Shown piece after piece: positions 1 to 64,000 of a stretch of DNA of 64,000 bases; position 1 is the first letter of the stretch, and each line of letters begins with the position of its first letter. Position numbers and translations under genes: made by a program. The DNA comes from Streptomyces sp. NBC_01116. GTDB taxonomy: Bacteria > Actinomycetota > Actinomycetes > Streptomycetales > Streptomycetaceae. The DNA lies in NCBI RefSeq assembly GCF_041435495.1, contig NZ_CP108644.1, forward strand, positions 2,294,001 through 2,358,000, given 5' to 3'. The notes below the pieces were generated by a model. That model did no database searches and had not been told where the DNA came from. It saw only the letters and a program-made list of their open reading frames with translations.

Positions 1-2
1 CA

Positions 3-1877
3 GCCGCCGCCGACCTCGCCGACGACGGCGTCGGCGGGCAGCAGGACGTCGTCGAAGTACACCTCGTTGAAGAGGGCCTCGCCGGTGATCTCCTTGAGCG
101 GGCGGATGTCGATGCCCTCGGCGTTCCTCATGTCGACCAGGAAGTAGGTGAGCCCGCGGTGCTTGGGGGCGTCCGGGTCGGTGCGGGCCAGCAGGATGCC
201 GTGGTCGGCGGTGCGGGCTGCGCTCGTCCAGACCTTCTGCCCGGTGATCCGCCACCCCTCGTCGGTCCGTACCGCCCGGGTGCGCAGCGCGGCGAGGTCG
301 GAACCGGCCTCGGGCTCCGAGAAGAGCTGGCACCACTGGAGGTCGCCGCGCAGGGTGGCCGGCAGATAGCGCTCCCGCTGCTCCTCGGTTCCGTACGCGA
401 TGAGGGACGGCACCACCCAGGTGGCGATGGACAGATCGCTGAGGCGGATGCCCTGTTCCCTCGACTCCTGCTGGATCGCCAGTTGCCGTACGGGCCCCGC
501 GTCCAGTCCGTACGGGGCGGGGAGGTGCGGGGCGGCGTAGCCGGTGGCGGCGAGGGCGCGGCGGGCCTCGGCCGGCGCCAGGCCCCGGGCGGCAATGAGG
601 TGGGGGCGGGCGTCGGCGCGGTGGCCGGCGGCCTCGGCGGGCAGTTCCAGGGCGAGTTCGCGGCGGGCTCCGGCCTCGGCGAGGCGGACGGCGCGCAGCC
701 GGTGCGCGTCGGCGGCGCCGAGGAGCTGGCGGGCGAGGACGGCCCGGCGCAGCTGGAGGTGGGCGTCGTGCTCCCAGGTGAAGCCGATGCCGCCGAGGAT
801 CTGGATGGCGTCCTTGGCGCAGGTGTACGCGGCCTCGGGCGCGGTGGCGGCGGCGAGCGCCGCGGTGAGCCCGAGCGCCCCGGGCCCCGCCCCGCCGCTC
901 TCCTCGGCGGCGTGGGCGCCCTCCTCGGCGGCGCGGGCGGATTCGTCGGCGGCGCGGGCGGACTCGTCGGCGGCGCGGGCCGCGTCCCAGGTGAGGGCGC
1001 GGGCCTGTTCGAGGCGGACGAGCATGTCGGCGCAGAGGTGCTTGACGGCCTGGAACGCGCCGATGGGCCGCCCGAACTGCTCGCGTAAGGAGGCGTGTTC
1101 GACGGCGGTGTCCAGGCTCCGGGCGGCGCTCCCGCAGGCGTCGGCGGCGAGGAGGACGGCGGCCAGGTCGCGGACGAGCGCGGAGTCCAGGGGCAGCACC
1201 CGCTGTGCCGGTACGGGGACGGCGTCGGCGCGCACCTCGGCGGTGGGCCGGGTCGGGTCGACGCTGCGGTGCGGGCGCACGGCGATCCCCTCGGCCCCGG
1301 CGTCCACGAGGAACCAGCGCTCGCCGTCGGGCGTGGCGGCGGGCAGCAGGAGCAGGTCGGCCGCCTGGGCGGTCAGGACGGGCGGGGCGGTGCCGTCGAG
1401 CCGGTGGCCGCCCTCGGCCGGGGTGGCGGTGAGGGTGCCGGGCGCGAGGGCGACGGCGGCGGTGCGGTCTCCCGCGGCGAGCTCCCGGAGCGGGCCGACC
1501 GACGCCCCGGCCCCGGCGGCCACCGCGTGGCGCAGCACCGCGGAGGTGAGCGCGGTCGCGAGGTAGGGGCCGGGCAGCGAGGCGTACGCGGCCTCCTCCA
1601 GGACGACGGCGAGGTCGAGGAGCCCCCCGCCGCCGCCTCCGTACGCCTCGGGCAGATGGATGCCGGTGAGCCCCTGCGCGGCGAGCCCCTCCCAGTGGGC
1701 CGGGCGCGCGCCGGGGGCGGCGGGGCTCCCCGCGTCGAGGATCCTGCGCACCTCGCCGGGTGGTGCGGCGCGGCCCAGCCAGCCCCGCACGGAGTGCGCC
1801 AGGGCGCGGTGCTCCTCGGTGATCCCGATGCCGGTACCGGTGCGGGTGCCTGTGCCTGTGCCTGTGCCGATGCCCAT
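3..1877 (-). CDS. Two-domain acyl-CoA dehydrogenase, FadE34-like (3' end outside window)
   Basis: The reading frame runs off the left edge with 625 residues visible. It contains two tandem acyl-CoA dehydrogenase modules. The first ends with the helix segment around REQFGRPIGAFQAVKH and ILGGIGFTWEHD. The second starts near residue 400 and contains WCQLFSEPEAGSDLAALRT and, at the edge, VVGEVGGG, where FAD and acyl-CoA sites are formed. Fused two-module FadE proteins of about 700-750 residues, such as mycobacterial FadE34, dehydrogenate steroid side-chain CoA esters. The ATG at 1877 is the only plausible start and is followed by an odd Gly-Thr-rich N-terminus encoded by a hexanucleotide-like repeat. 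A perfect KstR-type operator lies 41 bases upstream, which supports a role in sterol or acyl-CoA catabolism. The exact substrate is inference. Confidence 0.88.
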   Translation of the reverse strand, partial: MGIGTGTGTGTRTGTGIGITEEHRALAHSVRGWLGRAAPPGEVRRILDAGSPAAPGARPAHWEGLAAQGLTGIHLPEAYGGGGGGLLDLAVVLEEAAYASLPGPYLATALTSAVLRHAVAAGAGASVGPLRELAAGDRTAAVALAPGTLTATPAEGGHRLDGTAPPVLTAQAADLLLLPAATPDGERWFLVDAGAEGIAVRPHRSVDPTRPTAEVRADAVPVPAQRVLPLDSALVRDLAAVLLAADACGSAARSLDTAVEHASLREQFGRPIGAFQAVKHLCADMLVRLEQARALTWDAARAADESARAADESARAAEEGAHAAEESGGAGPGALGLTAALAAATAPEAAYTCAKDAIQILGGIGFTWEHDAHLQLRRAVLARQLLGAADAHRLRAVRLAEAGARRELALELPAEAAGHRADARPHLIAARGLAPAEARRALAATGYAAPHLPAPYGLDAGPVRQLAIQQESREQGIRLSDLSIATWVVPSLIAYGTEEQRERYLPATLRGDLQWCQLFSEPEAGSDLAALRTRAVRTDEGWRITGQKVWTSAARTADHGILLARTDPDAPKHRGLTYFLVDMRNAEGIDIRPLKEITGEALFNEVYFDDVLLPADAVVGEVGGG

Positions 1878-1918
1878 GCGGGTCCTCGCCGGTCGGGGCC
1901 ACTGGAACGGCGCAAGAG

Positions 1919-1932
1919 TAGAACACGTTTCA
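1919..1932. promoter_or_regulatory. KstR-type operator (perfect match)
   Basis: TAGAACACGTTTCA matches the known KstR consensus TnnAACnnGTTnnA at every fixed position. It lies between the divergent acyl-CoA dehydrogenase (start 1877) and MFS gene (start 2054), so it could control either or both. Confidence 0.75.
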
Positions 1933-1934
1933 AT

Positions 1935-1949
1935 CTGATGGAAGGTCAG
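1935..1949. promoter_or_regulatory. CTGA-N7-TCAG palindrome next to the KstR box
   Basis: CTGATGGAAGGTCAG lies two bases from the KstR box. The same 15-base architecture recurs at 11961, 36153 and 45016, always in front of an oxidoreductase gene. Probably the site of a second regulator (inference). Confidence 0.5.
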
Positions 1950-2053
1950 GAGACCGTCGGATCCGGGCCGGAATAGGACGCCGCCGGGAAGTGTTCACCA
2001 TGCACACACTTGGGGGGAGCCCGGGTGATCGACGCTGCCCGGAGGCCCCACGT

Positions 2054-3640
2054 ATGCGACGGACGAAACAGATACGGCGCACCGGGGAACCGTCCGGGCC
2101 GCGCCGGGCACGCTCCGGACCCATCGTGCCCGTCCTCGCCTTCGCCGGCATCACCGTCGCGGTCATGCAGACCCTGCTCGTCCCGGTCATCAAGGACCTG
2201 CCGGTCCTGCTGGACACCACCCCGGCCGACGCCACCTGGGTGATGACCGCCACCCTGCTCGCGGGCGCCGTGTCGACGCCGATCATGGGGCGGCTCGGCG
2301 ACCTGTACGGCAAGCGCAGGATGCTGCTCGCCTCCCTCGCCGTCATGGTGGTCGGCTCGCTGATCTGCGCCTCCACCGACGAGCTGGTCGTGATGATCAC
2401 CGGCCGCGCGCTCCAGGGCTTCGCCATGGGTGCCATCCCGCTCGGCATCGGCATCATGCGCGACGAGCTGCCCCGCGAGAGGCTCGGCTCGGCGATGGCC
2501 CTGATGAGCTCGTCGATCGGGGTGGGCGGAGGGCTCGCGCTGCCCGCCGCCGCACTGGTCGCCCAGCACGCCGACTGGCACGCGCTGTTCCTCGGCTCGG
2601 CCGGGCTCGGGCTGCTCGCGATGGCGCTCACGTACGCGCTCGTCCCCGAGCCGCCGCTGCGCGCGCCCGGCACCTTCGACGCGGTCGGCGCCCTCGGGCT
2701 CTCGCTCGGCCTGGTCCTTCTCCTGCTGCCGGTCACCAAGGGCAGCGACTGGGGCTGGACCTCGGCCCCGACCCTCGGGCTGCTCGCCGCGTCCGTCGCC
2801 ACACTGGTGCTGTGGGGCCTGTTCGAACTGCGCACCCCGGCGCCGCTCGTCGATCTGCGCACCACCGCCCGCCGCGAGGTGCTCCTCACCAACCTCGCCT
2901 CGATCATGGTCGGCGTCGCCTTCTACGCGGTCTCCCTGGTCCTGCCGCAACTGCTCCAGCTGCCCACGTCCACCGGCTACGGCCTCGGCCAGTCGATGGT
3001 GGTCGCCGGGCTCTGCGTGGCCCCGCTCGGCGTGACGATGATGTTCGTCGCCCCGCTGTACGCCCGGATCTCGGCCCGCCGCGGCCCCAAGGCCACGCTG
3101 ATGCTCGGCCTGCTGGTCATCGCGATCGGTTACGGGGCCGGGCTCGGGCTGCTCGGCGCAGCCTGGCAGACCGTGCTGATCGCGGTGGTCCTCGGCGCCG
3201 GGATCGGCCTCGCCTACTCCTCGCTGCCCGCCCTGATCATCGGGGCCGTCGACCCGTCGGAGACCGGTGCGGCCAACGGCCTCAACACCCTGATGCGGTC
3301 CATCGGCACCTCGGTGTCGAGCGCCGTCATCGGCATGGTGCTGGCCAACACCTCCGTGACGACGGGCTCGGTCCAGGTGCCGTCCATGGAGGGCTTCCGG
3401 ATCTCGTTCCTGATCGCCATGGGGGCGGTGCTGATCGGTCTGGCGCTGGCGGCGTTCCTGCCCTCGCAACGGCCCGCCGCGCACCCGGTGCTCCTGGCGA
3501 GCAGCGCGGGCGACGCGCGGGCCGCGCAGACCGCGCGAGCCGCCCGCGCCGGGGCCGAGCGCGGTCAGCGCACCGGAGTGTCGAACAGCGGCACCGTCGT
3601 GAGCAGCCGGGACACCTCGGACCCCGGCAGGAGCTCCTGA
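2054..3640 (+). CDS. MFS transporter (DHA2-type drug/metabolite exporter)
   Basis: Integral membrane protein of about 528 residues with repeated hydrophobic segments. It carries the MFS loop-2/3 signature GRLGDLYGKRRMLL (motif A) near residue 85 and a motif-C-like region around SSSIGVGGGLALPAA. The DHA2 layout predicts proton-driven export of small molecules. The ATG at 2054 is preferred over upstream starts because the transmembrane part begins soon after it and the extra residues look non-conserved. The last 76 bases overlap the convergent peptidase E gene. The gene is divergent from the FadE34-like dehydrogenase with a KstR-type box between them, so a link to sterol-derived metabolites is possible but unproven. 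The C-terminal tail after the last helix is Ala/Arg-rich and probably disordered. Confidence 0.85.
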   Translation: MRRTKQIRRTGEPSGPRRARSGPIVPVLAFAGITVAVMQTLLVPVIKDLPVLLDTTPADATWVMTATLLAGAVSTPIMGRLGDLYGKRRMLLASLAVMVVGSLICASTDELVVMITGRALQGFAMGAIPLGIGIMRDELPRERLGSAMALMSSSIGVGGGLALPAAALVAQHADWHALFLGSAGLGLLAMALTYALVPEPPLRAPGTFDAVGALGLSLGLVLLLLPVTKGSDWGWTSAPTLGLLAASVATLVLWGLFELRTPAPLVDLRTTARREVLLTNLASIMVGVAFYAVSLVLPQLLQLPTSTGYGLGQSMVVAGLCVAPLGVTMMFVAPLYARISARRGPKATLMLGLLVIAIGYGAGLGLLGAAWQTVLIAVVLGAGIGLAYSSLPALIIGAVDPSETGAANGLNTLMRSIGTSVSSAVIGMVLANTSVTTGSVQVPSMEGFRISFLIAMGAVLIGLALAAFLPSQRPAAHPVLLASSAGDARAAQTARAARAGAERGQRTGVSNSGTVVSSRDTSDPGRSS

Positions 3641-4293
3641 GGCTCGGCCGCACGGGTGAACAGCCGGGCGGGGCGGGCGCCCTGGACGTGGGCCCGCTCC
3701 CCGTCGACACGGAGCCAGGAGCCCTCGCGCAGCCCGAGCACGGGCACGTCGTTCTCCTCCAGGAACTCGGTGAGCCGCTCCTCGCGGGTCTCGCCCTTGT
3801 GGGTGCTGTCCGGGTCCGGGTCCAGATAGTGCGGGTTGATCTGGAACGGGACCAGGCCCAGCGTCTCGAAGGACGGCGGCTGCACGATGGGCATGTCGTT
3901 GGAGGTGCGCAGGGTCGGGGCGGCCATGTTGGTGCCGGCGCTCGCGCCCATGTAGGGCAGCCCGCCCCGCGCCGCGTCGCGCACGGCCTCGCGCAGGCCG
4001 GTGCGGTAGAGGGCGGCGAGCAGCCGGAAGGAGTTGCCGCCGCCGATGAACACGGCGTCGGACGCGGCGAGCTCGGCGACCGGGTCGGTGTTCTCATGGA
4101 CGCCGCGCACGGTGATGCCGGACGGTTCCAGGGCCTCGCGGACCCGGGCGGTGTACGCGTCGTGATCGGCGAGCGCGTACGGGACGAAGGCGAGCCGCGC
4201 GTTCGCGGGGAGGAACGCGGTGACGGTGTCCAGGGCGTGTTCCAGGTAACCGCAGCCGTACTGGGTGGAGTTGGAGAGCAGAAGCAGATTCAC
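3565..4293 (-). CDS. pepE: Peptidase E (alpha-aspartyl dipeptidase, family S51)
   Basis: A 242-residue cytoplasmic hydrolase. The nucleophile motif GASAGTN places Ser118 as the catalytic serine, and NPHYLDP provides His155. The upstream FIGGGNSF loop is the family substrate-binding stretch. Family S51 enzymes cleave Asp-X dipeptides. Length and motif spacing are normal for the family. It is downstream of, and co-oriented with, the IclR gene, but the two are separated by a tandem-repeat spacer, so co-transcription is uncertain. Its 3' end overlaps the convergent MFS gene by 76 bases. Confidence 0.92.
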   Translation of the reverse strand: MNLLLLSNSTQYGCGYLEHALDTVTAFLPANARLAFVPYALADHDAYTARVREALEPSGITVRGVHENTDPVAELAASDAVFIGGGNSFRLLAALYRTGLREAVRDAARGGLPYMGASAGTNMAAPTLRTSNDMPIVQPPSFETLGLVPFQINPHYLDPDPDSTHKGETREERLTEFLEENDVPVLGLREGSWLRVDGERAHVQGARPARLFTRAAEPQELLPGSEVSRLLTTVPLFDTPVR

Positions 4294-4309
4294 GGGGTTC
4301 CTCGGTCAC

Positions 4310-4436
4310 ATCGGGCGGATCGGGTACGTCGGGTACGTCGGGCGGATCGGGCCGGCCGGGCGGATCGGGCGGATCGCGTCGGCCGGGCGGATCGCGTCGG
4401 CCGGGCGGATCGCGTCGGCCGGGCGGATCGGGTCGG
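4310..4436. repeat. GC-rich tandem repeat, about 18-base unit
   Basis: The stretch between the IclR stop and the pepE start is built from variants of GGCCGGGCGGATCGCGTC and shorter GGGCGGATC / GGGTACGTC units, with at least three nearly exact 18-base copies at about 4376-4430. All reading frames remain open, which explains the long spurious ORFs here. The repeats are contiguous without spacers, so this is not a CRISPR array. Confidence 0.8.
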
Positions 4437-5264
4437 TCAGGTGGTGCGGGGCCGCCGGGCCCGGGGCTTCGGCCGTTGCGGCGGGTGGGTGAGGCGCTGC
4501 TCCAGGAGCTGGGCCGCGTGGCGCAGCGCGTCGAGCCGGTCCTCGGGCGCTCCCTGGAACCGGCTCTCTCCGCCACCGAGACTGAGGCTTCCGTACGGCT
4601 CGCGCCCCAGGAACACCGGTACGGCGACGGTGGCGATCCCGGTGTCGTACTCACCGACCGTCCAGGCGTAGCCCTGGGCCCTGATCTGGATGAACTCCCG
4701 CTCCAGCAGGTCCGGTTCGGTGACGGTGCGGTCCGTGAAGCGGGCCATGGGGCGGCCCCGGAAGAGCCGGTGGCGCTGCTCGTCGGGCAGATAGGCGTAG
4801 TACGACTTGCTGGTCGCGCCCGCGTGCGCCGGGTAGAGCTCGCCGACCAGCGGGTAGTAGCGCAGCGGCCCGGTCTCACCCTCCTCGGCGGCCACGCACC
4901 GCATGTGGAAGCTGTCCGGAAGGCAGAACAGGACGGTGTCGCCGGTGGTCCGGCGCAGCTCCTCCAGGACCGGACCGGCCAGCAGCTCCAGCGAGCCCGA
5001 GCGCTCCCAGAGCCGGCCGAGCCGCAGGACGGCGGGGCCGATGCGGTAGCGGCGGGTGGCCGGGTCGGAGACCAGGAAGCCCCGGCCGGCCAGGGTGGCG
5101 AGCAGCCGCTGGGCGACGGAGGTGTCCCAGCCGAACTCCTCGGCGACCTCGGTGACGCCCCAGTCGGGCCGGGTGCGCTCGAAGGCGAGCAGCACCAGGA
5201 GCGCCCGGTCGACGGTTTGCAGCGCCCCGGCGGGCGTACGCCGGTCCAGTTCGGCTTCGGCCAT
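4437..5264 (-). CDS. IclR-family transcriptional regulator
   Basis: About 275 residues. An N-terminal winged helix-turn-helix spans roughly residues 15-75 (TVDRALLVLLAFERTR, VTEVAEEFGWDTSVAQRLLATL). It is followed by the IclR effector-binding domain (LEELRRTTGDTVLFCLPD, HAGATSKSYYAYLP, GYAWTVGEYDTGIATVAVPVF). The ATG at 5264 is preferred because the GGTGAG ribosome site sits six bases upstream of it and directly abuts the alternative ATG at 5270. It is divergently transcribed from the DUF1177-permease-peptidase operon and by position is its likely regulator, binding in the 148-base intergenic region. The C-terminus is a short basic tail. Confidence 0.9.
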   Translation of the reverse strand: MAEAELDRRTPAGALQTVDRALLVLLAFERTRPDWGVTEVAEEFGWDTSVAQRLLATLAGRGFLVSDPATRRYRIGPAVLRLGRLWERSGSLELLAGPVLEELRRTTGDTVLFCLPDSFHMRCVAAEEGETGPLRYYPLVGELYPAHAGATSKSYYAYLPDEQRHRLFRGRPMARFTDRTVTEPDLLEREFIQIRAQGYAWTVGEYDTGIATVAVPVFLGREPYGSLSLGGGESRFQGAPEDRLDALRHAAQLLEQRLTHPPQRPKPRARRPRTT

Positions 5265-5412
5265 CGTCATCTCACCATTCAGACCAGAATTGCAAATAAC
5301 GGGAAACAGTTGCGCCCAACGCTATCCGATCCCGAATGTTGCCTCAGCACCCCGCCCCGCGCTCTCCCCCGACGAGCGCCGGGCGGGTGTCAGGATCAGG
5401 AGAAACGCCCCC

Positions 5413-6366
5413 ATGTTGAAGTACGTACTGGACATCGTCGAGCTGCTGGACGATCCCCAGGTCACTGGCAAGACGGTCGTCGGGTACCTCGACGACGCAG
5501 CGGGGGCCGAAGGCTCGTCCGCGCAGGTCACCACCGTCATGGGTGACCAGGGCTCGACGGACTTCGTGCTCGTCCGCATCCCCGGCTCCCGCGGCCGGAC
5601 GGCGGGCGGCAGCGCCCGCACCCTCGGCGTGGTCGGCCGGCTCGGCGGCATCGGCGCCCGGCCCGAGGTGACCGGTCTGGTCTCCGACGCCGACGGCGCG
5701 GCCGCGGCCATCGCCACGGCGGCCAAGCTGCTCGACATGCGCCGTCGCGGCGATGTGCTGCCCGGTGACGTGATCGTCGCCACGCACATCTGCCCGAACG
5801 CGCCGACCGAGCCGCACGACCCGGTGCCGTTCATGGGCTCGCCCGTGGACATCGCCACGATGAACCGGCACGAGGTGACCGCCGACATGGAGGCCGTGCT
5901 CTCCATCGACACCACCAAGGGCAACCGGATCATCAACCACAAGGGCCTGGCCCTGTCGCCCACCGTCAAGGAGGGCTGGGTGCTCCGGGTCAGCGAGCAG
6001 CTCGGCGAGCTGCTGGCCGTGGTGACCGGTGAGCCGTTGGTCACATACCCGGTGACCACCCAGGACATCACGCCGTACGGTAACGGTGCACACCACATCA
6101 ATTCGATCCTCCAGCCCGCCACCGCGACCGCCGCCCCGGTCGTCGGTCTCGCGGTCACCTCGGCCGCCGCGGTACCGGGCTGCCAGACGGGCGCGAGTCA
6201 CGAGAGCGACATCGCGTCCGCCGCCCGCTACGCCGTGGAAGTCGCCAAGGGCTTCGGCGCCGGGAACCTGGACTTCCACGACGCCGTGGAGTTCGACAAC
6301 CTCGTCAACCGCTACGGGTCGCTGGCTCACCTCCAGACCCTCGGCCGCACCACCCAGGAGTCCTGA
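5413..6366 (+). CDS. DUF1177 family protein
   Basis: A 317-residue soluble protein. Family members of the same length start with a conserved LDIVELLDDP-type segment and contain the ATHICPNAPTEPHDPVPFMGSP and SIDTTKGNRI stretches seen here. Conserved His, Cys and Asp residues (for example HICPNAP and GCQTGASHESD) suggest a metal- or substrate-binding enzyme, but no activity is established to my knowledge. The ATG at 5413 follows a good AGGAG site; upstream in-frame starts overlap the IclR promoter. It is the first gene of a tight operon: its stop overlaps the NCS1 permease start (TGATG), and an M20 peptidase follows. The context suggests a role in uptake and hydrolysis of a peptide- or amide-like nitrogen compound. 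Confidence 0.88.
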   Translation: MLKYVLDIVELLDDPQVTGKTVVGYLDDAAGAEGSSAQVTTVMGDQGSTDFVLVRIPGSRGRTAGGSARTLGVVGRLGGIGARPEVTGLVSDADGAAAAIATAAKLLDMRRRGDVLPGDVIVATHICPNAPTEPHDPVPFMGSPVDIATMNRHEVTADMEAVLSIDTTKGNRIINHKGLALSPTVKEGWVLRVSEQLGELLAVVTGEPLVTYPVTTQDITPYGNGAHHINSILQPATATAAPVVGLAVTSAAAVPGCQTGASHESDIASAARYAVEVAKGFGAGNLDFHDAVEFDNLVNRYGSLAHLQTLGRTTQES

Positions 6367-7760
6367 TGGCATCCGCCCCCCAGGCCGGCGCCACGGCCCC
6401 CGAAGCCAAGAGCATCGGCAGCGACGACTACTCGCTCTCGCGGGTCCCGCGCGACAAGCGCTTCGGCTTCTGGTCCATGCTCCTGCAGTGGCTGGCCCAG
6501 TCCGGCTCGATCTCCCAGTTCACGCTGGGCGCCACCATCGGCGTCGGCATGACCTTCGGGGACGCCTTCCTCGCCTTCACGCTCGGCGCGGTGATCCTGG
6601 AGATCGTGATCTTCGCGATCGGCCTGGCCGGTATGCGCGAGGGTCTCGCGACCCCGATGCTCACCCGCTGGACGGGCTTCGGCCGCAACGGTTCGGCCCT
6701 GGTCAGCTTCGTCATCGCGGTCAGCCTGGTCGGCTGGTTCGGCGTCCAGAACACGATCTTCGGCAACAGCGTCTCGGCGCTGGTCGGCGGACCGTCCTGG
6801 ATGTGGTGCGTGATCGCGGGCGTCGCCATCACGGGCCTCGTGATCTTCGGCTTCAAGTACATGGCCCTGTTCGCCAAGATCGTGACGCCGCTGTTCTTCG
6901 GCATGGTCGCCTGGTCGATCATCACGACCCTCAACGACCACTCGATCAGTGAGCTGATCAGCTCGCCGCCGCCCGGCGAGGCGATCCCGCTGGCCGTCGC
7001 CGCCACCGCCATCGCGGGCGGCTACATGACCGGCGCCATCGTCTCCCCGGAGATGACCCGCTACAACAAGAAGGGCTCGCACGTCTTCGTGCAGAGCGCC
7101 TCCTCGATGATCCTCTCCGAGTACATCGTCGGCATGGTCGGTGTGCTCCTCGGCCACCTGGTGAAGTCGAGCGACGTGTCCCACATCGTGCTCTCCACCT
7201 CGGGCGCCTTCGGTGTGATGGTGGTCCTGATGTCGACCGCGAAGATCAACGACTGGAACCTGTACGGCTCCTCGCTCGGCGTCGTCAACTTCTTCCAGGT
7301 CGTCTTCCGCAAGCGGCTGCACCGCGGCGTGGTCACCGTCGTCCTCGGCATCGCGGGCACGCTCCTGTCCGCGGTCGGCATCATGACCCACTTCACGGAG
7401 TTCCTCTCCCTGCTGGGCGTGATGATCCCGCCGATCGGCGGCATCATCGTCGCCGAGTACTGGGTCGTGAAGCGGATGCGCAAGCCGCTGGACGACACCC
7501 GTGCGGCGGAGACCCTGCCGTCGACCTCGCCCACCTGGGTGCCGATGTCCCTGGTCATCTGGGTCGTGGCGTTCTGCGTCGGCAAGTTCTACGACGGCGG
7601 CATACCGGCCCTCAACTCGCTGGCCACCGCCTTCCTGCTGTACTGCGCCCTCGGCCTGCTGGGCTGGGTCAAGCCGTACGGCACCTCCACCCTGGACGAC
7701 GAGGACGGCAGCAGCTCCGCCCCCGCCGCCCACGCGACCACCGCGGCAGGAGCAGCATGA
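6366..7760 (+). CDS. NCS1-family permease (cytosine/purine/hydantoin type)
   Basis: A 464-residue membrane protein with about 12 helices. The N-terminal region DDYSLSRVPRDKRFGFWSM, with the following GATIGVGMTF helix, is typical of CodB-like nucleobase:cation symporters, as are IPPIGGIIVAEYWVVKRM near residue 360 and the later KFYDGGIPALNSL segment. Substrate cannot be read from the sequence: NCS1 carriers move nucleobases, hydantoins, allantoin or thiamine. The start codon overlaps the DUF1177 stop and the 3' end overlaps the M20 peptidase start, so the three genes are almost certainly co-transcribed. The C-terminus is an Ala/Ser-rich tail. Confidence 0.9.
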   Translation: MASAPQAGATAPEAKSIGSDDYSLSRVPRDKRFGFWSMLLQWLAQSGSISQFTLGATIGVGMTFGDAFLAFTLGAVILEIVIFAIGLAGMREGLATPMLTRWTGFGRNGSALVSFVIAVSLVGWFGVQNTIFGNSVSALVGGPSWMWCVIAGVAITGLVIFGFKYMALFAKIVTPLFFGMVAWSIITTLNDHSISELISSPPPGEAIPLAVAATAIAGGYMTGAIVSPEMTRYNKKGSHVFVQSASSMILSEYIVGMVGVLLGHLVKSSDVSHIVLSTSGAFGVMVVLMSTAKINDWNLYGSSLGVVNFFQVVFRKRLHRGVVTVVLGIAGTLLSAVGIMTHFTEFLSLLGVMIPPIGGIIVAEYWVVKRMRKPLDDTRAAETLPSTSPTWVPMSLVIWVVAFCVGKFYDGGIPALNSLATAFLLYCALGLLGWVKPYGTSTLDDEDGSSSAPAAHATTAAGAA

Positions 7761-9064
7761 ATCCCACCCCCGCCTCCGAGCAGGCCCAGACCGAGGTCGT
7801 GGACCTCTGCGCCGAACTGATCCGGTTCGACACCTCCAACCCGACCAGCGACGAGCGCGCCGCCGCCGACTGGGTGGTGGACCGCCTCACCGAGGTGGGC
7901 ATCGCCTCCGAACTGGTCGAGTCCGCCCCGGGCCGGGCCAGCGTCATCGCCAGGATCGCCGGGGACGACCCCGAGCGCGGCGCCCTGCTGGTCCACGGCC
8001 ACCTGGACGTCGTACCCGCCGACGCCTCCGAGTGGCAGGTCCCGCCGTTCTCGGGCGAGATCCGCGACGGCTACCTCTGGGGCCGGGGCGCGATCGACAT
8101 GAAGGACACGGTGGCGGTCATGCTCGCCACCGCCCGGCACTTCGCCCGCACCGGCACGAAGCCGGCCCGCGACGTGGTGCTCGCCTTCCTCGCCGACGAG
8201 GAGGCGGGCGGCAAGTTCGGCGCCCACTGGCTCGTCGAGCACCGGCCGGACCTCTTCTCGGGGGTCACCGAGGCGATCGGCGAGGGCGGCGGCTTCTCCT
8301 TCGCCATCGACGACACGCGCCGGCTGTACCCGATCGAGAACGCCCAGCGCGGCATGGCCTGGATGGAGCTCACCGCGAACGGCCGGGCCGGCCACGGCTC
8401 GTCGCCCAACGACGAGAACGCGGTCACCGACCTCGCCGAGTCCCTCACCCGGATCGGCCGCGAGACCTTCCCGGTCCGGCTGATCGAACCGGTCCGCGCC
8501 CTGCTGGAGGAGGCCGCCCGGCTCTACGGCGTGGAGTTCGACGAGAACGACATCGAGGCGAGCCTCGCCCGTCTCGGCCCGGTCGCGGACTTCATGCAGG
8601 TGGTGCTCCGCAACTCGGCGAACCCCACCATGTTCACCGCCGGCTACCAGACCAACGTCATCCCCGGGAAGGCCACCGCCCGCGTCGACGGCCGGTTCCT
8701 CCCCGGTCACGAGCAGGAACTGATCGACACGATCGACCGGCTCCTGCTCCCCTCCGTCAGCCGTGAGTGGGTCAACCACGACATAGCGATGGAGACGACG
8801 TTCGACGGCCCGCTGGTCGACGCGATGTGCGACGCCGTCCGCGCCGAGGACCCGGACGGCCACCCCGTCCCGTACTGCAACCCGGGCGGCACCGACGCCA
8901 AGGCCTTCACCCACCTGGGCATCCGCTGCTTCGGCTTCAAGAGCCTGAAGCTCCCGCACGACCTGGACTACGGCCGCCTCTTCCACGGCGTGGACGAGCG
9001 CGTCCCGCTGGAGGGCCTGCGCTTCGGCGTCCGCGTCATGACCCGACTCTGGCAGAGCTGCTGA
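7757..9064 (+). CDS. M20-family metallopeptidase (ArgE/DapE/ACY1 type)
   Basis: A 435-residue cytoplasmic amidohydrolase. The metal-binding signature VHGHLDVVPAD gives His82 and Asp84, and GRGAIDMKDTVA supplies the bridging Asp. LADEEAGGKFGAHWL supplies the catalytic and metal Glu pair. A C-terminal His lies in KLPHDLDYGRLFHG. The lid/dimerisation domain lies between about residues 195 and 320. The family hydrolyses N-acyl amino acids, dipeptides or carbamoyl compounds. Its ATGA overlap with the NCS1 permease indicates translational coupling. With the permease and DUF1177 protein it probably completes import and breakdown of one compound, which remains unknown. Confidence 0.9.
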   Translation: MNPTPASEQAQTEVVDLCAELIRFDTSNPTSDERAAADWVVDRLTEVGIASELVESAPGRASVIARIAGDDPERGALLVHGHLDVVPADASEWQVPPFSGEIRDGYLWGRGAIDMKDTVAVMLATARHFARTGTKPARDVVLAFLADEEAGGKFGAHWLVEHRPDLFSGVTEAIGEGGGFSFAIDDTRRLYPIENAQRGMAWMELTANGRAGHGSSPNDENAVTDLAESLTRIGRETFPVRLIEPVRALLEEAARLYGVEFDENDIEASLARLGPVADFMQVVLRNSANPTMFTAGYQTNVIPGKATARVDGRFLPGHEQELIDTIDRLLLPSVSREWVNHDIAMETTFDGPLVDAMCDAVRAEDPDGHPVPYCNPGGTDAKAFTHLGIRCFGFKSLKLPHDLDYGRLFHGVDERVPLEGLRFGVRVMTRLWQSC

Positions 9065-9116
9065 CCGCACGGTCCATGGTTCTGCCGGGGGCCCGCCCCG
9101 ACCCGGGCTCACCCCG

Positions 9117-9153
9117 CGTACGCCCCCGCCGATCCCTTCGGCGGGGGCGTACG
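9117..9153. terminator. Strong hairpin terminator
   Basis: A perfect 15-base-pair stem (arms 9117-9131 and 9139-9153) with a 7-base loop follows the M20 peptidase stop by 52 bases. No U-tract is present, as is common in Streptomyces. Confidence 0.8.
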
Positions 9154-9204
9154 GCACGATGGGGCGCCGTTCCGCACTCACCCCGCCCCACCTGGAGGAA
9201 CCCC

Positions 9205-9861
9205 GTGACCGCCGAGTCCGCAGCCGGACCCAAGCCGGAGATCCTCGCCGCCTTCGAGGCCGCCAAGGGCTTCATGCCGGTGCACGAGGGCCTCGCCCTG
9301 TACGCCGCCGCCACCGGGGCCGGTGCGCTCGGGCTGCCGCTGCTGGAGGTGGGCACCTACTGCGGGCGGTCCGCCATCCTCCTCGCGGACGCGGCGCGGG
9401 GAGCCGGGGTGAGCGCGCTCACCGTCGACCACCACCGGGGCAGCGAGGAGCAGCAGCCCGGCTGGGAGTACCACGACCCGGACGTGGTCGACCCGGAGGT
9501 CGGGCTGATGGACACCCTGCCGACCTTCCGCCGCACCCTGCGCCGGGCCGGCCTGGAGGACCACGTGGTGGCGCTCGTCGGGCGCTCCCCGCAGGTCGCC
9601 GCCGTGTGGGCCGGACCGCTCGGGCTCGTCTTCATCGACGGCGGGCACACCGACGAGCACGCGAACGCCGACTACGAGGGCTGGGCCCCGCATGTCGCCG
9701 AGGGCGGGCTGCTGGTGATCCACGACGTGTTCCCCGACCCGGCCGACGGCGGGCAGGCCCCGTACCGGATCTATCTCCGGGCGCTGGCCTCCGGAGCGTT
9801 CACCGAGGTGTCGGTGACGGACTCGCTGCGCGTGCTGCGCCGCACGGGGGCCGGGATCTGA
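9205..9861 (+). CDS. Class I SAM-dependent methyltransferase
   Basis: A 218-residue protein with a Rossmann methyltransferase core. Motif I is LLEVGTYCGRSAILLADAA near residues 49-67, the acidic SAM-binding position is in TVDHHRGSEEQ, and the strand-4 motif is LGLVFIDGGHTDEHA. A late IHDVFPDP element is seen in cephalosporin hydroxylase-like and Methyltransf_24 proteins. The GTG at 9205 is chosen because a GGAGG site precedes it and the conserved region starts soon after. It stands alone between the upstream terminator and the amidase gene, so context gives no hint of the acceptor. Confidence 0.85.
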   Translation: MTAESAAGPKPEILAAFEAAKGFMPVHEGLALYAAATGAGALGLPLLEVGTYCGRSAILLADAARGAGVSALTVDHHRGSEEQQPGWEYHDPDVVDPEVGLMDTLPTFRRTLRRAGLEDHVVALVGRSPQVAAVWAGPLGLVFIDGGHTDEHANADYEGWAPHVAEGGLLVIHDVFPDPADGGQAPYRIYLRALASGAFTEVSVTDSLRVLRRTGAGI

Positions 9862-9938
9862 GCCGTACGGGAGCGGGATCCGGGTCGCACGGGCCGCGGT
9901 CCGGGCCGTCCGGACAGCCGCGTGGGTAGCATCGCCGC

Positions 9939-10859
9939 GTGCCGTACGACGACAGCCCTCCCCCCACACGCCGCGCCCGGCCCCGCTCCGTGGCCGCCGC
10001 GCTGACCGCCGTATGCCTCACCGCCGCCGGCTGCGGCAGCGGTCAGGGAGCCGACGGTTCCGGCGCGGCCCCGCCCCGGCCCGGCGCGGACGCCGCCTCC
10101 TCGGCGGCTCCGACGCCGACCGGGAAGCAGCCGCAGCCGTCCGGAACCGCCTCCCCCGCCGACTCCGCGAAGCCGCTGCCGAAGGGCCCGCTGACCGGCC
10201 GGACCGTGGTGATCGACCCGGGACACAATCCGGGCAACCGCGATCACACCCGGGAGATCAACGAGAAGGTCGACATCGGCACCGGCCGCAAGGAGTGCGA
10301 CACGACCGGTACGTCCACCGACGACGGCTACGCGGAGGCCCGGTTCACCCTCGACGTCTCCCACCGGCTGCGCACGCTCCTGGAGGCCGAGGGCGCCCGC
10401 GTCCGGCTGACGCACGACGCGGACCGGCCGTTCGGCCCGTGCATCGACGAGCGGGCCCGGATCGGGAACGAGGCGGAGGCGGACGCGGTGGTCTCGGTGC
10501 ACGCCGACGGATCGGCCGTGGGCAACCGGGGCTTCCACGTGATCCTGCCCGCCGCGGTGAAGGGCGGCGGGGCCGACACCTCGAAGATCGTGAAGAGTTC
10601 GGCCGATCTCGGCGCGAGCATCGCCGGACACTTCGTCCGTACGACCGGAAGCGCGCCTTCCAATTACATCGGCGGAAATACCGGTCTGGACACGCGTAAT
10701 GATCTCGGCGGACTGAATCTGTCGACCGCGCCCAAGGTGTTCGTCGAATGCGGCAATATGCGTGACCCGCAGGACGCGGCCCTGCTCACCAGCGCGAGTT
10801 GGCGGCAGAAGGCCGCCCGGGGACTGGCCGACGGCATTACCGGCTACCTGAAGGGGTAG
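9939..10859 (+). CDS. N-acetylmuramoyl-L-alanine amidase (Amidase_3), exported
   Basis: A 306-residue exported zinc amidase that cleaves the MurNAc-L-Ala bond of peptidoglycan. The N-terminus is basic, then hydrophobic, ending LTAAGCGSG, so Cys32 is a possible lipoprotein anchor, although the lipobox is weak. A Ser/Pro/Ala-rich linker follows to about residue 85. The catalytic domain shows VVIDPGHNPGN (zinc His), YAEARFTLDV (zinc Glu), SVHADGS (zinc His) and VFVECGNMRD (catalytic Glu). Overall architecture resembles mycobacterial Rv3717-type amidases. The GTG at 9939 gives a complete signal sequence. The last third is less GC-rich than its neighbours. Confidence 0.92.
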   Translation: MPYDDSPPPTRRARPRSVAAALTAVCLTAAGCGSGQGADGSGAAPPRPGADAASSAAPTPTGKQPQPSGTASPADSAKPLPKGPLTGRTVVIDPGHNPGNRDHTREINEKVDIGTGRKECDTTGTSTDDGYAEARFTLDVSHRLRTLLEAEGARVRLTHDADRPFGPCIDERARIGNEAEADAVVSVHADGSAVGNRGFHVILPAAVKGGGADTSKIVKSSADLGASIAGHFVRTTGSAPSNYIGGNTGLDTRNDLGGLNLSTAPKVFVECGNMRDPQDAALLTSASWRQKAARGLADGITGYLKG

Positions 10860-11026
10860 TTCTGCGGTGATATTGGGGGGATAACCGCTGATGATCCGGG
10901 CCCGGACGCAACCCGCCCGGGCAGACGATAGATTCATCCGTACGATGGGGAGCCGCTCCCGAGCTTCGAGCCGCACCGGCACCAGCGACGACCGCCCCGA
11001 CGAGACGACCGACTAAGGACCTTCAC

Positions 11027-11884
11027 GTGAATATCCGATCCCTCACTCGAGGCGACGGCGTGGTGATCGGAGCAGCGGTCGTGCTGTTCATCGCCTCTTT
11101 CCTCGACTTCTCCAGCTACGACTGCCCGCAGGGCGTCGACTGCTCCCGGTTCGACAGCCCGAACGCCTGGGACTCGCTCGGACTCCTGATGAGCGTCTTC
11201 CTCGCCGGAGTCATCGGCGCGGCGCTGCTGATCGTCAGCCGTGCGATGCCGGGCCGCAAGGTCGTCGGCCTCGACCTCGGCCAGTTCGGTGCGGCGCTCA
11301 CCGTCTTCGCGCTGTGGACCGCCTTCTGGACGATCCTCGACGTCAACAGCGCCGGCGCGGGCCTGATCCTCGGCCTGCTCGCCGCCATCGTGCTCGTCGC
11401 GGGCGCCGTCGCCGGTCCGATGATCCCCGCGCTCAAGGCCCCGCTCGTCAGCCCGGCCTCCCCCGCGCAGGGCGTCGGGGCCGGGCAGGCCCCGTACGGC
11501 GCGGGCCCCGGCCAGGGCTACGGCTTCCCGGGCGGCCAGCAGCAGCAGCCGTACGGCGCCCAGCCGAGCCAGGGTTACGGCTACCCCGGCGCTCCGCAGC
11601 AGGGCCAGCCCGCCCAGGCCGACCCGGCGCAGGCGCAGCAGGCCCAGGCCCAGCAGCCCTCGCAGGGCGGCGCGGCCCCGGCGGGCGACTTCACCCCGTT
11701 CTGGTTCGCCGTTCCGGTGGCCCGCCCGCTGTACGGCGAGGACGGCTCGCCGAACCCGATCGCCGAGCTGGCGCCGGGCACCTGGTACCTCGCGGTGGAG
11801 CAGCGCGGCCAGAGCCTCATCGCGCAGACGCAGGACGGCCGTCGCGGCGTCCTCCAGGACACCACGGGCATCCAGCGCGGCTGA
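11027..11884 (+). CDS. Four-TM membrane protein with Gly/Gln-rich linker (DUF5336-like)
   Basis: A 285-residue protein with four predicted membrane segments in the first 140 residues: VVIGAAVVLFIASFLDF, LLMSVFLAGVIGAALL, GAALTVFALWTAFW and LILGLLAAIVLVAGAVAG. A long disordered linker of GYG, Q and P repeats occupies about residues 150-215. It ends in a small folded C-terminal domain (FTPFWFAVPVARPLYGE through GVLQDTTGIQRG) that may bind a ligand or partner. Similar proteins are common in Streptomyces and mycobacteria but have no assigned function. It is monocistronic, followed by a hairpin terminator. Confidence 0.8.
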   Translation: MNIRSLTRGDGVVIGAAVVLFIASFLDFSSYDCPQGVDCSRFDSPNAWDSLGLLMSVFLAGVIGAALLIVSRAMPGRKVVGLDLGQFGAALTVFALWTAFWTILDVNSAGAGLILGLLAAIVLVAGAVAGPMIPALKAPLVSPASPAQGVGAGQAPYGAGPGQGYGFPGGQQQQPYGAQPSQGYGYPGAPQQGQPAQADPAQAQQAQAQQPSQGGAAPAGDFTPFWFAVPVARPLYGEDGSPNPIAELAPGTWYLAVEQRGQSLIAQTQDGRRGVLQDTTGIQRG

Positions 11885-11900
11885 TCCCGTACGAGCGCCG

Positions 11901-11930
11901 CGGCCCCTCGCCCTTCCGGGCGGGGGGCCG
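11901..11930. terminator. Hairpin terminator
   Basis: A 13-base-pair stem with one G-T wobble (arms 11901-11913 and 11918-11930) and a 4-base TTCC loop directly follows the DUF5336-like gene. Confidence 0.75.
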
Positions 11931-11960
11931 TTGTCGTACAGTCCAACCCGGTCACCATGC

Positions 11961-11975
11961 CTGACGCTTCGTCAG
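11961..11975. promoter_or_regulatory. Perfect palindrome CTGACG-N3-CGTCAG
   Basis: CTGACGCTTCGTCAG ends 20 bases before the LLM oxidoreductase start codon, where a repressor would block transcription initiation. It shares the CTGAY-N5-GTCAG pattern with sites at 1935, 36153 and 45016. Confidence 0.6.
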
Positions 11976-11995
11976 TTACGGCTGGAGGGTACGGA

Positions 11996-13006
11996 ATGCG
12001 GCTCGGACTCGCGCTCGGATACTGGGGCCGCGGCCCGGACCCCGGCCAACTCGCCCTGGTCCAGGAGGCCGAGCGGCTCGGCTACGACTCGGTGTGGACG
12101 GCGGAGGCCTGGGGGTCGGACGCCTTCACGCCGCTGACCTGGATCGCCGCCCACACCTCCCGGATCCGGCTGGGCACCGGCATCGTCCAGATGGCGGCCC
12201 GCACCCCCACCGCGACGGCCATGCACGCGCTGACCCTGGACCATCTCTCCGGCGGCCGGATGCTGCTCGGCCTCGGCCTGTCCGGGCCGCAGGTGGTGGA
12301 GGGGTGGTACGGCCGGCCGTTCCCCAGGAGCCCGCTGACCGCGACCCGGGAGTACGTCGAGGTGATCCGGCAGGTGCTGGCGCGGCGGGCTCCGGTGGAA
12401 CTGGCGGGCCGCTTCCACTCCCACCCGTACACCGGCCCGGACGCCACCGGGCTCGGCAAGCCGCTGAAGCCGATCACGCATCCGCTGCGGGCCTCGCTCC
12501 CCGTCCTGCTGGGCGCGGAGGGCCCGAGGAACATCGCGCAGACGGTGGAGATCGCGGACGGCTGGCTGCCGCTGTACTGGTCGCCGCTGCGCCGGGACGT
12601 CTACGGGGCCTCGCTCGCCGGCCTCCGGGACGGCTTCATGATCGCGCCGATGGCCCGCGCGCACGTCTGCGACGACGTGGCGGAGGGGCTGTGGCCGGTG
12701 AAGGCGATGCTCGGCTTCTACATCGGCGGGATGGGGCACGCGGCCCGCAACTTCCACGCCGATCTGATGGCCCGCATGGGGTTCGAGGAGGAGGCCCGGC
12801 AGATCCAGGAGCTGTTCCTCCAGGGCCGCAAGGAGGAGGCGGTGCGGGCGGTGCCGGACGCGTTCGCCGACGAGATCTCGCTGATCGGGCCGCGCGCCCG
12901 CATCGCGGAGCGGCTGGAGCTGTGGCGCACGGGACCGGTGACGGACCTGCTGGTCACCGCCCCGGACCCGCACACGCTGCGGGTCCTGGCGGAGCTGAAC
13001 TCCTAG
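11996..13006 (+). CDS. LLM-class F420-dependent oxidoreductase
   Basis: A 336-residue TIM-barrel flavin/F420 oxidoreductase of the luciferase-like superfamily. It begins MRLGLALGYWG with EAERLGYDSVWTAEAWGSDAFT near residue 25, the LTWIAAHTSRIRLGTGIVQM strand and the HLSGGRMLLGLGLSGPQVVEG loop that lines the cofactor site. A second marker is SLPVLLGAEGPRN near residue 168. Such enzymes reduce or oxidise small hydrophobic substrates, including lipid CoA esters; the substrate is unknown. The ATG at 11996 has a GGAGGG site at ideal spacing, whereas the upstream start would include the operator. The palindromic site upstream links it to the acyl-CoA/sterol genes elsewhere in the window. Confidence 0.9.
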   Translation: MRLGLALGYWGRGPDPGQLALVQEAERLGYDSVWTAEAWGSDAFTPLTWIAAHTSRIRLGTGIVQMAARTPTATAMHALTLDHLSGGRMLLGLGLSGPQVVEGWYGRPFPRSPLTATREYVEVIRQVLARRAPVELAGRFHSHPYTGPDATGLGKPLKPITHPLRASLPVLLGAEGPRNIAQTVEIADGWLPLYWSPLRRDVYGASLAGLRDGFMIAPMARAHVCDDVAEGLWPVKAMLGFYIGGMGHAARNFHADLMARMGFEEEARQIQELFLQGRKEEAVRAVPDAFADEISLIGPRARIAERLELWRTGPVTDLLVTAPDPHTLRVLAELNS

Positions 13007-13028
13007 TTCCTGTACCGGATTTCGCCGC

Positions 13029-13808
13029 TCAGCCGAACGAGGACCGGTCCAGCCAGAAGTCCAGCAGCGCGGCGTCGCCGAGCACCTCGACCCGCGGGCT
13101 CGTGGGCTCCAGTCGGCGGTTGAAGACGAGCATCAGATCGGTGAGCGGTCCGCGCAGCGCGACCGTGGCCCTGTCGTGCGCGTGCCGCCAGGTGAAGCGG
13201 TCGTCGCCGAACTCGATCAGCCACTCCGCACCGGGCACGTCGGTGGCGTGCAGATGCAACGAGCGCCCGCCTCCGCGCAGTTCGGCCGCCTCCGGATCGC
13301 CTTCCTCCTGCGAGAAGGAGACGATGCGCAGCCATTCCTCGATGGTGTCGGCGGCCACGTCGGCGTCCACCGTGTACGGGACGCGGGCGGCGAGCGCCGC
13401 GTCCGCCCGGTGCACAGCCGTCTCGTGCGTCATGCGCCGCGCCCAGAAGGCCGTACGCCCCTCCCAGGCCCAGGCCCACACCTCGGTGTCGGGCCCCGCC
13501 TCCCGCAGCGCGGCGGCGGTGGCCGCGGCCCCCTCGGCGAGCCAGGCGTCCAGCGCGGCCGGGTCGTCGCCTTCCGGGCCCTCGCCTCCGGGCACCTTGT
13601 CCTCGGGCAGGTCCTCGGTGGCGCGGGTGCGGACGATCTCGCCGACCCAGCGGTGCGCGCCGCCGACGTGCACGGCGAGTTCGCGCAGGGTCCAGTCGGG
13701 ACAGGTGGGGACGGTCGCGGTGAGATCGGCGCCGGTCAGCACCGCGCGCAGGGCGTCGGTCTGGGCCAGGATCTCGTCGCAGTAACGCTCGTGGGAGAGA
13801 GAGGTCAT
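13029..13808 (-). CDS. Maleylpyruvate isomerase-family mycothiol-dependent enzyme
   Basis: A 259-residue DinB-fold protein. The N-terminal four-helix bundle carries TVPTCPDWTLRELAVHVGGAHRWVG (first metal His) and a later MTHETAVHRADA (two more His), the pattern of the mycothiol-dependent metalloenzymes of actinobacteria. A C-terminal sterol-carrier-like domain (about residues 165-255) contains LHLHATDVPGAEWLIEFG and VALRGPLTDLMLVFNRR. The reaction is unknown; family members isomerise or conjugate small molecules with mycothiol. The ATG at 13808 is chosen over the one at 13817 because the conserved HERYCDEI region begins right after it. Its 3' end faces the LLM oxidoreductase with only 22 bases between them. 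Confidence 0.88.
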   Translation of the reverse strand: MTSLSHERYCDEILAQTDALRAVLTGADLTATVPTCPDWTLRELAVHVGGAHRWVGEIVRTRATEDLPEDKVPGGEGPEGDDPAALDAWLAEGAAATAAALREAGPDTEVWAWAWEGRTAFWARRMTHETAVHRADAALAARVPYTVDADVAADTIEEWLRIVSFSQEEGDPEAAELRGGGRSLHLHATDVPGAEWLIEFGDDRFTWRHAHDRATVALRGPLTDLMLVFNRRLEPTSPRVEVLGDAALLDFWLDRSSFG

Positions 13809-13985
13809 GCGGCGCACCCTAACCGGCGGCGCCCGCGTCGATCACCCCGATATCCGGGCCCCGGCCCCGTCCCGGATACACGACGGTCCAGCCGAGCGGT
13901 GGCCGGCGGGGTTCCGGCCCACAGCCGGTTCGGGAACGTGCCGCACGTGCCGCGAGCACGTGCCGTCGCGCTTCCCGGGCCGCCG

Positions 13986-14564
13986 CTATCCGGTCAGCTG
14001 GGAGGTGGAGGGGACCTTGTCCCTCACCTCGGCGCCCGCGTCCTCGCCCGCCTTCTTGATGCTGTCGATGACGCTCTCGAACGCCCCCACGTCGCCCTCC
14101 CCCGCCTCGCCCTCGCGGAGTTTCGTCCCCAGCCCCTTGAGCGATGCGATCGAGGCGGTGAGCGGGGCGACGGCCTTCGACAGCAGCGGGTCGCCCTTGG
14201 CGTTCTCCGCCGCGGCCCTGAGCCGGTTGTAGGCGAACCCGCCCGCGAGACCCGCCTTGACGAGGGCGAATCTGCGCCCCTCCGCGCCCTTCTTGAACGT
14301 CCCGGCGCGGTACGGCTTCACGATCCACTGGTACGTCGCCCCCGCCGCGAGCCCGGCGTTGGCGACGAACCGGGTCTTGGCGAGCCGCTGCTTCTCGGCG
14401 GAGGCCGAAGGAGAGGCCGCCGAGGGGTCCGTCGCGGGCGATGCGCTCGTCGCGTCGCCCGCCGCGGGTTCGCCGGAGTCGCCGCACGCCGTGGTGCCCG
14501 CCAGCAGGGCGCAGGACAGCAGCAGCGCTGCCAGGGTTCGGCGGAGCGGTACGGAACGGGACAC
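13986..14564 (-). CDS. Putative lipoprotein of unknown function
   Basis: A 192-residue exported protein. The N-terminal SRSVPLRRTLAALLLSCALLAGTTACGDSG has a basic region, a hydrophobic core and a clear lipobox LAGTTAC, so Cys27 should be lipidated. An Ala/Ser/Asp-rich linker is followed by a helical domain with YQWIVKPYRAGTFKKG and VKAGLAGGFAYNRLRAA. Similar small lipoproteins occur across Streptomyces; I cannot name a function. The GTG at 14562-14564 is preferred to the upstream ATG because a GGAGG site precedes it and it gives a normal signal peptide. Confidence 0.8.
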   Translation of the reverse strand: MSRSVPLRRTLAALLLSCALLAGTTACGDSGEPAAGDATSASPATDPSAASPSASAEKQRLAKTRFVANAGLAAGATYQWIVKPYRAGTFKKGAEGRRFALVKAGLAGGFAYNRLRAAAENAKGDPLLSKAVAPLTASIASLKGLGTKLREGEAGEGDVGAFESVIDSIKKAGEDAGAEVRDKVPSTSQLTG

Positions 14565-14748
14565 GGCGGGCCTCCTGGCCCGACCGACCGGTCCGGCCAG
14601 ATCGACCGGACGAGCCGGACCATCCGGGCACGTCACAGCGAGTGACGGATCTCGGCACTCCCCTTGAGCCTCGCCCGTTCACCCCGTGGCCGCCACTCGG
14701 TGCGGGCCGTACGGGTTTCACCCTGCGTAAAGCGGCAACCAGAGTTCC

Positions 14749-15042
14749 ATGTCTCCCAGAACCCGTTCAGGAAGCAGTTCAGCGGCTCGTGTCATAGCCG
14801 TCGTGGCCGACATTCTGGCCTTCATCATCATCCTCTGGATTCTGATGTACCTGCTGGACGCCAACCGCGGCAACGACTTCGTGCAGTGGGTGCACGACTC
14901 GGCCCGCTGGCTGGCGGGCTGGTCGTACGACCTGTTCACGTTCGACAGGACGTGGGCGAACGTCGTCACCGGATACGGCCTCGCGGCCGTGGTCTACCTC
15001 TTCATCGGGCACGCGGTGGCGGGCCGGCTCCGCCGCGGCTGA
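14749..15042 (+). CDS. Small two-helix membrane protein
   Basis: A 97-residue protein with two hydrophobic segments (AVVADILAFIIILWILMYLL and VVTGYGLAAVVYLFIGHAV) separated by a hydrophilic loop with Trp-rich VQWVHDSARWLAGWSYDLF. Conserved small membrane proteins of this shape are common in Streptomyces; the function is unknown. It is convergent with the toroid protein gene at 15066, only 23 bases apart. Confidence 0.75.
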   Translation: MSPRTRSGSSSAARVIAVVADILAFIIILWILMYLLDANRGNDFVQWVHDSARWLAGWSYDLFTFDRTWANVVTGYGLAAVVYLFIGHAVAGRLRRG

Positions 15043-15065
15043 ACAGGGCCCGCCCCAGGGCGTGT

Positions 15066-16139
15066 TCAGCGGCAGCAGTCAGGCTCCAGGCCGACCGGCA
15101 GCCGCTCGCCCCCGAAGACCGCGGTGGTCGCCTCGTCCCCCCCGAGCGCGGCCACCGCGAGCAGCAGCGAGCCCGCCGTCCAGGTGGTGAGCTCCTCGGG
15201 CCAGAAGGCCCGGTTGCCCTCGAAGACGTATCCCGTCCAGTACAGGCCGCCCTCGGTGCGCAGGTGCTGGACGGACTGGAGGATCTCCAGCGCCCGGTCC
15301 GACTCCCCCGTCACCCAGAGGGCCAGGGCGAGTTCGCAGCTCTCACCGCCGGTCACCCAGGGGTTGGGCAGCACGCAGCGCACCCCGAGGCCGGGGACGA
15401 CGAAGCGGTCCCAGCCCTCCTGGACGCGGGCGGTGGCCTCGGCCCCGGTGACCGCGCCGCCGAGGACCGGGTAGTACCAGTCCATCGAGTAACGGCTCTT
15501 GTCGAGGAAGCGCTCGGGGTGGCTGCGGATCGCGTGGGCCAGCGCCCCGGTCGCCAACTCCCAGTCGGGCTGCGGCTCCTCGCGGCGCTCGGCGATGGCC
15601 AGCGCGCAGCGCAGCGCCTGGTGGATCGAGGAGGAGCCGGTGAGCAGCGCGTCGCTCACGGGCGTTCCGTCGGGCTCCCGCTTCCAGCCGATCTGCCCGC
15701 CGGGCTGCTGGAGCCCGAGGACGAATTCGACGGCCGCGAAGACCGTGGGCCACATCCGGTCGACGAACGCGTCGTCGCCGGTGGCCAGGTAGTGGTGCCA
15801 GACGCCGACGGCCACGTACGCGCAGAAGTTGCTCTCCAGGCTCCGGTCGGTCGGCTGCCGCGGATCGCCGTCGTGGTAGGCGGCGTACCAGGAGCCGTCG
15901 GTGTTCTGGTTGCGGGCGAGCCAGTCGTAGGCGCGGCCCGCCGCCTCGTGCTCGCCGGCCGCGTCCAGGGCCATCGCGGCCTCGGTGTGGTCCCACGGGT
16001 CGAGGTGGTGGCCCCGGAACCAGGGCAGCGCCCCGTCCTCGCGCTGTACGGCGGCGAGCGCGGCGACCGTCTCGGTGGCCTGAGCCGCCGTCAGGACGCC
16101 CGGCAGGACGAGGTGCTCGGTCTGTTCGGGAGTGCTCAC
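15066..16139 (-). CDS. Alpha/alpha-toroid protein (annotated-type 'prenyltransferase', six-hairpin fold)
   Basis: A 357-residue soluble protein made of repeating helical hairpins of the kind shared by terpene cyclases, prenyltransferases and six-hairpin glycosidases. Repeats include LAAVQREDGALPWF, DPWDHTEAAMALDAAG, WLARNQNTDGSWYAAY, FVLGLQQPGGQIGW and SVQHLRTEGGLYWTGYVFEG. Aromatic and acidic residues in the loops (WDHTEA, YSMDWYYPVLGG, PEELTTWTAG) suggest a carbohydrate or isoprenoid pocket; no DXDD or DDxxD motif is seen. The GTG at 16139 overlaps the methyltransferase stop, so it is translationally coupled as the last gene of the GT4-methyltransferase-toroid operon. A glycan-active role fits the neighbouring glycosyltransferase at least as well as prenyl transfer. 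Confidence 0.8.
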   Translation of the reverse strand: MSTPEQTEHLVLPGVLTAAQATETVAALAAVQREDGALPWFRGHHLDPWDHTEAAMALDAAGEHEAAGRAYDWLARNQNTDGSWYAAYHDGDPRQPTDRSLESNFCAYVAVGVWHHYLATGDDAFVDRMWPTVFAAVEFVLGLQQPGGQIGWKREPDGTPVSDALLTGSSSIHQALRCALAIAERREEPQPDWELATGALAHAIRSHPERFLDKSRYSMDWYYPVLGGAVTGAEATARVQEGWDRFVVPGLGVRCVLPNPWVTGGESCELALALWVTGESDRALEILQSVQHLRTEGGLYWTGYVFEGNRAFWPEELTTWTAGSLLLAVAALGGDEATTAVFGGERLPVGLEPDCCR

Positions 16140-16867
16140 GCCTCGGCCTTCGGCAGGTGCGGCTTGGTGGCGTAGGCGACGAAGCTCTTGCCGACGACCG
16201 GATTGAGGAGCTGCTCGGCGACCCGGGTGGCGAGCGGCTTCTTCATGATGTCCCAGACCAGCAGCTTGTGGTACGCCCGCACCGGCAGCGCACGGTCGTT
16301 GTCCACGCCGAAGGCGCACTTGAGCCACCAGTACGGCGAGTGCAGGGCGTGGGCGTGGTGGGTGCCGTACGGCTTGAGCCCGGCCTCGCGGATCCGGGCG
16401 AGGAGCTGGTCGGCCTTGTAGATGCGGATGTGGCCGCCCTCGACCTCGTGGTAGGCGTCGGAGAGGGTCCAGCAGACCTTCTCGGGGCCGTAGCGCGGGA
16501 CGGTGATGGCTATCCGGCCGCCCGGCCTGAGCACCCGGACCATCTCGGCGAGGACGCCCTTGTCGTCCGGGATGTGCTCCATGACCTCGGAGATGATCAC
16601 GACGTCGAAGGAGTCGTCGGGGAAGGGCAGGTTGAGGGCGTCGCCCTCCATCGCGGTGGCGGTGGCGCCCTCGGGGGCCTCACCGGCCTCCTTCATCGCG
16701 GCGAACCACGTGGCGACCTCGCGGATCTCCTCGGCGTTCCGGTCGAGTGCGACGACCTGTGCGCCGCGCCGGTAGCACTCGAAGGCATGCCGGCCGGCAC
16801 CGCAGCCCAGGTCGAGCACTCGGTCGCCGGCGGCGAGCGGGAAGCGGGTGAAGTCGACGGTCAGCAC
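16136..16867 (-). CDS. Class I SAM-dependent methyltransferase (UbiE/Methyltransf_11 type)
   Basis: A 243-residue methyltransferase. Motif I is RVLDLGCGAGRHAFECYRRG at about residues 17-36, the acidic loop is VVALDRNAEE, motif II is DVVIISEVMEHIPDD near residue 88 and motif III is RVLRPGGRIAITVP. The C-terminal third (HAHALHSPYWWLKCAFG, LPVRAYHKLLVWDIM) is typical of a conserved actinobacterial group found beside GT4 enzymes. It starts with GTG at 16867, 70 bases after the GT4 stop, and its stop overlaps the next gene's GTG. The acceptor is unknown; a sugar, lipid or glycolipid produced by the neighbouring glycosyltransferase is likely. Confidence 0.88.
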   Translation of the reverse strand: MLTVDFTRFPLAAGDRVLDLGCGAGRHAFECYRRGAQVVALDRNAEEIREVATWFAAMKEAGEAPEGATATAMEGDALNLPFPDDSFDVVIISEVMEHIPDDKGVLAEMVRVLRPGGRIAITVPRYGPEKVCWTLSDAYHEVEGGHIRIYKADQLLARIREAGLKPYGTHHAHALHSPYWWLKCAFGVDNDRALPVRAYHKLLVWDIMKKPLATRVAEQLLNPVVGKSFVAYATKPHLPKAEA

Positions 16868-16937
16868 GGGGGCCTGCCTTCGAGGTCGGAGGTACGGGTT
16901 GCGACGATCGGGCCCGCGGTCGCCCGGGGGCGCGCGG

Positions 16938-18251
16938 TCACCTGCGGACTCCGCGGGCGATGATCGCCTGACGGTACATCTCGGCCGTTCCGGCCGCCGC
17001 CCGGGCCCAGGTGAAGTTGGCCAGGACCCGCTCGCGGCCCGCCGCGCCGAGCCGGGCCCGCAGCTCCGGGCTGCCCAGCAGCCGGGCCAGCGCCCCGGCC
17101 AGCGCGTCCGCGTCGCCGGGCGCCACGGCGAGGCAGGTCTCCCCGTCGCGTCCGGAGACCTCGGGGATCGCGCCGCCCGTGGTCGCGACGAGCGGGGTGC
17201 CGGTGGCCATGGCCTCGGCGGCGGGCAGCGAGAACCCCTCGTACAGCGAGGGCACGCAGGAGACCTGGGCGCCGCGCACCAGGTCGACCAGCTCGGCGTC
17301 GCTGATGCCCTTGACGAATTGGACGGCGTCCGCGAGCCCGTGCCGCTCGATCGCGCGGGCGACCGGGCCGTTCTCGGCGCGCCTGCCGACGACGACGAGG
17401 TGGGCGGCGGGGTTCTCGGTGCGGAGTTTGGCGAGCGCGTCGACGAGGTGGACGAGGCCCTTGAGCGGGACGTCGGCGCTGGAGGTGGTGACGATGCGGC
17501 CGGGCACCTCGGGAACGGAGGGGTCGGGGGACCACAGGTCGGTGTCGGCGCCGATGTGGACGACGCTGATCCGGTCGGCGCGTACGCCGAGATCCTCGAC
17601 GATCTCGTCGCGGGAGGAGCCGGAGACGGTGAGGACGGTGTCCAGCTTGCGGGCGACCCGCTTCTGCATCCGGGTGAAGGCGTACCAGCGGCGTACGGAG
17701 GCGCGCCGGCGGCGGTTGGCGGCGGCCTGCAGATCGAGCCTGCGGTCCACGGTGATGGGGTGGTGGATCGTCGTCACGAGGGGGGCCCCGAGATCGCCGA
17801 GGAGCCCGTAACCGAGGGTCTGGTTGTCGTGGACGACGTCGAACTCGCCGCGCCGGGACAGCAGATGGCGGCGGGCCCGCAGGCTGAAGGTGAGCGGCTC
17901 GGGGAAGCCGCCGGTCCACATGGTGGCGACCTCGGCCAGGTCGATCCAGTCGCGGTACTCGCCCCACTTCGGGGTGCGGAAGGGATCGGGCTGGCGGTAG
18001 AGGTCGAGGCTGGGCAGCTCGGTGAGCGGAACGCCCTCGTCGAGCACCGGGTAGGGCTGCGCGCCGATCACCTCGACGCTGTGGCCGAGGCGGGCCAGCT
18101 CCCGGCCGAGGTGGCGGACGTAGACGCCCTGGCCGCCGCAGAACGGATTGCCCTTGTAGGTGAGGAGTGCGATGCGCAACGGCCGGTCGCCGGTCCCGGT
18201 GGGGCTGCCGTCGCCCGTGCGGGGGCCTGTCTCTATGGCCTCAGCGGTCAC
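16938..18251 (-). CDS. GT4-family glycosyltransferase
   Basis: A 437-residue GT-B glycosyltransferase. The N-terminal domain contains RIALLTYKGNPFCGGQGVYVRHLGRELARLGHSVEVIGAQPYP, the family acceptor-side glycine-rich loop. The C-terminal nucleotide-sugar domain shows TVSGSSRDEIVEDLG, VHIGADTDLW and the E-x7-E motif SLYEGFSLPAAEAMATGTPLV. The first 25 residues are a disordered extension. It is the first gene of a three-gene operon, and its GTG start at 18251 lies 55 bases from a pair of perfect KstR-type boxes shared with divergent kstR. This suggests expression is tied to sterol availability, which is unexpected for a glycosyltransferase. Acceptor and donor are unknown. Confidence 0.9.
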   Translation of the reverse strand: MTAEAIETGPRTGDGSPTGTGDRPLRIALLTYKGNPFCGGQGVYVRHLGRELARLGHSVEVIGAQPYPVLDEGVPLTELPSLDLYRQPDPFRTPKWGEYRDWIDLAEVATMWTGGFPEPLTFSLRARRHLLSRRGEFDVVHDNQTLGYGLLGDLGAPLVTTIHHPITVDRRLDLQAAANRRRRASVRRWYAFTRMQKRVARKLDTVLTVSGSSRDEIVEDLGVRADRISVVHIGADTDLWSPDPSVPEVPGRIVTTSSADVPLKGLVHLVDALAKLRTENPAAHLVVVGRRAENGPVARAIERHGLADAVQFVKGISDAELVDLVRGAQVSCVPSLYEGFSLPAAEAMATGTPLVATTGGAIPEVSGRDGETCLAVAPGDADALAGALARLLGSPELRARLGAAGRERVLANFTWARAAAGTAEMYRQAIIARGVRR

Positions 18252-18305
18252 ACTCGGCCCCCTTCTGACTGCGTGTTCGCCGGAGCGTAACCGGTCGCGC
18301 TAATC

Positions 18306-18319
18306 TAGAACAAGTTTCA
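18306..18319. promoter_or_regulatory. KstR-type operator 1 (perfect match)
   Basis: TAGAACAAGTTTCA matches TnnAACnnGTTnnA fully. It forms the first copy of a 21-base direct repeat that includes the flanking GACTTG. Confidence 0.8.
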
Positions 18320-18326
18320 GACTTGA

Positions 18327-18340
18327 TAGAACACGTTGCA
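18327..18340. promoter_or_regulatory. KstR-type operator 2 (perfect match)
   Basis: TAGAACACGTTGCA matches TnnAACnnGTTnnA fully. Its centre is 21 bases, about two helical turns, from operator 1, so two repressor dimers could bind on one face. The pair lies between the GT4 operon and kstR and probably gives autoregulation. Confidence 0.8.
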
Positions 18341-18517
18341 GACTTGTTCGTTCGACGTGCATCGAATCTACCGGCAGGTAGCGTCGGCGTGGCGGCCGGA
18401 TCAGGTGATTCGCGCCACGAGGGACGCCCTGGCATGCTGTGCGCGCCCGTCCGGGCCGGTTCGTCCGTCCGGGTGCGGGATCAAGCCATGGATCACGGAT
18501 CGTGGATCGGGGACAGC

Positions 18518-19129
18518 ATGACCGCGGACGCCAGACCGGCAGCGCCTGCGCTGACCGAGCGCCAGGAGGCCCGTCGCCGCCGCATCCTGCACGCCAGCGC
18601 CCAGCTGGCCAGCCGGGGCGGGTTCGAGGCGGTGCAGATGCGGGAGGTGGCCGAGGCCGCCGGGGTCGCGCTGGGCACCCTCTACCGCTACTTCCCGTCC
18701 AAGATCCATCTGCTGGTCGCGACCATGCAGGACCAGCTCCAGCACCTGCACACCACACTCCGCAAACGCCCGCCGGCCGGCGACGACGCGGCCGGGCGGG
18801 TGGCCGAGACGCTGATGCGCGCCTTCCGCGCCCTGCAGCGCGAACCGCACCTCGCGGACGCCATGGTCCGCGCCCTCACCTTCGCGGACCGCAGCGTGAG
18901 CCCCGAGGTGGACACCGTCTCCCGGCTCACCACGGCGATCATCCTGGACGCGATGGGACTGGAGCACCCGACCCCGGAGCAGCTCTCCGCGGTCCGGGTC
19001 ATCGAGCACACCTGGCACTCGGCGCTGATCACCTGGCTGTCGGGCCGGGCCTCGATCGCCCAGGTGAAGATCGACATCGAGACGGTCTGCCGTCTCATCG
19101 ACCTGACGGCGGAGCCGGACCGGGGCTGA
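18518..19129 (+). CDS. kstR: KstR, TetR-family repressor of sterol catabolism
   Basis: A 203-residue TetR regulator that closely resembles mycobacterial KstR along its length. The DNA-binding domain reads GGFEAVQMREVAEAAG followed by LGTLYRYFPSKIHLL, nearly identical to the KstR recognition region. Later matches include LMRAFRALQREPHLADAMVRALTFAD and AVRVIEHTWHSALITWLSGRAS. KstR is released from DNA by steroid CoA thioesters and controls sterol side-chain and ring degradation genes. The ATG at 18518 is preferred (GGGGA upstream); ATG 18488 and the start at 18323 would only add non-conserved residues. Two perfect operators lie about 180 bases upstream. The 3' end overlaps the convergent PPTase gene by 35 bases. 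Confidence 0.9.
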   Translation: MTADARPAAPALTERQEARRRRILHASAQLASRGGFEAVQMREVAEAAGVALGTLYRYFPSKIHLLVATMQDQLQHLHTTLRKRPPAGDDAAGRVAETLMRAFRALQREPHLADAMVRALTFADRSVSPEVDTVSRLTTAIILDAMGLEHPTPEQLSAVRVIEHTWHSALITWLSGRASIAQVKIDIETVCRLIDLTAEPDRG

Positions 19130-19781
19130 GGAGCGGCGCGAGGACCCCGTCGGCCCCGGCGAGTGCCACCACGGCCGCGCGCCCGTGGTCGGTCCACTCG
19201 GTCAGCCGGACATCGTCCCGCCCGGCCTCGAATCCGGCCGTGAACCCACCCTCGAACCCGGCCTTGAACAGCGCCTCCCGCCGGACCCACAACCGCAGCA
19301 GCGCCGGGCCGGGGTCCGGCTCGGCGCAGGCGGCGTCCACCTCGTCCCCGGGCAGCAGCCGCCGCAGTACGGGCAGGGGGCCCGGCCGGCGCGTCAGGGG
19401 TTCCACGTCGATACCGACCGGCCCCGGCCCGACCGCCGCCGCGGCGAGGCCGTCGGCGTGGCTGTAGCTGACGCCCAGCTCGGGGTGGTCCGGGAGATGC
19501 GGCCGACCGTGCCCGTCCCGCCCGCACCCGGGGCAGCGCTGGGCCGGCACCACCGCGTCCGGCGGCAGCCCGGTGAGCCGGGAGGCGCACAGCCGCAGCA
19601 GCAGCCGGGCCGCCACCACGTCGTCGCGCCGGGCGGGCACCCGGATGTCCGTGAGCCGCCGCCGTTCCCAGGGGGCGAGCATGCCCTCGTCCAGTTCCGG
19701 GCAGGCCAGCACCTCCGCGGTGGTGGCGACCAGCGCGACGGCGGCCACGCTCTTCCCGTACGGCGGCGGGGGGCGGGTCAC
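19095..19781 (-). CDS. 4'-phosphopantetheinyl transferase (Sfp-type)
   Basis: A 228-residue enzyme expected to move the phosphopantetheine arm from CoA to a carrier protein. It has the P2-like LGVSYSHADGLAAAA, the magnesium-binding GIDVEPL (Asp and Glu) near residue 125 and the P3-like LWVRREALFKAGFEGG, corresponding to the WxxxEAxxK signature. The N-terminal half is unusually short of similarity to housekeeping Sfp enzymes. A CPGCGRDGHGRPHL stretch is the substrate/CoA-binding P1 region. It lies 10 bases after the carrier protein gene on the same strand, so it very probably activates that protein. Its 3' end overlaps convergent kstR and marks one border of the biosynthetic cluster. Confidence 0.88.
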   Translation of the reverse strand: MTRPPPPYGKSVAAVALVATTAEVLACPELDEGMLAPWERRRLTDIRVPARRDDVVAARLLLRLCASRLTGLPPDAVVPAQRCPGCGRDGHGRPHLPDHPELGVSYSHADGLAAAAVGPGPVGIDVEPLTRRPGPLPVLRRLLPGDEVDAACAEPDPGPALLRLWVRREALFKAGFEGGFTAGFEAGRDDVRLTEWTDHGRAAVVALAGADGVLAPLLSPGPAPPSGR

Positions 19782-19791
19782 CGGCCCGGGC

Positions 19792-20043
19792 TCATCCGGC
19801 CGGCGCCTCCGCCAGGTCGGCGGAGGCCAGGAAGCGCTCCTTGACGCGGGCGAGGGTGCGGAAGTCGTCGATGGTGACCTCCTGCAGATCGATGCCGCTG
19901 CCCGAGATCTCCTCCAGGAGGTCGACGAACTCCAGGAAGTCCATCGAGTCGATGAGACGGGCCTCGATGAGGTCCTCCTCGACGCCGATCGGGCCGTCGA
20001 GGCCGGGGTTCTTCTCGTTGATCCACGCTACGACGCGTTCCAT
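19792..20043 (-). CDS. Stand-alone acyl/aminoacyl carrier protein
   Basis: An 83-residue acidic four-helix carrier protein. The phosphopantetheine attachment site is DSMDFLEFVDLL with Ser33 in the DSxxxxE context, preceded by VEEDLIEARLI. Helix 3 includes TIDDFRTLARVKERFL. The position between an aaRS-like ligase (78 bases upstream) and a PPTase (10 bases downstream) suggests it carries an amino acid rather than a fatty acyl chain. The start ATG at 20043 follows a GGAG-type site. It is too short to be part of a larger synthase. Confidence 0.92.
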   Translation of the reverse strand: MERVVAWINEKNPGLDGPIGVEEDLIEARLIDSMDFLEFVDLLEEISGSGIDLQEVTIDDFRTLARVKERFLASADLAEAPAG

Positions 20044-20121
20044 GGGAGAAATCGCTCCTCTATGTTCTGTTCGGGTGACGGCCGGTGGTCGGCCGGTGGT
20101 CGGCCGCGGCTGAGGATCGGA

Positions 20122-20979
20122 TCAGGAAGCGGCGGCGCGGAGCCGCTCCAGGGCCTGCTCGGCGGTGCCGTGCGCGAGGACCATCGCGTGCACCCAGCGC
20201 TCCATGCCGAAGGCGACGCAGGAGCTGTACGCGGGACCGTGGGAGCCGGCCCGGATGCCGAGCCGCTCGCCGAAGAAGTTGCGGTGCCGGTTGACGGAGG
20301 CGATGGCCGTGCCGTCGGGGGCGCTGTACTCGTACTTCACCGGGTCGAGCGCCATCAGGCGGGCCCGCGATCCCCCGTTGTCGTAGAACGGGTCGTCGGC
20401 CGCCGCCCGGGTCAGGGTCAGGCCGAGCCGTCCGGCCGCCTCCTGGATGAACTCCCCGCCGCGTTCCTGGTGTTCGGCGGCTCCGTCCTTGGTGCCGAGG
20501 TAGACCACCTCACGCATGTGGAACCCCCACAGACGGCGCAGGCCCTCGTAGTGGGTCTCGTTGCGGAAGCAGCGGCCCACCGCCGAGAGCCGCAGCCCGT
20601 CCTCGCCGACGTCCTCGCCCTCCAGGGACAGCAGCAGCCCGTAGCAGGTCGCGGACGGCAGCACATGACCGGTCGGGTGCAGCGGCAGGTCCTGGGGCGA
20701 GCCGCCGGAGGCCAGCCCGTCGAGCGCCTCCGGGCCGAACCGCCCGGCGGAGACGCCGAGATGGGGAAAGTTGCGGAAGAAGTCGAGCCGCGCCAGTCCG
20801 TCGACGGACAGCAGGGGCGGCCCCACGACCTCGGGTGCGGCGAGCCGCGCGGCGAGGCCGGTCAGTAGTTCGTCCAGGCCCCGCAGCAGTGCGGTGCGGA
20901 CCGGATCCAGCGTGATCAGCCCGGCACCGGGACTCTTCAGCGTGATGCCCGGCAGGGCCGTGGTGCTGGATGTGTTCAT
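20122..20979 (-). CDS. Amino acid:[carrier protein] ligase, class II tRNA-synthetase-like
   Basis: A 285-residue homologue of the atypical seryl-tRNA-synthetase-like enzymes that adenylate an amino acid and load it on a carrier protein rather than tRNA. Class II motif 2 is seen as VGRCFRNETHYEGLRRLWGFHMREVV and motif 3 as VAFGMERWVHAM. The family's zinc ligands can be placed as Cys112 (SATCYG), Glu157 (MREVV) and Cys254 (YSSCVAFG). There is no tRNA-binding coiled-coil arm. The ATG at 20979 is chosen because upstream starts extend into the promoter. It heads the left arm of the cluster, followed by its carrier protein. Known relatives prefer glycine or alanine; the amino acid here is not readable. 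Confidence 0.88.
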   Translation of the reverse strand: MNTSSTTALPGITLKSPGAGLITLDPVRTALLRGLDELLTGLAARLAAPEVVGPPLLSVDGLARLDFFRNFPHLGVSAGRFGPEALDGLASGGSPQDLPLHPTGHVLPSATCYGLLLSLEGEDVGEDGLRLSAVGRCFRNETHYEGLRRLWGFHMREVVYLGTKDGAAEHQERGGEFIQEAAGRLGLTLTRAAADDPFYDNGGSRARLMALDPVKYEYSAPDGTAIASVNRHRNFFGERLGIRAGSHGPAYSSCVAFGMERWVHAMVLAHGTAEQALERLRAAAS

Positions 20980-21165
20980 GAAACCGCGTCCTTCTCGGTG
21001 TGGGCCGGCAATGGGGACACCCCTCGGGTGTACGGACCACAGCGCCGTGGCGTCGGCGGCCCCGAACAGGTCCATGACCGAACGGAGTACGGGCAGAAGT
21101 ACGGGGTGAAACCCCCTCATGAACCCGACCGCGCCCTTGGACATTAGGCCCGTCGCTCGCCTGTT

Positions 21166-21176
21166 GTCTAGACCAA
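21166..21176. promoter_or_regulatory. GTCTAGACCAA site, GntR/DasR-like
   Basis: TGTTGTCTAGACCAAA shares the palindromic core GTCTAGACCA with the DasR element ACTGGTCTAGACCAGT (11 of 16 positions by eye). A second, similar site follows 104 bases away. Confidence 0.35.
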
Positions 21177-21269
21177 AAATACCGAACGCCGGGTATCGAT
21201 TACATGGCCGTCGAGCGCGAGTCGACACCCCATATCCCCATATGTGGATGGCACTTGACAGTCCGGGCG

Positions 21270-21280
21270 GTCTGGACCAA
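21270..21280. promoter_or_regulatory. GTCTGGACCAA site, GntR/DasR-like
   Basis: GGTCTGGACCA differs from the DasR core GGTCTAGACCA at one position. It starts 104 bases after the first site, close to ten helical turns. Confidence 0.35.
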
Positions 21281-21409
21281 TCCTGCTGACCGACGTGGTC
21301 ACGGCTCCTCCCGCCACGGCACTGCCATCCGCCCCGCCGTCAGCGGCGACCCCGCTCCCCCGGGGTCGCCGCACAGCCGGCCGAGGAGAAGGGACCTGCC
21401 ATCAACCCC

Positions 21410-22498
21410 ATGACGACACCCACCGCCCGCCGTCGGCCCCGCCTGCACCGCGCGGCGTCGGACATCCCGTACTTCAGCGCGGACGGCGAGGCCTACCTCG
21501 CACAGACCGCCCTGCGGGAGCTCGACAAGTCACGCCCGCTGCGTGTGCTGTCCGAGGAGGACTTCGCCCACTGGCAGAGCTACGGGTACGTCATCGTCCG
21601 GGAAGCGGTACCGGCCTCGGTGGCACGCCAACTGCTGGACTTCACCTGGGATTTCCAGGGCCTGGACCCGGAGCGGCCGGAGAGCTGGTACGAGGACCGG
21701 CCGCTGCGCTCCGAGCTGGACCAGCAACTGCACATCTACGGCTTCGTGGAGGCGTACCACCACCAGCTCCTCTGGGACAACCGCCAGTCGCAGCGGGTGT
21801 ACGACGCCTTCGTCGACGTATGGGACTGCGAGGAGCTGTGGGTCACCCTGGACCGGCTCAACCTCAACCCGCCCAACCGGGGCAACCGTGACCGCGCCCT
21901 CATCGAGGCGACGGACCGGGGCTTCGACATCGAGCTCCACTGGGACATCGACACCACGCTCGCCGTCCCGCCGCAGCGGGTGCAGGGCATCATCGCGCTC
22001 AACGACACCCGGCCGGAGACGGGGGGCTTCCAGTGCTGCCCGGAGCTGTTCCGGCAGTTCGACACCTGGAAGACCGGCCAGCCCGGGGACCGGGACCCGC
22101 TGCGCCCCACCATCGACCGGGACGAACTCCCCGTCGTACGACCGGATCTGCGCCCCGGCGACCTGCTCATCTGGAACGGTCTGCTGGCCCACGGAGTGGC
22201 GCGCAACCTCTCCGAGAACGGGGTGCGGGCCGTGCAGTACCTGTCGATGATGCCCGCGCTGGAGGAGCACGAGCGGCTGCGCACGTCCCGCGTGGAGTCC
22301 TGGCGCCACCTGCGCACCCCGCGCTGGAACCGCACCCTCGTCGGCGACCCGGTGCTGCCCGAGTCCAAGCGCTACCCGACGGCCGAGCTGAACCCGCTGG
22401 GCAGCCGGCTGCTGGGGCTCGCCTCCTGGCAGGACCCGGTCGAGGACACCGCACCCGCCGCGCAGAGCGGGGAGCCTTCGTGCGCCGTGTCTGTCTGA
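21410..22498 (+). CDS. Phytanoyl-CoA dioxygenase (PhyH) family Fe(II)/2-oxoglutarate hydroxylase
   Basis: A 362-residue non-haem iron dioxygenase. The facial triad is visible as HWDID (His177, Asp179) and LLAHGVARN (His261), with Arg265 likely binding 2-oxoglutarate. Keeping Asp in HxD predicts hydroxylation rather than the halogenation done by HxA/HxG relatives such as SyrB2. The N-terminal region (ALRELDKSRPLRVLSEEDFAHWQSYGYVIV) is standard PhyH. PhyH enzymes in natural-product clusters often act on amino acids held on carrier proteins, which fits the ligase and carrier protein across the divergent promoter. The 3' end overlaps the DUF6271 gene by 19 bases. Confidence 0.88.
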   Translation: MTTPTARRRPRLHRAASDIPYFSADGEAYLAQTALRELDKSRPLRVLSEEDFAHWQSYGYVIVREAVPASVARQLLDFTWDFQGLDPERPESWYEDRPLRSELDQQLHIYGFVEAYHHQLLWDNRQSQRVYDAFVDVWDCEELWVTLDRLNLNPPNRGNRDRALIEATDRGFDIELHWDIDTTLAVPPQRVQGIIALNDTRPETGGFQCCPELFRQFDTWKTGQPGDRDPLRPTIDRDELPVVRPDLRPGDLLIWNGLLAHGVARNLSENGVRAVQYLSMMPALEEHERLRTSRVESWRHLRTPRWNRTLVGDPVLPESKRYPTAELNPLGSRLLGLASWQDPVEDTAPAAQSGEPSCAVSV

Positions 22499-23808
22499 CC
22501 CTGCCCACCCACCGGGCCTGCCCCGACACCATCGCGGCGATCGGTGAGGAAGCGGCCTACGGGGCACGGCGGTTCGGCGTCGAGGTGCGTCTCCTCATCC
22601 TGGACTCCTCTCCCGCACCGGTGCTCGCCGAGCACCGCAGGGCGGTGGCCGGGCTGCCCCCGTCCCCCGGCGTGACCGTCCACCACCTCGACGAGGACGA
22701 GCAACGGGCCTTCCTGCGCGCGGTGGTCGACCGGTCCGGCGGAGCTTCGGCCAGGGACTCGGCCTCGGCGGACCGGCTGCTGGAGCTGATGCTGCCGTCC
22801 CGCGTCTCCTACGGCGCCTGCACCAACCGGGCGTTCCTCATCGCCCAGGCCCTCGGCTGCACGTCCGTCCACCGCAGGGACTCCGACAGCCGCTACCAGC
22901 ACCTCGACGGCGAACCCGTCTACCCGCTCCACCAGGAGCTCAGCTACCTGGGCCGACGCGCCGACGACGTACGCGAGTCGGCGACCCGGAGCAAGCTGCC
23001 GCCGGGCACCGGGGGACTGCGGGTCACGATGGCGGGCGGCTCCTTCGTGGGAGAGATGTCGGTGGACGTCGCGGAGATCCGCGACCTGGACCCGGACACG
23101 TACCGCGAACTGATCGGCCTGTCGATCCCCGAGGGATACCCGGAGCTCTGGCGCAAGCACCTGATCGACGAGTCCTTCCGGGGCGCCGGGGACACCGCGT
23201 TCGACGGCGACCGCACCACGCTCGCCCCCGTCAGCCCGATGCGCGTGGACATGTGCAACATCGCGCTCGACCACGAGGTCTACCGCCGTGTCCCCCTGCC
23301 GCCCGCCACCGACACCATCGGCAGCGACTACTTCCTGATCCACCTCCTCCACGACGCCCGGATGCCCGGCCTCCAGCACAACCGGCACATCGTCAACTTC
23401 CATACGGAGGAGAGGCGTACGGACGACGGCTTCCTCGCGTACCAGGTGCGCTTCGTGAAGTTCCTGCTGTCCAAGGCCTATCTCAACGCGGTGTACGCGA
23501 GGACGGCGGCGGCGGGTGACGCGCTGCTCGACGCCGAAGGCCACATCCGGGCCGGTGAGGTCGCCGGCTTCGTCCGGGACAGCACCCGCCTGGACCGGGC
23601 GTCGAGCGCCCACCGCCTCGACGTCCTCGACGACGCCTACCGGCGGCTCGGTGACCGCTACAAGACGGTCGCCGACCTCCTCGTCGAACACCGCTCCCGC
23701 CTCCTGGACGAGGCCCGCGACGACATGGCCGACTTCGCGCTCCTGATGGACCACTGGGAGGCGTTGACCCGTGCCGGCGCGGACGCGGGCCCGGCCGTGA
23801 CCCGATGA
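22480..23808 (+). CDS. DUF6271-like protein with glycosyltransferase-A-like features
   Basis: A 442-residue soluble protein starting with GTG at 22480 (GGGGAG upstream) inside the end of the dioxygenase gene. The start VRRVCLTLPTHRACPDTIAAIGEEAAYGA resembles DUF6271 proteins of Streptomyces biosynthetic loci. The N-terminal alternating beta-strand/helix pattern and SVHRRDSDSRYQ at about residues 129-140 look like a nucleotide-diphosphate-binding DxD loop of GT-A enzymes, and GSDYFLIHLLHDARMPG could be the later acidic site. That reading is inference. Overlaps on both sides (19 bases with PhyH, ATGA with the next gene) show strict operon membership. It might add a sugar or another group to the carrier-bound product. 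Confidence 0.75.
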   Translation: MRRVCLTLPTHRACPDTIAAIGEEAAYGARRFGVEVRLLILDSSPAPVLAEHRRAVAGLPPSPGVTVHHLDEDEQRAFLRAVVDRSGGASARDSASADRLLELMLPSRVSYGACTNRAFLIAQALGCTSVHRRDSDSRYQHLDGEPVYPLHQELSYLGRRADDVRESATRSKLPPGTGGLRVTMAGGSFVGEMSVDVAEIRDLDPDTYRELIGLSIPEGYPELWRKHLIDESFRGAGDTAFDGDRTTLAPVSPMRVDMCNIALDHEVYRRVPLPPATDTIGSDYFLIHLLHDARMPGLQHNRHIVNFHTEERRTDDGFLAYQVRFVKFLLSKAYLNAVYARTAAAGDALLDAEGHIRAGEVAGFVRDSTRLDRASSAHRLDVLDDAYRRLGDRYKTVADLLVEHRSRLLDEARDDMADFALLMDHWEALTRAGADAGPAVTR

Positions 23809-25601
23809 CCTCCGCCGTCGGCAAGGACACCATGCACCCGCACCTCCCGCACACCACCACGGTCACCGTCGCCTACGCGGGCGGTGAGGAGCGCCGCGGC
23901 CCGCTCACGATGGGCCAGGCCAACATGATCCGCTGCATCCTGCGGGACGACCCCACCCACATCAACATCCACGATGTGTGGACCGTCCCCGGGGGCACCA
24001 CCTCGGAGGCCGTCACCAACGCCTTGCGCACCTTGGCCGGGCGCCACGAGGGGCTGCGCACCACCTTCCCCCACCCTCCGGGGGCCGCGCCGGTCGACCA
24101 GGTCGTGTCGGCGGAGGGCACCTTCACGGTGACCGTCCTCGACCACGCCGAACTCCCCGCCGATCCGGCGGGGTACGCGGAGTCGGTGGCGCGGGCCGCC
24201 CGGGCCGGGCGCTTCGCCCTGGAGCGGGAGTTCCCGCTGCGGATCACCCTGCTCACCGTGGCCGGAGCGCCGGTCCACGTCGCGCTGGCGTTCAGCCACG
24301 CGGTGGCGGACGGCAGCGCGATGGCCATCCTGCGCGAGGAGTTCGCCGAACTGCTGGCGGGCAAGGAACTGCCGGGGCTCACTTCCCTGCCCCCGGTCGA
24401 CCTGGCCTCCGTGGAGGCGTCCCCGGCCGGGCTGCGGAAGTCGGAGGCTTCCCTGCGGTACTGGGAGCGGATCATCCGCACCGGGCCGCAGGAGATGTTC
24501 GCGGAGCCGCGCGGCAGGAGGCCGGGGACCGAGGAGGAGGCCCGGCAGCTGACGCTCCGCTCCCGCCGGGGCGGCCGGGCGCTCGCCGGGGCGGCCCGCC
24601 GTACCGGGCATCCCGAGGCCACCGTGCTGATGGCCGCCTGGTGCGCCCTGGTGGCCCACCGGGCGGGCCAGGACAGCTGTGTCACCGCCGTCCCGAGCGC
24701 CAACCGGTTCCACGCCCGGGTCGCCCGTTCGGTGACCACCACGTCCCAGGACGCGCTGCTCCACCTGGATGTCCGGGTGCCCGGCTTCGACGCCCTGGTC
24801 GCCCGGACCTGGGGGGCGGTGCTCAACGCCTTCCGGCACAGCCAGTTCGACTCCGTACGGCTGTGGGAGATGATCGACCGGGTCACCACCGAGCGTGGCA
24901 GCCACTTCGGCAGGGACGTGGTGTTCAACGATGTGAGCGCCCTGCCCGCCCCGCTCCTGGGCACCGACACGCAGGACCGCGACGACGCCGAGCACGAGCT
25001 GACCTGGGGGCCGCCCCAGACGCTGCCGACCCGGCTGCTCGCCTTCACGTACCGGACAGCGCCCCAGCTCCACATCTCCCTGTGGGCCGCCCCCACGCTC
25101 TTCGCCCCCGAGGAGGCGGAGGGTTTCCTCTCCGGACTGGTCCGGCTCCTGGAGGCGGCCGCCGCCGGGGACGTGCCGATGGAGGCGCTGTCCGGGGTGA
25201 CGGGAGTCCTTCCCTCCGAGCGCGGGCCCACGTGGCTGCGTGTGGACGGCTGCTGGGTCTCGCCCGACGCCGTGCGCGAGGCCCTCGGCCGGGCGGTGGG
25301 CGGACTGCCGGTGCGGGTGGCCGAGGAGCCCCGACCGGACGGGACAGCGGACGGCACCGAGGAGGGGGCGGCCGGCGCGGAACCGCGCCTCACGGCGTAC
25401 ATCGCCCGCGGTGACACCTCATTGACGCCCGGGGAAGCCCACCGGGCGCTGACCGCCCTCATCCCGGCCGCCGGTTCGGGGGTCCTGGCCCCCCACCGCT
25501 ACGTGCTCGTCGAGCACCCGCCGACCGAGCCGGACCGGAGCGACGCATGGCGTCGACTGGAGATCATCGAGGAAGGGACCGGCAGAAGCCGGCAGGTGTG
25601 A
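23805..25601 (+). CDS. Stand-alone condensation-domain protein (NRPS C-domain superfamily)
   Basis: A 598-residue protein of the chloramphenicol acetyltransferase/condensation fold. The active-site motif reads SHAVADG at residues 164-170, so the catalytic His165 and the structural Asp169 are kept while the first His of the usual HHxxxDG is Ser. The N-lobe begins LTMGQANMIRCILRDDPTHINIHDVW (C1-like). The C-lobe contains VTAVPSANRFHARVARSVTTTSQDAL and FRHSQFDSVRLWEMID. After about residue 470 a separate, poorly recognisable domain follows. There is no adenylation or carrier domain, so it must work in trans with the 83-residue carrier protein. ATGA overlap with the DUF6271 gene indicates coupling. 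Confidence 0.85.
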   Translation: MTSAVGKDTMHPHLPHTTTVTVAYAGGEERRGPLTMGQANMIRCILRDDPTHINIHDVWTVPGGTTSEAVTNALRTLAGRHEGLRTTFPHPPGAAPVDQVVSAEGTFTVTVLDHAELPADPAGYAESVARAARAGRFALEREFPLRITLLTVAGAPVHVALAFSHAVADGSAMAILREEFAELLAGKELPGLTSLPPVDLASVEASPAGLRKSEASLRYWERIIRTGPQEMFAEPRGRRPGTEEEARQLTLRSRRGGRALAGAARRTGHPEATVLMAAWCALVAHRAGQDSCVTAVPSANRFHARVARSVTTTSQDALLHLDVRVPGFDALVARTWGAVLNAFRHSQFDSVRLWEMIDRVTTERGSHFGRDVVFNDVSALPAPLLGTDTQDRDDAEHELTWGPPQTLPTRLLAFTYRTAPQLHISLWAAPTLFAPEEAEGFLSGLVRLLEAAAAGDVPMEALSGVTGVLPSERGPTWLRVDGCWVSPDAVREALGRAVGGLPVRVAEEPRPDGTADGTEEGAAGAEPRLTAYIARGDTSLTPGEAHRALTALIPAAGSGVLAPHRYVLVEHPPTEPDRSDAWRRLEIIEEGTGRSRQV

Positions 25602-25602
25602 C

Positions 25603-26880
25603 ATGAGCGTTGACGACACGACCCTCCCGAAGCAGCCGGACACGCTGCCCAGTCCCTGGCGGTCGACCCGGTTCCGGCTGTTCTTCACGGCCCGCAGCGC
25701 GTCGCTGCTGGCCGACGGCATGCTGATGGTCTCCCTGACCACGGCGGTGCTGGGGGCGGGCCACGGGGCGAGCGGTGTCGGGTACGCGCTGGCGGCGTGG
25801 ATGACCCCGATCGTCGTACTGGTGCTGTTCGGCGGGGTGCTGGCCGACCGCTTCACGCCTCAGCTGATGATGATCTGCGCGGACGTGGCGCGCATGCTGG
25901 CCATGCTCACGCTGGCCACTCTGCTCTTCTCCTCCGACAGCGTCCCCCTGTGGCAGATCATGGGGCTGATGGCGCTGAGCGGGGCCGCGACGGCGATGTT
26001 CCAGCCCGGGATGGCGAGCATGGTCCCCCGGGTCGCGGAGGACATCCAGAAGGCCAACGCGCTGCTGCGCATATCCGAGGCCCTGAGCACGCTGCTCGGC
26101 CCCGGTCTGGCGGGCATCCTGGTCGCGTACTGGCAGGTGTCGGGCTCGTACGTGGTCATCGCGGCGGCGTACGCGCTCAGCGCCCTGGTCCTGCTGCCCC
26201 TGCGGAAGCTTCACACGCAACGCGACGAGGGCGACGCCCCGATGTGGCGCAGGCTCGCCACGGGCTGGCAGGAGTTCCGGTCCCGCCAGTGGCTGTGGGG
26301 CGTCATCGCGGTCTGGTCCGTCTACGGCCTGTTCGTGTTCGGCCCCGCGCTGCCGCTCGGCGCGGCGCTGATGATCGAGCAGCACGGGGCGAGCGGATAC
26401 GGCTGGATCGCCTCGGCGGACGGCGCCGGGACGATCATCGGCGGCCTGATCGGCATGCGGGTCCGCCCGCGCCGCCCCCTGGTGGCCGGGGCCCTGGCCA
26501 TGCTCTGCTTCGCGCTGAATCCTCTGGCCCCGGCGCTCGAATGGTCCTTCGCGGCCACGGCGATCGCCCACGTGATCGCGGGCTACGGCTTCGCGTTCTG
26601 GGGGGTGATGTGGGCGACGAGCGTCCAGTCGCACATCCCGCTGACGGTCCTGAGCCGCGTCTCCGCGTACGACGTCGCCGGCTCCATCATGGTCATCCCG
26701 CTCGGCCGCGCGCTGGCGGGCCCGGCGGCGGACGCGTTCGGCGCGAACGAGGTGCTGATCTTCTCGTCGGTGATGTCGTTCGCCCTGCTGGCGGTGATGC
26801 TGAGCGTCCCGGCGATCCGGGCGCTGCGCAGGGCGCCAGAGGGTGTGCTTCGGAAGGCGGAGGGGGAGCCGGCGGTCTGA
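25603..26880 (+). CDS. MFS exporter (EntS/enterobactin exporter-like)
   Basis: A 425-residue, roughly 12-helix transporter. Motif A appears as FGGVLADRFTPQLMMICADVARM, and an internal repeat is partly visible. It resembles MFS proteins that export siderophores and peptide products (RFRLFFTARSASLLADGMLMVSLTTAVL at the N-terminus). It begins one base after the stop of the condensation-domain gene and ends the cluster, so export of the product or self-resistance is its likely job. No gene follows for about 530 bases. Confidence 0.88.
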   Translation: MSVDDTTLPKQPDTLPSPWRSTRFRLFFTARSASLLADGMLMVSLTTAVLGAGHGASGVGYALAAWMTPIVVLVLFGGVLADRFTPQLMMICADVARMLAMLTLATLLFSSDSVPLWQIMGLMALSGAATAMFQPGMASMVPRVAEDIQKANALLRISEALSTLLGPGLAGILVAYWQVSGSYVVIAAAYALSALVLLPLRKLHTQRDEGDAPMWRRLATGWQEFRSRQWLWGVIAVWSVYGLFVFGPALPLGAALMIEQHGASGYGWIASADGAGTIIGGLIGMRVRPRRPLVAGALAMLCFALNPLAPALEWSFAATAIAHVIAGYGFAFWGVMWATSVQSHIPLTVLSRVSAYDVAGSIMVIPLGRALAGPAADAFGANEVLIFSSVMSFALLAVMLSVPAIRALRRAPEGVLRKAEGEPAV

Positions 26881-26895
26881 CCCGCGCCGACGATG

Positions 26896-27060
26896 TCAGA
26901 CCCGCATGGCTGGTACGTCGTACTGCGGGGTCAAGGCGCTACGCGTGACGAGGGCCGGGCGGCTGCCGATGGGCCTGCGCCTGCGCGGTGAGCAGCCGGT
27001 CGAAGGGATCGTCGTGGCCCATCGGCAGCCGCCCGGCCCGCACTCCGTGCCCACATCGGT
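26896..27060 (-). pseudogene. Remnant of a PIN-domain (VapC-type) toxin, frameshifted
   Basis: In one minus-strand frame the sequence GVRAGRLPMGHDDPFDRLLTAQAQ matches the C-terminal PIN-domain element (typically HxDPFDRLLxAQA). A neighbouring frame then continues ALVTRSALTPQYDVPAMRV before a stop, the usual PIN ending with LVTRD...YDV. A frameshift between them and the absence of the N-terminal half and of an antitoxin gene indicate decay. The remaining 27061-27412 shows no gene I recognise, so the whole 26881-27412 gap is relic plus the upstream region of the SseB gene. Confidence 0.65.
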
Positions 27061-27412
27061 GCCGCCACGGTGGCCTCGCGTCAGTGTCAGACGGCGGACA
27101 AGGCAAAGAGATTCGTTCGTACGTAGCGCTGAGGTTCCCGAGGAGGGGACCACTCGACGTGCTGTGTCGGCGGACATCTTGTCCGGCTGCGTGTGGCTGG
27201 AACGGGGGGGTGAACATCTCGCGCGCACCACAGCACGCCAGATCTTTCGGAAGCACATCGCCATGGACCGCGAGGCCTTGGCGGGCCTTCGTCGGCGAGT
27301 TGGCGAAAGCCCGGCGAGAGCGGACGGCAAGCGACCGGTCTCTCATCGCCGAAGCCCGCCTGACTGCTTTTCGACGTTGCTCCCGGGAAGAGAGCCGTGA
27401 CAGCATCCGTGG

Positions 27413-27898
27413 GTGACTGACCACGGGGACGATGTATCTGAGCCCGGCCGCCGGTCCAGGCTCGCCGATCTGGCGGACTGGACCGTATCCGCACCCCCTG
27501 CGAAGGCCGCACCTCTGGAGCCGGAGCCAGCCGAAGCTCTGTCTTCCGCCCGGCGCGAATTCGCGGTTCTGCTCGGCGAGTTCCGGCGTACAGCGGTCCT
27601 GGTCCCGTTCGATTCGTACGGGAGTCTGTGGACGGCGGATCAGAACGGCGTCCGCTGGATCTGTGCGTTCTCGAATGAGGAAGCTCTCGCCCGGTTCGCA
27701 CAAGCACAGGGCGACGGCGAGCGGGAGTGGACGTACCGCACGATTCTCGGTGCGCGCCTGCTGGATGCGCTGGTGCCGATGGTGCCGGGCCCGGCAGGAA
27801 TCGCGCTGGATGCCGGAAGTACGGACGGCGTGCTGTTTCCGCCTGTCGCGGGCATCGTGCCCGACCATGTGGCGGTCGATCTGGGGGAGACGGTATGA
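27413..27898 (+). CDS. SseB-domain protein
   Basis: A 161-residue protein with an SseB-like fold: VLLGEFRRTAVLVPFDSYGSLWTADQNGVRWICAFSNEEALARFA at about residues 50-95 and a C-terminal VPMVPGPAGIALDAG segment. SseB domains in actinobacteria often accompany ESX/type VII substrates and polymorphic toxins. It starts with GTG at 27413, and its stop overlaps the next gene (ATGA), so it is the first gene of the toxin operon. It may assist folding or secretion of the downstream proteins (inference). Confidence 0.8.
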   Translation: MTDHGDDVSEPGRRSRLADLADWTVSAPPAKAAPLEPEPAEALSSARREFAVLLGEFRRTAVLVPFDSYGSLWTADQNGVRWICAFSNEEALARFAQAQGDGEREWTYRTILGARLLDALVPMVPGPAGIALDAGSTDGVLFPPVAGIVPDHVAVDLGETV

Positions 27899-28530
27899 GC
27901 GGGGAGAACGCGGATCTGAACGTGCCACCGGCGACGTTGGCGCAGATCGCGAAGGGCATCGACCTGGCGCACACGGAGTTGAAGGAACTCGGCATGACCG
28001 GGCAGGCGACTGCGGGCCGCGGCTTCTCGGATCTCGCACTCTCCGGGCTGGAGCTGGGGCACGGCGGACTGACCTCGAAGTTCGAGACGTTCTGCAACCG
28101 GTGGGAGTGGGGCGTGCGGGCGCTGTCCCAGCGGGGCAACGGCCTCGCTGCCGGGTTGGGCCTGTCGGTGGGCTCGTTCGCCGAGCAGGAGCAGTACGTC
28201 AAGGACTCGCTCAAGATCGTGGTGAACTCCACCAACGGGAACCCCTACCTGTCCGAGGACGAGGTCAAGGACATGAGCTGGGACTCGATCAGCAACCAGC
28301 ACGCCTGGGACGACCCGGACTGGAGCGTGGACTCGTTCACCGAGGCCCACGGCGAGGTGAAGCAGCAGTGGAAGGACACCGGATACGACGTCGGGGACGC
28401 GCTGCTGGACGCTTCGGGTGCCGACGCGGCGCAGCGTGAAGGTATCGACGCATGGGCTGAGGAGCACCTCGATCCGTCACAGGAGACCGTGGCTCAGGCC
28501 GAGGAACCGCGCTGGGGGCAGGACCGCTGA
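27895..28530 (+). CDS. ESX-like helical secretion partner in the toxin operon
   Basis: A 211-residue, mostly helical acidic protein. Its N-terminal region (LNVPPATLAQIAKGIDLAHTELKELG) and the segment FETFCNRWEWGVRALSQRG resemble long WXG100-like proteins placed ahead of polymorphic toxins. A C-terminal SFTEAHGEVKQQWKDTGYDVG stretch precedes a disordered acidic tail. The start overlaps the SseB stop (ATGA) and the stop overlaps the toxin start (TGATG), so stoichiometric co-expression is likely. A role as chaperone or co-secreted partner of the RHS toxin is inference. Confidence 0.75.
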   Translation: MSGENADLNVPPATLAQIAKGIDLAHTELKELGMTGQATAGRGFSDLALSGLELGHGGLTSKFETFCNRWEWGVRALSQRGNGLAAGLGLSVGSFAEQEQYVKDSLKIVVNSTNGNPYLSEDEVKDMSWDSISNQHAWDDPDWSVDSFTEAHGEVKQQWKDTGYDVGDALLDASGADAAQREGIDAWAEEHLDPSQETVAQAEEPRWGQDR

Positions 28531-31500
28531 TGGTGGACTGGCGAGGAGGGTTCGACGGCGTCGTCGACGGGACCGTTCGGGGCCTCGACAAGGGCAAGGA
28601 ACTCCTGGGCAAGGGAGTCGACGCGGCGACGGACAAGGTCGGCGCGGGACTGGACAAGGTCGGTGCGCACGACTGGGCCGACAAGGTCGAGGACTGGGGT
28701 GACGAGACCGCTTCCTCGCTCGGCGCGGAGGTCGGTGAGAAGCAGCTCGGGCAGAGTGGGCAAGCCAACGAGCTGGTTCACGGAAGGCCGGAGAAGATCA
28801 CCGCGACGGTGAAGAACCTCCGGGACTTCCAGAAGGCTTTCGACCTCGTCGGCGGCGGGATGAAGAAGCTCGATGCCGGTCAGTGGCGCGGGGAGGCGGC
28901 GGACGCCTTCCGGTCGAAGTTCTCGACGCTTCCCACCGACTGGCTTCGGGCGGCGGACGCGTTCGAGGACGCGGCGAGGGCGCTGGAGACGTACGCGTCG
29001 GCTGTCACGAGCGCCCAGAGCAAGGCACGGGCGGCCATCGCGCTCTACAAGGAGGGCACCCAGGACTCCGAGAAGGCGGTCTCGGCGTTCAACGAGAAGG
29101 TCGACGCCTACAACGCGGCCCGCAACGGCGACGAACCCCTCCCCCACCCCGGTACCTTCTCCGACCCGGGTGCGTCGAAGCGGAAGCGGGCTCAGGACGA
29201 TCTGGAGGACGCCCGACGCATACGGAACGAGGCGGGCGGGCGGGCCGAGAGTGCGGTCACCGCGGCGATGGCGCACGCGCCGAAAGAGCCGAAGGGAGCG
29301 GACCGGCTCAAGAACGAGCTGTACGACTACGGGCTCTCGCAGGGCGTTGAGCTGGCGCACTTCGGCGGGGGCGTGCTCAAGGGTGTCGGCGGTCTGGTGG
29401 GGTTTCTCCGCCAGACGAACCCGATCGACCCCTACAACCTGACCCACCCGGCGGAGATGTACAAGGGCGTCAACATGACGCTCTCCGGCCTGACCAGGAC
29501 GGTCGCGAACCCCGACCGAGCCCTGGAGAACGCCTGGGACGCGGTCAAGAGCGACCCGACCGAATTCGTCGGCCGCCTGCTCCCCGAGGCAGTCGGAACC
29601 AAGGGGGCCGGAGCGCTGAAGGGCGGTCTGCGGGCGGGACTGCGGAAGGGCGGCGGACCCGAGGGCCCGCAGAAGCCGCCGGGCCCGGCGCGCGAGGGCA
29701 CACAGGATCCGGCCGAGCCCTCCCGTACGGAACGCGCACCGGAGCAGGACCCCTCGGACCCCGTGGACATGGCGACCGGGGCGATGTACCTGCCGCAGAC
29801 GGACGTCGTGCTGCCCGGCACACTGCCCCTCGTGTTCCGCCGCCGCGTCGCCTCCGACTACCGGTCGGGGCGCTGGTTCGGCCCCTCGTGGTCCTCCACC
29901 GCGGACCAGCGTCTGGAGATCGACTCCGAGGGCGTCATCTTCGTATCCGAGGACGGCCTGCTGCTGTCCTACCCGCACCCGGCACCGGGCGTTCCGGTCC
30001 TGCCCAGCCACGGCCCTTGCATGCCACTGGACAAGGACACCGGCGGTGACTACACGATCACCGACCCTGACACGGGCCACATCAGGCACTTCACCCCGCG
30101 GGACGACGGCTCCGAAGCCCTCCTCACCCAGTTGGACGACCGCAACGGCAACTGGGTCACCTTCGAGTACGACGATTCGGCTGCCCCCTCGTCGATCGTC
30201 CACCACAGCGGGTACCACCTCGGACTCGCCACCGAGAATGGCAGGATCACCTCCCTGCATCTGGTGGTGGGAGGAGGTGACGAGGGCGAGGACCAGCAAC
30301 TCCTTCGCTACGGCTACGCCGACGGCCACCTGACAGAGGTCGTCAACTCCTCAGGGCTTCCTCTGCGCTTCACCTACGACGAACGTGGTCGTGTCACGTC
30401 CTGGACCGATACCAACAACAGCAGCTATCGGTACGTGTACGACGACCTGGGGCGGTGCGTCTCCGAGGGAGGTTCCGCCGGCCACATGGCTCTGCACCTG
30501 GAGTACACCGATACCGACCCGGCAACAGGCCACCGCGTCACGACCGCCACGACGCCCAGCGGCGCAGTCCACCGCTACCTGATCAACGAAACACATCAGA
30601 TCGTTGCGGAAACGAACCCGCTCGGCGGGACCACCTACTTCGAACGCGACCGCCGCCATCGATTGTTGTCCCGCACCGACCCACTGGGCCGTACAACCCG
30701 CTTCGCGTATGACGCCTCCGGACGGCTGATCACAGCCGTCCGAGCCGACGGCGGGCAGGTATCCGCCGAGTACGACAGTCGCGGCCTGCCGGTCCGGATC
30801 ACCAACCCGGACAGGACGGTCGTCCGGCAGGTGTACGACGATCGCGGCAACCGCGTGACGGCGATCGACGCGTCCGGAGCGGTGAGCCACACGACGTACA
30901 ACGGGGCAGGACACCCGACGTCCGTCACGGACGCCTTGGGTAACACGACTCACATCCGCAGTGATGCGGCCGGACTGCCCATCGAGGTCACCGATCCGCT
31001 GGGCGCGACCACGCGCATCGAACGCGACGTATTCGGCCGCCCGGTCACTCTCGTCGACGCTCTCGGAGCGACCACGCGTCTCGCCTGGACCACGGAGGGA
31101 AGGCTCGCCCGGCGAACGGACGCCGACGGAAGCTCCCAGTCATGGACCTACGACGGTGAAGGGAACTGCCTCTCCCACACCGACGCCATGGGATCGGTCT
31201 CGCGGTTCGAATACACCCACTTCGACCTGATGACGTCGCGCACCGATCCCGACGGAGTGCGCTACGAATTCACGCACGACCATGCTCTCCGACTTACCCA
31301 GGTGCTCAGCCCGCAGGGGCCGACGTGGACGTACGTTTACAACGCAGCCGGCCATCTGGTGTCCGAGACCGACTTCGACGAGCGGACGCTCATCTACGAA
31401 CGGGACGCGGTCGGAAGGCTCGCCGCCCGTACGGACGCTCTGGGCCAGACCGTTCGCTTCGAACGGGACGATCTTGACCGCATCGTCCGCAAGGACGCGG

Positions 31501-33206
31501 CAGGGGCGGTCACCACCTTCGCGTACGACCTGACCGACCAACTGGCCGAGACAGTCAACACGGACGCGACCGTGACCTGGCTCCATGACCAGTACGGCCG
31601 CCTTGAATCGGAATCCGTCAACGGCCGGACCATCTCGTACACCTACGACCGTCTCGGCCGACGCACGAGCCGCACCACCCCCACAGGCGCGACCAGCACG
31701 TGGACCTACGACGCCGCGGGACGCCACGCCTCCCTCACGGCCTCCGGCCGCACACTCACTTTCGAGCACGACGCTGCGGGCCAGGAGGTCGTCCGCAGTC
31801 TGGGCGACGGCATGGGCATGACTTCGTTGTTCGACGTTGTCGGCCGCCTCATAACTCAACAGATCACCGGCGCGGGTCGGAGTATCCAGCGCCGCGACTA
31901 TACCTATCGGGAAGATGGCCATCTGATCGGCCTAAACGATGAACTGTCCGGCATGAAGACGTTCGACGTCGACGCTGCGGGCCGCGTGACCACTGTCCAC
32001 GCGACGAACTGGACGGAGCACTACGCCTACGACGCAGCGGGCAACCAGGCGGCCGCCTCCTGGCCTTCGTCCCGCTCCGGACAAGAGGCAGCCGGACAGC
32101 GCTCCTACAGCGGCACGAAAATTACTCGCGCCGGCAACGTCCGCTACGAACACGATGCCCTTGGCCGCATCACGCTTCGCCAGAAGACGCGCCTCTCGCG
32201 GAAGCCGGAGACTTGGCGGTACGAGTGGGATGCCGAAGACCGGATGAGGTCGATCACGACGCCCGACGGAGTGGTGTGGCGTTACCGGTACGACGCCTTG
32301 GGCCGCCGTATTGCCAAACAACGCCTGGCTGCGGACGGAATCGGCGTTGCGGAGGAGACCACGTTCACCTGGGACGGAATCACACTGTGCGAAGAAGTAC
32401 ATCGGAATGAGAGCCAGCAAAATGCCATATCGCTCACCTGGGAACACAAGGGAATCCAACCGGTAATACAGTCGGAACGAATCCTTGACTCCACCCCCGG
32501 ACAGGAAGTCATCAACAGTCGATTCTACGCTATTATCACCGATATTATCGGCACACCCAAAGAACTGATAGGAGAAACTGGAGATGTCGCCTGGAGCTCA
32601 CAGTCTTCACTGTGGGGAGAAACGTCATGGCCAAAAAACAGCGCCGCTTACACGCCCTTGCGATTTCCGGGCCAGTATTGCGACTCAGAATCAGGTTTGC
32701 ATTATAATTTCCACCGCTATTACTCTCCCGAGTGCGGTCGATATCTGACACAGGATCCACTAGGGATCACACCTTCGCCGAACACGTTTTCCTACGTCTT
32801 CAACCCTACGACGTGGATTGACCCGCTTGGCCTATCACCTTACGAGAGCATGGGGTTCAGCAAGGCCGCACAGCACGCCTTCGAGAAGCTTCAAAACATC
32901 AAAAAGGATCCTCTGGGAGAAATAAACTCGCAACCGAATCATAACCACTACGATGCGGCCCGACGCGAGGCACAGGGCGAGGTTGTCGCAAGGAAGCCAG
33001 ATGGCACCCCCTTCGACCACATTGCCGACCTGAAACAGGCCAGGAATGGACTGGAAAAGATCAGAAAGGTTATAGAACTCGAGATGAAGAACCTCCCGGA
33101 CACGTTGACCGAGCGAGGGCTCGACGTACTTCTTGCCAAGCGCACCGAGGTAAACAAATTGCTCAACAATCTCAACGGGTTCCTTCATTCAATCGGCCAT
33201 CGCTGA
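28530..33206 (+). CDS. RHS-repeat polymorphic toxin with ESX-type N-terminus
   Basis: A 1558-residue modular toxin. Residues 1-110 form a Gly/Asp/Lys-rich helical start. A WXG-type helical hairpin follows (QWRGEAADAFRSKF near 118, then about 130 residues of coiled coil), which implies type VII-like export. A linker leads to a DUF6531-type module (DPVDMATGAMYLPQTDV, near 411). RHS/YD repeats fill about 560-1390, forming the shell that encloses the tip, and the core ends at TWIDPLGL near 1430. The last 125 residues are the variable toxin: KPDGTPFDHIADLKQARNGLEKI and KRTEVNKLLNNL resemble polymorphic toxin type 28. GC content falls visibly from about 32.35 kb, as expected when toxin tips are exchanged. 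The immunity gene follows 40 bases later. Confidence 0.9.
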   Translation: MVDWRGGFDGVVDGTVRGLDKGKELLGKGVDAATDKVGAGLDKVGAHDWADKVEDWGDETASSLGAEVGEKQLGQSGQANELVHGRPEKITATVKNLRDFQKAFDLVGGGMKKLDAGQWRGEAADAFRSKFSTLPTDWLRAADAFEDAARALETYASAVTSAQSKARAAIALYKEGTQDSEKAVSAFNEKVDAYNAARNGDEPLPHPGTFSDPGASKRKRAQDDLEDARRIRNEAGGRAESAVTAAMAHAPKEPKGADRLKNELYDYGLSQGVELAHFGGGVLKGVGGLVGFLRQTNPIDPYNLTHPAEMYKGVNMTLSGLTRTVANPDRALENAWDAVKSDPTEFVGRLLPEAVGTKGAGALKGGLRAGLRKGGGPEGPQKPPGPAREGTQDPAEPSRTERAPEQDPSDPVDMATGAMYLPQTDVVLPGTLPLVFRRRVASDYRSGRWFGPSWSSTADQRLEIDSEGVIFVSEDGLLLSYPHPAPGVPVLPSHGPCMPLDKDTGGDYTITDPDTGHIRHFTPRDDGSEALLTQLDDRNGNWVTFEYDDSAAPSSIVHHSGYHLGLATENGRITSLHLVVGGGDEGEDQQLLRYGYADGHLTEVVNSSGLPLRFTYDERGRVTSWTDTNNSSYRYVYDDLGRCVSEGGSAGHMALHLEYTDTDPATGHRVTTATTPSGAVHRYLINETHQIVAETNPLGGTTYFERDRRHRLLSRTDPLGRTTRFAYDASGRLITAVRADGGQVSAEYDSRGLPVRITNPDRTVVRQVYDDRGNRVTAIDASGAVSHTTYNGAGHPTSVTDALGNTTHIRSDAAGLPIEVTDPLGATTRIERDVFGRPVTLVDALGATTRLAWTTEGRLARRTDADGSSQSWTYDGEGNCLSHTDAMGSVSRFEYTHFDLMTSRTDPDGVRYEFTHDHALRLTQVLSPQGPTWTYVYNAAGHLVSETDFDERTLIYERDAVGRLAARTDALGQTVRFERDDLDRIVRKDAAGAVTTFAYDLTDQLAETVNTDATVTWLHDQYGRLESESVNGRTISYTYDRLGRRTSRTTPTGATSTWTYDAAGRHASLTASGRTLTFEHDAAGQEVVRSLGDGMGMTSLFDVVGRLITQQITGAGRSIQRRDYTYREDGHLIGLNDELSGMKTFDVDAAGRVTTVHATNWTEHYAYDAAGNQAAASWPSSRSGQEAAGQRSYSGTKITRAGNVRYEHDALGRITLRQKTRLSRKPETWRYEWDAEDRMRSITTPDGVVWRYRYDALGRRIAKQRLAADGIGVAEETTFTWDGITLCEEVHRNESQQNAISLTWEHKGIQPVIQSERILDSTPGQEVINSRFYAIITDIIGTPKELIGETGDVAWSSQSSLWGETSWPKNSAAYTPLRFPGQYCDSESGLHYNFHRYYSPECGRYLTQDPLGITPSPNTFSYVFNPTTWIDPLGLSPYESMGFSKAAQHAFEKLQNIKKDPLGEINSQPNHNHYDAARREAQGEVVARKPDGTPFDHIADLKQARNGLEKIRKVIELEMKNLPDTLTERGLDVLLAKRTEVNKLLNNLNGFLHSIGHR

Positions 33207-33246
33207 CCCGTCAGAGCTGACGCACTCAATCGCTGAAGGACACGAG

Positions 33247-33663
33247 ATGAACCATGAAATTGACGAGACGAAGTCACTCGAACAGCTAGAGGGTATTCAA
33301 TGGCCAGCACCCCCAGCAGACGCAACTGGCCTAGTGAAGGCGGCCCACGACCTACGCAAACTGCCGGTTGGCCGCCTCGACGCGCACGAGCTCAGCAGGC
33401 TGATCGGACAGGACATCGGAGTTCCCTGGCTGCTTCCGCTCGCGCTCGACCTCCTTCACAGGACAGCATCCGACCAATCTTTGGGTGGGTTCTACGATGA
33501 CGATCTCCTGACAGCGGCATTGACTAGGAAGTCACATGTATGGAAATCTAACCCGCGCTGGGTTACCAAAATGAAGGAGATCATCACCGCACTCGACGAC
33601 ATTTCACCGCACATTCAGGAGGACATTCAAGAGTTTTTGACCGAGAGTGACGAGAATGGATAG
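33247..33663 (+). CDS. CdiI-type immunity protein
   Basis: A 138-residue acidic protein starting SLEQLEGIQWPAPPADATGLV near its N-terminus and continuing HDLRKLPVGRLDAHELSRLIGQDIGVPWLLPLALDLL, a pattern shared with contact-dependent-inhibition immunity proteins of the CdiI_3 type. It lies directly after the RHS toxin tip and shares its lower GC content, so it most likely neutralises that toxin in the producer and kin. A GGACACGAG site precedes the ATG. The tail is rich in Asp/Glu, which would suit binding of a basic toxin domain. Confidence 0.85.
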   Translation: MNHEIDETKSLEQLEGIQWPAPPADATGLVKAAHDLRKLPVGRLDAHELSRLIGQDIGVPWLLPLALDLLHRTASDQSLGGFYDDDLLTAALTRKSHVWKSNPRWVTKMKEIITALDDISPHIQEDIQEFLTESDENG

Positions 33664-33717
33664 TTTCCGCACCTTCGAAGCAAGGGGCGGAAAGTGCAAC
33701 CTTTCAAATTAAAATAA

Positions 33718-34335
33718 GGCCTATGTGTTACATCGCAGACAGGCAGGCGAGAGCCATGTCAAGCATGTTCAATATTTCTGCGACTGGGTTCATCCATTCG
33801 GCTGGAAGGGGGCCCGGACTACAGTTCTTCGCCTCAAGTCAGCGGAGCGGGACTGGAAGTTTCCTTTACATGCAGCAATTCGCTTGGCGTCGGTCACATC
33901 AGCTCTTTCCGATCCTCTGCATCCGCGCCCGAAAGCGAGGGGCGAATTTTTCTGCAGCCCCTCGATGCTCGCAGGTTTCTAACCTACCTGAAACATCTGA
34001 GAGTGCTTATTCCGGGCGCATCTGACTGGGTTCACTTCTTGGACGATACGCAGGAATTTCACCAGCTTTACGAACCGATGAGCTGCCGGCGCATACGAGG
34101 CCCGAATGAGTGGGAACGGAATACAATACCTTCACTTTCTATCTTGTCTTTTCTGATGTTCAGGATTGACCGCAGAGGGGTGGGGCGCTCCGGCACAGAA
34201 GAAATTTCTGTCGGGCGTCACGCGGGTGACGGGCTGACCACGCCGATCACTTCGGACGGTGCACCGGTGGCGTTTCGTTCCCAGGTCCTGTCCTGCACAG
34301 GAGCCCGCGTGGGGCTGGAATCCCGATCCGAGTAA
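33718..34335 (+). pseudogene. Decayed ORF, possible orphan immunity gene
   Basis: One frame is open from after the stop codon at 33715 to 34335 but offers no ATG or GTG before about 34001. Its translation includes IFLQPLDARRFLTYLKHL, then VLIPGASDWVHFLDDTQEF and HQLYEPM, which look like real protein. The final third (after about 34150) looks random. Two overlapping frames carry short ORFs that do not look better. Low GC and position after an intact immunity gene suggest the remains of an older immunity gene, a common feature of polymorphic toxin loci. Otherwise 33664-34414 holds nothing I can support. Confidence 0.45.
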
Positions 34336-34414
34336 TCGCTGCCCTTCCGGATGCGCGCTTCCGGATCGCGGTAAGAAACACGGTGGTCGGCAGCTCGAGT
34401 AGGTATGAGACCCC

Positions 34415-34648
34415 TCACTCCTCCGGCGGAAAGACCACCTCCCCCGACCCCGCCAGCGTCAGCGTGATCGCCTCCACCGGGCAGCCCTCCGCCGCCGCGA
34501 GGACGTGCTCGCCCGCGTCGCAGTCCTCGTCCGTCGGGCGGGACTGGCGGGCCGAGTCCAGGTGGAAGGCGTCCCCCGCGTGGTTGACGCACATGCCGGA
34601 GCCGATGCAGACCGAGCGGTCGACCTCCACGTGCCAGCGGTCGCCCAT
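34415..34648 (-). CDS. Ferredoxin (P450-type, single cluster)
   Basis: A 77-residue acidic electron carrier. The cluster ligands are CIGSGMC near residue 14 and the late CPVEAITL, the pattern of the single 3Fe-4S/4Fe-4S ferredoxins that serve actinobacterial cytochromes P450. The ATG at 34648 overlaps the aldehyde dehydrogenase stop (TGATG), so the two are translationally coupled. A possible redox partner is the CYP125-like enzyme 10 kb away, under related operators. No ferredoxin reductase gene is present in the window. Confidence 0.9.
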   Translation of the reverse strand: MGDRWHVEVDRSVCIGSGMCVNHAGDAFHLDSARQSRPTDEDCDAGEHVLAAAEGCPVEAITLTLAGSGEVVFPPEE

Positions 34649-36117
34649 CACGCCTCCCGGTAGCCGGCGGGCAGGTGGATCATCTTGTGCTCGAAGAACT
34701 CGCCGTAGCCCTCGGGGCCGAACTCGCGGCCCAGGCCGGAGTTCTTGTAGCCGCCGAACGGGCCGAGCATGTCGAGGCTGAAGGTGTTCACGCTGTACGT
34801 GCCCGTGCGCACCCGGCGGGCCACGTCGATGCCGCGTTCCGTGTCCGCCGTCCAGACGCTGCCGCTGAGGCCGTACGGGGAGTCGTCGGCGATGCGGACG
34901 GCCTCGTCCTCGTCCTCGTACGGGATCAGGCAGATCACCGGGCCGAAGATCTCCTCGCGGGCGATGCGCATGGAGTTGTCCACCGAGCCGAAGAGGGTGG
35001 GTTCGACGTACCAGCCTCGTTCCTGGGCGGCCGGGCGGTTGCCGCCGGTGAGGATCTTGGCGCCCTCCTCCTGGCCCAACGCGATGTAGTCCAGAGAGCG
35101 TTGCTGCTGTCGCCGGGCCACCAGCGGGCCCAGTTCGGTCGAGGGGTCGAGGGGGTCGCCCACGCGCAGTGCTCCGGCCGCCGCCGCGAAGGCTTCCGCG
35201 ATCTCGCCGTAGCGGGAGTTCGGGGCGAGGATGCGCGTCTGGGCCACGCACGCCTGGCCGTTGATCATCCAGGCGAAGGGGACGATGCCCGCCACCGCCG
35301 CCTCCAGGTCGGCGTCGGGGAGGATGACCGCTGCCGACTTTCCGCCCAGCTCCAGGGTGACGCGCGTGAGGTTGCGGGAGGCCACCTCCATGACGCGGCG
35401 GCCGGCGGCGACCGAGCCGGTGAAGGAGACCTTGTCCACGTCCCGGTGGCCCACCAGGTGTTCGCTGACCTCCCGGTCGGCCGGGAGGATGGAGAGGACC
35501 CCGGGCGGCAGGCCCGCCTCCGCCGCGATCTCCGCCAGGAGGTAGGCGTCCAGGGGGGTTTCCGGTGAGACCTTCAGGACCGCCGTGCAGCCCGCCAGCA
35601 GCGCCGGGGCCAGCTTGGCGGCGGCCGTGAACTGCGGGACGTTCCACGGGACGACGGCGGCCACCACCCCGACCGGTTCGCGGCGGACCAGGAGGGGGCC
35701 GAGGACGCCGTCGCGTCGTTCCTCGTACGGGAAGTCGCGCGCCACCGTGATAGCCGAGTCCCAGACCATCATCGCGGCCAGCGCCTGCACCATGACGCTC
35801 GCGCTGTACGGGGTGCCGTTCTGGGCGCTGATCAGGCGCGCGAACTCCTCGTGGCGTACGGCGAAGGCGTCCTTGATCCGGGTGATCACCGCGATCCGCT
35901 CGTCCAGACCCATCCTCGGCCAGGGGCCCTCGTCGAAGGCGCGGCGGGCGGCGGCGACCGCCCGGTCCACATCGCCCTCGGAGGCGTGCGGCACACGGCC
36001 GATGACCTGTTCGGTGTGCGGGGAGATCACCTCGATGACCCCGGTGCCGAGCGGATCGGTGAACTCCCCGCCGATGAACAGTTGTCCGTGTTCCACAAGC
36101 TCCGTACGTTCCGTCAT
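34648..36117 (-). CDS. NAD(P)-dependent aldehyde dehydrogenase
   Basis: A 489-residue enzyme of the standard ALDH superfamily length. The NAD site is VVPWNVPQFTAAAKLAPALLAG, the general base Glu256 is in TLELGGKSA, and the nucleophile Cys290 is in MINGQACVAQ. FTGSVAAGRRV and EEIFGPVICLIPY are further family marks. It oxidises aldehydes to acids in the cytoplasm. Pairing with a P450-type ferredoxin, and an upstream palindrome shared with cyp125 and the FadE34-like gene, suggest oxidation of a sterol-side-chain or similar long aldehyde; that substrate is inference. A GGGAGG site precedes the ATG at 36117. It is divergent from the MBL hydrolase gene. Confidence 0.92.
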   Translation of the reverse strand: MTERTELVEHGQLFIGGEFTDPLGTGVIEVISPHTEQVIGRVPHASEGDVDRAVAAARRAFDEGPWPRMGLDERIAVITRIKDAFAVRHEEFARLISAQNGTPYSASVMVQALAAMMVWDSAITVARDFPYEERRDGVLGPLLVRREPVGVVAAVVPWNVPQFTAAAKLAPALLAGCTAVLKVSPETPLDAYLLAEIAAEAGLPPGVLSILPADREVSEHLVGHRDVDKVSFTGSVAAGRRVMEVASRNLTRVTLELGGKSAAVILPDADLEAAVAGIVPFAWMINGQACVAQTRILAPNSRYGEIAEAFAAAAGALRVGDPLDPSTELGPLVARRQQQRSLDYIALGQEEGAKILTGGNRPAAQERGWYVEPTLFGSVDNSMRIAREEIFGPVICLIPYEDEDEAVRIADDSPYGLSGSVWTADTERGIDVARRVRTGTYSVNTFSLDMLGPFGGYKNSGLGREFGPEGYGEFFEHKMIHLPAGYREA

Positions 36118-36152
36118 GGCCGTTGCCTCCCACGAACCCGTGCACCCGAAAC

Positions 36153-36167
36153 TGACTGCTCGTCAGA
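36153..36167. promoter_or_regulatory. CTGAC-N5-GTCAG palindrome
   Basis: CTGACTGCTCGTCAG lies 35 bases upstream of the aldehyde dehydrogenase start. It is one of four sites in the window with this architecture. Confidence 0.5.
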
Positions 36168-36182
36168 ACTGATACCAGTTCC
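36167..36182. promoter_or_regulatory. GAACTG-N4-CAGTTC palindrome
   Basis: GAACTGATACCAGTTC has perfect 6-base arms and directly abuts the preceding palindrome. It resembles the outer arms of the fadA5 operator at 44832-44853 (GAACTAG...CTAGTTC) but lacks the AACnnGTT core. Confidence 0.4.
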
Positions 36183-36248
36183 TGTTCCAGGAGTCCACGG
36201 CGCCGACCTCACCCGGGGCGCGAATAGTCGGTAGACCTGGGCTACCAC

Positions 36249-36262
36249 TGGAACAAGTTCTC
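36249..36262. promoter_or_regulatory. KstR-type operator, one mismatch
   Basis: TGGAACAAGTTCTC matches TnnAACnnGTTnnA except at the last base and contains the perfect 10-base palindrome GAACAAGTTC (arms GAAC/GTTC). It ends 49 bases before the MBL gene start. Confidence 0.6.
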
Positions 36263-36311
36263 GTTACAGTGGGCGCAGTGCACGCTGAGCCCAGGCAGAG
36301 ACGGGAATCCC

Positions 36312-37358
36312 ATGACGCAGCTGACGCAGGTGACCGACCACGGCGGGGGCGTCCACAGCATCAAGGTCCCCATCCCCGACAACCCGTTGGGCCACACCCT
36401 GGTCCACCTCGTCGACACCGACCGGGGGCCGGTCCTCATCGACACCGGCTGGGACGACCCGGCCTCCTGGGAGACCCTGGTCGCGGGGCTGACCGCCCTC
36501 GGCACCGCCGTCGCCGACATCCACGGCGTCGTCATCACCCACCACCATCCCGACCACCACGGTCTCTCCGGCCAGGTCCGCGAGGCGTCCGGGGCCTGGA
36601 TCGCGATGCACGAGGCCGACACCGCGATCGTCCGGCGTACCCGGGAGTCCGAGCCCGGCACCTGGCTCGACTACCTCACCCGGAAGCTCGCCGCGGTCGG
36701 CGCGCCGGAGGAACACCTCGCCCCGTTGCGCGCCGCCCGCACCGGAGGGCGGCTGCGGACCCTGCCGGGTCTGCGCGCCGCCCTGCCCGACCGGGAGATC
36801 GTCCCCGGCGAGCTGCTCGACCTCGCCGGGCGGCGGCTGCGGGCCGTCTGGACCCCCGGACACACCCCGGGGCACGTCTGCCTCCATCTGGAGGAGCGGC
36901 ATCCGGCGGACCTGGCGGGGCACGGGCGGTTGTTCTCCGGCGACCACCTGCTGCCCGGGATCAGTCCGCACATCGGGCTGTACGAGGACCCCGACGACAC
37001 GACGGTCACCGATCCCCTCGGCGACTACCTCGCCTCGCTGGAGCGGATCGGCCGGCTCGGGGTCGCCGAGGTGCTGCCCGCGCACCAGTATGCGTTCACC
37101 GACGCGGGCGGGCGGGTGCGGGAGCTGCTGGACCACCACGAGGAGCGGCTGACCGGGCTCCTCGCACTGCTCGCCACGCCTCTCACCCCGTGGCAGCTCG
37201 CGGAGCGGATGGAGTGGAACCGGCCCTGGGAGCAGATCCCGCACGGCTCGCGGTCCATCGCCGTCTCCGAGGCCGAGTCCCATCTGCGGCGGCTCGTGAA
37301 GCTCGGCCGCGCGGAGGCCGTGCCGGGCGGGCCCCCGGTGACGTACACCGCCGTCTGA
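36312..37358 (+). CDS. MBL-fold metallo-hydrolase
   Basis: A 348-residue metallo-beta-lactamase-fold enzyme. The zinc signature THHHPDHHG (His77, His79, Asp81, His82) is followed by WTPGHTPGHVCLHL, GRLFSGDHLLPG (bridging Asp) and LPAHQ near residue 256. The C-terminal 90 residues form a helical wing (HHEERLTGLLALLATPLTPWQLAERM) typical of the GloB/LACTB2 subgroup. This group hydrolyses thioesters, lactones or nucleic acids. A KstR-like operator in its promoter favours a CoA-thioester role in sterol catabolism (inference). It is divergent from the aldehyde dehydrogenase-ferredoxin pair. Confidence 0.88.
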   Translation: MTQLTQVTDHGGGVHSIKVPIPDNPLGHTLVHLVDTDRGPVLIDTGWDDPASWETLVAGLTALGTAVADIHGVVITHHHPDHHGLSGQVREASGAWIAMHEADTAIVRRTRESEPGTWLDYLTRKLAAVGAPEEHLAPLRAARTGGRLRTLPGLRAALPDREIVPGELLDLAGRRLRAVWTPGHTPGHVCLHLEERHPADLAGHGRLFSGDHLLPGISPHIGLYEDPDDTTVTDPLGDYLASLERIGRLGVAEVLPAHQYAFTDAGGRVRELLDHHEERLTGLLALLATPLTPWQLAERMEWNRPWEQIPHGSRSIAVSEAESHLRRLVKLGRAEAVPGGPPVTYTAV

Positions 37359-37439
37359 CGTCCGGCCCCTCCGTGGCCCGCGCCCCGGTGACGTACATCG
37401 CGACGTGCAGCTCACGGCCCCTCCGCTACGGACCGGTAG

Positions 37440-37655
37440 AGTGGGCAGGTCGTCATCATGCCCGTACAGGGGGAAGCCGGTGCGAATCCGGCACAGTGCC
37501 CCAGCCGTGACCCGTCGTCCGTCCGACGGCAGCCGGACCGCCCTCCGCGGAGCGTGACCGGCTCGGGCCGCCGGAACCCCGGTGGCCGGCACCGTCGAGG
37601 CATACGGGGCCGGAGCCCGGGGCCGCCCTCGTGCGCCCGGGAAGTCCGGCCCTCG
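37440..37655 (+). ncRNA. Cobalamin (B12) riboswitch
   Basis: The leader contains the conserved core GGGGAAGCCGGTGCGAATCC, then GGCACAGTGCCCCAGCCGTGA. After variable stems it ends in a B12-box-like segment, CCGGGAAGTCCGGCC at about 37637-37651, just before the first gene's ribosome site. Cobalamin binding would hide that site (GCAGGAGAGG), so the following operon should be repressed by cobalamin. Exact ends are estimates. It fills the 317-base gap between the MBL and toroid protein genes. Confidence 0.85.
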
Positions 37656-37675
37656 CAGGAGAGGCCCAGCCAGCC

Positions 37676-38926
37676 ATGACCGTACGCCGCAGCGCAGCCG
37701 CGCTCGCGACCACCGCCGTGCTCCTGGGCGCGGCCGCACCTGTAGCGGTCGCCGCGCCGAGTCCCTCCCCGTCGGCGGAGCTGCCCGCCGGGCTCTACGG
37801 CAGCACGGACCCCACCTACGACGGGGTGTGGCGGCAGTCGCTGGCCTTCCTCGCGCAGAAGATCGAGTACGTCACGCCGTCCACCGCGGCCGTCGACTGG
37901 CTGGTGGGCCAGCAGTGCGGCAGCGGGGCGTTCACCTCGTACCGGGACGCCGCCAAGCCCTGCGACGCGTCGACCGTGATGGACACCAACGCCACCGCCG
38001 TCGCCGTGCAGGCCCTCGTCGAGATCAACCAGCACCGCGACGCCGCGAACAACGGCGCGGACTGGCTGAAGTCCGTGCAGAACGAGGACGGCGGCTGGGG
38101 CTACAACCCCGGCAGCCCGAGCGACGCGAACTCCACGTCCATCGTCGTCGGCGCGCTCGCCCGGACCGGGATTCCGATCAACGAGGTCACCACCGCCGAC
38201 GGGAAGACCCCGTACACCGCGCTCCAGTCCCTGGCCATCCCCTGCGGGGACGAGGACGGCGGCGCGTTCGCCTACCAGCCGGGCAAGAAGGGCGAGCTGA
38301 CCGCCAACCTGGACGCCACCGCGGCCTCGGTGCTCGGTCTGATGGGCAAGGGCATCGCCTCCGGCACGTCCAACGCGGTCAAGGCCCCCTCCTGCACGGA
38401 GGGCGACGACCTCAGCCCGGAGCAGACCGCCCAGAACGGCTCCTCGTTCCTCGCGGACACCCTGAAGAAGTCGCCGTACCTGGAGCAGCCCCCGATGCCG
38501 GGCGCCGAGGACACCGAGCCGCAGCCCGACTACGGCAACACCGCGGACGCGGTCGTCGCGCTCGCCGCCTCCGGTCACACGGACCGGGCCGAGGCCTCCG
38601 TCGCCTGGCTGCAGAAGAACGCCACGGGCTGGGCGAAGCAGGGCGGCCCGGCCGCCACCGCGCAGCTGATCCTCGCGGCGCACGCCACCGGCGCGGACGC
38701 CCGCGCCTTCGGCGGCGTCGACCTCGTCAAGCAGCTCAACACGATGGGCCCCTCCCCGGCCGCCACCGCCCTCCCCTCGCCCACGCCGACCGGGCCGCAG
38801 CCCTCCAGCGGCACCAGCAGCGACGACAGCGGACTGGGTCTCGGGTGGCTGATCGGCATCGGCCTCGTCTTCGGCGCGGGCATCGGATTCGTGCTCAGCA
38901 TGCGGCGGAAGAAGCAGCAGCCGTGA
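37676..38926 (+). CDS. Secreted, membrane-anchored toroid protein, transcobalamin-like
   Basis: A 416-residue protein. It has a signal peptide (RRSAAALATTAVLLGAAAPVAVAA), then an alpha/alpha-toroid domain of prenyltransferase/terpene-cyclase-type repeats: AVDWLVGQQCGSGAF, NGADWLKSVQNEDGGWGY, EDGGAFAYQPGKKG and SVAWLQKNATGWAKQGG. A Pro/Ser/Thr linker, one membrane helix (LGWLIGIGLVFGAGIGFVLSM) and a basic RRKKQQP end follow, so the domain sits outside the membrane. The same fold forms animal intrinsic factor and transcobalamin, and the gene follows a cobalamin riboswitch, so it may capture cobalamin or a related corrinoid for the ECF transporter (inference). ATG 37676 gives the complete signal peptide. 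The end overlaps the next gene (GTGA). Confidence 0.82.
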   Translation: MTVRRSAAALATTAVLLGAAAPVAVAAPSPSPSAELPAGLYGSTDPTYDGVWRQSLAFLAQKIEYVTPSTAAVDWLVGQQCGSGAFTSYRDAAKPCDASTVMDTNATAVAVQALVEINQHRDAANNGADWLKSVQNEDGGWGYNPGSPSDANSTSIVVGALARTGIPINEVTTADGKTPYTALQSLAIPCGDEDGGAFAYQPGKKGELTANLDATAASVLGLMGKGIASGTSNAVKAPSCTEGDDLSPEQTAQNGSSFLADTLKKSPYLEQPPMPGAEDTEPQPDYGNTADAVVALAASGHTDRAEASVAWLQKNATGWAKQGGPAATAQLILAAHATGADARAFGGVDLVKQLNTMGPSPAATALPSPTPTGPQPSSGTSSDDSGLGLGWLIGIGLVFGAGIGFVLSMRRKKQQP

Positions 38927-39702
38927 GGCGTACGCCGGTCCCGGCGCGGTCTCCCGCCGCCGCGCGGCCTCGGATTCCCGCCACCGTGCGACGGCGGGAT
39001 CCGCTCGTCGTTCTGCTGGCCGCCCTGGTCGCCGCCTCGGCCGTCCTGCTCGGCGCGGGCAGCGCCGAGGCCGCCGGTTACCGCTACTGGTCCTTCTGGG
39101 AGGGCAACGGCAAGAACTGGGAGTACGCCACCCAGGGGCCGTCGCTGCTGCGCCCGGACGACGGTGCGGTCCAGGGCTTCCGGTTCGCCGTGAGCGAGGA
39201 CTCGGGCGATGCCGCACAGCCGCGCCGCGCCCCCGACTTCGGGGCGATCTGCGCGGACACCCCGGCGAAGGACGGGCAGAAGCGGGTGGCGCTGGTGATC
39301 GACCCCGGTACGACGGCGGACGCCCCTGGCGGGGAGAAACCGCCCGCCCCGCGCACGGCCTGCGCGCAGGTCGCACCGGACGCCAGCAGCGCGGAGGCGC
39401 TCGCGGCGGTGGCGAAGCCGCTGCGGTACGACAGCAGCGCGATGCTCTGCGCGATCTCCGGCTACCCGAAGTCGGGCTGCGGCGAGCAGGTGTCCGGGGA
39501 GGACGGCAGTGCGAAGCCGTCCTCCCCTTCGGAGCCGTCCGCCCCCGCCGAGCCGTCCTCCTCTTCGGAGGCGGGTGACGCCTCGAAGCCGGCCGGGGAC
39601 GGAGACGGTGGCGGCGGTCCGTCCGTCGGGCTGCTCGTCGGTGTCGGCGCGGTCCTGCTGCTGGGCATCGCCGCCGTGGTCCAGGCCCGCCGCCGCCGGT
39701 GA
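38923..39702 (+). CDS. Exported membrane-anchored protein of the B12/ECF operon
   Basis: A 259-residue protein starting with GTG overlapping the previous stop. A hydrophobic segment (PLVVLLAALVAASAVLLGAG) after a basic start, ending AEAA, is the export signal. The outer domain begins GYRYWSFWEGNGKNWEYATQG and contains paired cysteines (ICADTPAK, TACAQVAP, LCAISGYPKSGCGEQV). An acidic Ser/Pro linker, one more helix (VGLLVGVGAVLLLGIAAVVQA) and RRRR close the protein. Its organisation mirrors the preceding protein, so the two may form one surface receptor. I do not recognise the domain beyond its recurrence next to actinobacterial ECF genes. The stop overlaps the EcfT start (GTGA). Confidence 0.78.
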   Translation: MRRTPVPARSPAAARPRIPATVRRRDPLVVLLAALVAASAVLLGAGSAEAAGYRYWSFWEGNGKNWEYATQGPSLLRPDDGAVQGFRFAVSEDSGDAAQPRRAPDFGAICADTPAKDGQKRVALVIDPGTTADAPGGEKPPAPRTACAQVAPDASSAEALAAVAKPLRYDSSAMLCAISGYPKSGCGEQVSGEDGSAKPSSPSEPSAPAEPSSSSEAGDASKPAGDGDGGGGPSVGLLVGVGAVLLLGIAAVVQARRRR

Positions 39703-40952
39703 CCGCCGCCCCCGCCCCGGCTCCGGCCCGGCTGCTGCGCCGTGCCCTGCACGCCCCCGAGGCGGACCGGGGCAACGCGCTTCCCGCCGGGGCGTGGTGG
39801 CTCTGGGCGCTGGGCCTGGCCACCGCCGCGTCCCGGACGACGAACCCCCTGCTGCTCGGGCTGCTGGTGGGCGTGGCGGGCTACGTGGTGGCGGCGCGGC
39901 GGACGGATGCGCCGTGGGCCCGCTCCTACGGCGCGTTCGTCAAGCTCGGGCTGTTCGTGGTGGCGCTGCGTCTGCTGTTCTCCGTCTTCCTCGGTTCGTC
40001 GATCCCCGGCACGCACACCGTGCTGACGCTGCCCGAACTGCCGCTGCCCGACTGGGCGCGGGGTGTGCGGATCGGCGGCCGGGTCACCGCCGAGCAGGTG
40101 GTCTTCTCGCTGTACGAGGGGATGAAGCTGGCCGCGCTGCTGATCTGCGTCGGCGCGGCGAACGCGCTGGCCAACCCGGCGCGGCTGCTGAAGTCGCTGC
40201 CCGGCGCGCTGTACGAGGCGGGGGTGGCCGTCGTGGTGGCCATGACGTTCGCGCCGAACATGGTGGCCGACGTGGTCCGGCTGCGCACCGCGCGCCGGCT
40301 GCGGGGTCGGCCGACCGGAGGTGTGCGGGCCGTGGCGCAGATCGGGCTGCCGGTGCTGGAGGGGGCGCTGGAGCGGTCGGTGGCGGTGGCTGCGTCGATG
40401 GACGCGCGCGGGTACGGGCGTACGGCGCAGGTCCCGGCCGCCGTCCGGCACACCACGAACGTCCTCACCCTGGGCGGGCTGCTCGGGGTGTGCGCCGGCA
40501 CGTACGGGCTGCTGGCCACGCAGGGGGCGGTGTACGGGCTGCCGCTGCTGCTGGCCGGTCTGGTCACGGCGATGGCCGGCCTGCGGCTCGGCGGGCGGCG
40601 CTCGGTGCGCACCCGGTACCGGCCGGACCGGTGGGGCGTTCGGGCCTGGCTGGTGGCGGGCTCGGGTGCGGCGGTCGCGGCGGCGATGATCTGGGCGGGC
40701 GCGGTGGATCCGGCGGCGATGCGCCCCGGTGTCGTGCCGCTGGTCGCGCCGGTGCTGCCGCTGTGGCCCGCAGCGGCGGTGCTGGTCGGGCTGCTGCCCG
40801 CGCTGGTCGCCCCCGTGCCGCCGGCCGCGTACGGGACCGGGAAGCCGTCCGCGCACAGAAACGGGCACGGGGACGGGCACAGAAATGGGCACCGGGACGG
40901 GAACGCGCACGGGGGCGGGAAACAGGCTCGTATCGGCAAGGAGCAGGCGTGA
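39699..40952 (+). CDS. ecfT: ECF transporter T component (EcfT/CbiQ family)
   Basis: A 417-residue membrane protein that couples the two ATPases to the substrate-binding S subunit. Hydrophobic segments occupy about residues 25-170 and 240-370. The coupling-helix signature MDARGYGRT (Ala-Arg-Gly type) lies near residue 234, after FAPNMVADVVRLRTARRLRGR. The C-terminus after about residue 380 is a repetitive His/Gly/Asp/Asn-rich tail, which is unusual and might bind metal. It is coupled by GTGA overlaps to the genes on both sides. Confidence 0.9.
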   Translation: MTAAPAPAPARLLRRALHAPEADRGNALPAGAWWLWALGLATAASRTTNPLLLGLLVGVAGYVVAARRTDAPWARSYGAFVKLGLFVVALRLLFSVFLGSSIPGTHTVLTLPELPLPDWARGVRIGGRVTAEQVVFSLYEGMKLAALLICVGAANALANPARLLKSLPGALYEAGVAVVVAMTFAPNMVADVVRLRTARRLRGRPTGGVRAVAQIGLPVLEGALERSVAVAASMDARGYGRTAQVPAAVRHTTNVLTLGGLLGVCAGTYGLLATQGAVYGLPLLLAGLVTAMAGLRLGGRRSVRTRYRPDRWGVRAWLVAGSGAAVAAAMIWAGAVDPAAMRPGVVPLVAPVLPLWPAAAVLVGLLPALVAPVPPAAYGTGKPSAHRNGHGDGHRNGHRDGNAHGGGKQARIGKEQA

Positions 40953-42709
40953 TCAGGTTCGAGCGGGTCTCCGTGCGGTACGAGGACGCGGAGCGCCCCA
41001 CGCTGTCCGGGGTCGACCTCACGGTCCCGGAGGGTGAACTCGTCCTGCTCGTCGGCCCCTCCGGTGTCGGCAAGTCGACTTTGCTGGGTACGGTCTCCGG
41101 GCTCGTCCCGCACTTCTCGGGCGGGCTGCTGTCGGGCCGGGTCACGGTGGGCGGCCGGGACACCCGCACGCACAAGCCCCGTGAACTGGCCGATCTGGTC
41201 GGCACGGTGGGCCAGGACCCGCTCGCGCACTTCGTCACGGACACCGTCGAGGACGAGCTGGCGTACGGCATGGAGTCGCTGGGGCTCGCCCCCGACGTGA
41301 TGCGCCGCCGGGTCGAGGAGACGCTCGATCTGCTGGGCCTGGCCGAGCTGCGCGACCGGCCGATCGCGACCCTGTCGGGCGGCCAGCAGCAGCGGGTGGC
41401 GATCGGCTCGGTGCTCACCCCGCACCCGAGGGTGCTGGTGCTGGACGAGCCGACCTCCGCGCTGGACCCGGCGGCGGCCGAGGAGGTCCTCGCGGTGCTC
41501 CAGCGGCTGGTGCACGACCTGGGCACGACCGTGCTGATGGCCGAGCACCGGCTGGAGCGCGTGGTGCAGTACGCGGACCAGGTCGTCCTGCTGCCCTCCC
41601 CGGGCGCCGCCCCCGTGATGGGGCCGCCCGCCGAGATCATGAAGGTGTCGCCCGTGCGGCCCCCGGTGGCCGAGCTGGGTCTGCTCGCGGGCTGGGACCC
41701 GCTGCCCCTGTCGGTACGCGACGCCCGGCGCGGGGCGGGCGGGCTGCGGGAGCGGCTCGCGGAGGTGTCACCGCCCCCGCCCCCGGGGGCGTCGGGAACG
41801 CCGGAGGTACCGGGAGTACCGGGGGCGCCGAGGGTGCCGGAGGCGACTGTTCCGGTCGTGGCCGGGCGGCCGCCGCGGACCGGCCGGTTCGCCCGGCTCC
41901 TGGGGCGCGGGGCCGGCGCCCCGGCCACCCCGGTCGCCCCCGCCGCCGATCCGGTCACCCGGGTCGACGGGCTCGGGGTGCGGCGCGGCCGGGTCGAGGC
42001 GCTGCGGCGGGTGACGCTCACCGTGGCGCCGGGCGAGACGGTGGCCCTGATGGGCCGCAACGGGGCCGGCAAGTCCACGCTGCTCGGCGCGCTCGTCGGC
42101 ATGATCGAGCCCACCTCGGGCACCGTGCGCGTCGGCGGCCTGGCCCCGGCCCGGACGGACCCGCGGGCGATGGTGCGCCGGGTCGGCCTCGTACCGCAGG
42201 AACCGCGCGATCTGCTGTACGCGGACACGGTGGCCGCCGAGTGCGCCGCTGCCGACCGGGACGCGGGCGCGGCGGAGGGTTCCTGCCGGGCGCTGGTGTC
42301 GGAGCTGCTGCCGGGCGTCGCGGACGACACCCACCCACGGGACCTCTCCGAGGGCCAGCGGCTCGCCCTGGCCCTGGCGCTGGTGCTGACGGGCCGCCCG
42401 CCGCTGTTGCTGCTGGACGAGCCGACGCGTGGTCTGGACTACGCGGCGAAGGGCCGGCTCGTCGGTGTGCTGCGCGGCCTGGCGGCCGAGGGGCACGCGA
42501 TCGTCCTGGCGACGCACGACGTGGAGCTGGCGGCGGAGTTGGCGCACCGGGTCGTGATCCTGGCCGAAGGGGAGGTCGTCGCGGACGGGCCGACCGGACA
42601 GGTGGTGGTCTCCTCGCCCGCGTTCGCCCCGCAGACGGCGAAGATCCTGGCCCCTCAGGAGTGGCTGACCGTGTCCCAGGTGCGCGGCGCGCTGGAGGCG
42701 GGCGCATGA
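40949..42709 (+). CDS. ecfA: ECF transporter ATPase, fused EcfA-EcfA'
   Basis: A 586-residue protein with two complete ABC ATPase domains in one chain. The first (about 1-250) has GPSGVGKSTLLGTVSG, the Q-loop VGQDPLAHFV, signature LSGGQQQRVAIG and Walker B VLVLDEPTSALDP. The second (about 340-585) has GRNGAGKSTLLGALVG, VPQEPRDLLY, the signature LSEGQRLALAL and LLLLDEPTRGLD. A Pro/Gly-rich linker of about 90 residues joins them. Most ECF systems use two separate proteins; the fusion is common in actinobacteria. The GTG at 40949 overlaps the EcfT stop; long in-frame upstream extension is spurious. Confidence 0.92.
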   Translation: MIRFERVSVRYEDAERPTLSGVDLTVPEGELVLLVGPSGVGKSTLLGTVSGLVPHFSGGLLSGRVTVGGRDTRTHKPRELADLVGTVGQDPLAHFVTDTVEDELAYGMESLGLAPDVMRRRVEETLDLLGLAELRDRPIATLSGGQQQRVAIGSVLTPHPRVLVLDEPTSALDPAAAEEVLAVLQRLVHDLGTTVLMAEHRLERVVQYADQVVLLPSPGAAPVMGPPAEIMKVSPVRPPVAELGLLAGWDPLPLSVRDARRGAGGLRERLAEVSPPPPPGASGTPEVPGVPGAPRVPEATVPVVAGRPPRTGRFARLLGRGAGAPATPVAPAADPVTRVDGLGVRRGRVEALRRVTLTVAPGETVALMGRNGAGKSTLLGALVGMIEPTSGTVRVGGLAPARTDPRAMVRRVGLVPQEPRDLLYADTVAAECAAADRDAGAAEGSCRALVSELLPGVADDTHPRDLSEGQRLALALALVLTGRPPLLLLDEPTRGLDYAAKGRLVGVLRGLAAEGHAIVLATHDVELAAELAHRVVILAEGEVVADGPTGQVVVSSPAFAPQTAKILAPQEWLTVSQVRGALEAGA

Positions 42710-43584
42710 GCGAGAAGGAGGCCGGCGTCCGGCAGCGGGTGGCCCGGCCCGTGCGGCTCGGGCCGAAGTCGGTCGCCGTCCTGCTGCTGACCGGGGCCGT
42801 CGGGGTGGTCGCCTTCGGATGGCCGCTGCTGGCGGACGCCGGGTCCGGGCTCGCGCACGCGCAGGACGCGCCCTGGCTGTTCGCGGCGCTGCTGCCGCTG
42901 CTCGTCGCGGTGGTGGTGGCGACGATCTCCGAGTCCGGCATGGACGCGAAGGCCGTCGCGATGCTCGGGGTGCTGGCGGCGGTCGGGGCGGCGCTGCGCC
43001 CGCTGGGAGCGGGGACGGCGGGCCTGGAGCCGATGTTCTTCCTGATGGTGCTGAGCGGCCGGGTGCTGGGGCCCGGCTTCGGCTTCGTCCTCGGCTCGGT
43101 GACCATGTTCGCCTCGGCGCTGCTGACCGGCGGAGTGGGGCCGTGGATGCCGTTCCAGATGCTGTCGATGGGCTGGTTCACCATGGGCGCGGGGCTGCTG
43201 CCGGGGGCGGACCGGCTGCGCGGGCGGGCGGAGTTGGCGATGCTGGCGGTGTACGGCTGCGTGGCGGCGTTCGCGTACGGCACGGTGATGAATCTTCAGG
43301 GCTGGGTGCTCGTCAACGGGCTGCATTCGGGCATCTCGTTCGACGAGGGCGCCCCGCTGCACGAGAACCTGGTGCGGTTCCTCGCCTACTGCGCGGCGAC
43401 CTCGCTGGGCTGGGACCTGGGGCGGGCGGTGCTGACGGTGGTCCTGACCCTCACGCTCGGCCCGACGCTGCTGAAGGCGCTGCGCCGGGCCACCCGTCGC
43501 GCCGCCTTCGACGCGCGTGCCGTGTTCGGGGAGCCGGAGGAGCCCGGGAAGCGGCCCGTGGGGACCACCCCGGGCCCCCCGTGA
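42706..43584 (+). CDS. ECF transporter S component, probable cobalamin/corrinoid specificity
   Basis: A 292-residue membrane protein with about six or seven helices: SVAVLLLTGAVGVVAFGWPLL, WLFAALLPLLVAVVVATI, AVAMLGVLAAVGAALRP, then EPMFFLMVLSGRVLGPGFGFVLGSVTMFASALLTGGVGPWMPFQ, the conserved ligand-side region of ECF S proteins. The short hydrophilic N-terminus and basic C-terminus are normal. Placement behind a cobalamin riboswitch and with its own T and A subunits indicates a dedicated importer for cobalamin or a precursor. The start overlaps the EcfA stop (ATGA), and it ends 15 bases before the convergent thiolase gene. Confidence 0.88.
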   Translation: MSEKEAGVRQRVARPVRLGPKSVAVLLLTGAVGVVAFGWPLLADAGSGLAHAQDAPWLFAALLPLLVAVVVATISESGMDAKAVAMLGVLAAVGAALRPLGAGTAGLEPMFFLMVLSGRVLGPGFGFVLGSVTMFASALLTGGVGPWMPFQMLSMGWFTMGAGLLPGADRLRGRAELAMLAVYGCVAAFAYGTVMNLQGWVLVNGLHSGISFDEGAPLHENLVRFLAYCAATSLGWDLGRAVLTVVLTLTLGPTLLKALRRATRRAAFDARAVFGEPEEPGKRPVGTTPGPP

Positions 43585-43599
43585 AGTGCCGTTACGGGG

Positions 43600-44999
<1,400 letters not shown>

Positions 45000-45015
45000 A
45001 CCTTGCGGGCAACTT

Positions 45016-45030
45016 CTGATGGAGCGTCAG
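45016..45030. promoter_or_regulatory. CTGA-N7-TCAG palindrome
   Basis: CTGATGGAGCGTCAG lies 53 bases before the P450 start and 16 bases after a KstR-type box. It differs from the 1935-1949 site at only two bases. Confidence 0.55.
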
Positions 45031-45083
45031 ACAGTCGCGGCCGTCCACCGGTTCGCCGGCTGTTCCGGAGTGGAGAGGTGCCC

Positions 45084-46337
45084 ATGCGCTGCCCCCATCT
45101 GCCCGACGGGTTCGACTTCACCGATCCCGACCTCCTCCAGGCCCGCGTGCCGCACCCGGAGTTCGCCCTGATGCGGCAGACCGCGCCGGTCTGGTGGTGC
45201 ACCCAGCCCCACAACATCTCCGGGTTCGGCGACGAGGGCTACTGGGCCGTCACGCGTCACGCGGACGTCAAATACGTCTCCACGCACCCCGAGTTGTTCT
45301 CCTCGAACACCAACACCGCCGTCATCCGCTTCAACGAGACGATCAGCCGCGACCAGATCGACGTCCAGAAGCTGATCATGCTGAACATGGATCCGCCGGA
45401 GCACACCCGGGTCCGCCAGATCGTCCAGCGCGGCTTCACCCCGCGCGCGGTGCGCTCCCTGGAGACGGCTCTGCGCTCCAGGGCCCGCTCCATCGTCGAG
45501 ACCGCCCTGGCGTCCGCCGACGCCGACGGCTCCTTCGACTTCGTGACCAACATCGCGGTGGAGCTCCCGCTCCAGGCCATCGCGGAGCTCATCGGCGTAC
45601 CGCAGGAGGACCGCTCCAAGATCTTCGACTGGTCCAACAAGATGGCCGCGTACGACGATCCGGAGTACGCGATCACCGAGGAGGTCGGCGCCGAGGCGGC
45701 GATGGAGATCGTGGCGTACTCGATGAACCTGGCGGCGGCCCGCAAGGAGTGCCCGGCCGAGGACATCGTGAGCCAACTCGTCGCGGCGGAGGGCCAGGGG
45801 AACCTGTCGTCGGACGAGTTCGGGTTCTTCGTGATCCTGCTCGCGGTGGCCGGGAACGAGACCACCCGTAACGCGATCAGCCACGGCATGCACGCCTTCC
45901 TCACCCACCCCGAACAGTGGGAGCTCTACAAACGGGAGCGCCCGCAGACCACCGCCGAGGAGATCGTGCGCTGGGCGACCCCGGTCGTCTCGTTCCAGCG
46001 GACCGCCACCCAGGACCTGGAGCTGGGCGGTCAGCGGATCAGGAAGGGCGAGCGGGTGGGGCTGTTCTACTCCTCGGCCAACAACGACCCCGAGGTGTTC
46101 GACGCCCCCGAGGCCTTCGACATCACCCGCGATCCCAACCCGCACCTCGGGTTCGGGGGCGGCGGCCCGCACTTCTGCCTGGGCAAGTCGCTGGCCGTGA
46201 TGGAGATCGACCTGATCTTCAACGCCATCGCCGACGTACTGCCGGACCTGCGGCTCCTGGAGGACCCGCGGCGGCTGCGTTCGGCATGGCTGAACGGGAT
46301 CAAGCAGCTCCAGGTGACGACGGACGCGGCCACCTGA
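45084..46337 (+). CDS. cyp125: Cytochrome P450, CYP125-like sterol C26 monooxygenase
   Basis: A 417-residue soluble P450. The I-helix motif AVAGNETTRN is near 254-263, the ExxR helix is EEIVRWATPV (292-301), and the haem ligand Cys365 is in FGGGGPHFCLGKS. The N-terminus CPHLPDGFDFTDPDLL and internal stretches QKLIMLNMDPPEHTRVRQIV, ELPLQAIAELIGVPQEDR and RLRSAWLNGIKQLQV match CYP125 proteins throughout. CYP125 oxidises the terminal side-chain methyl of cholesterol or 4-cholesten-3-one, starting side-chain degradation. A related CYP142-type activity cannot be excluded. The ATG at 45084 has a GGAGAGG site. It is divergent from fadA5, ends before a strong hairpin, and needs a ferredoxin, perhaps the one at 34415. 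Confidence 0.9.
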   Translation: MRCPHLPDGFDFTDPDLLQARVPHPEFALMRQTAPVWWCTQPHNISGFGDEGYWAVTRHADVKYVSTHPELFSSNTNTAVIRFNETISRDQIDVQKLIMLNMDPPEHTRVRQIVQRGFTPRAVRSLETALRSRARSIVETALASADADGSFDFVTNIAVELPLQAIAELIGVPQEDRSKIFDWSNKMAAYDDPEYAITEEVGAEAAMEIVAYSMNLAAARKECPAEDIVSQLVAAEGQGNLSSDEFGFFVILLAVAGNETTRNAISHGMHAFLTHPEQWELYKRERPQTTAEEIVRWATPVVSFQRTATQDLELGGQRIRKGERVGLFYSSANNDPEVFDAPEAFDITRDPNPHLGFGGGGPHFCLGKSLAVMEIDLIFNAIADVLPDLRLLEDPRRLRSAWLNGIKQLQVTTDAAT

Positions 46338-46447
46338 TACCTGCCCCGTCCCGGACCATCCCGGGCCGTCCGCGGCCGTCCGTCCGGGTGGCGCGGCGGG
46401 CGCGGCGGGCGCGGCGGGCGGACCATGGGAGGACGCGGCGATCCATG

Positions 46448-46494
46448 CCGAAGGGGTGCCGGGACGGGTTCCAGCCGTCCCGGCACCCCTTCGG
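46448..46494. terminator. Bidirectional hairpin terminator
   Basis: A perfect 20-base-pair stem (arms 46448-46467 and 46475-46494) with a 7-base loop lies between the convergent P450 and GT87-PAP2 genes. Just before it, 46390-46420 is a short GCGCGGCGG-type repeat. Confidence 0.85.
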
Positions 46495-46538
46495 CGCGTT
46501 CGGCCCGGCGCGGCCGGGCCTGCTCCGTGTCGTGTCGC

Positions 46539-48698
46539 CTACTTGCCGCCGACCTTTTCGGGCACGACGGCGGGTTCGGGGTCGAGGTCGGGGTCTGAGC
46601 CGGGCCGGGGGCCGGGGTCGGATTCGGATTCGGATTCAGGGCCGGGGTCGGATTCAGGGTCGGAGTGGGCGGGCTGCGACGTCGTCCGCGCGGGCTCCCC
46701 CGCCCCCTCCCCGTCGGTCAGGAGCTGCCGCGGCCCCGACAGCAGATATGTCAGCCCGAAGCCCATCGCCACGACGAGCGCGCCGCCGGCCGCGTCGAGC
46801 ACCCAGTGGTTGGCGGTGGCCACGATCGCGGCGATCGTGAAGAGCGGGTGCAGCAGGCCGAGCGCCTTCATCCACAGCTTCGGAGCCAGCATCACGATCA
46901 CCACACCGCACCACAGCGACCAGCCGAAGTGCAGCGACGGCATCGCCGCGTACTGGTTGGTGACGGTGGTCAGCGTCCCGTAGTCGGGCTTCGCGAAGTC
47001 CTGCACCCCGTGGACGGTGTCGATGAAGCCGAGGCCGGGCATGAGCCGGGGCGGGGCCAGGGGGTAGAGCCAGAAGCCGACGAGGGCGAGCAGGGTGGCG
47101 AAGCCGATGGACGAGCGGACCCAGCGGTAGTCGGCGGGGCGGCGCGCGTACAGGACGCCGAGGATCGTCAGCGGGACGATGAAGTGGAACGTGGAGTAGT
47201 AGTAGTCGAAGAACTCACGCAGCCAGGTGATCTGCACGACCGTGTGGTTGACCCAGTGCTCGATGTCGATGTGCAGCCACTGCTCGATGGCGTGGATCTG
47301 CCGGCCGTGCTCCTCGGCGAGCGGGCGGCCCGCCCTGGCGGCGAGGCGGACCTGGGCGTAGGCGTCGTAGACGACCCTGATGAGCAGGAGTTCCAGCAGC
47401 AGGTTGGGGCGGGTGAGGACCCGGCGCCAGAACGGCAGGAGCGGCACGCGTCTCCAGCGCGCCGCGACCGGTTTCGCGTAGTCGGTGGGGACGGGGTGCT
47501 GCCAGTACGGCGAGGTGCGGGGCACGAACGGGGCGAGGCAGGCCGCGCCGAGCGCCACGAGGAGCAGCACGTTGTCGCGGACCGGGAAGAGCGCCTCGAT
47601 GTTCGGCAGCAGCATCGTGCCCGGCAGGATGACGACCAGCAGCACCACGGACGGCCAGACCAGCCGGTCGGAGGCCCGCTTGCCGACCTTGCCGACGACC
47701 GCGAGGAGCACCCACAGCAGTTGGTGCTGCCAGGCGGTCGGCGAGACGGCGACCACGACGCAGCCGGTCACGGCCACGGCGAGGAGCACCTGTCCGTCCT
47801 GCGCGTACCGCACCGCGCGCCGCAGTCCGACGACCACGACGGCGGCGGAGAGCACCAGGAACAGGGCGATCTCCACGGGACCTTCGAGGCCGAGCCTGAG
47901 CAGCGCCCCGTGCAGGGACTGGTTGGCGAGGCTGTCCGGCCGCTCCCCCAGCCCCGCGCCCGCGAGATGGTGCACCCAGTACGTCCACGAGTCCTTCGGC
48001 GCCGCAGCCCAGGCGGCGGCCGTGGCGAGGGCGAAGGTCACGCCCGCGCTCACCGACGCCTGCCGCCTGCCGGTCAGCCAGAGCAGGGCGGCGAAGAGCA
48101 GCAGCACCGGCTGGAAGGCGGCGGCGAGGCCGACGAGAACGCCCGCCGCACGGTGTTCCCGGACGACGAACCAGGCCAGGAGCACCAGCAGGACGGGCAG
48201 GATGCTGGTCTGACCCAGGTGCAGGGCGTTGCGCACCGGCAGCGACAGCATGAGCAGGCTGATCGCGACGGGGGCGGCGAGCAGCGCCGTCCGGCGGCCC
48301 ACCGGTGCGGGCAGGGCCCGCGCCGCGACGAGGCCGAGGGCGACGACGAGCAGCAGGGACCCGAACGTCCACGCGACGCCCAGGGCCTGTTGGGCCGAAG
48401 CGGTGAGAGGTTTCAGCACCAGCCCGGCGAAGGGAGTGCCGGTGAACCGACCGCTGTCGTACAGCGAGCCCGTCACGTGCAGGACACCGTTCTCCCCGAT
48501 CCAGGTCTCCAGATCGAGGAGCCGCTCTCCCGGTGGCTGCCGGAGCACCACCGCCACCTGCCGTACCGCAAGCACGGCCACGACCAGCCAGAGCAGGGCC
48601 CTGGTCAGCCCGGCCCCTCCCCCCGTGTCCGTCGCCGCGCCACCGCGCACACTGTGATCCGCATTCACCACGCTGCGCCGACCCTCCCACCGTTCCAT
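46539..48698 (-). CDS. Bifunctional GT87 glycosyltransferase / PAP2 phosphatase membrane protein
   Basis: A 719-residue polytopic membrane protein. The N-terminal half (about 30-390) is a GT87/DUF2029-type polyprenyl-phosphate-sugar glycosyltransferase with LLDLETWIGENGVLHVTGSLYD as the acidic outer loop and SPTAWQHQLLWVLLAVVG later. The C-terminal half carries the PAP2 fold: YYYSTFHFIVP, SLHFGWSLW with its His, and ATANHWVLDAAGGAL with the last catalytic His. The tail is an acidic Asp/Pro/Ser/Glu repeat. Such fusions are common in actinobacteria and probably combine lipid-linked sugar transfer with release of a phosphate, but substrates are not established. The ATG at 48698 is the first start; a later one would still leave all domains. 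Confidence 0.88.
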   Translation of the reverse strand: MERWEGRRSVVNADHSVRGGAATDTGGGAGLTRALLWLVVAVLAVRQVAVVLRQPPGERLLDLETWIGENGVLHVTGSLYDSGRFTGTPFAGLVLKPLTASAQQALGVAWTFGSLLLVVALGLVAARALPAPVGRRTALLAAPVAISLLMLSLPVRNALHLGQTSILPVLLVLLAWFVVREHRAAGVLVGLAAAFQPVLLLFAALLWLTGRRQASVSAGVTFALATAAAWAAAPKDSWTYWVHHLAGAGLGERPDSLANQSLHGALLRLGLEGPVEIALFLVLSAAVVVVGLRRAVRYAQDGQVLLAVAVTGCVVVAVSPTAWQHQLLWVLLAVVGKVGKRASDRLVWPSVVLLVVILPGTMLLPNIEALFPVRDNVLLLVALGAACLAPFVPRTSPYWQHPVPTDYAKPVAARWRRVPLLPFWRRVLTRPNLLLELLLIRVVYDAYAQVRLAARAGRPLAEEHGRQIHAIEQWLHIDIEHWVNHTVVQITWLREFFDYYYSTFHFIVPLTILGVLYARRPADYRWVRSSIGFATLLALVGFWLYPLAPPRLMPGLGFIDTVHGVQDFAKPDYGTLTTVTNQYAAMPSLHFGWSLWCGVVIVMLAPKLWMKALGLLHPLFTIAAIVATANHWVLDAAGGALVVAMGFGLTYLLSGPRQLLTDGEGAGEPARTTSQPAHSDPESDPGPESESESDPGPRPGSDPDLDPEPAVVPEKVGGK

Positions 48699-48846
48699 GC
48701 ATCTCCCCTTCGAGTGGGGCCATGCCGGATGAAGCCTCGCATTGCCCTACGAGGTAGACACAATCAACCCCCTCTTTGCCTGACTGTCATCCTGCTTCGG
48801 TCCGGAAGTAGTCGTCCGTGGGGATGACGGGGACCGCCGGCAGGCC

Positions 48847-50043
48847 TCAGGCGATCGGGGCGACCGGAGCCTCCGCCTGCCAGGCGGTGAACAGCGGGGT
48901 GTCCTCGGACCCGGCCAGCACGACGACGCCGAAGGGACGGTTGAAGGCGATGTGGCGCGCCCGCTCCTGCCGGGGTGCGGCGCCCGGACGCATCGGGACC
49001 ACCGTCACGGCCGCGGCCTCCACGCCCTCCTCGACGATCTTCAGCACGGCCTCCTGGACCACGGCGGAGACGGCGAGGCGTTCCGGCGAAAGGCCGGAGA
49101 AGTCGGCGGCGTCGGAGGTGGCCAGCCGTACGCCGAGGGCGGGCAGGTGATCGGTGACGGGCACCCGGGTCCGCAGGCCGAGGCGTGGCAGCCCGATGGT
49201 CACCCGGTCGGCGTCCAGCAGGGCTCCCGCGCCCCGGGGCGCCCATCCCACGGGCAGCACCCGGCCGGCCCCGGCCCCCGGCTCTCCCAGGACGAGGCGG
49301 ACCCGGGCCCCGGGCAGGCCGCCGGGTTCCCTGGCACAACGCAGCTCGACGACGTACGTGCCGTCCACCGTCCGGACGTCGGCCGGCGGCACGTCCTTGA
49401 TCATGGTCGGCACCGGGCCGACCGCCCCGGCCGCGTCGGTGAACAGCAGGTTCCGCGTCCGCACGCCCTCGAACGGATCCTCCCAGCGGGCCTTCAGCGC
49501 CAGGACGTTGACCAGGGCGAGCAGGGTCGCGTCGGTGATCGCCGACGGCAGCCGTTCGATCAGCCCTCCGGTGGCCTCGCGGACCCAGGCGTCGACGGCC
49601 GCCGGGTCCATCGGGTCGAAGCGGACGTCCGGAAGCGCCTCCTGGTACGCGGGGAGGACGGGTACCCGGCTCCAGACCCGGGTGGCCACGCCCAGCGCCC
49701 CGGTCCCGGCCAGCGTGCGGGCCACCTCCGTGACGGCCGGCGCGGCCTCCCGGTCCGCGGTGCCCAGGAGGGCCCTCAGCTCGGCGGCGGTCGCGCCGCG
49801 CGCACCGGCGGCCACGGCGGCCAGGGCGAGCCAGAGCCCGGCGGGCGAGCACACGAAGTCGGCGCCCCTCCCCGTCCCGTCCGGGCCCTCTCCTGCGGCC
49901 ATGCCGTCCCGTATCCAGCGCGCGGCGAGGCGCTGGACGGCTCCGGTCGCGGTCGCTGCGTCGGTCGCGGTCACCTCGGTAGCGGCATCGGTCGCGGTCA
50001 CACCGGTCGCGGCGTCGGTCGCGGTCGCGGACACATCAGTCAC
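48847..50043 (-). CDS. Serpin-family protein
   Basis: A 398-residue serpin-like protein. The N-terminus is a low-complexity Thr/Ala/Asp repeat to about residue 35 with no signal peptide. Serpin features follow: DFVCSPAGLWLALAAVAAGARGATAAELRALLG near 65, then LALVNVLALKARWEDPF and VVQEAVLKIVEEGVEAAAVTVVP, the hinge of the reactive-centre loop. The closing strand is ARHIAFNRPFGVVVLA. The hinge keeps EEGVEAAA, close to the inhibitory consensus EEGTEAAA, so protease inhibition is plausible. The target and P1 residue cannot be determined. It sits 148 bases upstream of the GT87-PAP2 gene on the same strand. Confidence 0.85.
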   Translation of the reverse strand: MTDVSATATDAATGVTATDAATEVTATDAATATGAVQRLAARWIRDGMAAGEGPDGTGRGADFVCSPAGLWLALAAVAAGARGATAAELRALLGTADREAAPAVTEVARTLAGTGALGVATRVWSRVPVLPAYQEALPDVRFDPMDPAAVDAWVREATGGLIERLPSAITDATLLALVNVLALKARWEDPFEGVRTRNLLFTDAAGAVGPVPTMIKDVPPADVRTVDGTYVVELRCAREPGGLPGARVRLVLGEPGAGAGRVLPVGWAPRGAGALLDADRVTIGLPRLGLRTRVPVTDHLPALGVRLATSDAADFSGLSPERLAVSAVVQEAVLKIVEEGVEAAAVTVVPMRPGAAPRQERARHIAFNRPFGVVVLAGSEDTPLFTAWQAEAPVAPIA

Positions 50044-50095
50044 TACTGCCCCCTACACATAAATTGCTTCGCCTCCCGGCCGTGCGGCAGCAAGA

Positions 50096-50590
50096 ATGCC
50101 CCACATGACCTGGACCGTGGCCGCCGAACGATTCGACTCCCCCGACGCGAGCGCCCTGCGCCGCGACTACTACGACGAGGTGGCGAGCCGGTACTGGCAG
50201 CGGCCCGCCACCACCGCGGAGATCGACGACGGGCTCGACGACGACGGCGCCGACCTGCTCGTACCGCCGACCGGGCAGTTCGTCGTCGGCCGGTACGGGA
50301 GCAAGGCGGCGAGCTGCGCCGGGCTGCTACTGACGGAGGCCGCCGGTCCGGGCACGGCGGAGCTGACGCGGGTGTACGTGCGCCCCGCGTTCCGGGGCAC
50401 GGGCGGTGGCGGGCTGCTGCTGGCCGCGGTGGAGGAGGCGGCGAGGGCGTACGGCGTACGGCTGCTGCGGCTGGACACCCGCGGCGACCTGGTCGAGGCG
50501 CGCGGGCTGTACACGAAGCACGGGTACCGGGAGGTGCCGGCGTTCCACCGGCGCCAGTACGCGGAGCACTGGTTCGCCAAGGAGCTGTGA
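50096..50590 (+). CDS. GNAT-family N-acetyltransferase
   Basis: A 164-residue acetyl-CoA-dependent acyltransferase. The acetyl-CoA loop is VRPAFRGTGGGGLLLAAVEEAARAYG (the R/Q-x2-G-x-G/A motif, near residues 100-125), preceded by the strand AELTRVYV and followed by LLRLDTRGDLVEARGLYTKHGYREV, the motif-B helix. The substrate is unknown. ATG 50096 is used; ATG 50105 would remove only three residues. It is divergent from the serpin gene with 52 bases between the starts. Confidence 0.88.
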   Translation: MPHMTWTVAAERFDSPDASALRRDYYDEVASRYWQRPATTAEIDDGLDDDGADLLVPPTGQFVVGRYGSKAASCAGLLLTEAAGPGTAELTRVYVRPAFRGTGGGGLLLAAVEEAARAYGVRLLRLDTRGDLVEARGLYTKHGYREVPAFHRRQYAEHWFAKEL

Positions 50591-50662
50591 CGCGGCGTCC
50601 GGCCTGTCGGGCGGCGCCCCGGACCGGTCTCCGGGCGCTCAGGCGGATGCTCAGGCAGGCGC

Positions 50663-52837
50663 TCAGGCCGGCGGGTGGCGCCGGCCGTGATCGTCGCGAT
50701 CGTCGGGGCTCCGTCCGTGATCGCCGGGACTCCGGCCGTGATCGTCGTAGCCGTCGAGGCTCCGCCGGTGGGCCTCGCGCTCGTCCTGGCGCAGGTGGGC
50801 CTCGTGGTCGCGAGGAGGCTTCGGATAGGGGGGCCGCTCCCTGGTCGAGCCGCTGACCTCGGCGGTCAGTTCGCTGACGAGCCTGATCAGGTCGGTGGGG
50901 CGCTCGGGACCCCACCAGTCGCCGAGGAGTTCCGCGAGGGAGTCCTCACGCGCCTGCGAGAGCCGCACGACGGCCTCGGCCCCGCTGTCGGTGAGGATCA
51001 TCTGCAGGCCCTCCCGGCGGGCCAGTCCGCGTTCCTCGACCTGCCGGGCCGCATCGGTGATCACGTGCAGCGGTACGGGCGCCGTCTCGGCGAGCCGGGC
51101 GGGTTCGACGGTGCCGTGCCGCTTGATCCGCAGGAGCAGCCAGCTGGCGGCGGGCAGCAGGTCGTACCCCGCCCGCGCGGTGATCTCCTCGTAGATCTCA
51201 CGGCGGCCCTCCCGGGTGGCCAGCACCGACAGTGCGCGGGCGCACTCGTCGTACGAGGAGCGCTCGACGGGGTTGGAGGCGAGGGTCTGGCTGGTGTCGG
51301 GGGCGGTGACCGAGCCCCGGAGCCTGTCCTCGCGGAGGAACCAGGCGAGGACGAAGGCCAGGAGGACCACCGGGACGGCGTACAGGAAGACGTCCGTGAT
51401 GGACGTGGAGTAGGCGCCGAGGACGGAGGGCCGCAGGTCGGCCGGGAGCTGCCCGATGGCCCGGGGGTCGGCGGCCAGCCGCCCCGCGTCGACGCCCGGC
51501 GGCAGCGACTGTCCGGCGAGCGCGTCCGTGAGCTGCCCGGTCAGCCGGTTGGCGAAGATGGTCCCGAAGATGGCCACGCCGAACGCGGAGCCGATGGACC
51601 GGAAGAACGTCACGCCGGAGGTGGCGACACCGAGGTCCCGGTAGGAGACGGAGTTCTGGGCGACCAGGACGAGGACCTGCATCACCAGGCCGAGACCGGC
51701 GCCGAAGACGAAGAAGAAGGCGCTCATGAGCCAGGTGGAGCTGTTCTCGTCGAGCTGGTGGAGCAGCAGCAGCCCGACGGCCGTGATGGCCGTGCCCGTG
51801 ATGGGGAAGACCTTCCAGCGGCCGGTGCGGCTGACGACCTGGCCGGAGCCGGTCGAGGTGATCAGCAGGCCGATCACCATCGGCAGCATGTGCACGCCGG
51901 ACATCGTCGGGGTGATGTCGTGGACCACCTGGAGGAAGGTCGGCAGGTAGGTCATCGCGCCGAACATGGCGAAGCCGATGACGAAGCTGATCACGGCGAC
52001 GAGGCTGAAGGTCCTGATCCGGAACAGTTTCAGCGGCAGTACGGGCTCGACCGCGCGCCGCTCGACGGCGACGAAGACCACGAGCAGCACGACGGCGAGC
52101 ACCGCGAGACCGATGATCTGCGGGGAGCTCCACGCCCAGGTCGTACCGCCGAGGGAGGCGACGAGCACCAGGGCGGTGGCGACGGCCGCGATGAGGAAGG
52201 TGCCGAGGTAGTCGATGGTGTGCTTCTCGCGGCGGACCGGGATGTGCAGGACGGCCGCGATGACGACCAGCGCGACGACGCCGATCGGCAGGTTGATGTA
52301 GAAGACCCAGCGCCAGCTGAGGTGTTCGGTGAAGAAGCCGCCGAGGAGCGGCCCGAGGACACTCGTCACGCCGAAGACCGCGCCGAAGAGCCCCTGGTAC
52401 TTGCCGCGTTCGCGCGGGGTGACGAGGTCGCCGACGATCGCCATCGACAGCACCATGAGACCGCCGCCGCCGAGTCCCTGGAGGGCGCGGAAGCCGATCA
52501 GCTGGGGCATGTTCTGGGCGACGCCGCAGAGCGCGGAGCCGATCAGGAAGATCACGATCGCGGTCTGGAAGAGCTTCTTGCGGCCGTACTGGTCGCCGAG
52601 CTTGCCCCACAGCGGGGTCGCCGCGGTGGCCGCCAGCAGGTAGGCGGTCACCACCCAGGACAGGTGGTCGAGACCGCCGAGCTCACTGACGATCGTCGGG
52701 AGCGCCGTGGAGACGATGGTCTGATCGAGTGCCGCGAGCAGCATGCCCAGGAGCAGCGCTCCGATCGCCACCAGGACGCTCCGGTGGGACTGTCCCTCAC
52801 CGGGCGCCGGGGGTGACGGGCTCAGCTGCTGGGCCAC
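50663..52837 (-). CDS. DHA2-type MFS multidrug exporter fused to a MarR-like winged helix
   Basis: A 724-residue fusion. Residues about 20-540 form a 14-helix DHA2 exporter: LLLGMLLAALDQTIVSTALPTIVSEL (motif D1), GKLGDQYGRKKLFQ (motif A) and GVTSVLGPLLGGFFTEHLSWRWVFYINLP (motif C). Residues about 560-690 read as a MarR-like winged helix: CARALSVLATREGRREIYEEITARAGYDLLPAASWLLLRI, HVITDAARQVEERGLARREGLQMILTDSGAE. A basic, His/Asp-rich tail ends the protein. The cytoplasmic domain might sense drugs or bind DNA, but could also be only structural. The GTG at 52837 has a GAGGAG site; longer forms include non-conserved sequence. Confidence 0.88.
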   Translation of the reverse strand: MAQQLSPSPPAPGEGQSHRSVLVAIGALLLGMLLAALDQTIVSTALPTIVSELGGLDHLSWVVTAYLLAATAATPLWGKLGDQYGRKKLFQTAIVIFLIGSALCGVAQNMPQLIGFRALQGLGGGGLMVLSMAIVGDLVTPRERGKYQGLFGAVFGVTSVLGPLLGGFFTEHLSWRWVFYINLPIGVVALVVIAAVLHIPVRREKHTIDYLGTFLIAAVATALVLVASLGGTTWAWSSPQIIGLAVLAVVLLVVFVAVERRAVEPVLPLKLFRIRTFSLVAVISFVIGFAMFGAMTYLPTFLQVVHDITPTMSGVHMLPMVIGLLITSTGSGQVVSRTGRWKVFPITGTAITAVGLLLLHQLDENSSTWLMSAFFFVFGAGLGLVMQVLVLVAQNSVSYRDLGVATSGVTFFRSIGSAFGVAIFGTIFANRLTGQLTDALAGQSLPPGVDAGRLAADPRAIGQLPADLRPSVLGAYSTSITDVFLYAVPVVLLAFVLAWFLREDRLRGSVTAPDTSQTLASNPVERSSYDECARALSVLATREGRREIYEEITARAGYDLLPAASWLLLRIKRHGTVEPARLAETAPVPLHVITDAARQVEERGLARREGLQMILTDSGAEAVVRLSQAREDSLAELLGDWWGPERPTDLIRLVSELTAEVSGSTRERPPYPKPPRDHEAHLRQDEREAHRRSLDGYDDHGRSPGDHGRSPDDRDDHGRRHPPA

Positions 52838-53007
52838 GGGCGTCTCCTCGATCCGCTGAATCAACTGACCACCTGATCCACTACACCCCCATCCTGGCCG
52901 TTTCACCCCGATATGGCCTGCCGGGGACGGGCCGAGCCCCAGCAGGCCGTTGGGCTTCCCCGGAGCGGGCTGCATAATCGCAGGCAGTTCAAGGGAGGGG
53001 ACCCACG

Positions 53008-54246
53008 ATGACCGGACACGCCTGCCCGGAGTGCGGGAGACGGAAGGCCGGGGAGCCCGGCACGGAGCACCGGACGCCGTGCCGCTGCGCCGTCGGCGCA
53101 CCGACGGCGCAGCTCACGGAGGACGAACAGCGCGCCGCCCGTACGGCGGAGATCGCCGCGGCCGAGGACTTCGACCCGCTGCGCATCCGGCCGTACGTGA
53201 CGCTGACGGACCACGCAGGACCGGCCGGGGACGGGGGCTGGGACGGGGGGCCCCGTTCCGGGTCCGGTACGTGGGAGAGCGCGGCGACCGGGACCGGCCC
53301 GCCGGGCCCCGGCACCGCGGGGACTGCTGGCGCTGCGGGCGCCGCGGGCGCCGCGGGCGCTACTGGGACCGGGGAGCCTGCGATCGACCCGGGTGCGGCG
53401 GCGGCCACGATGCCGCTGTTCCTGGCGGGCGGCGGCCCGGACCCGGACATGAGTACGGGCGTGGGTGCGGGCGCAGGCGCGGGCGCAGGCATGGGCACGG
53501 GCGGCCTCGGCGGCCCTGGCGACACCGGCAGCCCCGGCGGCGCCGCGTACCCCGCGCCGCCGGACGGAAGCCGCAGACGCACGCCGGGCGCGGGCCCCGC
53601 CTTCGGCTCCGACCCCGTGCGACCGCGCCGCAGGCGCCCCTTCGGGGCGCTCGCCGTGGGGGCGGCCGTGGCCGCGGTGGTCGGCACGGCGGCCTTCGCC
53701 GGCGGGCTGTTCGGCGGCGACGACGGCACGGACGAGGCGCTGCCGGAGGCGACCACGAGCGTCCCGGACACCGAGGAGGAACCGGCCGCGTCGGTGGCCC
53801 CGTCGCCCTCCGCGTCGACCGCTCCGCCCGCTACGCGGTCCCCCTCGGCCACACCGTCCGCATCGACGTCCCCGTCCGCCTCGCCGACGAGGAGCCGGGA
53901 GCCCTCCCCGACCACCAGCGCGTCCGCGTCGCCGAAGGCGAGCGCGTCGCCCACCGCGACCGACGGCGCCCCTCCGGCCACGCAGCCCACCGACGCACCT
54001 CCGGGGCTGACCGGCGCCTCGCTGCGCCCCGGCGACCGCGGCCCGGAGGTCACCGAGTTGCAGAACAGGCTCAAGGAGGTGTGGCTCTACGCGGGGCCGT
54101 CCGACGGGAACTACAACGACCAGGTGAGGAGCGCCGTGGTGATCTACCAGTCCTACCAGGACATCGACGGCGATCCGGTGGGCGTGTACGGGCCGAACAC
54201 CCGGGGCGTGCTGGAGGCGGAGACGAACGGACGCGGACGCCACTGA
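53008..54246 (+). CDS. Membrane protein with C-terminal peptidoglycan-binding domain
   Basis: A 412-residue protein. It begins with a zinc-ribbon-like CPECG...CRC segment, then a long Gly/Ala/Asp-rich cytoplasmic stretch. One membrane helix (PFGALAVGAAVAAVVGTAAFAGGLF, near 212-236) and a Ser/Pro/Thr linker of about 90 residues follow. It ends in a PG_binding_1 domain (LRPGDRGPEVTELQNRLKEVWLYAG, VIYQSYQDIDGDPVGVYGPNTRGVLEAE). The layout puts the zinc ribbon inside and the cell-wall-binding domain outside, a common Streptomyces family of unknown role. A GGGAGGGG site precedes ATG 53008. Confidence 0.85.
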   Translation: MTGHACPECGRRKAGEPGTEHRTPCRCAVGAPTAQLTEDEQRAARTAEIAAAEDFDPLRIRPYVTLTDHAGPAGDGGWDGGPRSGSGTWESAATGTGPPGPGTAGTAGAAGAAGAAGATGTGEPAIDPGAAAATMPLFLAGGGPDPDMSTGVGAGAGAGAGMGTGGLGGPGDTGSPGGAAYPAPPDGSRRRTPGAGPAFGSDPVRPRRRRPFGALAVGAAVAAVVGTAAFAGGLFGGDDGTDEALPEATTSVPDTEEEPAASVAPSPSASTAPPATRSPSATPSASTSPSASPTRSREPSPTTSASASPKASASPTATDGAPPATQPTDAPPGLTGASLRPGDRGPEVTELQNRLKEVWLYAGPSDGNYNDQVRSAVVIYQSYQDIDGDPVGVYGPNTRGVLEAETNGRGRH

Positions 54247-54481
54247 GCCCGGCAGCCCTTCCGCCCGGCGGAGGGATTGGCGTTCCGGCTCCGGTTTTTG
54301 TATCGTGATGGAACAAAGTAGCTCCCGCCCGCACTCCCTGACCGGCGGGCGGGGGTTGCTCTGTTCACCGCACGCGGTACCGCACCCTCGTACCGCGCAC
54401 CCTTCACAGCCCGTGTACGCCATGCCCCGCGGCACGCGCACCCGGGCTGTTCGCACACCTCCCCGCGTCCTGGAGCAGCCG

Positions 54482-55147
54482 ATGCCTCCCACCGTCCTCA
54501 CCGCACACGCCCTCCTGCTGGACATGGACGGCACCCTCGTGAACTCCGACGCGGTGGTGGAGCGCTGCTGGCGGCGCTGGGCGATCGAGCACGGGCTGGA
54601 CCCCGAGGCAGCGCTCAAGGTGGTCCACGGCCGTCAGGGGTACGCCACGATGGCCGTCCTGCTCCCGGACCGCCCGATGGAGGAGAACCACGCGGACAAC
54701 CGGGTGATGCTCGCCGAGGAGACCGCCGACGTCGAGGGCGTCGTGCCGATCGGCGGGGCACCCGCGTTCATGGCCGCGATCGCCGAGTTGCCGCACGCCC
54801 TGGTGACCTCCGCCGACACCGCGCTCGCGACGGCCCGGATGGCCGCGGCCGCGCTGCCGATGCCCGCCGTCCGCGTCACCGCCGAGCAGGTCGGCGCCAG
54901 CAAGCCGGACCCCGAGGGCTTCCTCAAGGGCGCGGCGGAGCTGGGCTTCGGCGCGGCGGACTGCATCGTGTTCGAGGACTCCGAGGCGGGCATCGCGGCG
55001 GGCCGGGCGGCGGGCATGCGCGTCGTGGGCGTCGGCCCGCGCGCGGCGGCCCTCGCACCGGACGCCCATGTCGACGATCTGACGCAGGTGCGCGTGGAGG
55101 CGGCCGGGGACGGCTCGATCCGCCTGCACATCACCGAGGCCGCCTGA
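54482..55147 (+). CDS. HAD-superfamily sugar/phosphoglycolate-type phosphatase
   Basis: A 221-residue hydrolase with the complete HAD motif set: LLLDMDGTLVNSD (nucleophile Asp and acid Asp), ALVTSADTAL (motif II Ser), GASKPDPEGFLKGA (motif III Lys) and CIVFEDSEAGIAAGRAAGM (motif IV). The alpha-helical cap lies between about residues 25 and 90. The best fit is the subgroup that includes 2-deoxyglucose-6-phosphatase and GPP1-like glycerol phosphatases. ATG 54482 is chosen because the first motif starts 12 residues later; upstream in-frame codons span an intergenic hairpin-like region. Confidence 0.9.
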   Translation: MPPTVLTAHALLLDMDGTLVNSDAVVERCWRRWAIEHGLDPEAALKVVHGRQGYATMAVLLPDRPMEENHADNRVMLAEETADVEGVVPIGGAPAFMAAIAELPHALVTSADTALATARMAAAALPMPAVRVTAEQVGASKPDPEGFLKGAAELGFGAADCIVFEDSEAGIAAGRAAGMRVVGVGPRAAALAPDAHVDDLTQVRVEAAGDGSIRLHITEAA

Positions 55148-55233
55148 GCCGGACCTCCCGGGCCGGACCGCCCGGACCTCCCGGGCCGGACCTCCCGGGC
55201 CGCACCTCCCGGGCCGCACCCCCTGGGCCGGAC
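55147..55233. repeat. Short tandem repeat in intergenic region
   Basis: Variants of GGGCCGGACCTCCC are repeated about six times between the HAD gene and the convergent permease gene. No gene or clear terminator is apparent in this stretch. Confidence 0.7.
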
Positions 55234-55262
55234 AGGGCACCCCCGGGGCTCAGTCCCGGGGC

Positions 55263-55997
55263 TCAGTCCCGGTGCATCAGCCCGCGCGCGACCAGCTCCA
55301 GGACCGTGGCGACGGCGACCACCTGGACCGCCATCAGCGCCACCAGGACGAACAGCTGCACGGCGCCCGCCTCCACGGGTGAGGCGCCGCCCAGCAGCAT
55401 GCCCACGAACGCCCCCGGCAAGGTGACGAGCCCGACCGTCCTGGTCTGATCGAGCCCGGGCAGCAACGCGTCCGACGCCGCCGGCCGGACGATCTCCAGC
55501 CGGGCGTCCCGGTCGAGCAGCCCGAGGGCCATGCCCGCCTCCACCTCTCCGCGCCGGCCGGCCAGTTCGTCCAAGGCGCGCCGCCCGCCGAGCACGGTCG
55601 CGGTGAGCGCCCCGCCGATGAGGATGCCCGCCACCGGAATGAGCGCCAGGCCCCGGACCGGCACGAGCCCCGTGAGCAGCAGCGCCCCCACCACGGGCAG
55701 CACGCCCGCCCCGATCGGCACCGCCGCCCAGCGCCAGGTGCGATTGCCGGTGACCCGGCGCCCAGCGGTCCACACGGCCACGGCGAACATCAGCGCCACG
55801 AAGCCGAGGAGCGGCGCCAGGGAGCGGACCACCCAGCCGATGAGCAGGGAGACGGCGGCGAGTTGGACCGCCGCCCGCACTCCGGCGACGAGGATCTCGC
55901 GCGACCGGCCCAGCGAGGCCCACGCGGCGACGGCGGCGGCGAGGACCAGCAGGACCGCGAGGACGACGCCGAGGGTGAGGGAGACCGGTAGCAGCAC
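55263..55997 (-). CDS. FetB-like ABC transporter permease (UPF0014 family)
   Basis: A 244-residue membrane protein with about six or seven helices. It matches the UPF0014/FetB family: SREILVAGVRAAVQLAAVSLLIGWVV, GAGVLPVVGALLLTGLVPVRGLALIPVAGILIGGALTATVLGGRRALDEL and DQTRTVGLVTLPGAFVGMLLGGASPVEAGAVQLFVL. FetB works with the ATPase FetA in iron export or oxidative-stress resistance in E. coli. No ATPase gene is adjacent here, so it must pair with a distant one or act differently. GTG 55997 is chosen because the first helix starts immediately after; upstream residues look non-coding. Confidence 0.85.
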   Translation of the reverse strand: MLLPVSLTLGVVLAVLLVLAAAVAAWASLGRSREILVAGVRAAVQLAAVSLLIGWVVRSLAPLLGFVALMFAVAVWTAGRRVTGNRTWRWAAVPIGAGVLPVVGALLLTGLVPVRGLALIPVAGILIGGALTATVLGGRRALDELAGRRGEVEAGMALGLLDRDARLEIVRPAASDALLPGLDQTRTVGLVTLPGAFVGMLLGGASPVEAGAVQLFVLVALMAVQVVAVATVLELVARGLMHRD

Positions 55998-56276
55998 GCG
56001 GCAACGATAGGACGCCCCAGGGCCACCCCCCGGGGGCGCGCCCAGGAACGCGAGCGCCCCCGGGCCACCGAACGACGCCCAACACCACCCGGACAAACCA
56101 CCCGTGACGGTTCCGCGCGCTCCCGCGATCCGTCACTCCCCTTGCACACCCCTTGATGTGACGTGCACATGTCGCCACTCTGTTACCTGACGCCCACCCC
56201 ACGGAAACCTGGCGTCGCCACGATGGGCGGGCCTCCTCACGCCCGCCCAAGCACCCCCCACATCAAGGGAGTTCGC

Positions 56277-56921
56277 ATGTCCGGTGTCTACGCGCGTCGC
56301 CTCTCCGTCGTCGCCGCAACCGCCGCGCTCGCCGCCACGTCCACCCTGTTCACCGCCCCGAGCGCGCAGGCCGCCATGCCCACCCCGGTCAGCGCGGCGA
56401 CCGCACGCACCTACCTCGGCCAGCTCTCGGTCGGCGCGGAGGGCTCGTCCAGCGGCTACAGCCGCGACAAGTTCCCGCACTGGATCACCCAGTCGGGAGC
56501 CTGCAACACCCGCGAGGTCGTCCTCAAGCGCGACGGCACGAACGTCCAGCAGGACTCCTCCTGCGCCGCGGTCAGCGGCAGTTGGTACTCGCCCTACGAC
56601 GGCGCCACCTGGAGCGCCGCCTCCGATGTGGACATCGACCACATGGTCCCGCTCGCCGAGGCCTGGCGCTCCGGCGCGAGCAGCTGGACCACCGCCCAGC
56701 GCCAGTCGTTCGCCAACGACCTGACGCGCCCCCAGCTCATCGCGGTCACCGACAACGTGAACCAGGCCAAGGGCGACAAGGACCCGGCCGAGTGGATGCC
56801 GCCGAGTTCCTCGTACAAGTGCACCTATGTCCGCGCCTGGGTCCACGTCAAGAAGCAGTACAACCTGACCGTGGACTCCGCCGAGAAGAGCGCCCTCCAG
56901 TCCGCCCTGAACGGCTGCTGA
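56277..56921 (+). CDS. Secreted HNH nuclease (GmrSD/DUF1524 type)
   Basis: A 214-residue secreted protein. The signal peptide (RRLSVVAATAALAATSTLFTAPSAQA) is cleaved near residue 32. The mature protein contains paired cysteines (SGACNTREVVL, DSSCAAVSG) and the nuclease core VDIDHMVPLAEAWRSGASSW with the key Asp-His. QLIAVTDNVNQAKGDKDPAEWMPP gives the Asn and the final HNH-type residues, and a last cysteine pair (YKCTYVRAW, NGC) follows. Family members are common extracellular nucleases in Streptomyces that may recycle nucleic acid. A GGGAG site precedes ATG 56277. It stands alone. Confidence 0.9.
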   Translation: MSGVYARRLSVVAATAALAATSTLFTAPSAQAAMPTPVSAATARTYLGQLSVGAEGSSSGYSRDKFPHWITQSGACNTREVVLKRDGTNVQQDSSCAAVSGSWYSPYDGATWSAASDVDIDHMVPLAEAWRSGASSWTTAQRQSFANDLTRPQLIAVTDNVNQAKGDKDPAEWMPPSSSYKCTYVRAWVHVKKQYNLTVDSAEKSALQSALNGC

Positions 56922-57058
56922 CCGCCACCCCCGGCCGCCGGCCGACCCCCTGACCCGTCCGTCCGCACGGCACCCGGCCCACCGGAACCCGTGCACACTC
57001 CTCCCGCGTTCTGTACGTTACGGACCCCATCCGTGACGGCGTCGCGAGGAGATATCAC

Positions 57059-58852
57059 ATGGCCGGGCTGCGCCTGGGACCACTGCTGCGGTACGTCGAC
57101 TGGGAGTCCGGGACCACCGCGACCGTCTGGGTCGAGGCGAGCCGTCCGTGCACCGTGGAGGTCCGGTGCGCGGACGGCGCCTCGGGGGCGTCGCCCACCT
57201 TCTCGGTGGCCGGGCACCACTACGCCCTGGTCGTCGTGACGGGGCTGACCCCCGGCTCCACCACGGCGTACGAGGTGCTGATCGGGTCCCGGCGCGTCTG
57301 GCCGCCCGACGACACCCGCCTCCCGCCGAGCACCATCACCACGCCGTCGGCGGCGGCACCGCAGGGCGCGCCGGAGGGCGCCGGGGCGGAGCCGGACGAT
57401 GCCGGGGCGGACCCGGACGGGGTGCGCGTCTCGTTCGGGTCGTGCCGGTGGGCGGCCGCCCCCGGCGGCGGGCACGACCCCGTGGGCCCGGACGCCCTGG
57501 TGACCCTGGCCGCGCACCTCGCCGCGGATCCGGCGGCCGAGCGGCCCGACGTCCTGCTGCTCCTCGGCGACCAGGTGTACGCGGACGAGACCTCCGCGGC
57601 GACCCGGCGCAGACTCGCCGCCCGCCGGGACCTGGACGAGCCGCCGGGCACGGAGATCGCGGACTACGAGGAGTACACCTACCTCTACGACGAGTCGTGG
57701 CGCGATCCGGAGGTCCGATGGCTGCTGTCCACGGTCCCCAGTTGCATGATCTTCGACGATCACGACGTGATCGACGACTGGAACACCAGCGCCGCCTGGC
57801 AGCGTGAGATGCGCGCCACGCCCTGGTGGCACGAGCGGATCGTCAGCGGGCTGATGTCGTACTGGGTCCACCAGCACCTGGGCAATCTCTCCCCCGCCGA
57901 GCTGGCCGCCGACCCCGTGTACGCGGCGGTCAGAGCCTCGCCCGACGGCACCGGGGCGCTGCGCCGCTTCGCCGCCGGGACCGACGCGGATCCCGCCCGC
58001 ACCCGGTGGAGCTACCGGCGTGTTTTCGGCCGAGTACGGCTGGTGATGGTCGACACCCGCGCGGCCCGCATCCTGGCCGAGGACCAGCGGGCGATGCTCG
58101 ACACCGAGGAGGCCGTCTGGCTGCGCGACGCGGTCCTGGACGACCCTTCTTCATACGATCATCTCCTCATCGGCAGCTCCCTGCCGTGGCTGCTGCCTCC
58201 GCTCGTCCACGACGCGGAGCGCTGGAACGCCGCCCTGTGCGCGGGCGTACGCGGGCAACGCTGGGCCCGCTTCGGCGAGAAGCTGCGCCGCGCGTCCGAC
58301 CTGGAGCATTGGGCCGCCTTCCCGGAGTCCTTCGACCGGTTCACGGAGCTGCTGCGGGAGGTGGGGAGCGGCCCCGACGCCCCGGCGACGGTTTGCGTCC
58401 TCTCGGGCGATGTGCACCACGCGTACATCGCCGAGCCACGGTGGCCGAAGTCCGATCCCGGACCGGGCTCCGCCCCCGGGACGGGTTCCGGTCCCGGGGC
58501 CGGGGGCGCCCCCGCCTCCCGCATTCTCCAGCTGACCTGCTCTCCCGTGCACAACTCGATCCCCCGGTCGATCCGGACGGGTTTCCGTTTCGGCTGGAGT
58601 CGGGCGGGCCGACGGATCGGCCGACTGCTGAGCCGCCACGGCCGCACGGGACCGTCACCGGTGACCTGGCACAAGGCGGGCGGCCCCTGGTTCGGCAACC
58701 AGCTCATGACGCTCTCGCTGCGTGGCCGGAAGTCTGCGCTGACATTGGTCCAGGCCAGAGCGAGCAAGCAGGGAGCCCAGCTCGAAGCGGTTCTTGAGCG
58801 TTCACTCACCCCTGAGAATGAGGCGATTTTCAGCCACTCGACCAAATGTTGA
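57059..58852 (+). CDS. PhoD-like alkaline phosphatase-family protein, apparently cytoplasmic
   Basis: A 597-residue member of the PhoD family. An N-terminal fibronectin-like domain (about 1-85: YVDWESGTTATVWVEA, LVVVTGLTPGSTTAYEV) precedes the metallophosphatase core: VRVSFGSCRWAA, LLLLGDQVYADE (metal Asp), MIFDDHDVIDDWN (Asp, His, Asp) and VCVLSGDVHHAYIAE (final His residues). Unlike secreted PhoD it lacks a Tat signal peptide: the protein begins MAGLRLGPLL directly. A disordered insert at about residues 470-485 is Gly/Pro-rich. A GAGGAG site supports ATG 57059. Confidence 0.88.
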   Translation: MAGLRLGPLLRYVDWESGTTATVWVEASRPCTVEVRCADGASGASPTFSVAGHHYALVVVTGLTPGSTTAYEVLIGSRRVWPPDDTRLPPSTITTPSAAAPQGAPEGAGAEPDDAGADPDGVRVSFGSCRWAAAPGGGHDPVGPDALVTLAAHLAADPAAERPDVLLLLGDQVYADETSAATRRRLAARRDLDEPPGTEIADYEEYTYLYDESWRDPEVRWLLSTVPSCMIFDDHDVIDDWNTSAAWQREMRATPWWHERIVSGLMSYWVHQHLGNLSPAELAADPVYAAVRASPDGTGALRRFAAGTDADPARTRWSYRRVFGRVRLVMVDTRAARILAEDQRAMLDTEEAVWLRDAVLDDPSSYDHLLIGSSLPWLLPPLVHDAERWNAALCAGVRGQRWARFGEKLRRASDLEHWAAFPESFDRFTELLREVGSGPDAPATVCVLSGDVHHAYIAEPRWPKSDPGPGSAPGTGSGPGAGGAPASRILQLTCSPVHNSIPRSIRTGFRFGWSRAGRRIGRLLSRHGRTGPSPVTWHKAGGPWFGNQLMTLSLRGRKSALTLVQARASKQGAQLEAVLERSLTPENEAIFSHSTKC

Positions 58853-58867
58853 ACTTGCAAGCACTGG

Positions 58868-58886
58868 TGAGGTTTCCCTAACCTGT
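58868..58886. promoter_or_regulatory. Candidate iron box (DmdR1/IdeR type)
   Basis: TGAGGTTTCCCTAACCTGT matches the actinobacterial DtxR-family element TTAGGTTAGGCTAACCTAA at 13 of 19 positions, including both AGGTT/AACCT arms. It ends 50 bases before the DoxX gene. Confidence 0.5.
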
Positions 58887-58936
58887 GGCGCTCAATCGGT
58901 TCACGTCCCCACCACGACCGAAGGAGCACACCCCCC

Positions 58937-59386
58937 ATGCTCATCCGCTTGAACCAGGCCCAGCCCTACGTTCTCAGCCTCTTCCGCTTCGTCGTCGGCC
59001 TGCTCTTCGCCTTCCACGGCGCCGCCACGCTCTTCGGAGTGCTCGGCGGCAACGAGGCGGAGACGGGCGCCTGGCCCGGCTGGTACGCCGCTCTGATCCA
59101 ACTGGTCTGCGGGGGCCTGGTCGCCCTGGGCCTGGGCACCCGTGCCGCGGCCTTCCTCGCCTCGGGGTCGATGGCCTACGCGTACTTCAAGGTCCACCAG
59201 CCCGAGGCGTTCCTGCCGCTCCAGAACAACGGCGAGGCCTCGGCGATGTTCTGCTGGGCGTTCCTGCTGCTGGTCTTCACCGGACCGGGCGCCGTCGCTC
59301 TGGACCGCTTCTTCGGTTCCCGGAACACGGCGGCCAACGGCGAGGGCACGCCCCGGCGCGAGAAGGCCCCGGCCGTCTCGGTCTGA
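58937..59386 (+). CDS. DoxX-family membrane protein
   Basis: A 149-residue protein with four membrane helices: SLFRFVVGLLFAFHGAATLFG, YAALIQLVCGGLVALGLG, AAFLASGSMAYAYFKVH and AMFCWAFLLLVFTGPGAVALD. The family signature FHGAATLFG lies in the first helix. DoxX proteins take part in redox homeostasis; a mycobacterial member works with SodA and SseA. Upstream lies a candidate iron box, and the next gene is a convergent superoxide-dismutase-like protein, so an oxidative or iron-stress role is plausible. The C-terminus is a short charged tail. Confidence 0.9.
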   Translation: MLIRLNQAQPYVLSLFRFVVGLLFAFHGAATLFGVLGGNEAETGAWPGWYAALIQLVCGGLVALGLGTRAAAFLASGSMAYAYFKVHQPEAFLPLQNNGEASAMFCWAFLLLVFTGPGAVALDRFFGSRNTAANGEGTPRREKAPAVSV

Positions 59387-59456
59387 CCACCGCCCCGCGG
59401 CACCGCCCGGCCGGCTCGCCGTTGACCCGCGGCTTCCTCGCACGGAGCGGCGGGGA

Positions 59457-59511
59457 CGTACGGCGGTGCCCCGACCTCCGGTGATACGGAGGAGCGGGAC
59501 ACCGCCGTACG
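59457..59511. terminator. Long hairpin between convergent genes
   Basis: Perfect 12-base outer arms (59457-59468 and 59500-59511) and a 6-base inner stem (59475-59480 with 59487-59492) suit a bidirectional terminator for the DoxX and SOD-like genes. Confidence 0.75.
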
Positions 59512-59544
59512 CCGCGTCGTCGGCCCGGAGGTGCGGAGCCCCCG

Positions 59545-60249
59545 TCAGCCCTGCCCGCGGGGCCCGAACGGCACCGTGAAGCAGGCCGCCCGCTCACCCG
59601 CACCGCCCTGCCGGTCGTGGATGATCACCGACCGCGCCCCGCCCTCCCGGAAGCCCCGGCCGTGCAGGGCCTCCGCACGCCCGTCGCCCTCCTCGTCCGT
59701 CCGGAAGTCCAGCCACACCTCGTTGACCGGGTCGGCGGTCGCCGCCGGACGGTGCTGGTAGTGGGGCCCGGCGGCGGCGGGATCGGCGCCGCAGGGCGAG
59801 GTGTGCACGTGCATCCCGTACGCACGGCCGGGCACGAGCCCCCGCAGCCGGGCCCCGACCCGGGTGCCGGACGGGTCCGCGAACTCGGTGACCTCGATCC
59901 GCGCGCCCGCCGGCACCAGACGGGTGTCGTACGTCAGCGCGTCGGACGGGACGAAGGAGCCGGGCGGGGAGAACACCCCCGCCGCCCGCATCCACGAACC
60001 GCCGCCCGCCGCGGCCACGCCGTCGACGCGGCTCGGGTCTCCACCCCCGCCCGGCTCCTGCGCCGAGGGCACCGCCGCAGGAGCCCCGTGCGCGCCGTGC
60101 GCGCCGTGCGCCGCGCCGTGGCCGCCGGAACCCTCGGACGCACCGCCGTCCGTACCGTGAGCGACGCCGACACCGCAGGCCAGCGCCAGCAGGGCCGCCG
60201 TGCCCGCCAGCACGCCGGGCACCCGCGCGAGTCCCCGGCCCCGCGACAT
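59545..60249 (-). CDS. Exported Cu/Zn superoxide dismutase-like protein, His-rich N-terminus
   Basis: A 234-residue exported protein. A basic start and hydrophobic segment (GVLAGTAALLALACGVGVAHG) form the signal peptide. A His/Gly/Ala repeat (GHGAAHGAHGAHG) follows, a likely metal-collecting stretch. The domain matches the SOD Cu/Zn fold: GMHVHTSPCGADPAAAGPHYQH has the copper His pair and bridging His, and ARSVIIHDRQGG has the late His. The zinc-site and active-site arginine pattern is not complete, so dismutase activity is uncertain. ATG 60249 has a strong GGAGGAGAGG site. It is convergent with the DoxX gene. Confidence 0.82.
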   Translation of the reverse strand: MSRGRGLARVPGVLAGTAALLALACGVGVAHGTDGGASEGSGGHGAAHGAHGAHGAPAAVPSAQEPGGGGDPSRVDGVAAAGGGSWMRAAGVFSPPGSFVPSDALTYDTRLVPAGARIEVTEFADPSGTRVGARLRGLVPGRAYGMHVHTSPCGADPAAAGPHYQHRPAATADPVNEVWLDFRTDEEGDGRAEALHGRGFREGGARSVIIHDRQGGAGERAACFTVPFGPRGQG

Positions 60250-60530
60250 CGCGTCGCCCTCTCCTCCCCCCGTGCGCCGCCCCGAATTCGGGTGCGCCGG
60301 ACCGTGTCCCGTCCGTACCATCCAAGCCGTCATGCGCTGCTCCTCGCTCGTGCCGGTCGTTCTCCCCGCCTAACGGGCACAAGGCCTCCAGGTGTGCGTG
60401 ACCTGCACAACATCACCCGCCCTGGGGGATGTCCGCATGCCCCTCACGCGTACGCTGTACAGCTGAACCTGCCGCCCCTGCCGCTCCCCTGCGACGTCGC
60501 GGCGTTGACACGATCGGGGAGTAGTAGACG

Positions 60531-61334
60531 GTGCTAGAGAGTGTGGGCGCGCTGACCAGCAGCCCATGGATCTACGCGGTGGTCGCCCTCTCCGTTCTCC
60601 TGGACGTCTTCCTCCCCCTGCTGCCCAGCGGTGTTCTCGTCATCACGGCCGCCACGGCGGCGGCGGCGGGCAGCACCACCGTCAGCGGCGCCGGCGGGCA
60701 GGTTCCCTCGCTCGTCGTGCTGATCCTGTGTGCGGCCACCGCCTCGGTGCTCGGCGACCTCGTCGCCTACCGGCTCGCCTGGCGCGGGGGCGACCGGCTG
60801 GACCGGGCCATCGCGCGTTCCCGGCGTCTCACCTCCGCGCACGAACGCCTCGGCGCGGCGCTGAGCCGCGGCGGCGGTGCACTGGTGATCATCGCCAGGT
60901 TCGCGCCCGCGGGCCGCTCCGTGGTCTCCCTCGGCGCGGGCGCCGCCCACCGCAGGAAGCGGGACTTCCTTCCCTGGTCCGCGCTGGCGGGCCTGGCGTG
61001 GGCGGGTTACAGCGTGGGGCTCGGCTACTTCGGCGGCCGGTGGCTGGGCTCGACCTGGTTCGGCACGGCCGTCTCCGTACTGGCCCTGTTCCTGGCGGGC
61101 GCGCTGGCCGCGTTCGTGGTGAAGCGCCCGGCGACCCGGACGGTGACAACGACCGAAGCCGAAGTCGAAGCCGAGGCTGAGGCGGAAAAAACGGCAGCGG
61201 CAGCGGCAACGGAGGTCAGGACGCACCCGCTCGTGCCGGCGCCCGCATCCGCCCCCGGCACCGCTCCCCCGGGTGGGCCGACGTCCCTCGGCGGGCCGGG
61301 ACCGGTGTCGGCGCCCGCGCCGGCCGCCCCCTGA
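60531..61334 (+). CDS. DedA-family membrane protein
   Basis: A 267-residue protein of the DedA/SNARE-associated family. It shows SVLLDVFLPLLPSGVLVITAATAAA (re-entrant loop with acidic and Pro residues), AYRLAWRGGDRL, then LVIIARFAPAGRSVVSLGAGAAH, the family F/R-x3-R-x-G signature, and LPWSALAGLAWAGYSVGLGYFGG. DedA proteins flip or recycle lipid carriers such as undecaprenyl phosphate. The last 65 residues are a low-complexity Glu/Ala then Pro/Gly tail encoded by repetitive DNA. GTG 60531 is followed directly by the first helix. A TTGACA hexamer lies at 60506-60511. Confidence 0.88.
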   Translation: MLESVGALTSSPWIYAVVALSVLLDVFLPLLPSGVLVITAATAAAAGSTTVSGAGGQVPSLVVLILCAATASVLGDLVAYRLAWRGGDRLDRAIARSRRLTSAHERLGAALSRGGGALVIIARFAPAGRSVVSLGAGAAHRRKRDFLPWSALAGLAWAGYSVGLGYFGGRWLGSTWFGTAVSVLALFLAGALAAFVVKRPATRTVTTTEAEVEAEAEAEKTAAAAATEVRTHPLVPAPASAPGTAPPGGPTSLGGPGPVSAPAPAAP

Positions 61335-61377
61335 CCGGACGGATGCTGCGGAGGGGCCGACGTACGGGCGGTGGGCC

Positions 61378-61602
61378 TCAGCCCCGGGCCGCGGCGCCCC
61401 GTATCTCCAGGCCGTCGAGCAGCTTCATCGTGGCTGCGGTGATCTCGTCGACGGCCTGGTCGAAGACCTCCCGGTTGTGCGCGGCGGGCGCGCGGAACCC
61501 GGAGACCTTGCGTACGTACTGAAGGGCGGCGGCCCGCATGTCCTCCTCGGTGGCCTCTTCGGGGAGGGCGGGCGGGCGGAGCGTCTTGATGCTGCGGCAC
61601 AT
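61378..61602 (-). CDS. DUF2277 family protein
   Basis: A 74-residue protein starting MCRSIKTLRPP, with EEDMRAAALQYVRKVSGFRAPAAHN and FDQAVDEITAATMKLLDGL. This is the complete DUF2277 pattern. The function is unknown; the start Met-Cys-Arg is invariant in the family, which fixes the ATG at 61602 rather than the upstream codon. It is convergent with the DedA gene. Confidence 0.9.
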   Translation of the reverse strand: MCRSIKTLRPPALPEEATEEDMRAAALQYVRKVSGFRAPAAHNREVFDQAVDEITAATMKLLDGLEIRGAAARG

Positions 61603-61695
61603 GACTCCAGTGTGGACCGCCCCACTGACAACGCACACCCGTCGCCGCCGCCCGCCCCGCCACAAGGCCGGTTCGCCCGCCCGTCCGCCCGTCGC

Positions 61696-62160
61696 TCAGC
61701 TGCTCCGCAGCTGGTCGCGCGGGTTCGACCGGTCGGTGCACAGGGCCCAGATGACGAAGACGTCGATCGCGATGGTGACGATGGCCCAGACCGGGGTGTA
61801 CGGAAGCCACATGAAGTTGGCGATGAGGTTCAGGGAGGCGAGAACGACACCCGCGGCGCGGGCCCAGGAGGCGCCCTTGAGGATGCCCCAGCCCACGAGG
61901 ATGAGGATCACGCCGAGGATCAGGTGGATCCAGCCCCATGAGGTCACGCTGAACTTGAAGACGTAGTCGTTGATCCGCGTGTAGACGTCGTTCGAGGCGA
62001 TCCCCGCGATGCCCTTCAGCACGCCGAGGATGCCGTCCACGAAGAGCAGGACACCGGCGAACACCGTTCCCCCGGCCGCCCACGGGCTGCCGGAGTCACC
62101 ACCCGGGCGGGGATCGGCGGGGCGCGAGGCGCCGGGTGCGGGCGTGTTGAACTGCGACAT
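61696..62160 (-). CDS. Four-TM membrane protein, DUF7144-like
   Basis: A 154-residue protein. After a 27-residue Pro/Gly/Ser-rich start it has four helices: GTVFAGVLLFVDGILGVLKGIAGIA, WGWIHLILGVILILVGWGIL, ARAAGVVLASLNLIANFMWLPY and WAIVTIAIDVFVIWALC. This spacing is typical of the DUF7144 family of actinobacteria. The function is unknown. ATG 62160 is the first codon after a GGAG-type site and nothing suggests an operon partner. Confidence 0.85.
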   Translation of the reverse strand: MSQFNTPAPGASRPADPRPGGDSGSPWAAGGTVFAGVLLFVDGILGVLKGIAGIASNDVYTRINDYVFKFSVTSWGWIHLILGVILILVGWGILKGASWARAAGVVLASLNLIANFMWLPYTPVWAIVTIAIDVFVIWALCTDRSNPRDQLRSS

Positions 62161-62293
62161 GAGGACTCCTTGGCCGGAACAGGCGCCGGGCGCCTGTTGT
62201 CCTGACCTGCCCCGGTGGTGCGGGCAGATCAGCTCCGACGCTCCTCCCGGCCTCGGGTCAGGGCCACCCGGACGCGCCCGTTCGGGTGAGGCG

Positions 62294-62638
62294 TCACGGC
62301 GCGCTGACCGTGACGACGCGTCCCTGGGCGTCGACGGTGAGCGCCACCCGCTCGACGCGGTTGACCAGGGCGACGCCGGCCCACACGACTCCCCACGCCA
62401 GGCACGAGAAGACGGTGAGGAAAGCGTGCAGCACGTGGTTCACCGGCTGCCCGCGCACCAGCACCACCTGGCTCTCCGAACGCGACTCGACGCGCCAGCC
62501 GCTCGCGATGCGCCGGCTGACGATCCAGTCCAGGATCAGCGCGCGCTGTGTAGCGTCGGGCGGCCCTCCCCCGGCGACGTAATAGCCGGGCGGCGGTTCG
62601 ATGGAGGCGCTCTCCCGTACCGTTCGACGACGTTTCAC
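62294..62638 (-). CDS. Small single-TM protein of unknown function
   Basis: A 114-residue protein starting with GTG. A hydrophilic N-terminal 70 residues (ALILDWIVSRRIASGWRVESRSESQVVLVRG) precede one membrane segment (HAFLTVFSCLAWGVVWAGVALV) and a short outer stretch. Conserved proteins of this shape occur in Streptomyces with no assigned function. The start lies 4 bases after the stop of the 72-residue gene, so the two form an operon. Confidence 0.75.
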   Translation of the reverse strand: MKRRRTVRESASIEPPPGYYVAGGGPPDATQRALILDWIVSRRIASGWRVESRSESQVVLVRGQPVNHVLHAFLTVFSCLAWGVVWAGVALVNRVERVALTVDAQGRVVTVSAP

Positions 62639-62642
62639 GGGA

Positions 62643-62861
62643 TCACTCCCAGGTGTCGAGGTCGCCGCCCCGCCATTCGATCAGCCCCGGCCGGTCCAGC
62701 TCGACGACCTTGTCGGGGCCCGGAGCGAACCCCGCGGCCCGCAGCAGCGCGGCCACCTCGCCCCGCCCGTGCGCCAGGCCCACGATCTGCCCGTGCACGG
62801 TGACCCGCCGCCCTCCGGTCGCGGAAGGCGGATAGACGATCACGGGCGGGTGCTCGGCCAT
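62643..62861 (-). CDS. Conserved small hypothetical protein
   Basis: A 72-residue protein starting MAEHPPVIVYPPSATGGRR. I recognise this from memory as a conserved hypothetical of Streptomyces: the N-terminal motif and the closing LIEWRGGDLDTWE are typical. No function can be given. It precedes the membrane protein gene with a 4-base gap. Confidence 0.78.
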   Translation of the reverse strand: MAEHPPVIVYPPSATGGRRVTVHGQIVGLAHGRGEVAALLRAAGFAPGPDKVVELDRPGLIEWRGGDLDTWE

Positions 62862-63008
62862 GCCTCCACGGTGCCCCGGCCGCTGCCCCCACGCATCCCG
62901 GGGGGGGCGGGCCCCTCTTCCCCGCCCACCTCGGCGGAACCGTCCGATCCCGGCCCGGCGTCCCCGCAGACGTTCGTACGATCATGAACCGCGACGGAGG
63001 ACCCGCCC

Positions 63009-63632
63009 ATGACGGCAAGGGCTGCCCGCTACCTGTACCTCACCCGGCACGGCCAGGCGTCCGCCGACGAGAGCACGCTGACCGACGACGGCCGCCGCCA
63101 GGCCGCCCTGCTCGGGGAGCGGCTCCGCGGGTCCCCCATCACGGCGATCCACCACGGCCCGCTCCCGCGAGCCGAGCAGACGGCGCGGCTGGTCGGCGAG
63201 CGGCTGGCGGGCGTTCCTCTGCTGCGGTCCGAACCCGCCGGCGACTACATCCCGTACCTGCCGCGACGGGAGGAGCTGCCGGCGGAGTCGGCCGACGAGA
63301 TGCTCGCCCGGCTGGCCGGGTTCCCGGCGGCGGAACGCGAGCAGGGCCCCGGGCTGGCCCGGCAGGCCCTCGCACGGTTCACCGGAACGGTCGAGGGCGA
63401 CGAGCCCCGCCACGAACTGCTCGTGACCCACAACTTCCTCGTCGGCTGGCTCGTCCGGGCCGCGCTGGACGCGCCGGAGTGGCGCTGGCTGGGCATCAAC
63501 CACGCCAACGCCGCGCTGACCGTCATCCGTTACGCGCCCGGCCGCCCCCCGGCCCTCCTCCTGTTCAACGACACCGGCCACCTGCCCGCCGAGCTCCGCT
63601 GGACCGGCTTCCCGCCCGAGCTGCACGTCTGA
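63009..63632 (+). CDS. Histidine phosphatase-family protein
   Basis: A 207-residue member of the phosphoglycerate-mutase-like branch. The catalytic motif YLTRHGQASADE has His16-type nucleophile and Arg. The later AIHHGPLPRAEQTARLVGERL gives the second Arg, and ELLVTHNFLVGWLVRAAL supplies the second catalytic His. The substrate is unknown. The ATG at 63009 is preceded by GGAGG and the conserved strand begins a few residues later. Confidence 0.9.
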   Translation: MTARAARYLYLTRHGQASADESTLTDDGRRQAALLGERLRGSPITAIHHGPLPRAEQTARLVGERLAGVPLLRSEPAGDYIPYLPRREELPAESADEMLARLAGFPAAEREQGPGLARQALARFTGTVEGDEPRHELLVTHNFLVGWLVRAALDAPEWRWLGINHANAALTVIRYAPGRPPALLLFNDTGHLPAELRWTGFPPELHV

Positions 63633-63681
63633 GGCAGACGCGGCGCAACGGGCACACGCGCGCCTCGGCATGGGCAGTGGC

Positions 63682-64000
63682 TCAGGAACTCCGCACCCGA
63701 CCGCGGATCAACGACAGCAGCAGCCCGTGTGTTTCGAGGTCAGCCGCCACGACGAGCCCGCGGCCCCCCGGCCCGACCGGGCCGCCGTCGACCCCGGTGA
63801 CGACGCAGCCGGCGGCCCGGCACAAGGCGATCCCGGCGGCGAAGTGCACGCTCCCGCCCAGGTCGCCGCCGTCGGTGACGTAGGCGGCCCTCCGGCCGGC
63901 GGCGACCCAGGCCAGTGCGAGCGACGTGGAGACGACGCGCGGGCGGAAGCGCTCGACGAAACCGGGGTGCGCGAGCAGATCGACGGCACGGAAGCCGGGC
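63682..64000 (-). CDS. Inositol monophosphatase-family protein (5' end outside window)
   Basis: The last 106 codons of a gene that begins beyond the right edge. Visible sequence RVVSTSLALAWVAAGRRAAYVTDGGDLGGSVHFAAGIALCRAAGCVVTGVDGG matches the C-terminal core of the inositol monophosphatase superfamily, where the metal Asp and the FAAG motif are found. The conserved WD of the usual WDxAAG is replaced by VHFAAG here, so a bacterial IMPase-like subgroup is likely. The substrate may be inositol, histidinol or another phosphate monoester. It is not in an operon with the convergent histidine phosphatase. Confidence 0.8.
   Translation of the reverse strand, partial: PGFRAVDLLAHPGFVERFRPRVVSTSLALAWVAAGRRAAYVTDGGDLGGSVHFAAGIALCRAAGCVVTGVDGGPVGPGGRGLVVAADLETHGLLLSLIRGRVRSS

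Follow-up and report, generated by a model that had tools for sequence, protein, structure and literature searches.

The window analysed here, a 64,000-nucleotide stretch spanning contig positions 2294001-2358000 in the 8.74-Mb genome of Streptomyces sp. NBC_01116, carries a five-gene operon on the + strand (37676-43584) in which each start overlaps the preceding stop by 4 bases. The first gene (37676..38926) encodes an exported, membrane-anchored alpha/alpha toroid protein of 416 aa that belongs to the SCO2321 family (NF053823, 559.3 bits against a curated cut-off of 300). The second (38923..39702, GTG start) encodes an exported, membrane-anchored protein of 259 aa that belongs to the SCO2322 family (NF040672, 233 bits against a curated cut-off of 85). 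The NCBIfam names SCO2321_fam and SCO2322_fam come with no function attached. The remaining genes encode an EcfT transmembrane coupling protein (39699..40952), a fused double ECF ATPase, A-A' (40949..42709), and an ECF S component (42706..43584), all on the + strand. A cobalamin-type leader RNA precedes the operon. A short way 5' of the operon, likewise on the + strand, is a gene for a Strvi_7410-family MBL-fold hydrolase (36312-37358). The toroid protein is present in 125 of 150 sampled Streptomycetaceae genomes, and the SCO2322 gene lies directly 3' of the SCO2321 gene at all 30 orthologous loci (30/30).

The transporter is a complete one, as the original prediction had it. Its S component matches PF12822 (32.9 bits, cut-off 30.7), and its ATPase, with two ABC domains, matches the ECF_ATPase_2 and cbiO families, the latter at 258 bits. 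EcfT is recognized by a sub-threshold match to PF02361 CbiQ (E 9e-4), by a weak match to the EcfT chains of solved ECF transporters and by its position between the beta and ECF ATPase genes, which is kept across the cassette loci described below. No model searched assigns a substrate to the S component, and a single-sequence search against solved ECF S chains gave no match.

The SCO2321 protein starts with a signal-peptide-like segment, and its AlphaFold2 model (mean pLDDT 81.8, about 95 over residues 45-360) shows the paired helices of an alpha/alpha toroid over residues about 45-360 (37808..38755, +). A C-terminal membrane helix follows at residues 392-410 (38849..38905, +), seen both in the model and as a hydrophobic stretch followed by RRKK. 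An exported, anchored toroid as first product had been predicted, and so it is. It had also been called built like intrinsic factor and transcobalamin; the fold stands, but the likeness is not specific, since squalene-cyclase and TED toroids match better than PF01122 (Cobalamin_bind). Squalene-hopene-cyclase-type toroids are the best solved folds among the matches listed (Z 23.6, rmsd 3.0 over 257 residues), other close ones are glycosidases, and transcobalamin is not among the best 50 structural matches. Sequence searches of solved structures returned squalene cyclases, prenyltransferases and complement TED domains, and never transcobalamin. PF01122 does not match the window protein at E 0.1 and is found at E <= 1 in only 5 of 22 toroid homologues, with a best E of 0.087. 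The toroid alone is therefore no evidence of transcobalamin kinship.

The order of the toroid is altered relative to its relatives. Aligned with ten toroids from other Actinomycetota, the native SCO2321 profile matches as two pieces in swapped order, residues 50-234 on template positions 162-339 and residues 250-358 on 36-144, with scores of about 195.6-198 and 106.8-108. The rotated profile aligns in one piece (289.7 over 278 columns) and is the better one in 90 of 92 toroid sequences. Repeat ambiguity was rejected as the source of this pattern because the off-diagonal self-match of the profile reaches only 49.4, far below the scores of the swapped pieces (about 198 and 108). By these alignments, the SCO2321 toroid is circularly permuted with respect to its counterparts elsewhere in Actinomycetota; the Streptomyces order is also found in one relative, L078.

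The second exported, anchored and cysteine-containing product was likewise correctly foreseen. The SCO2322 protein begins with a hydrophobic segment, followed by an ectodomain of 140 residues in which four cysteines are invariant (residues 51-190; 39073..39492, +). A linker rich in Ser and Pro then leads to a membrane helix at the C-terminus (AlphaFold2 helix 235-258; 39625..39696, +), on which the GPS-CTERM model scores 20.8 bits, below its cut-off of 28. The window protein matches no Pfam family at E <= 0.1, and thus not DUF4430 (PF14478). Its AlphaFold2 model is of low confidence (pLDDT 63.8) and has no usable structural neighbour in the PDB; the permutation is therefore argued from profile comparisons instead of this model.

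A profile of 29 SCO2322 orthologues matches proteins of other Actinomycetota as two pieces in swapped order, a result confirmed on the proteins themselves. When residues 117-190 are placed before 51-107, the rotated profile matches ten canonical-order domains in a single alignment of 105 columns (139.5, E 5.8e-25), where the native order gives two swapped pieces (82.5 and 62.6); in HMMER, rotated outscores native in 123 of 125 canonical domains. The ectodomain is, judged by profile comparison, a circular permutant of the canonical-order actinobacterial beta domains. These in turn lead to DUF4430, the Pfam domain at the C-terminus of transcobalamin (PMC4350170): the canonical beta set (125 sequences) aligns end to end with 18 actinobacterial DUF4430 domains over 90 columns (34.6, E 1.4e-5), and 100 column-shuffled versions reach at most 21.5. 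The direct match of the rotated SCO2322 profile to DUF4430 is weak (E 0.006), so the link, a distant homology recovered by profile-profile comparison, runs through the canonical-order intermediates. The transcobalamin signal of the operon lies in the second protein, not in the toroid; the original prediction missed this beta half and both permutations. DUF4430 domains are common in other actinomycetotal families, being over the cut-off in 51 of 296 genomes (L080-L109), and some sit in open frames of 1,000-1,900 codons.

The leader RNA, which had been described as a cobalamin riboswitch, lies at 37448..37557 (+) and resembles a short, AdoCbl-II-like aptamer. Rfam models at gathering scores find nothing across the window, and a weak-match search gives RF00174 at 37421-37533 with only 16.5 bits (cut-off 31.5). 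The covariance model R1, built from 19 Streptomyces orthologues with the window's own clade left out, matches 37448-37557 with 83.9 bits (E 3e-19), against 14 bits for its runner-up in the window. The element precedes the toroid gene by about 170-300 bases in 28 of 30 Streptomycetaceae orthologues, some of which are above the Rfam cut-off (RF00174 in L012, L013, L015, L017, L018, L020 and L036; RF01689 in L026), and the R1 score supports common descent of the window leader with them. Side observations come from other orthologues: in L014, L019, L023, L024 and L029 a CCCTGCCCC...-type insert, which may be an intergenic repeat element, seems to break up the aptamer, and in one (L030:1214-1272, 20.8 bits) the aptamer core is lost while the flanking leader sequence is kept.

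By homology to R1, the window element is a cobalamin-type leader by descent, and this part of the riboswitch claim stands; the score below the Rfam cut-off and a drifted core qualify it. Of 40 positions without variation among the 19 orthologues, the window copy differs at three, and all three fall within the CTGACCCGCA core. Its two closest relatives differ at 6 and 5 of these positions, the three CTGACCCGCA core changes among them. When each of the 19 other leaders is left out in turn, most show 0-2 such changes, one shows 3 and one 5. Because the drift affects core positions, the present B12 response of this leader is uncertain.

The same set of parts recurs well beyond Streptomycetaceae. 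Of 14 distant actinobacterial loci, 11 lie on a contig that continues, and genes for EcfT, ATPase and S come directly after the beta gene in 11/11 of these; the other three stop at a contig edge. The leader model matches 5' of the cassette at 13/13 loci tested, several with Rfam support. A scan of named genomes with a five-sequence beta alignment (a nine-sequence one was too diverse) yielded 74 loci in Micromonospora, Salinispora, Dactylosporangium, Nocardiopsis, Thermomonospora, Amycolatopsis, Crossiella, Kribbella, Streptomyces and others. EcfT lies 3' of the beta gene in 60/74, a toroid is present in about 59/74, and a leader RNA was found in 63 of the 66 loci searched (about E 1e-6 or better, in part with Rfam support); these loci were chosen by a beta query and so are not a random genome sample. 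Gene order varies: in eight Streptomyces cassettes (L157, L159, L160, L162, L163, L165, L166, L176) the sequence is leader, beta, EcfT, ATPase, S, with the toroid last, and in Micromonospora and Salinispora (L110-L129) the ECF genes come after two successive units, each with a leader of its own and a toroid, a beta gene or both, an arrangement suggestive of two receptor pairs for each transporter.

Single-chain beta+toroid proteins occur in the same kind of locus in Allokutzneria (L143), Crossiella (L145), Actinoalloteichus (L146) and Actinomadura (L170). In L069 a toroid is joined to a pair of beta-like units and to CWB2 repeats, which bind the cell wall; S-layer homology (SLH) domains are attached to the toroid of L075. 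Such fusions and anchors speak for joint action of toroid and beta on the outer side of the membrane.

Most of the distant cassette genomes combine a B12-dependent enzyme with a lack of corrin-synthesis markers. The B12-dependent methylmalonyl-CoA mutase is present in 13/13, and both CbiC and CobN are missing in 10/13, single gene absences being soft because these genomes are 84-98% complete. In 7 of the 10 genomes lacking CbiC and CobN, a full-length FecCD/BtuC-type permease was not found, with partial matches of <=28 bits or none. A PF06472 search for BacA-type importers gave nothing above cut-off, and PF06472 may not be the BacA family. As a reading of gene content, this auxotrophy pattern favours import of a ready-made corrinoid over that of cobalt or a lower ligand.

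The host differs in that it has CbiC, CobN and many FecCD permeases. Since it synthesizes the corrin ring itself, it has no obvious need of the cassette, and the operon would therefore serve salvage in this genome. Other Cbl-type leaders of the host precede genes for MetE, CobD, CobN, ribonucleotide reductase, an aldehyde dehydrogenase and two BtuF-like binding proteins. The host also has a second cassette (L066:11390-15997 and L184; contig about 523390-531000), made up of a leader RNA, a 928-aa beta-toroid-toroid protein, a beta protein, EcfT, double ATPase and S component. Divergent from it, under its own cobalamin-type leader, lies a gene for a single-chain exported toroid with a weak DUF4430-like tail (L066:9570-11219, - strand; 14.4 bits, below cut-off), the most transcobalamin-like layout in the host.

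Taken together, we put at roughly three in four the probability that the operon encodes a corrinoid importer in which a two-piece surface receptor feeds an ECF transporter. The SCO2321/SCO2322 pair probably works like transcobalamin, a statement about its action and not a claim of family membership. The receptor would stand on the outer face of the cytoplasmic membrane and import a corrinoid of the vitamin B12 type; the alpha/alpha toroid would come from SCO2321, and SCO2322 would contribute a distant homologue of transcobalamin's C-terminal beta-grasp domain, each chain being tethered by its own C-terminal membrane helix via a flexible Pro/Ser-rich linker. Toroid and beta domain are predicted to close on the corrinoid from both faces, as the transcobalamin domains do within one chain, and to hand it to the S component, with EcfT and the double ATPase driving its passage across the membrane. 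The leader RNA would lower expression when the cofactor is plentiful. What the sequences show is the gene content, the descent of the leader, the homology of SCO2322 to canonical-order beta domains, both permutations, the kept linkage and the cassettes in corrin-less genomes; that a corrinoid is the ligand, that the two chains bind it jointly, that it passes on to S and which way the regulation runs are what we infer. The cobalamin capture device of the original prediction thus finds good comparative support in the linkage of leader, toroid, beta and ECF genes, in the fusions, in the DUF4430-like beta domain and in the corrin-less genomes, but not in the toroid-based analogy to transcobalamin with which it was argued.

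A more specific version, in which the transcobalamin-type clamp is a heterodimer of two anchored circular permutants docking on a dedicated ECF transporter, stands at about even odds. That both halves are re-cut would point to a tandem fusion stage that released the split pair, a stage for which the host's 928-aa beta-toroid-toroid protein may serve as a comparison.

The ligand could differ from cobalamin. An S component without substrate assignment would allow cobinamide, another cobamide or a free lower ligand, and the importers CbrT and BtuCDF also take cobinamide (PMC5997447, PMC6593275); a second specificity would make sense in a host that already has BtuF-like proteins under Cbl-type leaders. 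This is nevertheless unlikely, and for a free lower ligand the genomes without ring synthesis, which need a corrin, speak against it; cobinamide or other cobamides would be a sub-case of the corrinoid receptor. It is distinctly improbable that the exported proteins bind no ligand at all, with an enzymatic or wall-attaching role for the toroid and a scaffold role for SCO2322 beside the ECF transporter. The closest solved toroids among the matches listed are indeed enzymes (squalene-hopene cyclase, glycosidases), and beta and ECF genes occur without a toroid detected nearby in Amycolatopsis (L180-L183) and L070; yet relatives carry beta+toroid fusions and extracellular anchoring domains, the host's second cassette has a beta-toroid-toroid protein, and transcobalamin holds B12 in a two-domain sandwich, as given in the account of Burroughs et al. 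(2007; PMC1796856). Cobalt import in the manner of CbiMNQO, with the exported proteins as metal-scavenging or accessory parts under B12 control, is very improbable and was rated low as a main role because cassettes also sit in corrin-less genomes: the ATPase matches cbiO and EcfT, weakly, CbiQ, and cobalt transporters can sit under Cbl riboswitches, as S. lividans cbiM does (PMC8079986), but the S component is PF12822, CbiM is not among the matches listed, the partners carry a DUF4430-like domain and a toroid and no known metal-scavenging fold, and cobalt would be useless for B12 synthesis in the 10/13 distant genomes that lack CbiC and CobN.

The corrinoid-importer reading places the operon beside several known systems. 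Animal transcobalamin, intrinsic factor and haptocorrin pair the same elements, an alpha/alpha toroid and a DUF4430-type beta-grasp-like domain, and the clamping of a corrinoid between the two is the predicted likeness. Their one-chain architecture is not found here: toroid and beta domain are encoded by two genes (fused in some relatives) and form separate anchored chains, both permuted relative to other actinobacterial forms and linked to an ECF transporter, and the toroid has no specific sequence kinship to PF01122. BtuG and BtuH work in a Gram-negative envelope with an outer-membrane transporter as partner, and to our knowledge are unrelated to SCO2321 and SCO2322. These surface lipoproteins of Bacteroides likewise provide surface-exposed B12 capture ahead of a transporter (PMC6143338, PMC8941943). 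ECF-type import in a B12-related gene context is also known from ECF-CbrT of Lactobacillus delbrueckii, evidence that cobalamin and cobinamide can enter through transporters of this class (PMC5997447); in contrast to it, the operon here is a dedicated module with a fused A-A' ATPase and two exported receptor-like chains.

The closest precedent comes from Burroughs et al. (2007), who defined the SLBB superfamily and, in the passages that concern such systems, described, chiefly for low-GC Gram-positives, operons in which transcobalamin-like beta-grasp domains with toroids are encoded together with CbiO/CbiQ, a set that they predicted to scavenge B12 (PMC1796856). Those systems likewise have an exported beta-grasp domain, a toroid and CbiO/CbiQ-type neighbours; the passages describing them mention neither Actinobacteria nor permutation. 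In the open-access papers searched we found no earlier report of an actinobacterial, split and permuted form, nor any paper that ties SCO2321-SCO2325 to B12; the one hit for these names concerns a peptide for transdermal delivery. The operon is an actinobacterial, two-chain, doubly permuted version of a predicted B12-scavenger type, and what it adds to that description, as given in those passages, is the link to a riboswitch, the division into two chains and the pattern of auxotrophy.

Two protein families without an assigned function gain a testable role in corrinoid uptake. A receptor known in animals as one chain may exist in bacteria as two anchored, re-ordered chains, and a small, riboswitch-marked cassette may serve as a tracer of B12 scavenging across Actinomycetota, including lineages without markers of corrin-ring synthesis and without a recognisable BtuC.
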